Of a DNA stretch of 8,163 bases, positions 1 to 8,163 are shown in pieces; the stretch's first letter is position 1, and each line of letters starts with the position of its first letter. The stretch is taken from NCBI GenBank assembly GCA_020432595.1, contig JAGQGA010000220.1, positions 1 to 8,163 on the forward strand, written 5' to 3'. The DNA is from Anaerolineales bacterium. GTDB lineage: Bacteria > Chloroflexota > Anaerolineae > Promineifilales > Promineifilaceae. The notes below the pieces were generated by a model. The model was given only the letters and a program-made list of their open reading frames with translations. It was not told the DNA's origin and did no database searches. Made by a program: the position numbers and the translations under genes.

Positions 1-148
1 CTCCTGGCGGCCGGGCGACCAGCGTGTGTTTGTGGCCGACATTCGCAAGGCGCAGGCGCGGCTGGGCTGGGTACCCAAAGTGTCGCCGGCCGACGGGATT
101 CTGGATTTGTACCAGTGGGTGGCAGCGAACAAGGAGTTGTTTGTCTAA
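1..148 (+). CDS. NAD-dependent sugar-nucleotide epimerase/dehydratase, C-terminal end (partial)
   Basis: The frame opening at base 2 gives 48 residues before TAA at 146-148. The gene is cut by the left edge, so neither the Rossmann fold nor the catalytic Tyr-x-x-x-Lys can be seen. The tail contains W-R-P-G-D-Q-R-V-F-V-A-D-I-R-K-A, then L-G-W-V-P-K-V-S-P-A-D-G-I and a final L-Y-Q-W-V helix. This is the usual end of extended short-chain dehydrogenase/reductase enzymes such as CDP-paratose 2-epimerase, dTDP-glucose dehydratase and GDP-mannose dehydratase relatives. These enzymes act in the cytosol on nucleotide sugars used for surface glycans. The exact substrate cannot be read from the tail; CDP-paratose/tyvelose epimerase-like is my best guess. 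It converges on the glycosyltransferase operon and shares bases of its stop codon with it. The family call is good and the specific product is uncertain. Confidence 0.75.
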   Translation, partial: SWRPGDQRVFVADIRKAQARLGWVPKVSPADGILDLYQWVAANKELFV

Positions 149-1713
149 TCGGCCGACCGCCTGAACTCATAAATAGCCAAATCGTTAAAGTGAATCGTAT
201 CCTGTAGCTGGTAACGGGCTGCGAGCCAGGCGAGGTGGGGGTGGGTGGGCTGACCAGCGGCTACGGCTTCGGCCTGGGCACGGTCAAGTAGGATGAAGTA
301 GATGCGAGGGTGGTTGGAAACGGCCGTTTCCAAATCCACCGTTGCGAACAGCCCCATCGCCGCTTGCGTGGCATACGCCAGTGTGTCGCTGGGGCTGCCC
401 GGCTCATCGGCAATAAACTGCTGTGGAATGGTGCGGTTATAGAGATAAGTTGGGAAAAATGTTAGCTTGTTGCTATGGATGATGACGGCATCAGGTTCAG
501 TGTGGTCGGTTAGCCAGTTGGCGGCGGCAGCAAAAGGGGGGCGGGGGAAGCTGGCGTAGGTGTAATGATTGAGAAGGGAGGCGGTGAGAATAACGGCCGT
601 TAATCCCCCCAGTACCCACTTCATCCCCTTTGGCATTTTACTTGCGCCAAACACAAGCCCCAGCAGCACCCAATAGGTAAGTGCCGATGGTAAAAACGCC
701 CGCAGCGTATAAATCGGTTGGAATTGAGAGACTAGAAAGCCCAGGGTAGGGGGGAGCAGGGTGGTGAAACCAAGAAGCTGTAGGGCTGGAGAGCGCAGCG
801 CAGCCGATGTGCGGAGTGCCATTAGCAAGAAAATAGGGACAAGGAGGCTGAGAAAAAGCGCCAGCGGGAGCAGCCAGCCTGGAAGTGCCTCGTTGTCATA
901 GGCAACGTGAAAAGCCAGCAGCGTTTGCAGCAGTTCGGTGAGACCGGGGCGTACCACCCAATAGCTTTGCTGTACGCGCCCAAGCTGGCTGGGCAAAATG
1001 GTCAGCCACGGCGCGTAAAGCAGCAGCATGAGGGCATAGCTGCCAACAACCCCCTGCCACCGCTGCCACCCTTGACGAACCCACTGCCATGCCGCCCACA
1101 TCCCCAGGCCTGCCAGATAAAGTGCTCCCAGCGTGTGGGTATACAACACCAATGCCCCGCAAACACCAACTAGCGTCCAATCGCGTCGCTGGTTGGTCCG
1201 CCAGCCGCGCAGCCAAAAGAGGGTTGCCAGCAGGGTCAACAAACCCAGCAGCCCATACATACGGGTCTCTTGAGAGTAATAGATGTGGAAGGGGGAAAGG
1301 GCGATGAGCAGGGCGGTGAAGAGGGGGAGGGATTGGGGATTGGAGATTGGAGATTGGAGATTCTGCCCAATCTCTAATCCCCAATCTCTAATCTCCTCTG
1401 CCAAAAGATAGTCTACAAACACGGTTGCCGTGCCGAACAGCACCGACAGCAGCCGCACGGCGGTCGGAGCCTGGCCGACGAGCTGCATCCAGCCGTGGAG
1501 GAGCCAGAAGTAGAGCAGGGGGTGGACGTTGGCGGCGATGCCGTTGGTGATGGTGATGGTGCCGCGAAGCATGGCGGTCAGCGATTTTTCGGCAAAGAGG
1601 ATGGCAAGGGCTTCGTCGTACCAGAGAGAACGGCCGTTTAAGTTCACCAGCCGCAGCCCAAAAGCCAGCAGCAAAATCAACAGCAGCCAGCGATGTTGGC
1701 GCAGTTGGTTCAT
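145..1713 (-). CDS. GT-C family membrane glycosyltransferase (PMT_2/ArnT-like), third gene of the operon
   Basis: This is a 522-residue polytopic membrane protein with roughly ten hydrophobic segments up to about residue 381 and a soluble C-terminal part of about 140 residues. After the first membrane helix (about 9-22) come W-Y-D-E-A at 31-35, H-P-L-L-Y-F-W-L-L-H around 64-73 and S-P-F-H-I-Y-Y-S-Q-E-T-R-M-Y-G-L around 140-155. These are hallmarks of the dolichyl-phosphate-mannose-type mannosyltransferase/ArnT group. In that group the acidic pair in the first outer loop is the likely catalytic site, and the donor is a polyprenyl-phosphate sugar. The donor and acceptor here are unknown. Residues about 109-130 are encoded by a heptamer hairpin repeat and look like an in-frame insertion between two membrane helices. 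The ATG overlaps the upstream stop as ATGA (1710-1713), so translation is probably coupled. The TAG stop overlaps the stop of the convergent epimerase gene. Confidence 0.88.
   Translation of the reverse strand: MNQLRQHRWLLLILLLAFGLRLVNLNGRSLWYDEALAILFAEKSLTAMLRGTITITNGIAANVHPLLYFWLLHGWMQLVGQAPTAVRLLSVLFGTATVFVDYLLAEEIRDWGLEIGQNLQSPISNPQSLPLFTALLIALSPFHIYYSQETRMYGLLGLLTLLATLFWLRGWRTNQRRDWTLVGVCGALVLYTHTLGALYLAGLGMWAAWQWVRQGWQRWQGVVGSYALMLLLYAPWLTILPSQLGRVQQSYWVVRPGLTELLQTLLAFHVAYDNEALPGWLLPLALFLSLLVPIFLLMALRTSAALRSPALQLLGFTTLLPPTLGFLVSQFQPIYTLRAFLPSALTYWVLLGLVFGASKMPKGMKWVLGGLTAVILTASLLNHYTYASFPRPPFAAAANWLTDHTEPDAVIIHSNKLTFFPTYLYNRTIPQQFIADEPGSPSDTLAYATQAAMGLFATVDLETAVSNHPRIYFILLDRAQAEAVAAGQPTHPHLAWLAARYQLQDTIHFNDLAIYEFRRSAD
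314..333. repeat. Perfect 20-bp palindrome centred on an AACGGCCGTT copy
   Basis: TTGGAAACGGCCGTTTCCAA is a perfect inverted repeat with no spacer. It extends the decamer by five bases on each side and lies inside the last glycosyltransferase gene, near its 3' end. Confidence 0.85.
1331..1396. repeat. Heptamer tandem repeat in inverted arrangement, inside a glycosyltransferase gene
   Basis: The left arm (1331-1362) is made of GATTGGG, three GATTGGA and a partial unit. The right arm (1366-1396) is CCCAATC, TCTAATC, CCCAATC, TCTAATC and TCC. The arms are near-complementary with a three-base centre, so the element can form a long hairpin. It is read through in frame as residues about 109-130 of the GT-C protein, between two membrane helices. 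It shares the ATTGG-type unit with the arrays at 5083 and 7768. Confidence 0.8.
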
Positions 1714-3290
1714 GGTGTTGCTCCCAGCAGTTGATAAATCTTCACCCCATCGCGGTCATAGACCAGTTCGCCGGGCGGTGGGATGGTGGTGTCAAACCGC
1801 GCTTTTTCAACGGTGCCGACATAAATATAGGTGATGCCCCAACGCGCAATGGTGGCTTGGCGGGCAGTGGGAGAGGCTGCCCAAAAAGTGGTTAATTCGT
1901 CCAACTTGTCGGCCAAATGCAGGGTGAGGAAGGGTTGACCGATAAAAACACGGCCGTTTGTGTAGCGCGGCAGCGTGTTGCCAACCGGGTAGTGGGACAG
2001 CACCAAATCGGTTTCGTTGAGTTGGGGTGCCAGCCAGGCAACGGCCGTTAAATCGGCCTCGGGCAAAAAAAGCGGAAAGTTGGGGCGCACCAGCGGCGCA
2101 TAAAGCAGCAGTGCCAGCAGTGCCATTGTGGAGGGGGTGGTGAGGATGAGCAGGACGCGGCGGAGGGTGGCGACGGCTGCGGGGGGGTGCGGGAGGCGGG
2201 GCAAAACGGCCGTTTCCAGCCCAAACGCCGCCAGCGTGGCCCAGGGAATAGTCAATCCCAACAAAAAGCGCCCGGCAAACGGCAGCGGCAGATACAGCAC
2301 CAGCACATTGGCAATGGCCCAAATGGGCAGCAGTGGGTCACGCCGCGCAGCCAGCCAGTGCCACAGCCCCACCAACCCTAGCAGCCCAATCAATCCCAAC
2401 CCAGCCATTAGTTGCGGCGGCGTGGGGGATGTAATCACATTGCTTAACACATGGGTTTGCTCCCAGTTGGGGTCTTGCCGCGCCCAGATGGCATAATAGG
2501 CAAACAGCGGCAGCAGCGGCAGCAGTGCCATGCTGCCCCAGCCCCACAGCCAGCGCGGCAGGCGGCGTTCTTGCACGGCCCCAGCCAGCAGATAAAGTGC
2601 CGCGACAAGCCCGGCTACGGAAATGTTGTAGGGGTAAAGCAGCCCCAGCAGCGTGCTGCAAACAGCCCCCAGCAAGCCCCAGCGTTGCCGTTTGGTTTGC
2701 TGTAATTGGTACAGGCTGGCAAAGAGCAGCGTTTCCGCCGCCAGCCCCAGGGCAAAATGGGGCGTGCCGAGCATAGGCAGCAAAACGCCCCATTCGCTTT
2801 GGCCGAGATCCGGCAGGGTTTGCAGATTGGTTTGCAGCAGCGGAGCCAGCAGCCAGCCGAGTCCACCGCCAAAGACGGCCAGCAGCCATGCCGTTTGCTG
2901 CCAGCGCGGCAGGATAATGCCTGCCCAAACCCAAAGCACCCACAATAGCAGCAGCCCAGCCAGCAGGCGGGCGACGTGGAAAAGGGTGTTGGTGGCGGTA
3001 GAGAGGTGGGGGGGAGAAACGGCCGTTAACAGCCGCCCCAGCAGCAAATAGAACAGATAAGTGAGCCGTGGGGGGATGGGTTCGGGCGAGAAATTAAAAT
3101 GGAACAGCCAGTTACCCTCCGCTCCCTGACGAATGGCGGCCAGATAGACGCTATGGTCATCGGGGTTGATGAGGCTGCCCATAAACTGCTGCCCGGCCGG
3201 GGCCAGCAGCGGGGCAGCGGCGTTGGGCAACCAGGCCAGCAACAGTGCTAGCACCACCCAGAATGGCAAAATAAAACGGCGTTGACTCAT
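1710..3290 (-). CDS. Polytopic GT-C-like membrane protein, probable glycosyltransferase, second gene of the operon
   Basis: I place the start at 3290, giving 526 residues (M-S-Q-R-R-F). That ATG forms an exact ATGA overlap with the upstream TGA and is followed by a positive stretch and a membrane helix. The in-frame start 33 bases upstream would put a nonconserved tail inside the previous gene. The protein has about eleven or twelve hydrophobic segments and a soluble tail from about residue 401. The first outer loop carries N-P-D-D-H at 42-46, in the position where GT-C enzymes hold their acidic catalytic pair. G-T-P-H-F-A-L-G around 175-182, Y-P-Y-N around 219-222 and R-F-L-L-G around 341-345 are other likely family motifs. 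The tail ends V-K-I-Y-Q-L, like its neighbours. I do not recognise a characterised homologue. Placement between two clearer GT-C genes supports a role in glycan assembly. A membrane protein of other function remains possible. Confidence 0.78.
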   Translation of the reverse strand: MSQRRFILPFWVVLALLLAWLPNAAAPLLAPAGQQFMGSLINPDDHSVYLAAIRQGAEGNWLFHFNFSPEPIPPRLTYLFYLLLGRLLTAVSPPHLSTATNTLFHVARLLAGLLLLWVLWVWAGIILPRWQQTAWLLAVFGGGLGWLLAPLLQTNLQTLPDLGQSEWGVLLPMLGTPHFALGLAAETLLFASLYQLQQTKRQRWGLLGAVCSTLLGLLYPYNISVAGLVAALYLLAGAVQERRLPRWLWGWGSMALLPLLPLFAYYAIWARQDPNWEQTHVLSNVITSPTPPQLMAGLGLIGLLGLVGLWHWLAARRDPLLPIWAIANVLVLYLPLPFAGRFLLGLTIPWATLAAFGLETAVLPRLPHPPAAVATLRRVLLILTTPSTMALLALLLYAPLVRPNFPLFLPEADLTAVAWLAPQLNETDLVLSHYPVGNTLPRYTNGRVFIGQPFLTLHLADKLDELTTFWAASPTARQATIARWGITYIYVGTVEKARFDTTIPPPGELVYDRDGVKIYQLLGATP

Positions 3291-5314
3291 CGCAGCGTAT
3301 ACAGCGTGTAGCTGCCCTCCCAAACGGTCACGGGGTCGAGCGCGGTGTCAATTAGCTGCTGCAAAATTGCCAAATCGCGGTCGGTAATCGGTTCAAACCC
3401 CTGCTCGTGCAAAAAGGTCAGCCCGGCATGGTTGATGAGGACGTGGGTCAGCCCACGGCGGCGCCACGCGGCGGCGATGGCGGCGGCATCTTGCCCTTGG
3501 TAATGGGTGGCGTGCAGATGAAAGTCCAGCATACTGTCGGGGTGGCAGATGACGCGGCAGCCATAGCTGCGCGGCTCCCACAAAAACAGCACTTCAGATG
3601 CGGGCGGCAGTTGGTTGATGCGTTCCAGCACCTGTTGATAGACACCCAGCCGCCGCTGGCGAAATTGGCTGGCTGTTTCTTGCCCCAGCAGCACCGGCAG
3701 CGGGTTAATTTGGGCAAATTGGGTAAGCTGGGTAAGCAGCAGCAGCGCCAGGGTGAGGCTTAGGGCGACCTGCGCCAGCCAGTGGACGTCAAGCTGGGGG
3801 CGGGTGAGGGTGCGAAGGCGGGTGAAGGCAAGGGCGGATAAAACGGCCGTTATGCCAAACATGGGCAGCAGCAGCCGCGATTGTACTAATTGCGCCGACC
3901 GCGCCATGCCCCACAGCCAAAAGAGATAGTTGATGCCAAAAAAAAAGATGAGTTGCCAAACGGCCGTTTTTTCACGCGGCTGTAGCTTGCGCCACACAAC
4001 CGGCAGCAGCATTAACCCGCCTAGCACAAAAGGGCCGATGGTGGCGTCAAAATATTGGCTGCCGCTGCTGCCTAAAATGGTGGCCTCGAACGGGGCGGTT
4101 AGCAGTCGCCAGGGAGCCGTTGCCAGCAGCCCCGTGCCGGGGCGGGCATAAGACCAACTGCGCCAGGTGTCCCAATAGAGACCGCTGTTGAAGAAAAAGG
4201 GATAGACGGGGTTGCCGGTGGTGAGCCAGTTTTTGAGCAGCCAGGGGAGGGTGGTGAGGGTGGTAACGGCCGTTAATACCCCTATCTGTTGCCCCATTTG
4301 CTGCCACGGTTCGTGGCGTAGCTGCCACACCAGTGCCAGCCCAACGGCGATGGGGATGATGATAGCGGTGTATTTGACCCCGGCGGCAAAGCCGCAAAAG
4401 AGGCCAAGCAGTACCGACGTTTGGTTGTTGGGGATGGTTTGCCACTGGTAGAAGAGGTAAAAAACGGCCATAGCGTAAAAAAGCAGCGTCAAATCTACGT
4501 AGGCATCACCCAATTCTTCGAGGAAAAGGGGGATGGTGAGGAGGATAACGGCCGTTAACCACGCCGCCTCTCGCCCAAACGACTGTCGCGCCAGTGCCGC
4601 TGCCATGATTATCCCCAGCATCCCATAGCTAAAGTGGAGCAGCTGTGCGATGCCATCACCCCACAGCAATATCCCCAGCAAAAACTGCATTTCCCCAAGC
4701 TGGGGAAAGCCCAGGAAGGCTATGTCGCGCAGGTGGGCGATGCGGCCAGCGTCAGCAAAAAGCTGGGGGCCGGTTAGGTGATAGGTGAGAGCATCCCAGG
4801 CGGTTTCGGGGGTGAGTGCTAGCAGGAAGGCGATCAGCAGGCTGGCAATGGCGTAAAGGGCGAGCCAGCGTTCAAAGCGGGTGGTTGGTTTGGGGAGTTG
4901 GGGGAGGGTGTGAAAAACGGCCGTTAATTCCCGCCGCACCCCTACCGCCAGCAGCAGTACCATTCCCCACGCCACCAGCGGCTGCAGCAGCCCTACTAAC
5001 CCGATGACCAGCGTCAGCAGCGACAAAACAGCCAGCCCTAATCCACCACAAAGCCCTAACCATGCCCATCCCTTCGCAATTTGCCAATCGCCAATCGCCA
5101 ATCGCCAATCGCCAATCGCTTTTGCCCCCAGCGCAGTCGCCAGCCACAGCATTCCCAGCCACACCACCACGCTGCCCAACGTGCGCCCTAGCCCAACCAA
5201 TAAGGGTAAATCAAATGGTTTGTGTGCCCAAAAGTAGGCGGCGATGAGGAAAAACAGCCAGAGAATGGTCAAAACGGCCGTTAATCCCCACCCCCATTCA
5301 CCCTTTTTATACAT
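3287..5314 (-). CDS. Large GT-C-like membrane protein, probable glycosyltransferase, first gene of the operon
   Basis: This is a 675-residue protein with about 12-14 hydrophobic segments and a soluble tail from about residue 535. W-D-A-L-T-Y-H-L at 173-180 is the acidic outer-loop motif of a GT-C branch. It is followed by G-D-A-Y-V-D at 269-274, G-V-K-Y-T-A at 312-317, L-P-W-L-L-K-N-W-L-T-T-G-N-P-V-Y-P-F around 356-373 and S-R-L-L-L-P around 479-484. The K-N-W...T-G-N-P-x-Y-P block is typical of bacterial RgtA/B/C/D-like and related membrane transferases. Such enzymes move sugars from polyprenyl-phosphate donors on the outer face of the membrane; the sugar and acceptor here are unknown. Residues about 65-82 (I-G-D-W-R-L-A-I-G-D-W) are encoded by a perfect GATTGGC heptamer array and are probably a tolerated insertion between helices. 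The ATG at 5314 has GAGGTG seven bases upstream. It is the promoter-proximal gene, and its TGA overlaps the next ATG. Confidence 0.85.
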   Translation of the reverse strand: MYKKGEWGWGLTAVLTILWLFFLIAAYFWAHKPFDLPLLVGLGRTLGSVVVWLGMLWLATALGAKAIGDWRLAIGDWQIAKGWAWLGLCGGLGLAVLSLLTLVIGLVGLLQPLVAWGMVLLLAVGVRRELTAVFHTLPQLPKPTTRFERWLALYAIASLLIAFLLALTPETAWDALTYHLTGPQLFADAGRIAHLRDIAFLGFPQLGEMQFLLGILLWGDGIAQLLHFSYGMLGIIMAAALARQSFGREAAWLTAVILLTIPLFLEELGDAYVDLTLLFYAMAVFYLFYQWQTIPNNQTSVLLGLFCGFAAGVKYTAIIIPIAVGLALVWQLRHEPWQQMGQQIGVLTAVTTLTTLPWLLKNWLTTGNPVYPFFFNSGLYWDTWRSWSYARPGTGLLATAPWRLLTAPFEATILGSSGSQYFDATIGPFVLGGLMLLPVVWRKLQPREKTAVWQLIFFFGINYLFWLWGMARSAQLVQSRLLLPMFGITAVLSALAFTRLRTLTRPQLDVHWLAQVALSLTLALLLLTQLTQFAQINPLPVLLGQETASQFRQRRLGVYQQVLERINQLPPASEVLFLWEPRSYGCRVICHPDSMLDFHLHATHYQGQDAAAIAAAWRRRGLTHVLINHAGLTFLHEQGFEPITDRDLAILQQLIDTALDPVTVWEGSYTLYTLR
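5083..5117. repeat. Perfect heptamer array, five copies of GCCAATC
   Basis: Five exact tandem copies of GCCAATC fill 5083-5117; on the coding (minus) strand they read GATTGGC. Seven bases is not a codon multiple, so three units encode a seven-residue period (G-D-W-R-L-A-I), which is visible in the first glycosyltransferase. A degenerate unit precedes the array at about 5075-5082. No opposing arm is present, unlike the other two arrays. Confidence 0.85.
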
Positions 5315-5321
5315 TAAAATT

Positions 5322-5327
5322 CACCTC
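5322..5327 (-). promoter_or_regulatory. Ribosome binding site of the glycosyltransferase operon
   Basis: On the minus strand GAGGTG lies seven bases before the ATG at 5314. This supports that start codon. The other two genes of the operon have no independent leader and begin inside the stop codon of the gene before. A TATAAA at 5329-5334 on the same strand sits too close to the Shine-Dalgarno sequence to be a convincing -10 box. No clear promoter for this operon was found. Confidence 0.65.
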
Positions 5328-5354
5328 TTTTATACCCCTCCCTTTCTCCCGCTT

Positions 5355-5363
5355 TGCTATGAT
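5355..5363 (+). promoter_or_regulatory. Candidate extended -10 promoter for the amidase gene
   Basis: TGCTATGAT reads as an extended -10 element: TG, one base, then TATGAT, one mismatch from TATAAT. No good -35 box is seen at the usual distance, which extended -10 promoters can tolerate. A start near 5370 would give a leader of about 100 bases that begins just before the hairpins. This is inference from motif and position only. Confidence 0.3.
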
Positions 5364-5375
5364 ACCTTCACTTTG

Positions 5376-5446
5376 GCCAAAAATGAGCCCATTTTTGGCG
5401 AGGGATCACGCACAGGGCACTGGGGCAACCCAGTGCCTACCTCGCT
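5376..5446 (+). promoter_or_regulatory. Structured leader of the amidase gene (two hairpins, possible RNA switch)
   Basis: The first hairpin pairs GCCAAAAATG (5376-5385) with CATTTTTGGC (5390-5399), a perfect 10-bp stem with an AGCC loop. The second pairs GGCACTGGG (5416-5424) with CCCAGTGCC (5429-5437), a perfect 9-bp stem closed by a GCAA tetraloop (GNRA class). GCGAGG (5398-5403) can pair with CCTCGC (5440-5445) to enclose the second hairpin, leaving a 12-base internal loop on one side and two bases on the other. ACCTC (5439-5443) could alternatively pair with GAGGT (5460-5464) in the Shine-Dalgarno region. The first hairpin alone could instead be a DNA operator, as it overlaps the palindrome TTTGGCCAAA (5372-5381). 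The structure is directly visible; a regulatory role is inferred. Confidence 0.45.
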
Positions 5447-5457
5447 GACTAAATCCG

Positions 5458-5463
5458 AAGAGG
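5458..5463 (+). promoter_or_regulatory. Ribosome binding site of the amidase gene
   Basis: AAGAGG lies five bases before ATG at 5469. It decides the start: the reading frame is open back to an ATG at 5244, but that start has no comparable site. It would also place a non-signal sequence in front of a good signal peptide. Confidence 0.7.
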
Positions 5464-5468
5464 TTTGT

Positions 5469-7766
5469 ATGAACTTTAGAACCCGCATGTCTGATGCAAT
5501 TTTACTGCTGTTTGCGCTGCTCGCCATTGCTTACCCGGTTGCGGGCTTTGATCTGTTGCAAAAACCGGAAACCAAGGTGGCGGATTTGACCTTTGCTGGC
5601 CCGAACTTTGAGGGGGCAGAGACGCAGGGGGTCATGGCGCAGGCGGAAGGGCTGCAATTGCTGGATCCATCTATGACCAGCACGTATACATCGCCGGTCA
5701 TTGAAGCACCGATTCCGTTTAACGTGCTGTTTCCCCAGTGGATTGCCGATATACCGGCCGGAACGGGGATGAGCATTGCCGTGCGGACGGGAACGGAAAA
5801 CGGCCGTTGGGGCGACTGGTACCCGGTTGAAGAAAATCACGATTGGACGCGCCCTGAAGACCCTGACGTGGTGGGGACGATGATTACCGTTTCGGCGGAA
5901 GATATTGTTCATCGTTACGTGCAGTATTCCATTGGCTTTAGCCGTTATGATGGTCAGGCCACCCCGCTGCTCAAAGAGCTGCATTTTACCTTTATTGACT
6001 CCACTGCTGGACCCACAATGGAAGAAATGGTGGCTCAGCAGCAGGCGCTAGATGCCAGCCAAGCCCAAACCTTTGCGGCTGAGGGCGTTGCTCCTAACAA
6101 GTTTGCCAAACCAGCCGTTATTAGCCGTCAGGTTTGGTGTACTGATCCTGACTGCAACTACAGCGATGGGCTGGCATATGAGCCTGTTACCCACCTGATT
6201 TTGCACCACACTGTTAGCAGCAACAGCAGCAGCGATTGGCCTGCCGTTGTTCGCGCCATTTGGAAATTCCACACCTACTCTCGCGGCTGGGGCGACATCG
6301 GCTACAACTATCTAGCTGACCGCAACGGCGTGATCTACGAAGGGCATTTGGGCGGCGATGATGTGATTGGCACCCACGCTTCAGCGGCTAATCGCGGCTC
6401 GATGGCACTGTCGCTCATTGGCACCTTCACCCTGCCCGATGATTCGCCGCCCGGCATTCAGCCGCCGCAGCCGATGCTGGAAGCAGCCGCCAATTTGTTT
6501 GCCTGGAAAGCTGACCAAAAGGGCATCAATGTCTACGATGCCGGCCGACTCCCCAACATGACCTGGGGTTTGCCCAAACTTATGGGGCACCGTGACGTGT
6601 ACGGTGGCACCAACACCGAATGCCCCGGTGAGCAAGCATACCGGCTGCTGCCCTGGCTGCGCGATGCCGTTGCCCAGCGGCTTGGTTATCAGTCACCTTA
6701 TGTCTATATTGATGAAACAAGTAGCAACTTCAAGCGCAGCAACAACAGTTGGCATGAAGGGCCTGCTGGTTGTGGCAACAACGGCCACTCCTTCTACACC
6801 TGGTCGGTGACTGACCCCAATGCCAGCACCAACTGGGGCGAATGGACGCTGGCTGTGCCGGTGGAAGGGGTGTACGAGATTGAAGTGTATGCGCCGTACT
6901 GCACAACCGGCCGTTCCGAAACCGACGGAGCGCGGTATACGGTGACACACGCCAACGGCAGCAGCAATGTCACCATCAGCCACAATGACAAGGTGGGGCT
7001 GTGGATGTCGCTGGGTGAGTTCCCGCTGCGGGCAGATGGCTCTTCCAAACTGCGGTTAACCGACTTAACCAGCACCGACGAAGGGCGCGGGGTCTGGTTT
7101 GATGCTGTCCGGTTGCGGCTGGTGGGCGGCAGCGTGCCACAAACGCCGACCATTACGACGCAGCAGCCAACGGCCGATCTTTGGCTTACCAATCGAACGG
7201 TGGCTTTTAATTGGTTGGTGGGGAATGGGGGCGGCGTAGAGCGCACCTGGCTGCAGGTGGCAACCGACCCAGGCTTTACCAACCTAGTGTTGGATTTGAA
7301 TTGGGCTGGCCTGGTGCAAACCTTTACCCAAACCTTTACGCAAGATTTTGGTGAGCTATATTGGCGTGTGGTGGTGAAGACGGCGACGACGCAGATTGTT
7401 GCCCCACCGTCTAAGTTTGCCATTGATGCGACGGGGCCAGTAACGGCCGTTCATGGCTACTACATCCTCGGTTGGAACGGCCAACAAGTTGTGGCCTGGG
7501 GCGGCCAGGATAATTTATCTGGCATTGCTACTTATAAGGTTGAATACCGGGAGGCCGGCGATGCCAGTTGGACAACCTGGTTGGCAAACACAGCCGCCAC
7601 TACTGCCACCTTCACCCCGCCCAACCCCGCGCTGGTTTATGAATTCCGCAGCCAAGGCATTGACCATTTGGGTAACGCCGAACCTGCCCACGCTGCGGCC
7701 GATCTCAACACCCTACAGGCAAAACCGCTGCCTCATGCTATAATGATGCCAGTCATTATGAAATAG
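5469..7766 (+). CDS. Secreted N-acetylmuramoyl-L-alanine amidase, PGRP/Amidase_2 type, with golvesin-like and Fn3-like domains
   Basis: The protein has 765 residues. Residues 1-26 form a signal peptide (positive start, hydrophobic core, V-A-G before the likely cut). Residues about 76-178 are a beta-rich N-terminal domain of the kind often found before bacterial PGRP domains. The amidase domain spans about 236-405. Expected zinc ligands are His246 (in L-I-L-H-H-T-V), His374 (G-H-R-D-V) and Cys385 (T-E-C-P-G), with the conserved tyrosine at 279 (D-I-G-Y-N-Y). All catalytic positions are present, so it should cleave the bond between muramic acid and L-alanine in peptidoglycan outside the membrane. 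Residues about 411-553 resemble the golvesin/Xly carbohydrate-binding-like beta-sandwich, ending G-V-W-F-D-A-V-R-L. Two Fn3/Ig-like domains follow (about 557-640 and 660-745). The tail ends A-I-M-M-P-V-I-M-K, possibly a sorting signal. It could serve cell-wall turnover, division or attack on other bacteria. Confidence 0.9.
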   Translation: MNFRTRMSDAILLLFALLAIAYPVAGFDLLQKPETKVADLTFAGPNFEGAETQGVMAQAEGLQLLDPSMTSTYTSPVIEAPIPFNVLFPQWIADIPAGTGMSIAVRTGTENGRWGDWYPVEENHDWTRPEDPDVVGTMITVSAEDIVHRYVQYSIGFSRYDGQATPLLKELHFTFIDSTAGPTMEEMVAQQQALDASQAQTFAAEGVAPNKFAKPAVISRQVWCTDPDCNYSDGLAYEPVTHLILHHTVSSNSSSDWPAVVRAIWKFHTYSRGWGDIGYNYLADRNGVIYEGHLGGDDVIGTHASAANRGSMALSLIGTFTLPDDSPPGIQPPQPMLEAAANLFAWKADQKGINVYDAGRLPNMTWGLPKLMGHRDVYGGTNTECPGEQAYRLLPWLRDAVAQRLGYQSPYVYIDETSSNFKRSNNSWHEGPAGCGNNGHSFYTWSVTDPNASTNWGEWTLAVPVEGVYEIEVYAPYCTTGRSETDGARYTVTHANGSSNVTISHNDKVGLWMSLGEFPLRADGSSKLRLTDLTSTDEGRGVWFDAVRLRLVGGSVPQTPTITTQQPTADLWLTNRTVAFNWLVGNGGGVERTWLQVATDPGFTNLVLDLNWAGLVQTFTQTFTQDFGELYWRVVVKTATTQIVAPPSKFAIDATGPVTAVHGYYILGWNGQQVVAWGGQDNLSGIATYKVEYREAGDASWTTWLANTAATTATFTPPNPALVYEFRSQGIDHLGNAEPAHAAADLNTLQAKPLPHAIMMPVIMK

Positions 7767-7767
7767 T

Positions 7768-7842
7768 TAATTGAGAATTGGGAATTGAGAATGATGAATG
7801 AATGTTCACCATTCTCAATTCTTAATTCCCGATTCCCAATTT
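7768..7842. repeat. Intergenic heptamer palindrome between the amidase and reductase genes
   Basis: The left arm contains units such as AATTGAG, AATTGGG and AATTGAG. The right arm has ATTCTCA, ATTCTTA, ATTCCCG and ATTCCCA. The inner stem pairs 7782-7796 with 7807-7821 with one mismatch around a ten-base loop, and the outer units pair imperfectly. It fills most of the 93-base gap after the amidase stop. It could weaken read-through or protect the mRNA end, but it has no trailing T run, so I do not call it a terminator. Nothing else is seen in this gap except the ribosome binding site. Confidence 0.75.
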
Positions 7843-7847
7843 GGTAT

Positions 7848-7852
7848 GAGGA
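7848..7852 (+). promoter_or_regulatory. Ribosome binding site of the reductase-like gene
   Basis: GAGGA lies seven bases before the ATG at 7860. Nearby ATGs at 7846 and 7852 are out of frame with the flavoprotein. Confidence 0.5.
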
Positions 7853-7859
7853 TGGAGAA

Positions 7860-8163
7860 ATGGCAGCGGAGGCAATCCCGGTTGATGTTTTAATTGTTGG
7901 TTCTGGGCCGTCTGGCAGTTCGACGGCTTTGCACTTGGTAAAAAGCAACCCAGAATGGGCCAAGCGTATTGTGGTGGTGGACAAGGCCGTTCATCCCCGC
8001 GAAAAGCTGTGTGGTGGCGGTGTCACCCATATTGGACAAAACATTCTTGCCAAGCTGGGCTTGCCGTTTGATCCCCCCAATTTTGAAGTCAAAGAAGTCC
8101 GCCTCGTTTACGAAAACCACAGCTACTCTTTTTATGGCAACCCCGTCTTTCGCATTGTTCGGC
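7860..8163 (+). CDS. FAD-dependent oxidoreductase, geranylgeranyl-reductase family, N-terminal part (partial)
   Basis: The frame is open from ATG 7860 to the right edge, giving 101 residues. After a short lead, V-D-V-L-I-V-G-S-G-P-S-G-S-S (residues 8-21) is a dinucleotide-binding fold with Gly14, Gly16 and Gly19. I-V-V-V-D-K (37-42) supplies the acidic residue that binds the FAD ribose. H-P-R-E-K-L-C-G-G-G-V-T (45-56) is the P-R-x-K-x-C-G-G-G block typical of geranylgeranyl reductases and related flavoproteins such as FixC-like and archaeal lipid reductases. Such enzymes reduce double bonds of isoprenoid chains in lipids, quinones or chlorophyll side chains. The substrate domain is outside the window, so the substrate is unknown. 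It follows the amidase after 93 bases filled mostly by a heptamer hairpin. Shared transcription is possible, but no functional link is obvious. Confidence 0.75.
   Translation, partial: MAAEAIPVDVLIVGSGPSGSSTALHLVKSNPEWAKRIVVVDKAVHPREKLCGGGVTHIGQNILAKLGLPFDPPNFEVKEVRLVYENHSYSFYGNPVFRIVR

Follow-up and report, generated by a model that had tools for sequence, protein, structure and literature searches.

The palindrome ACGGCCGT, with the core CGGCCG, is present at a density of about 1-2 copies per kb in one order of Chloroflexota, where it is in excess genome-wide, is maintained at the DNA level and tolerates change mainly at its outer base. Its flanks and its replacement words are lineage-specific, it is densely present in phage-like contigs, and it lies at the centre of a GC skew that reaches to about 60 bases. 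The decamer AACGGCCGTT, found in the window (the whole 8163-base stretch of DNA analysed here), is best explained as the local form of this clade-wide iterated palindrome and as a selected site that is read and worked on by a putative protein, a reading to which we assign a probability of roughly one half. The system is of the HIP1 class, with a different word and in a different phylum.

All 14 exact copies of AACGGCCGTT were found at the positions given in an initial annotation of this DNA, from 319-328 to 7442-7451. The claim that this number lies far above chance was confirmed by 200 dinucleotide-preserving shuffles of the window, in which the decamer occurred 0.02 times on average and at most once, and a chance origin is rejected on this basis. 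Near-neighbours in the window amounted to just 3 sequences with one mismatch and 6 with two. Twelve copies lie in three minus-strand open reading frames (ORFs). The first, at 145-1713, matches a PMT_2-type membrane glycosyltransferase in Pfam and holds copies at 319-328, 592-601 and 1629-1638. The second, at 1710-3323, has no Pfam match at E 0.001 and holds copies at 2040-2049, 2205-2214 and 3018-3027, together with a 15th ACGGCCGT octamer at 1950-1957 that lies within CACGGCCGTT and is not a full decamer. The third, at 3287-5314, matches a PMT/PMT_2-type glycosyltransferase in Pfam and holds six copies, at 3842-3851, 3959-3968, 4265-4274, 4547-4556, 4916-4925 and 5273-5282. The other two copies, at 5799-5808 and 7442-7451, lie in a plus-strand ORF at 5472-7766 with Pfam matches to Amidase_2 and Golvesin_C; this division of the copies assumes that the amidase starts at 5472, an inner Met of a frame that is open from 5244. 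The copies do occupy four ORFs on both strands, as had been proposed. The decamer is translated as Thr-Ala-Val (TAV) in 12 of the 14 copies and as Asn-Gly-Arg (NGR) in those at 1629-1638 and 5799-5808. Over 40 flanking bases the copies are 33% identical on average and 60% at most (91 copy pairs), and the low average led us to reject a dispersed longer repeat. The flanks nevertheless share a bias, with A or T adjoining the decamer and G-rich 5' sides, and an outer A..T flank is present at 14 of the 15 ACGGCCGT sites of the window.

Relatives of the window's genome were found through its amidase, which has protein matches at 98%, 84% and 62% (the last in Chloroflexota) and whose named relatives are Chloroflexota MAGs; 28 loci emerged when genome contigs were scanned. 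Under one rule, the strongest over-used palindrome was ACGGCCGT or its decamer at 14 of these loci, GCGGCCGC at 1 and none at 13, in a survey of hand-picked genomes that passed over 13 of 60 pieces, each shorter than 5 kb. Copies of AACGGCCGTT stood against those of a reversed control word at 3085 to 25, 2334 to 22, 840 to 17 and 2526 to 22 in four relatives, and at 12 to 15 and 8 to 11 in two genomes with loci titled Promineifilum. Across 800 kb (five contigs of four genomes), the octamer ACGGCCGT occurred at 40-77 times its third-order Markov expectation with sites masked. The genome-wide iteration that the initial annotation had proposed is therefore borne out in relatives, and confinement to the window is refuted there, with copies spread across whole genomes. 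The spacing of the sites, which the annotation had suggested plotting, departs little from random (CV 0.88-1.25), short gaps being slightly under-represented.

The host range of the word is narrow. In one Chloroflexota order, 30 of the 56 genomes carry ACGGCCGT at 400 per Mb or more, the next lower value being 179 per Mb; 27 of the 56 carry it at 991-2102 per Mb and one more at 514. It falls below 180 per Mb in 26 of the 56, which indicates that its function is dispensable or able to pass to another word. Within the class, 10 of 298 genomes carry at least 400 per Mb, and all ten are also in the order list; among 400 genomes sampled across the phylum, the reference alone has more than 22 decamers. 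The word is confined to one Chloroflexota order in the samples searched. In a tree of the amidase (locus L027 omitted), 2 changes are needed for the 15 word-rich rows compared with a mean of 9.6 after shuffling, several deep forks being open, and the tree does not settle whether the word was gained or lost. Genome G311 is placed outside the word-rich genomes in this tree and among them in the tree of D12 methylases discussed below.

The clade-wide unit is ACGGCCGT with the core CGGCCG, and the full decamer is a local form. The core of the initial annotation's reading, a highly iterated palindrome, is supported in relatives. ACGGCCGT is 75% GC and its core 100%. In 800 kb from four genomes, 1390 of 2326 CGGCCG hexamers have A..T flanks; the next commonest flanks, AC (101) and GT (99), are one class on two strands. 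One-off variants of ACGGCCGT occur at 2.02 times the expected number at the outer base (A>T at 4.0 times) and at 0.83, 0.60 and 1.20 times at the inner positions, where individual variants range from 0.13 to 1.47 of expectation (G>A at position 4, 1.47; G>C, 1.34). In two word-poor control sets the outer changes stand at 0.75-1.73 and the inner at 0.57-2.05; an outer excess of up to 1.73 is found in Promineifilum-type genomes without the word, in which CGGCCG occurs 331 times against 190 expected. The bases beyond the octamer differ between lineages: an A..T outer flank is found at 0.31 of sites in G004 and 0.18 in G304, and a C..G outer flank at 0.14 in G229 and at 0.24 and 0.17 in G301. Furthermore, G is enriched three and four bases out in five large contigs (0.42-0.49 and 0.44-0.56, against a background of 0.27-0.29), so that a fuller unit reads GGnnACGGCCGTnnCC.

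Other words replace ACGGCCGT in relatives, namely GCGGCCGC in G173, TGCCGGCA in G311 and the hexamer CGGCCG in G157 and G275; G311 has one CGGCCG against 33 expected. When the palindromic hexamers of 14 word-rich sets are ranked by over-use, CGGCCG comes first in 13 and second in the remaining one. Each large contig also has strongly depleted hexamers, for example GGGCCC in G004 (0 against 130 expected), where depletion and excess are known from the six lowest and two highest hexamers of each set, and some palindromic hexamers are depleted in word-poor sets too. Restriction avoidance, one of the roles first suggested for the palindrome, has the wrong sign for an over-used word, and the avoided words are several other palindromic hexamers.

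Conservation in relatives, a check that the initial annotation had called for, showed that the sites are maintained at the DNA level. Sites were compared with octamers matched for GC and CpG content and shared sites were counted from both genomes, some pairs sharing a genome (the pairs at 88.8%, 95.3% and 92.6% identity do). Each of the eight word-rich pairs run retained sites at a higher rate than matched octamers: 42/45 against 436/587 at 95.3% identity, 46/48 against 284/544 at 92.6%, 42/44 against 552/856 at 92.0%, 84/89 against 406/876 at 88.8%, 36/41 against 160/647 at 76.5%, 16/19 against 36/273 at 72.9%, 4/7 against 34/266 at 72.7% and 16/24 against 40/251 at 71.9%. Three word-poor pairs are too poor in sites to count (0/1, 2/2 and 0/0). 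Where a residue with a four-fold box is conserved, its third codon base agrees at rates of 0.99, 0.90, 0.88 and 0.80 inside sites and of 0.79, 0.57, 0.48 and 0.43 outside, in sets ordered from close to very far pairs; codons that touch a site with their first bases alone gave 0.82, 0.38, 0.41 and 0.62, with a rise in the very far set only. The flank bases of sites showed no clearly better conservation than background. Selection would produce conservation of this kind, and so would biased repair that repeatedly rewrites the word; conservation by itself cannot tell the two apart.

The same data bear on whether the word is an artefact of codons, proteins or composition, or a spread repeat, as would be the case if Thr-Ala-Val were simply common, if GC-rich sequence produced the word or if mobile elements had copied it. 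We consider this very nearly untenable. The TAV reading does predominate, with 12 of the 14 window copies and 641 of the 1230 ORF copies in 800 kb, but the other two frames (427 and 162 copies) carry the word too, as does non-coding DNA (0.92-2.59 per kb; coding DNA, 1.52-2.12 per kb). Thr-Ala-Val is rare without a site: sites encode 641 such tripeptides, and just 29 occur elsewhere. The word thereby shapes proteins too. The same codons are less conserved outside sites in the two main frames, and codon-matched controls refute a codon or amino-acid effect: ACG codons in far pairs are kept in 36/37 cases inside sites and in 52/132 outside. The third frame shows no such advantage in far pairs, where CGG and CCG codons are kept in 4/11 cases inside sites and in 156/367 outside. 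Additionally, the flanks are not homologous, and the reversed control word shows an excess of this kind only in G311 (3665) and, to a mild degree, in G683 (886). The ORFs used for the codon, frame and skew counts were defined by a simple longest-frame rule rather than by a gene finder.

A switch in GC skew is centred on the sites. With both strands folded, the skew of the 5' side at the 1390 sites is 0.24, 0.28, 0.19, 0.15 and 0.14 in successive bins to 30 bases, and 0.06, 0.05 and 0.03 beyond, to 90 bases (0.03 at 61-90). The 936 other CGGCCG hexamers have a skew of 0.07 within 5 bases and at most 0.04 farther out, seven control palindromes showed no run of skew, and the switch was found in each of the five contigs. 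At third codon positions, from 1-6 to 46-60 bases, the skew is 0.27, 0.42 (at 7-15), 0.27, 0.14 and 0.11; at second positions it is 0.20, 0.07 and 0.06 and then about zero; and at 88 sites away from ORFs it is 0.26, 0.25 and 0.17. Because it is strongest at third codon positions and is present away from ORFs, the effect is one on DNA. Replacement words have skew as well: it is about 0.2 from 6 to 20 bases and 0.17 at 21-30 around GCGGCCGC in G173, 0.11-0.24 out to 20 bases around TGCCGGCA in G311 (45 sites), and weak around CGGCCG in G157 and G275. The two arms do not covary beyond composition except at offsets 1 (z 4.2) and 10 (z 2.8), and a hairpin formed by the flanks is rejected on the ground that the arms do not covary in general. 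The site-centred switch says that something acts on the DNA at the sites; processing by repair fits the skew just as well.

Phage-like contigs also carry the word. Viral contigs were scanned for two decamers 5-35 bases apart, which gave 25 loci; 16 of these (13 contigs) were dense by a density rule, with 273 octamers in 136.6 kb, a density biased upward because the loci were picked by the two-site pattern and the rule, and 9 loci failed the rule. Some of the nine look like chance pairs, for example L284 with two copies at 39% GC. Fourteen of 20 ORFs from five dense loci match PHROGs. Site-bearing genes are portal, head-protease and tape-measure genes in three viral loci, and DnaC-like, ParA-like, anti-repressor, transglycosylase and FtsK-like genes in two others. 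In phage-like contigs the skew falls from 0.21 within 5 bases to 0.07 at 6-10 and to about zero farther out.

The density in phage-like contigs would be expected if the word were a DNA uptake or Chi-like tag that licenses import or protects ends, with phages carrying it to survive in the cell. We regard such a tag as unlikely: the known uptake words and Chi are, to our knowledge, non-palindromic, whereas ACGGCCGT is a perfect palindrome. A point in favour of the tag is that conjugation in Synechocystis was reported to be halved on loss of cytosine methylation of the HIP1 core (PMC6604393).

The main rival to a selected, protein-read site is methylase-linked rewriting, as in Elhai's model for HIP1, in which a methylase of CGGCCG type and methyl-directed mismatch repair would create or keep the word and its excess would be a by-product of repair. 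One-off variants of ACGGCCGT concentrate at the outer position (2.02 times expectation), as Elhai reports for HIP1 (PMC4390886), and the alternate words in related genomes match Elhai's alternate HIPs. Moreover, the strand-asymmetric skew could be the scar of repair tracts, and replicated phage DNA would be written on too. We nonetheless hold this explanation to be doubtful, given the outcome of a search for a cognate methylase in 33 hand-picked genomes, of which the 17 with at least 900 octamers per Mb were taken as word-rich. No methylase group is common to all 17 in the four families searched (for PF01555, among the matches listed and clustered), so the orphan methylase that the initial annotation had suggested looking for did not emerge.

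The m5C methylases (PF00145) were found in 9 of the 17 word-rich genomes, and their absence from 8 rules them out as the common factor. G001 and G306 lack any PF02384 match, and G187 matches the family only at E 3e-4 or weaker. PF01555 has matches in 17/17, the sole match listed for G306 being at E 5e-4 and the best listed for G001 at 9.5e-10; among the matches listed, its largest close group comprises 6 of the 17 word-rich genomes, G157 and the word-poor G311. This RsrI-like methylase with its downstream ORF was rejected, being present in 8 of 40 genomes, the word-poor G311 included. Methylase groups that adjoin BglII-type and TdeIII-type endonucleases look like ordinary restriction systems and were rejected as well, as was Vsr (7 of 33 genomes, 5 of the 17 word-rich).

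The D12 methylases (PF02086) have matches in 17/17 word-rich genomes, strong and full-length in 15. In G304 the enzyme is similar to DpnII and Dam proteins, the target of which is GATC. Strong D12 matches are also found in word-poor genomes. In a tree of the family, the word label is somewhat clustered, requiring 7 changes where shuffling gives a mean of 10.8 and a value this low in 8 of 500 trials; one well-supported clade holds 9 word-rich rows and G311, and genomes are not separated by word. A D12 methylase was therefore rejected as the cognate enzyme, as GATC is not in the word, the family is present in word-poor genomes and its tree is not split by word. A MutL-domain match, used as a check of completeness, was found in 15 of the 17 word-rich genomes and is missing in G229 and G306; gross incompleteness of the genomes is thus not the reason for methylase absence, with G306 being weak evidence of absence for want of this match.

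We prefer a selected site to a rewritten one. The results that count against this reading are those on third-frame sites in far pairs, flank conservation, arm covariation, near-random spacing, the 26 order genomes below 180 per Mb, the inner variants above expectation, the outer excess and CGGCCG count in Promineifilum-type genomes, the clustered word label in the D12 tree, and the short-range skew in phage-like contigs and weak skew around CGGCCG in G157 and G275. In this reading, a putative protein with two-fold symmetry would read the core CGGCCG and the G pair three to four bases out and would act on the DNA at the sites, and selection would keep the word. The sites may serve as a maintenance signal on every resident replicon, chromosome and phage alike, and candidate roles are repair or recombination processing, chromosome organisation and the marking of DNA as self. 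The wide skew would be either the composition preference of the protein's footprint or the scar of strand-specific processing; since phage-like contigs have almost no skew past 10 bases, a scar that builds up slowly on the host chromosome is favoured. We tentatively propose, as a possibility well short of even odds, that this is a HIP system persisting in Chloroflexota independently of HIP1 methylases. A putative reader of CGGCCG-type palindromes would work on the DNA at the sites and leave a scar, asymmetric between the strands, of about 60 bases; the word would be shared by hosts and their phages, and a lineage could exchange it (among ACGGCCGT, GCGGCCGC, CGGCCG and TGCCGGCA) without losing the flanking skew.

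In the open-licence literature searched, no description of such a word turned up for Chloroflexota. The available text of PMC12306157 counts REP elements in Ardenticatena maritima and contains no CGGCCG, and that of PMC4653789 mentions CRISPR only. The initial annotation had named HIP1 of cyanobacteria as the comparable case, and the comparison is supported in relatives. By the features with which Elhai (2015) marks out the HIP class, the relatives show a genome-wide excess of a palindrome, a high density, a GC-rich word and one-off variants biased to the outer positions. Elhai's features further include a genome-encoded methylase predicted for part of the word; for this one, the search of four families (PF01555 among the matches listed and clustered) gave no shared group. 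HIP1 is reported at about 500-2500 per Mb (PMC4390886), a range reached by the 27 order genomes at 991-2102 and by the one at 514. HIP1 proper is a different matter, as its word, GCGATCGC, has 0 copies in the window and the relatives are Chloroflexota, not cyanobacterial.

The two systems are alike in several further respects. Both words are perfect GC-rich palindromes, and in both one-off variants are biased to outer positions (for HIP1, as described in PMC4390886). Both extend as palindromes into their flanks: 88% of HIP1 sites in Synechocystis 6803 are in one 10-mer (PMC4390886), and 14 of 15 sites of the Chloroflexota word in the window are extended. HIP1 is reported as maintained by selection (cited in PMC6604393). 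Single cyanobacteria have alternate HIPs, GGCGCC, GGGATCCC, rCCGGy and GCsGC, with a gained cognate methylase in each of three such cases, according to PMC4390886; the dominance of a different palindrome in a relative is similar to that of GCGGCCGC in G173 and TGCCGGCA in G311. In contrast to HIP1, the Chloroflexota system has a different word in a different phylum, and no shared core methylase was found among its 17 word-rich genomes (four families, PF01555 among the matches listed). The Chloroflexota word is dense in phage-like contigs, and neither 'phage' nor 'virus' occurs in the main text of PMC4390886. A site-centred skew switch was observed around the Chloroflexota word, the profiles covering Chloroflexota genomes and phage-like contigs. 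DNA uptake sequences and Chi resemble the Chloroflexota word as short words in great excess. Uptake sequences are marked by preferential import of the DNA that bears them. Being palindromic, the Chloroflexota word has no orientation of its own, whereas Chi acts on RecBCD or AddAB in an orientation-dependent manner.

HIP1 has been known since 1995, and PMC4390886 (2015) and PMC6604393 (2019) still describe its role as unclear. A second system, with another phylum, core, set of words in relatives and word-carrying phages, provides an independent comparison, in which features common to it and HIP1 become candidate causes. Should long-read data uphold the absence of a shared methylase, this would count against the main published model. 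Finally, the skew switch offers a new handle on such systems, one that can be searched for around HIP1 at once and that points to something acting on DNA at each site.

Several palindromic hexamers were strongly depleted in the word-rich relatives G004, G304, G229 and G301 and in other related genomes (contig loci L138-L177), the same relatives in which CGGCCG, the core of the iterated palindrome, was over-used. For instance, GGGCCC was absent from G004, where 130 occurrences were expected. The depletion in these genomes looks as if it were the product of restriction pressure. Additionally, a second family of over-used words, centred on GGTAATTG / CCAATTAC, was seen in G004 (L138-L149) and G229 (L158-L167).

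Other relatives favour different palindromes. In G311 (L018, L235, L252 and L080), CGGCCG was almost missing (2 observed versus 36.7 expected) and GGCC was low (147 versus 425), and CGGCCG was replaced as the over-used word by TGCCGGCA (45 versus 1.9). Over-use in G173 (L010, L214, L236 and L237) fell on GCGGCCGC, with 139 copies against 3.4 expected, and GCCGGC was missing altogether (0 versus 51). The palindrome CTTGCAAG occurred 7 times in 20 kb of G255 (L228), where 0.5 were expected.

Within the window, GATC was low, with 10 sites versus 23 expected. The window also carries short 7-base tandem repeats at 5083-5119, 1331-1362, 1366-1395, 7769-7792 and 7811-7841, some of which lie within ORFs; the unit types are GCCAATC, GATTGGA, AATCTCT, AATTGAG and ATTCTCA.

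The RsrI-like methylase, rejected earlier as a factor common to the word-rich genomes, is followed in L091 (2121-3920) by a 255-aa ORF that matched no family in Pfam or NCBIfam. This arrangement is retained in four of the loci, and the ORF is perhaps an unrecognised restriction enzyme.
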